Below are positions 1 to 7,460 of a stretch of 7,460 nt of DNA, in pieces. Both the position numbers and the translations under genes were made by a program. The DNA comes from Phycisphaerae bacterium (GTDB lineage Bacteria; Planctomycetota; Phycisphaerae; UBA1845; UTPLA1), in NCBI GenBank assembly GCA_016935885.1, contig JAFGQA010000053.1, forward strand, positions 1 to 7,460, written 5' to 3'. How positions within the stretch are numbered: the stretch's first letter is position 1; each line of letters opens with the position of its first letter. The notes beneath the pieces were generated by a model. It was not told the DNA's origin. It searched no databases and saw only the letters and a program-made list of their open reading frames with translations.

Positions 1-2004
1 ATCAAACGCACGTCCGCGACGTACCCGAACGGCGTGAGCGAGAGCCGGACGTATGACACTCTCAAGCGCCTGACAAATCTCGTGTACACGTCCGACACGG
101 GCACGCTGCTTTGGGTCCGCTACGGGTTCGACAACGGCGACCGGCGGACAGGCGAAATCTGGAACAATGGCCGAAATGTCAGCTACGGCTATGACCGGGC
201 TTATCAACTCCTGAGTGGTGCCAGCACGGCAAGGCCGAGCGACAACGCTTTCTATCTGTACGACAAGGCCGGGAACCCGCTTCGGCGCACAGAAATGGGG
301 TTGACGGCCGACTACACGTTCAACGGCCTCAATCAGTTCACCAGCGGCACGTGGACCGGCAAGCTGACCGTAGCGGGCGAAGCGAACTACGCGGCGGGGA
401 CGGTGACGGTCAACGGCGTCGTCGGCCAGCTTTTCTCGGACCGGAGTTTCGAGGCGAGCAATGTCACGGTTTCGGTGGGAAGCAATCTGCTCACGGCTAT
501 CTATACCGGCCCCGCGTTCACGAACACGGCGATGACCGCGACCAGTAAGGTCAGCGTGACGGTCGGGAATCCCGTGTTCGGGTACGACGCGAACGGCAAT
601 CTTACGAACGACGCGGAGTTTACGTACTTCTACGACCTCGCCAACCGGCTGACGAACGCGGTCAACAAATCCACAGGTCTGAGCGTGCTCTCCGCACGAT
701 ACGACGGTCTCGGGCGGCGCGTGGAGGTCACGCGGAACGGCACGAATGTGGAGCGCTACGTCTATCTCCCAGGATCATTCCTCGTGCTGGCTGTGCTCGA
801 CGGGTCGAGCCAGATCAAAGAAGTCTGGTCGAGAGGCCCGGACCAGAGCGGTGGGCTCGACGGCGCGGGCGGAATCGGCGGCATCCTGTCCGTTTCCACG
901 AACATTGGTACGGCAGTTGCGTCGAAGTACTTCCACGCCGACGCGGTCGGTAACGTCCTCCTCGTCACGAGTTCCGGGGGCCAGCAAATCGCACAGTATC
1001 GGTTCTCACCGTTTGGGAAACTCGTGGGTCAGGTCGGCGACTATCAGCCGCGCTTTGCGTTCAGCAGCAAGGAGGTTGACCCGCAGACAGGGTTGATTCT
1101 ATACGGTTTGCGCTATCTGAGTCCGGCGTGTGGCTCGTGGCTCTCCCGCGACCCGGCAGGAGAAGCCGATGATGCGAATCTCTACTCGTTTGTCAGGCGA
1201 GAACCTCTAACCAGCGTTGATTCGTGGGGCCTTCAAACTCGTGTTCGGGGTGCCGCAGAGACGCAGGTCAATCGCGACTACGATCTCCTTCGCAATAGCG
1301 AAGCATACCTCAGAGCTGCCGACACCCGTTTCAGGCAAAACATAGCCCGCGCCCCGGGTGCGCCCGAAGGTCTTCAGAACGAGGTGCAGCGCGCCCTGCG
1401 GGATCTCGAAACCCCAGTTCTTCGTCAAGGAGGAAACCGCTTTCGGCTCTACGGGATTCGTGCGCGCGCGAACATTGAGACAGCGCAGCGGTTGGACGAA
1501 CTCTCCAACATGCTTGGGTTGTACTGTGCTCCCGTGTCTGGAGGGAAACCAACAGCCTGCCCAACGCGCGCCGAGCTTGAGCAAAGGCTGGAGGCGATCG
1601 CCGACACGGGGCTGCGCGAAGCGATGCGGCGATCGCTGCTCGGCACGCCGGAAACAACAGCGCTCAGCCCCTACCGCAGAACACGTGCCGGCGAGGCATA
1701 CCCTCGCTTCGAATCCTCGAAGGTTCCGTCTAGGATCACCTCCGAAGGCGGCGTGCTACCGGAGACCTTCGCAGGCGGAAGCGCAAGGGATTCATCACTC
1801 ACCTCGCCAGAGGCGATTGCAGGCTACAATCTTCCACGTCCTGACTTGGCTCGGGATATCCGCTTCGACCTCAATCCTCCAGAAGGCACGTGGATTATTG
1901 GGCCGCGTCCGGTCCAAGGTGGTCCGCTGAGTGAAGTCCTTTTCCCATTAGGTGCTCCTCCCGGCACCGCTTCGGGCCCCTATCCGGTGACCTGTCCACC
2001 ATAG
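1..2004 (+). CDS. Rhs/YD-repeat protein with variable C-terminal tip, 5' partial
   Basis: The frame is open from base 1, so this is the C-terminal 667 residues of a larger protein; the GTG at 34 is not a real start. Degenerate YD repeats are visible (GYDANGNLTN, RYDGLGRRVEV), followed by the Rhs-associated core with LSRDPAGE at residues 381-388, an NLYSFV block, and VDSWGL at 406-411 where most relatives have a DPxGL sequence. That junction normally marks the end of the Rhs cage and the self-cleavage site that releases the tip. Residues 412-667 form the variable tip: a charged, helix-rich part, then a compact part with GGVLPETFA (583-591), EVLFP (645-649) and a proline-rich tail. I do not firmly recognise the tip; the last 100 residues loosely recall Rhs tips proposed to be ADP-ribosyltransferases. 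A beta-rich, Thr/Val-rich insert lies around residues 120-190. By family knowledge such proteins are secreted or surface polymorphic toxins. The Rhs identity is sure, the toxin activity is inferred. Confidence 0.93.
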   Translation: MKRTSATYPNGVSESRTYDTLKRLTNLVYTSDTGTLLWVRYGFDNGDRRTGEIWNNGRNVSYGYDRAYQLLSGASTARPSDNAFYLYDKAGNPLRRTEMGLTADYTFNGLNQFTSGTWTGKLTVAGEANYAAGTVTVNGVVGQLFSDRSFEASNVTVSVGSNLLTAIYTGPAFTNTAMTATSKVSVTVGNPVFGYDANGNLTNDAEFTYFYDLANRLTNAVNKSTGLSVLSARYDGLGRRVEVTRNGTNVERYVYLPGSFLVLAVLDGSSQIKEVWSRGPDQSGGLDGAGGIGGILSVSTNIGTAVASKYFHADAVGNVLLVTSSGGQQIAQYRFSPFGKLVGQVGDYQPRFAFSSKEVDPQTGLILYGLRYLSPACGSWLSRDPAGEADDANLYSFVRREPLTSVDSWGLQTRVRGAAETQVNRDYDLLRNSEAYLRAADTRFRQNIARAPGAPEGLQNEVQRALRDLETPVLRQGGNRFRLYGIRARANIETAQRLDELSNMLGLYCAPVSGGKPTACPTRAELEQRLEAIADTGLREAMRRSLLGTPETTALSPYRRTRAGEAYPRFESSKVPSRITSEGGVLPETFAGGSARDSSLTSPEAIAGYNLPRPDLARDIRFDLNPPEGTWIIGPRPVQGGPLSEVLFPLGAPPGTASGPYPVTCPP

Positions 2005-2008
2005 GAGG
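2003..2008 (+). promoter_or_regulatory. Ribosome binding site AGGAGG of the 77-residue gene
   Basis: A perfect AGGAGG lies 10 bases before the ATG at 2019 and overlaps the last two bases of the Rhs stop codon. The overlap suggests translational coupling of the small gene to the Rhs gene and fixes the start of the small gene. Confidence 0.75.
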
Positions 2009-2018
2009 CAGCAAGAAC

Positions 2019-2252
2019 ATGAAACCACTACCTAGACACATCCAGCAGTTGTTGCTGTCTGAAGGTGAAACGGGCATGGGGTACCAAGTCGGCGACGTTA
2101 CGCTGAGGAACGGTGAAGTTATCAAGGATGTTGTGTTCATTCAGAGCGGCTTGATAGCCTCGGTTGGCGGATCTGAAGAAATTCCATTTGAGCCCGAAGA
2201 GATTGCGTCGGTTCACCTGACGCACAACAAAGCGGCCGTTCGCAAGAAGTAG
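2019..2252 (+). CDS. Small protein, candidate immunity partner of the Rhs tip
   Basis: A 77-residue soluble protein with no signal peptide or membrane segment. It opens with a short helix (PRHIQQLLLSEGETGMGYQ), followed by alternating hydrophobic strands (VGDVTLRNGEVI, VVFIQSGLIASV) and an acidic IPFEPEEIASVHLTH segment, suggesting a small beta-barrel or sheet fold. It starts 14 bases after the Rhs stop behind an AGGAGG site. In polymorphic toxin loci the gene directly after the toxin tip usually encodes its immunity protein, and proteins with this MKxLPxHIQ/GETGMGYQ opening are, from memory, recurrent neighbours of Rhs genes. The immunity role is inferred from position; I cannot name the family. 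An alternative is a small accessory protein unrelated to toxicity. Confidence 0.8.
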   Translation: MKPLPRHIQQLLLSEGETGMGYQVGDVTLRNGEVIKDVVFIQSGLIASVGGSEEIPFEPEEIASVHLTHNKAAVRKK

Positions 2253-2292
2253 CTCGACAGGGGCGAAGGCGCGAAGAAACAGGCGGGCGTTC

Positions 2293-2685
2293 TTGAAATC
2301 GAGACTCGTCATCGGTGCGCTGACCCTCTTGGGTTGCGGGTTGGTTGCGGGCGTGTTCTTGCCTTCGTTCATGGCCCCGATCAACAAACGTGCTGCCCGG
2401 AGCCAACTCGGCAGGCAGGAGCTCCGTGAGCTGCACAGCCAACTGGTTGCCTACCGGCAAGATCACCACGGCCGACTCCCTGCGTCGCTGGATGACGTTC
2501 TTCGCGAAACAGAGTACTTGAGGGACGTCGAACCACGCAGCCGCGCCGATATTCTGGATCGCATGTCGTATGCGCCGGCGGTGGCGACGTCGGGTCCGGT
2601 TATATGGGCAGCCTTCAAGTGTACGGACTCGGAAACGCTCTATCTCATGGAGGACGGCACTATTACCAATGTACCTGCTAGGTAG
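2293..2685 (+). CDS. Pseudopilin-like or membrane-anchored small protein
   Basis: A 130-residue protein read from TTG, the first plausible start in this frame after the preceding gene; no good ribosome binding site is seen, so the start is tentative. Residues 5-27 are a strong hydrophobic segment behind a basic N-terminus (K2, R4). An LLGC at 12-15 resembles a lipobox, but the hydrophobic run continues past the cysteine, which favours a membrane helix. The following region (residues 43-70) has an ELHSQLVAYRQDHHGRLPASLDDV pattern similar to the helix after the hydrophobic stem of type II secretion pseudopilins of the GspG kind, where a Y..DHG.YP..L pattern recurs. The classical prepilin cleavage motif (G followed by FTLIE) is absent, so it is not a canonical pseudopilin. 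The C-terminus has a beta-hairpin-like LYLMEDGTITNV. Function unknown. Confidence 0.68.
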   Translation: MKSRLVIGALTLLGCGLVAGVFLPSFMAPINKRAARSQLGRQELRELHSQLVAYRQDHHGRLPASLDDVLRETEYLRDVEPRSRADILDRMSYAPAVATSGPVIWAAFKCTDSETLYLMEDGTITNVPAR

Positions 2686-2740
2686 CAGAGGCGCACGCGA
2701 TCCAACCGAGTTGCCGTCACGCGAAGCCATGAGGCGTACG

Positions 2741-2980
2741 ATGAATCGTTGGTCTAGCGCGGCGATTGCGTCCTTGATCCTCAGTGTCGCGGGAGTTTTT
2801 CCTCTCACCTTCTTCGGGTTCATCCCGGCTGCCATTCTTGGGCACATTGCCCTGCATCGTATCGCGGCCTCTGAGGGGCGGCTCAAGGGACGGAAGCTTG
2901 CGATGACTTCCCTAGGCATCGCTTACACCGGTATCGTCCTCTACACAATCTTGATGCTGGTTCCCATGATGAGCAACTGA
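2741..2980 (+). CDS. DUF4190-like two-helix membrane protein
   Basis: A 79-residue protein made of two hydrophobic segments (about residues 7-33 and 54-76) joined by GHIALHRIAASEGRLKGRKLA, a linker typical of DUF4190-type proteins, in which GHIAL and a GRGLA-like motif connect the helices. I chose the ATG at 2741 because GAGG at 2731-2734 sits six bases before it; an in-frame ATG at 2729 would add four residues. A longer open frame extends up to 2570, but its extra sequence is an arginine-rich shadow of the preceding gene. It lies 55 bases after the pseudopilin-like gene on the same strand and may be cotranscribed. Family function is unknown; a link to the Rhs toxin is not supported beyond proximity. 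Confidence 0.72.
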   Translation: MNRWSSAAIASLILSVAGVFPLTFFGFIPAAILGHIALHRIAASEGRLKGRKLAMTSLGIAYTGIVLYTILMLVPMMSN

Positions 2981-3075
2981 CTGGCATTCCCGAGAGTGAG
3001 AATCGAGCGAGGATGGCCAGCGAGCGTAGCGGCACGTATCCGTGGTCAGGACGCCCGAGTGGAGCCCCGGCCACA

Positions 3076-3933
3076 TTACCCCGACTCGATCACGGTCTTG
3101 AACCGCCCGAGCACCTCGGCATGGTTCGTCTCCAAGTAGGCCTCGATCTCCGGAATCGAAATCATCTTCCTGACATGGAACACGAGCTTCAGCAGGTCCG
3201 CCGAGTACTGGCGATACAGACAGGAGTAGAAGTCATGCTGTCTCTGCGCGTGATCCAGGCGCGCCATCATGTCGCGCTTTCGGTCCCCGTCATCCGCCCA
3301 TGCCTGGCGCTGCGGCTTGCTCTTGTTCCGCTGTGACGCCGGCGTCTGAATGACCAGCGCCCGGCAGAACGCGGGCGAAAAGTCGCCGACGTTCGTCATC
3401 TCCTTCAGTATTTCAACCTGCCGCTCATGCGTGACCCGCAGCAGCTCACGGGCGCACGCCTTGCTGACGACATTCTCTTTGAACGCCGCGACCACGTCCG
3501 GGTGCAACTGCTTGATGAGGGTCGGCACCAGCCGCGACTTGATGGACTTCATGCCGAACGTCCGCGCGATGGTCGGCTCGTCGATCGTTTCAAGGGACTT
3601 CCTCAGCATCCGGATCTCCTGATAGGCGGAGAGCCTGTTCACATTCCGGTTGAACGTGTACGCCTGCTTGTCCTTGTAGACCAGACACGGAACCGTCCGT
3701 ATCCCGAGTTCCTTGCAGGCAGTGTACCGGAGAAACCCGTCCAGAATCACGTAGCCCCCGTTCTCGGGGAAGACGCTCAGCGGCTCGACCAGGCCGATTG
3801 CCTGAACGCTGGCCATGATCTTCCGGAAGCCCGCATTCTTGGCCAGATTGACCTGCCTCTCGTTGAGCGGTGTCAGTTGTTCCAGGTCAATGTCCCGACC
3901 GTCCACATCCAGACTTTGCGCGCCGTTTGCCAT
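3076..3933 (-). CDS. ParB/RepB-like DNA-binding protein (second ParB)
   Basis: A 285-residue protein with a ParB N-terminal domain at about residues 14-100: an early DLEQLTPLNER strand-turn, a SVQAIGLVEPLSVF stretch equivalent to box I, and DGFLRYTACKELG (65-77), which matches the DGxxRxxA nucleotide-pocket motif in its RepB-like form. The usual ENxQR motif is replaced by NRNVNRLS (95-102). Residues from about 103 onward (LRKSLETIDEPTIARTFGMK, then VVAAFKENVVSKACARELLRV) resemble the RepB plasmid-partition C-terminal domain, with a putative helix-turn-helix at about 115-135. The tail is basic, then helical, and may dimerise. It is the last gene of the recombinase cluster, 18 bases after the first ParB gene. 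A GGAAGG sits 12 bases before the ATG, a rather long spacing. Without ParA a true partition role is unlikely; site-specific DNA binding that serves the recombinase is a reasonable inference. Confidence 0.88.
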   Translation of the reverse strand: MANGAQSLDVDGRDIDLEQLTPLNERQVNLAKNAGFRKIMASVQAIGLVEPLSVFPENGGYVILDGFLRYTACKELGIRTVPCLVYKDKQAYTFNRNVNRLSAYQEIRMLRKSLETIDEPTIARTFGMKSIKSRLVPTLIKQLHPDVVAAFKENVVSKACARELLRVTHERQVEILKEMTNVGDFSPAFCRALVIQTPASQRNKSKPQRQAWADDGDRKRDMMARLDHAQRQHDFYSCLYRQYSADLLKLVFHVRKMISIPEIEAYLETNHAEVLGRFKTVIESG

Positions 3934-3951
3934 GTCGCGTGTTCGCCTTCC

Positions 3952-4842
3952 TCACGTTGTGTATTTCCCTGTCAGCACAGGACGTTCCGCCATGCCGTGT
4001 TGACCGAGCAGAGCGACCAGTCTCTCGTCCTTCCAAAGCATATTGAGGCCTTCCAGCAGAGTCAGTAGCCGGTTCTCCTTGCTCTGACTCTCCCGCACGA
4101 ATCCCTCCCTCTTCATCGTTGCCTCGGCAATGTCCCGCTTCAAATCCTGGAGCGTGTAGGTCGGCTTCGGCAGCGGACCGCGACGCGGTTGCTTCCCCCG
4201 GTTGAGGCGAAGCTCGATCATGTTCCTGACACGGTTCGTGTTCGCGCTGTCGATGATGCCCGAGTCAAACGCGTCCATAAGCACCTGCTGGATGGTGTCG
4301 CTCGATGACTTCGCCACGGCGATCGCGAACGAGATGGAGAACATGCCCTGTTCAACGCCCGTGATCAACCGCTCTTCGCCCATCTCCACCAGCCGGATGT
4401 AGTCAGCCACCTCGTGCTCGGGTTTCCCCACAATCTGGCTGATCTTGGAGAGGGGCAGGCCCGCATCGCACATCCGCTTCATCTCCCGCGCGAACCACAT
4501 GGTGTTTGGCGGCACGCGAGCAATGTTCTCGACGAGCGAGTAGAGCAGCGCCGTCTTCCGGTCGCAGTCCACGACCTCCGCGGGAATCTCGGTCCGGCCC
4601 AGCGACTTGTATGCCAGAAACCGCCCCTCGCCGCAGACGAGTTCGTATTTGCCCCCGTCCGCCCGGTGCCGATCATTGACCAGGATGGGCTTGAGCAACC
4701 CGACGGAATCGATGCTGCGGATATTGTCCTCGAACTGCTGCTTGTCCCTGTTGCGGGGGTTCAGAACCGTGATCTCCGCCAGGGGGATCATGCGGAACCG
4801 ACGGTCCGACATCGGGACGATCTGGGCTGTGAGGTCCGCCAT
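3952..4842 (-). CDS. ParB-family protein with intact nucleotide-pocket motifs
   Basis: A 296-residue protein in the order ParB N-terminal domain, helix-turn-helix domain, helical tail. RMIPLAEITVLNPRNRD (17-33) is the typical opening; IDSVGLLKPILV (44-55) is box I, GEGRFLAYKSLG (71-82) is box II, and ENIAR (105-109) the phosphate-contact motif. In ParB proteins these residues form a CTP-binding clamp. A helix-turn-helix is likely at about 129-151 (LPLSKISQIVGKPEHEVADYI). The tail from about 215 is basic then helical (LTLLEGLNMLW), possibly for dimerisation. The ATG at 4842 is chosen over the upstream TTG at 4872, because it has AGGAGA six bases upstream and the TTG would overlap the recombinase gene. 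It begins 10 bases after the recombinase stop, so the two are coupled. No partner ATPase is visible. CTP binding is inferred from motif conservation. Confidence 0.92.
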   Translation of the reverse strand: MADLTAQIVPMSDRRFRMIPLAEITVLNPRNRDKQQFEDNIRSIDSVGLLKPILVNDRHRADGGKYELVCGEGRFLAYKSLGRTEIPAEVVDCDRKTALLYSLVENIARVPPNTMWFAREMKRMCDAGLPLSKISQIVGKPEHEVADYIRLVEMGEERLITGVEQGMFSISFAIAVAKSSSDTIQQVLMDAFDSGIIDSANTNRVRNMIELRLNRGKQPRRGPLPKPTYTLQDLKRDIAEATMKREGFVRESQSKENRLLTLLEGLNMLWKDERLVALLGQHGMAERPVLTGKYTT

Positions 4843-4848
4843 TCCGAG

Positions 4849-4854
4849 TCTCCT
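4849..4854 (-). promoter_or_regulatory. Ribosome binding site AGGAGA overlapping the recombinase stop
   Basis: AGGAGA on the minus strand lies six bases before the ATG at 4842 and shares two bases with the recombinase stop codon (4853-4855). It decides the start of the first ParB gene and implies coupled translation of recombinase and ParB. Confidence 0.75.
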
Positions 4855-6340
4855 ATCTTCGCAATTCCTCAAGCAGTTCCGCGAGCGAGTACGAGTACAG
4901 GGTAGTGGCGGAACTGGTGGCCGTGTGTATCCTGACCCCGCGGTCGCATAGCACGCGGGGAAACACCAGATACCCCAGAACTTCCAAGTCGCGCGGGCAT
5001 GACAGCGGCACCCCGATGGTCAAATCCACCTCCCGCCGCGTGTCGGGATGGAAGACCCAACACGCCTCGTACCCTCGCGGGATCGGCACAGCGGGCTGAA
5101 TCGTCAGGCTGAAGTAGTTGTCCACGACGAAGAAGTCGTCGAACTGCTCGACGTCGGCGGCCACCCGCCGTATGTCCGACAGGATTGCCTCGCGCCGCGC
5201 CTCTATCGCGTGACGGAATATCGCTTGATAGGCGAGATCGAAGCCGCGGAAGCGGTGAACGTACGTCGCCGGCGAGGGCATGTCCTTACCGGCTGCCACC
5301 AGTTTGTGGCTGACGATGCCATACCGCTCGTACAGATCCCTGAGCTTCTCCACCATGCCCGGCCCGGAGTACTTGTACAGGCGCGCCTCGTCGCGCTCAC
5401 GCAGGAGGTCCCGCGCCCGGTCGAAGACAGCACGGGGTACCACCGCCTCAAACGCGTCCTCTGCACGAATCCAGTCGCTCGCGGGATTGTGGTGGCTCCT
5501 CGACTTCATCTTCTGGGAGGTCTTGTTCCAGACCATCGCGCCGGCGTATATCTCGTTGCCCAGGATGGCCCGCACGGCGCCCCTCGACCATTGCCCGCCG
5601 CCAGGGGCGGGACGACCCATTTCATTCAGCCGCTCGGCAATGGCTTCAGGCATGACACCCCCGCTCGCCAACTGATTGAAGATGAACCGGACCGCTTCGA
5701 TTTCTGCTGGATCGCCCGGGCCGAGAGTCACGCGCTGGTTGTGGATGGCTTTGTGCTCACCCCGCGCCAGGACTTGAAGCGGGTTGCGTTTCTCGTCCAG
5801 CAAGATTCGGCACATCCCGTAGGGGGCGCTACCACCCGCCCAATACCCGCCGCCGGCGATTTTCGCACATCCCTTCCACACCTTGCCGGAAAGCTCCCGG
5901 CTGTATGACGCAGCCCGGTACCTCTCTATGCTCAAATGCAGACCGTGCAGCAGATCGTTCTCTTTCGGGAACCCGATCGTCGTGAACACCACCTGCTTCC
6001 CGTGTTGCAGGCACAGCCCGGTGTAGTAGGCCGAGAGGTCCGTCTCCTGAAAACGGCCCCAGCGCGAAACGTCGAGTACAAGCACAAGCTCGAAGTTCGC
6101 CTTCCCGCCAACGACGTACTCATGCAACATCTCGTTGAAGCTGTCCCGTCCTTCGGCGGACAGACCCGACTTCCCGCGATCCGCAAACTCCCGGATAATT
6201 TCGATGCCGTTGTCAGCGGCGAACTTTCTGACCTGATCCTGCTGGATCTCCACGCTGTTCTCCTGACGATCCTGCGCCGAATGCCGGTAATAGGCGACAG
6301 CCCGCCTCGTCGGAGTCTTTTTGGCCTTCGTCCACAGCAT
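4853..6340 (-). CDS. Large serine recombinase (resolvase/integrase family)
   Basis: A 495-residue site-specific recombinase. The catalytic resolvase domain spans about residues 13-155: AYYRHS puts the nucleophile at S21 with R19 beside it, followed by the RQENSVEIQ block; DVSRWGR (90-96) supplies the conserved D, S and two arginines; SREL lies at 147-150. The 'Recombinase' DNA-binding domain follows at about 165-275, from GYWAGGSAPYG to the AVRAILGNEIYAG motif. The third part is unusual: there is no CxxC zinc ribbon or long coiled coil. Residues 328-376 (LRDLYERYGIVSHKLV, PSPATYVHRF) instead resemble a small helical DNA-binding repeat like those attached to some HNH endonucleases, followed by a C-terminal domain of about 120 residues I do not recognise. 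All core catalytic residues are present, so it is probably active. GGAAGGG eight bases before the ATG supports the start. It leads the recombinase-ParB-ParB operon. Confidence 0.95.
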   Translation of the reverse strand: MLWTKAKKTPTRRAVAYYRHSAQDRQENSVEIQQDQVRKFAADNGIEIIREFADRGKSGLSAEGRDSFNEMLHEYVVGGKANFELVLVLDVSRWGRFQETDLSAYYTGLCLQHGKQVVFTTIGFPKENDLLHGLHLSIERYRAASYSRELSGKVWKGCAKIAGGGYWAGGSAPYGMCRILLDEKRNPLQVLARGEHKAIHNQRVTLGPGDPAEIEAVRFIFNQLASGGVMPEAIAERLNEMGRPAPGGGQWSRGAVRAILGNEIYAGAMVWNKTSQKMKSRSHHNPASDWIRAEDAFEAVVPRAVFDRARDLLRERDEARLYKYSGPGMVEKLRDLYERYGIVSHKLVAAGKDMPSPATYVHRFRGFDLAYQAIFRHAIEARREAILSDIRRVAADVEQFDDFFVVDNYFSLTIQPAVPIPRGYEACWVFHPDTRREVDLTIGVPLSCPRDLEVLGYLVFPRVLCDRGVRIHTATSSATTLYSYSLAELLEELRR

Positions 6341-6348
6341 TGGTTCAG

Positions 6349-6355
6349 CCCTTCC
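6349..6355 (-). promoter_or_regulatory. Ribosome binding site GGAAGGG of the recombinase
   Basis: A purine-rich GGAAGGG on the minus strand ends eight bases before the recombinase ATG. It supports the ATG at 6340, although a perfect AGGAGG is lacking. Confidence 0.5.
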
Positions 6356-6362
6356 GAATCCC

Positions 6363-6380
6363 CCGCACCAAACTGTGCGG
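6363..6380. repeat. 6-bp inverted repeat upstream of the recombinase
   Basis: CCGCAC and GTGCGG form a perfect six-base stem around a six-base CAAACT loop, 23 bases upstream of the recombinase ATG. No T-tract follows on either strand, so it does not look like a terminator. It could be an operator or a recombinase half-site pair, or chance in GC-rich DNA. Confidence 0.35.
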
Positions 6381-6446
6381 CCCGTTCGACAGAAAGCGTC
6401 TCGTCTTCATTGGGGCCGGTACGCTGCCAGACCAAAGGCCCAAGCA

Positions 6447-6463
6447 ACACAGACAAGTTGTGT
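6447..6463. repeat. 5-bp inverted repeat between zinc-ribbon and recombinase genes
   Basis: ACACA and TGTGT flank a seven-base loop in the 136-base gap between the zinc-ribbon gene and the recombinase. With the GC stem at 6363 it makes two short dyads in one spacer. The gap holds no convincing -35/-10 promoter pair on the minus strand. Confidence 0.25.
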
Positions 6464-6476
6464 GGACCCCAGGGTG

Positions 6477-7010
6477 CTATCGCCAGTGACAGGCGTACCG
6501 CCCAAAGCAGGTGACGCGGAAGTCATGAACAAGGCGCTGCGTGCAAATAGCCAGGTTCTGCCACGCGGTGGACAACCTTCGCCACAGGTCACGCGCTGTC
6601 ACGCCCATCCCTGGAAGACCAACTCCCGGTCGGACGATGAGGCGCAACCGGCGGCTCCACTTCACGAAGCGATTCCAGTATCGCCGAAGCAGATCCCTGT
6701 GGCGCTCAACGTCGAGATGGCCCTCAGCGGCGCAGAATGCGCGCTCTATGGTGACATTGCTCACGAAGTGATACGGCTGGACGAAGGCTGGCAGACAACT
6801 GACCGTCGTGCCGCATCCCCGGCACCTGAAGCGACGCACGCCGATCCGGACCGCCTGCCCACGGGTACCCGTCGTGTTGCGGGAGTAGTAGCCGTGCGCC
6901 TTCAGTCCGCCGCTACACCGAGGACACGGGCTGGGCGGACGCACGCGAGTGTGAGAACCGCGCTCGATGTACGTTTCCGGCTGCTCATTCACAACGATAA
7001 TGGTTTGCAT
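6477..7010 (-). CDS. DUF6431-like zinc-ribbon DNA-binding protein
   Basis: A 177-residue protein with a treble or ribbon zinc site: CPRC (C29, C32) and CRGC (C63, C66), separated by HGYYSR and an RFRC strand, as in zinc ribbons at the N-terminus of ISL3-like transposases and in DUF6431 proteins. The opening MQTIIVVNEQPETYIERG also fits DUF6431. After the ribbon comes a basic helical region (RHRDLLRRYWNRFVKWSRRLR) rich in R and W, probably DNA-binding. No DDE catalytic domain is present, and the length matches stand-alone family members, so I read it as complete rather than a transposase remnant. The ATG at 7010 is chosen because it starts the recognisable domain; the in-frame starts at 7103 and 7064 add unrelated residues, and none has a good ribosome binding site. 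It lies 136 bases upstream of the recombinase on the same strand and may be part of the same element. Its function is unknown. Confidence 0.8.
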   Translation of the reverse strand: MQTIIVVNEQPETYIERGSHTRVRPPSPCPRCSGGLKAHGYYSRNTTGTRGQAVRIGVRRFRCRGCGTTVSCLPAFVQPYHFVSNVTIERAFCAAEGHLDVERHRDLLRRYWNRFVKWSRRLRLIVRPGVGLPGMGVTARDLWRRLSTAWQNLAICTQRLVHDFRVTCFGRYACHWR

Positions 7011-7163
7011 CGGAGAACGGTGTACGCGTTGCGCGTTTTCGACAAGGCCAATACTGCACACCATAGTTCCGCCGCCATGCCGCGACCAACTCGCGCTCGT
7101 CACGAAGCCCTAACCCGTCGCACATCGTTTCCGAACGTTTTGTCTTGAGTCCGCACGGCGTCT

Positions 7164-7214
7164 CTGTACAGTCACAGGTCCAGTTCATGGACCCGCTGCC
7201 AAGGGAGGCAGACG
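7164..7214. repeat. Cluster of short inverted repeats in the divergent spacer
   Basis: Three dyads follow one another: CTGTACAG (7164-7171, a perfect palindrome), GGTCCA-GTTCA-TGGACC (7177-7193), and CTGCC-AAGGGA-GGCAG (7196-7211). CGTCT at 7159 and AGACG at 7210 further bracket the group. The cluster lies between two divergent genes, the usual place of operators or attachment sites. Function is unproven. Confidence 0.45.
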
Positions 7215-7265
7215 TTGACCCTCTGACTGGCACGGCAACCCCTATGAAACGTACCGAATACGGCG

Positions 7266-7460
7266 ATGTCTGCGCACAGCAGAAAGCGATTTGCCAGCAT
7301 CGAGGCCCTGCGCCGATTCCGGCCAGAGACCTTGGTGGAGTTTCTTCTTCGCTTCCCTGACCACCTCGCCGCGCACGGCTTGCGGATCACTCCGAAGACC
7401 TCTGAGTCTGACCTCGACTACCAGAAGCTGGTGCCTCTGTGCATGGACATCAGCCCGGAC
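7266..7460 (+). CDS. Unknown protein, N-terminal part, 3' partial
   Basis: An open frame from ATG at 7266 runs to the last base, giving 65 residues without a stop. The sequence looks like a real protein: a basic start (MSAHSRKRF), then an amphipathic helical stretch with ALRRFRPETLVEFLLRFPDH and HGLRITP, followed by an acidic DLDYQKLV segment, with no signal peptide or membrane helix. A TGA stands in frame at 7245 and no other start codon intervenes, so the ATG is the only candidate start. No strong ribosome binding site is seen. It is transcribed away from the zinc-ribbon gene, with 255 bases between them. I recognise no domain. It may be another cargo gene of the element or the flanking host gene. 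Confidence 0.6.
   Translation, partial: MSAHSRKRFASIEALRRFRPETLVEFLLRFPDHLAAHGLRITPKTSESDLDYQKLVPLCMDISPD

Follow-up and report, generated by a model that had tools for sequence, protein, structure and literature searches.

The window, meaning the whole stretch of 7,460 nucleotides analysed, carries on its minus strand a tight operon, referred to here as the trio, in which a serine recombinase gene is joined by two unlike genes of the ParB fold. The three open reading frames are separated by gaps of 10 and 18 bases. The locus comprises the following features:

3076..3933, minus strand: ParB2, 285 aa (reading frame 3933-3076, Noc model and structures)
3934..3951, minus strand: gap of 18 bases between ParB1 and ParB2, with the ribosome-binding site GGAAGG (3951-3946) preceding ParB2 (sequence reading)
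3952..4842, minus strand: ParB1, 296 aa (reading frame 4842-3952, Pfam)
4843..4855, minus strand: recombinase stop TAG overlapping the ParB1 ribosome-binding site AGGAG (4854-4850) (sequence reading)
4853..6340, minus strand: serine recombinase, 495 aa (reading frame 6340-4853, Pfam)
6341..6476, minus strand: region upstream of the recombinase (sequence reading)

An alternative start of ParB1, a TTG at 4872, gives a protein of 306 aa. The earlier note had described the operon, the overlap of the first ParB's ribosome-binding site with the recombinase stop, and the lack of ParA and of a replication initiator in the window. All three observations held, the last in a Pfam scan of the eight open reading frames of the window. 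In Proteobacteria the trio usually lies next to a small divergent gene, sometimes with a recognisable DNA-binding domain; such a divergent small regulator gene is present in most proteobacterial relatives, but is absent at 6341..6476 in the window.

The window recombinase matched the resolvase catalytic domain (PF00239, 3.7e-15) and the recombinase domain PF07508 (5.2e-22) of Pfam. The rest of the protein, some 180 residues (317-495), comprises a helical and a beta part. Both domains were matched in 35 of 35 trio recombinases, in agreement with PDB and fold matches, and are shared with the large serine recombinases SPbeta YokA, phiC31, Bxb1 and TP901-1. The predicted fold aligned with the SPbeta integrase YokA over 320 columns at a TM of 0.43. 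The trio enzyme differs from this group in the C-terminal part of about 180 residues and in its constant ParB pair: a zinc-ribbon Pfam family was found in none of the 35 proteins (E<=1e-3), sequence matches of the window protein to recombinases in the PDB stop near residue 315, and 93 of 118 recombinases have at most two cysteines within the last 180 residues. Of the 118 recombinases called, 98 contain the motif YxRxS; the other 20 may be due to trimmed starts and split genes. SCCmec recombinases CcrA, CcrB and CcrC are likewise serine recombinases and tied to defence cargo. The NCBIfam match to CcrB was weak (28.7 bits, cut-off 900), and we know of no ParB partners in SCC.

ParB1 of the window matched PF02195 in Pfam (2.6e-12). 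It has the ParB/Noc fold and retains the nucleotide motifs CG[EQ]GR and ENx[AH]R, which are present in 118 of 118 loci. The ParB2 match to the same family (5.2e-5, 23.7 bits) fell below the Pfam cut-off of 26.3 bits; its identity as a ParB is backed by the Noc model (1.5e-9), solved ParB/Noc structures and the predicted fold. In this diverged ParB fold the pocket motif DGxxR was present in 115 of 118 loci, mostly as DGHxR (100 loci), and as DGFLR in the window. We take the DGHxR pocket to be the type of the SerK/sulfiredoxin members. Sequence and structure comparison thus assigned a ParB fold with nucleotide pocket motifs to both proteins. Both share this fold with the CTPase clamps ParB, Noc and KorB, and ParB1 also the GxGR and ENxxR-like motifs. 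The trio pair differs from these clamps by the divergent ParB2 pocket, by the encoding of two diverged paralogues together and with a recombinase, and by the lack of a conserved ParA.

The trio was intact in 118 loci from at least five phyla, as judged from record titles, and strictly consecutive in 110. Genome and virus loci had been gathered with ParB2 as bait, using the 80 best of 555 or more matches. Recurrence in 118 loci places the arrangement far beyond chance. The recombinase as starting point gave the same picture: the trio was present in 12 of 12 record loci examined (12 of the 40 matches listed), and 33 of 34 full-length recombinases across 30 trio-bearing genomes adjoin a ParB2. 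The commonest intergenic gap was -4 bases (58 and 43 loci). Pairwise distances correlated with 0.914 for ParB1-ParB2, 0.818 for recombinase-ParB1 and 0.843 for recombinase-ParB2 (102 loci, Mantel p 0.001); the three proteins co-evolve. Rare fusions joined ParB1 with ParB2 (P0241, P0246) or the recombinase with ParB1 (P0273, P0274, P0277), and may be frame errors, as the trio genes overlap. The claim that the three genes form one unit and occur together almost always was borne out: recombinase, ParB1 and ParB2 are a real conserved unit of near-obligate partners.

Carriers of the trio were viruses and prophages, plasmids, defence islands and chromosomes. At prophage ends it recurred across loci in convergent orientation to putative tail genes, and on Sphingobium plasmids it occupied an accessory hot spot in which the same site holds either the trio or nhaA. 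Whether at the ends of prophages, in hot spots of plasmids or within defence islands, the trio travels as accessory cargo. These carriers bear on the proposal that the recombinase is the integrase of its element, with the ParB proteins marking the attachment sites or acting as directionality factors. The role of a general prophage integrase was initially favoured, because virus records start or finish at ParB2, and was later dropped on the prophage-context data and on the second integrases. Family searches, used since phmmer under-detected tyrosine integrases, showed that 17 of the 26 virus records with a trio encode another integrase, so that in these the trio enzyme is not the sole one, a further difference from the large serine recombinases. 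The nine records in which none was found speak only weakly for the proposal, since virus records may be fragments. PMC6536676 presents 16 Paracoccus prophages with a serine recombinase, possibly of the trio kind, as integration module; a cluster of 11 of the 16 is without an identified site. A PHROGs scan of a downstream sample matched 90 families, the commonest being an integrase family with 3 of 110 proteins. As a general reading, the integrase proposal of the earlier note is not supported, in view of the second integrases and the hot-spot position on the Sphingobium plasmids, and we regard it as improbable.

The absence of a nearby ParA, also proposed before, stood for genomes and failed for some plasmids. 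Within 100 kb on the contig of the trio, ParA (PF13614, E<=1e-10) was found in none of 20 genomes, several of these contigs being shorter than 100 kb; all 20 encode ParA elsewhere. On plasmids, ParA was located 7.6 kb (L239) and 12.9 kb (L145) from the trio, RepA at 5.5 kb (L239) and replication genes at 6.5 kb (L142). As these genes are not conserved with the trio, they were read as plasmid backbone. A role in carrier maintenance, as a multimer-resolution or partition-like system that stabilises plasmids or excised circles without ParA, would suit the ParB fold, the similarity to plasmid RepB and the occurrence on plasmids, three of them with replicon genes within 5-13 kb. However, chromosomes and prophages also carry the trio, the plasmids L145 and L239 encode a ParA of their own, and the Sphingobium backbone has relatives lacking the trio (L243, L244) that encode a ParA-type ATPase and a ParB. 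No shared palindrome is established as a candidate parS. The genome test and the plasmids' own ParA led us to drop partition or plasmid stability as a general role; as an explanation of the trio, carrier maintenance appears quite improbable. The trio is not an ordinary DNA-segregation system.

The earlier note had also seen a mobile element in the locus. This stands only in part. One Pontiella genome contained two copies of 4531 bp with 96.7 % identity at unrelated sites, together with a third, truncated copy of the segment's right end. The identity of the two full copies indicates that copying or movement of the segment is possible, whether self-driven or brought about by other means. The reading is weakened by the further integrases of the virus records. 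In a self-mobile element the recombinase would move a trio segment of 3.6-5.6 kb, including the small neighbour gene, while the ParB proteins would select its ends or bridge them. Plasmids of Rhizobium and Aminobacter have 4.2 kb around the trio in common at 92.7 %, as well as a further stretch of 2.1 kb at 79 %, and copies in Caulobacter and Brevundimonas (92-96 % identity) have a similar left edge close to the divergent gene's stop codon. The sporadic presence of the trio, in 3 of 29, 4 of 288 and 21 of 385 genomes, is consistent with such movement. Against it, the 30 genomes held only one or two strong copies each, terminal inverted repeats in seven copies did not exceed the best of 200 shuffles, and the recurrent position at prophage ends is unexpected from random insertion. 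Flanking repeats were present in 15 of 110 loci as direct and in 6 of 110 as inverted repeats, compared with 6 of 19 and 5 of 19 controls. Direct repeats were rejected as a signature: random regions have them too, and the strongest were gene fragments or duplicated small genes (Roseomonas integrase ends, L123). Structured RNA was absent from the insertion neighbourhood in seven Caulobacteraceae loci, while eight other sources had one SRP RNA and two tRNAs; of 47 tRNA genes near the trio, 32 were in the single virus locus L090. Altogether, self-movement is possible but doubtful.

A DNA-inversion switch controlling neighbouring genes has a precedent in the serine recombinase PinQ, which reduces adsorption of phage T2 by inverting cryptic prophage DNA (PMC12529663, partial text). 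Like PinQ, the trio would affect phage infection through a serine recombinase; the PinQ effect runs via prophage inversion, and that text mentions no ParB partners. Inverted repeats at E 1e-4 flanked the trio in only the 6 of 110 loci. The window has 39 inverted pairs, the longest of 34 bases at 71 %, and among the 25 shown no long near-perfect pair brackets the trio. An inversion switch is thus very improbable.

Anti-phage models are strongly over-represented among the neighbours of the trio. With PADLOC 2.0.0, two samples of 110 neighbour proteins matched 199 and 189 families, compared with 21 for random regions and 14 for integrase neighbours; these figures count families matched, not proteins, and one protein can match many families. 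The recombinase itself matched no PADLOC defence model, and ParB1 and ParB2 had only weak matches to type II methyltransferase (0.0038 and 0.0003). No defence gene was present within the 7.5 kb of the window, and the surroundings of L001, L006, L140 and L142 contained genes for transposition or integrases but lacked any annotated defence gene. According to the abstract of PMC12529663, recombinases frequently adjoin defence genes, hence the association alone is not proof.

The best explanation, with a probability of about one half, is a ParB-assisted recombinase without the usual zinc ribbon that is carried as accessory cargo and probably acts in conflicts between mobile elements, a role we infer. 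ParB1 would probably pair with ParB2, and the heterodimer would bind nucleotide and clamp onto a specific DNA site, where it would deliver or synapse the recombinase. The pair would replace the site reading performed by the zinc ribbon in ordinary large serine recombinases. Rather than integrating its carrier, the trio may act on the DNA of competing mobile elements or rearrange local DNA in response, although the two near-identical copies in one genome fit self-movement equally. A bolder version, tentative at best, is an unrecognised immune system, in which a nucleotide-switched clamp of two ParB proteins would detect invading DNA and bring in the recombinase to cut or rearrange it.

The known role of ParB clamps is in segregation, and large serine recombinases are regarded as self-sufficient, with a DNA-reading domain of their own. 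Among the matches listed, judged by title and start of the abstract, no open PMC paper dealt with a recombinase-ParB-ParB operon, and the portions seen of PMC12704722, PMC12839542 and PMC6536676 do not describe one. If the reading as a ParB-assisted recombinase is true, the trio would be a widespread natural recombinase with site choice outsourced to a nucleotide-switched clamp. Such a separable targeting part would interest builders of recombinase tools, and, through the strong link to defence islands, the idea of recombination as immunity is open to direct tests.

A tight operon of a serine recombinase and two different ParB-like genes lies on the minus strand of the window, as the earlier note had described it from the sequence, and is borne out by reading frames, Pfam, TIGR04285 and structure matches. 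The features are:

6340-4853, minus strand: serine recombinase, 495 aa (reading frame; Pfam resolvase and recombinase domains)
4842-3952, minus strand: ParB1 (reading frame; Pfam ParB_N)
3933-3076, minus strand: ParB2 (reading frame; Pfam ParB_N, below the curated cut-off)
6477-7103, minus strand: DUF6431 reading frame upstream of the trio (PF20020, 43.5 bits; not among the called genes)
1-2004, plus strand: end of a large Rhs-family gene (RHS core model TIGR03696; C-terminal part variable)
2019-2252: 77-aa reading frame directly after the Rhs gene

The three genes are separated by 10 and then 18 bases. TIGR04285 (Noc) matched ParB1 with 2e-16 and ParB2 with 1.5e-9, and profiles of their relatives matched solved ParB/Noc structures with best values of 3e-21 and 1.1e-11, respectively. 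The predicted model of ParB2 (mean pLDDT 82, pTM 0.38) matched CTP-bound ParB and Noc structures (E 1.8e-9); the low TM-scores would be consistent with a flexible chain, and the model matches, taken alone, are not strong. The Pfam scan of the window frames yielded neither ParA nor replication families, in agreement with the earlier note.

Genomes and virus contigs searched with ParB2 relatives as bait provided 80 and 50 loci, the former being the best 80 of at least 555 confirmed relatives. A further fifteen loci were taken from records of plasmids and phages, 12 via recombinase matches and three via ParB2 matches. A complete trio was called in 118 loci: 71 of the 80 genome loci, 32 of the 50 virus loci, 14 of the 15 record loci and the window. 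The trio was strictly consecutive in 110 of these, with a 4-base overlap as commonest spacing (58 and 43 loci). Many loci lacking the full trio are interrupted by contig ends, and in L007, L029, L046, L062 and L089 the trio appears decayed or frame-broken. Single-chain fusions of ParB1-ParB2 or recombinase-ParB1 are rare (L004 is one case) and possibly frame errors, because the trio genes overlap by four bases. Recombinases were checked in 30 genomes picked for holding the trio: 33 of 34 full-length matches adjoin a ParB2 match, and the sole exception (G012:C140) lies 742 bases from the contig start. The recombinase is split into two pieces in G016 and G028. Three shorter matches had no C-terminal part (G005:C42, G009:C17, G006:C46:15837), the first two on contigs without a ParB2 match; orphan or broken ParB2 pieces occur in G001:C17, G025:C11:626954 and G010. 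Pairwise distances among the three proteins correlate with 0.82, 0.84 and 0.91 (102 loci). The gene order recurs across genomes, and the trio is a near-obligate set of partners. Kiritimatiellota/Pontiella, Verrucomicrobia, Planctomycetales, Alphaproteobacteria, Acidobacteria, Geobacter and Desulfovibrio are among the names in the record titles. The distribution of the trio is sporadic: within the family of Pontiella, 3 of 29 genomes gave a strong match (7 of 29 with weak ones included), and matches were present in 4 of 288 genomes of Pontiella's class and 21 of 385 of the Alphaproteobacteria.

Resolvase and PF07508 domains were detected in all 35 recombinases scanned, a zinc-ribbon family in none of them, HTH_62 in six and a homing-endonuclease repeat in two. 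The catalytic serine is invariant in both alignments (22 and 35 rows), and a loose YxRxS motif is present in 98 of 118 called genes. PDB matches stop near residue 315; the SPbeta integrase can be aligned with the predicted model (pLDDT 88, pTM 0.64) over 320 columns. The last 180 residues comprise a helical and a beta part and gave no nameable match. Both ParBs have nucleotide motifs. ParB1 retained CG[EQ]GR and ENx[AH]R in all 118 loci, ParB2 DGxxR in 115 and DGHxR in 100. DGHxR resembles the motif of SerK and sulfiredoxin. These two are ATP-binding members of the ParB fold according to passages of PMC12704722. The two ParBs may bind different nucleotides.

ParA is not a conserved companion. 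A search with PF13614 (E<=1e-10) detected ParA in all of 20 trio genomes, in none of them within 100 kb of the trio on the same contig (some contigs are shorter than 100 kb); the nearest was 130 kb away in G025, beside a different ParB. Absence near the trio thus held for these genomes but not for two plasmids, with ParA at 7.6 kb and RepA at 5.5 kb in L239 and ParA at 12.9 kb in L145. The plasmid L142 has replication genes near the trio, and in the remaining plasmid and phage record stretches examined no ParA was annotated. Plasmids with the Sphingobium backbone but no trio (L243, L244) carry a ParA-type ATPase and a ParB, hence the partition system is that of the backbone.

The trio is often carried as cargo. 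Of 26 trio-bearing virus records, 17 contained a second integrase, eight a tyrosine integrase and nine another serine recombinase; none was found in the other nine, possibly fragments. In nine of the 17 the other integrase was at most about 5.5 kb from the record's opposite end. G613, G620, G624, G633 and G634 have one no more than a few kb from the trio. The trio's recombinase is truncated or missing in G610, G611, G612, G615 and G616; here the distances are not those expected if the integrase detected were the trio's own, read around a circle. At least 5 of 20 genomes (G003, G007, G011, G015, G024) have a tyrosine integrase no more than 10 kb from one of their trio copies; by reading of sequence, a serine integrase adjoins tRNA-Ser in L047 and L060 has a serine integrase relic. 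The claim that the recombinase is the integration system of its carrier was consequently not sustained as a general reading. Prophages resembling Paracoccus aminovorans DNA show, in this order, tRNA-Met, a Fic-like gene, the divergent gene, the trio and convergent tail-like genes (Fic-like and tail-like assigned by reading). On Sphingobium plasmids with one backbone the same gap is occupied by the trio segment, by ars genes, by the two together, or by nhaA. Two Roseomonas plasmids share a 7.4-kb segment of trio and restriction gene at 99.99% identity, in differing surroundings. tRNA-Met or tRNA-Ser recurs near the trio (L116, L124, L048, L060, L076, L047, L062, L085), and the virus contig L090 has a run of 32 predicted tRNA genes. 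L004 (NZ_CP110863.1) is named a Lactiplantibacillus plantarum plasmid; its proteins look alphaproteobacterial, a possible contamination.

The chief rival explanation is that the trio segment moves itself. Pontiella sulfatireligans has two copies (4531 bp, 96.7% identity) in unrelated settings, besides a third of only the last 669 bp (94%). Across 299 genomes of Caulobacteraceae, the seven next-closest copies (75-96% identity) have starts at most 27 bases apart, where the divergent gene has its stop codon, and their ends fall 33-46 bases short of the ParB2 stop in the query. In more distant copies both edges lie elsewhere, and edges at low identity mean little. Searches for termini gave no inverted repeats at the segment ends beyond those of shuffled sequence, and no clear excess of flanking direct repeats. 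The Pontiella genome contains a dispersed repeat around AACATCATTTCATAGG, a 16-mer with 24 exact copies; seen at L011, L013 and L204, it touches the right end of the trio copies and obscures it. In Caulobacteraceae the final 10-15 ParB2 codons vary even among copies 96% identical elsewhere. A 69-aa gene flanks the segment on both sides in L123 (5154-5363, 10902-11111), one copy starting 40 bases past ParB2.

The upstream gene is divergent in 91 of the 110 loci having one; one small protein family is common to 50 loci and directly upstream in 47. Four of ten divergent neighbours scanned matched a Pfam DNA-binding family above cut-off (HTH_24 once, HTH_DeoR three times). In L009-L011 (Kiritimatiellota) the upstream gene is co-directional and, by reading, sigma-region-4-like. 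The stretch CAAAAGTGCCTRTATTTNTCCC precedes the recombinase in L009, L010, L011 and L013; with up to three mismatches it has five matches in three genomes, four at trio copies. Neither upstream gene type occurs in the window's 1.1 kb upstream of the trio. The DUF6431 frame there has the trio's direction and weak ISL3 transposase similarity; it could be what is left of a transposase, or else a partner in the window's clade. The Rhs gene with the 77-aa frame looks like a polymorphic-toxin type arrangement. In L049, L065 and L070 ParB2 is followed by yet another ParB-like gene, the third and larger, which matches the ParB1 profile with 37-48 bits, and a serine recombinase of another subfamily directly follows the trio in L022 (10948-13029) and G006:C46:15837-16934.

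Defence genes are frequent neighbours. Type I restriction is annotated together with AbiE in L139 and with Abi in L144; other annotations are McrBC in L145, a restriction endonuclease in L002 and in L143, and a phosphorothioation-associated methyltransferase in L008. A phosphorothioation-like set (L141), BREX genes (L041) and a ubiquitin-like operon (L083) were recognized by reading. L001, L006, L140 and L142 have transposition, integrase or conjugation genes instead. At E<=1e-12, 110 proteins from upstream of the trio matched 199 PADLOC models and 110 from downstream matched 189, compared with 21 for random regions and 14 for the neighbours of tyrosine integrases; these figures count families, and a single protein may contribute many. 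The four samples were drawn from 192, 231, 288 and 176 proteins and represent 54 and 60 trio loci and, within the same genomes, 19 and 20 control regions. Among the upstream matches listed were HmaA/HmaB, QatC/QatD, BilD, DrmD, MkoB and BrxHI/HII, one protein each. The association is not unique in kind, because recombinases often adjoin defence genes, as stated in PMC12529663; the integrase control suggests that it is stronger for the trio.

We infer that ParB1 and ParB2 would form a clamp locating a DNA site, that this clamp would then bring the recombinase to the site, and that the trio would act in conflicts between mobile elements. The earlier idea of ParB-guided recombination survives in this form, but without a general role in integrating the carrier. 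Searches of open-access papers, assessed from titles, abstract beginnings and some passages, yielded no description of a recombinase-ParB-ParB operon. The parts of the trio belong to known families; if the recombination proves to be immunity, the step in novelty would possibly be larger.
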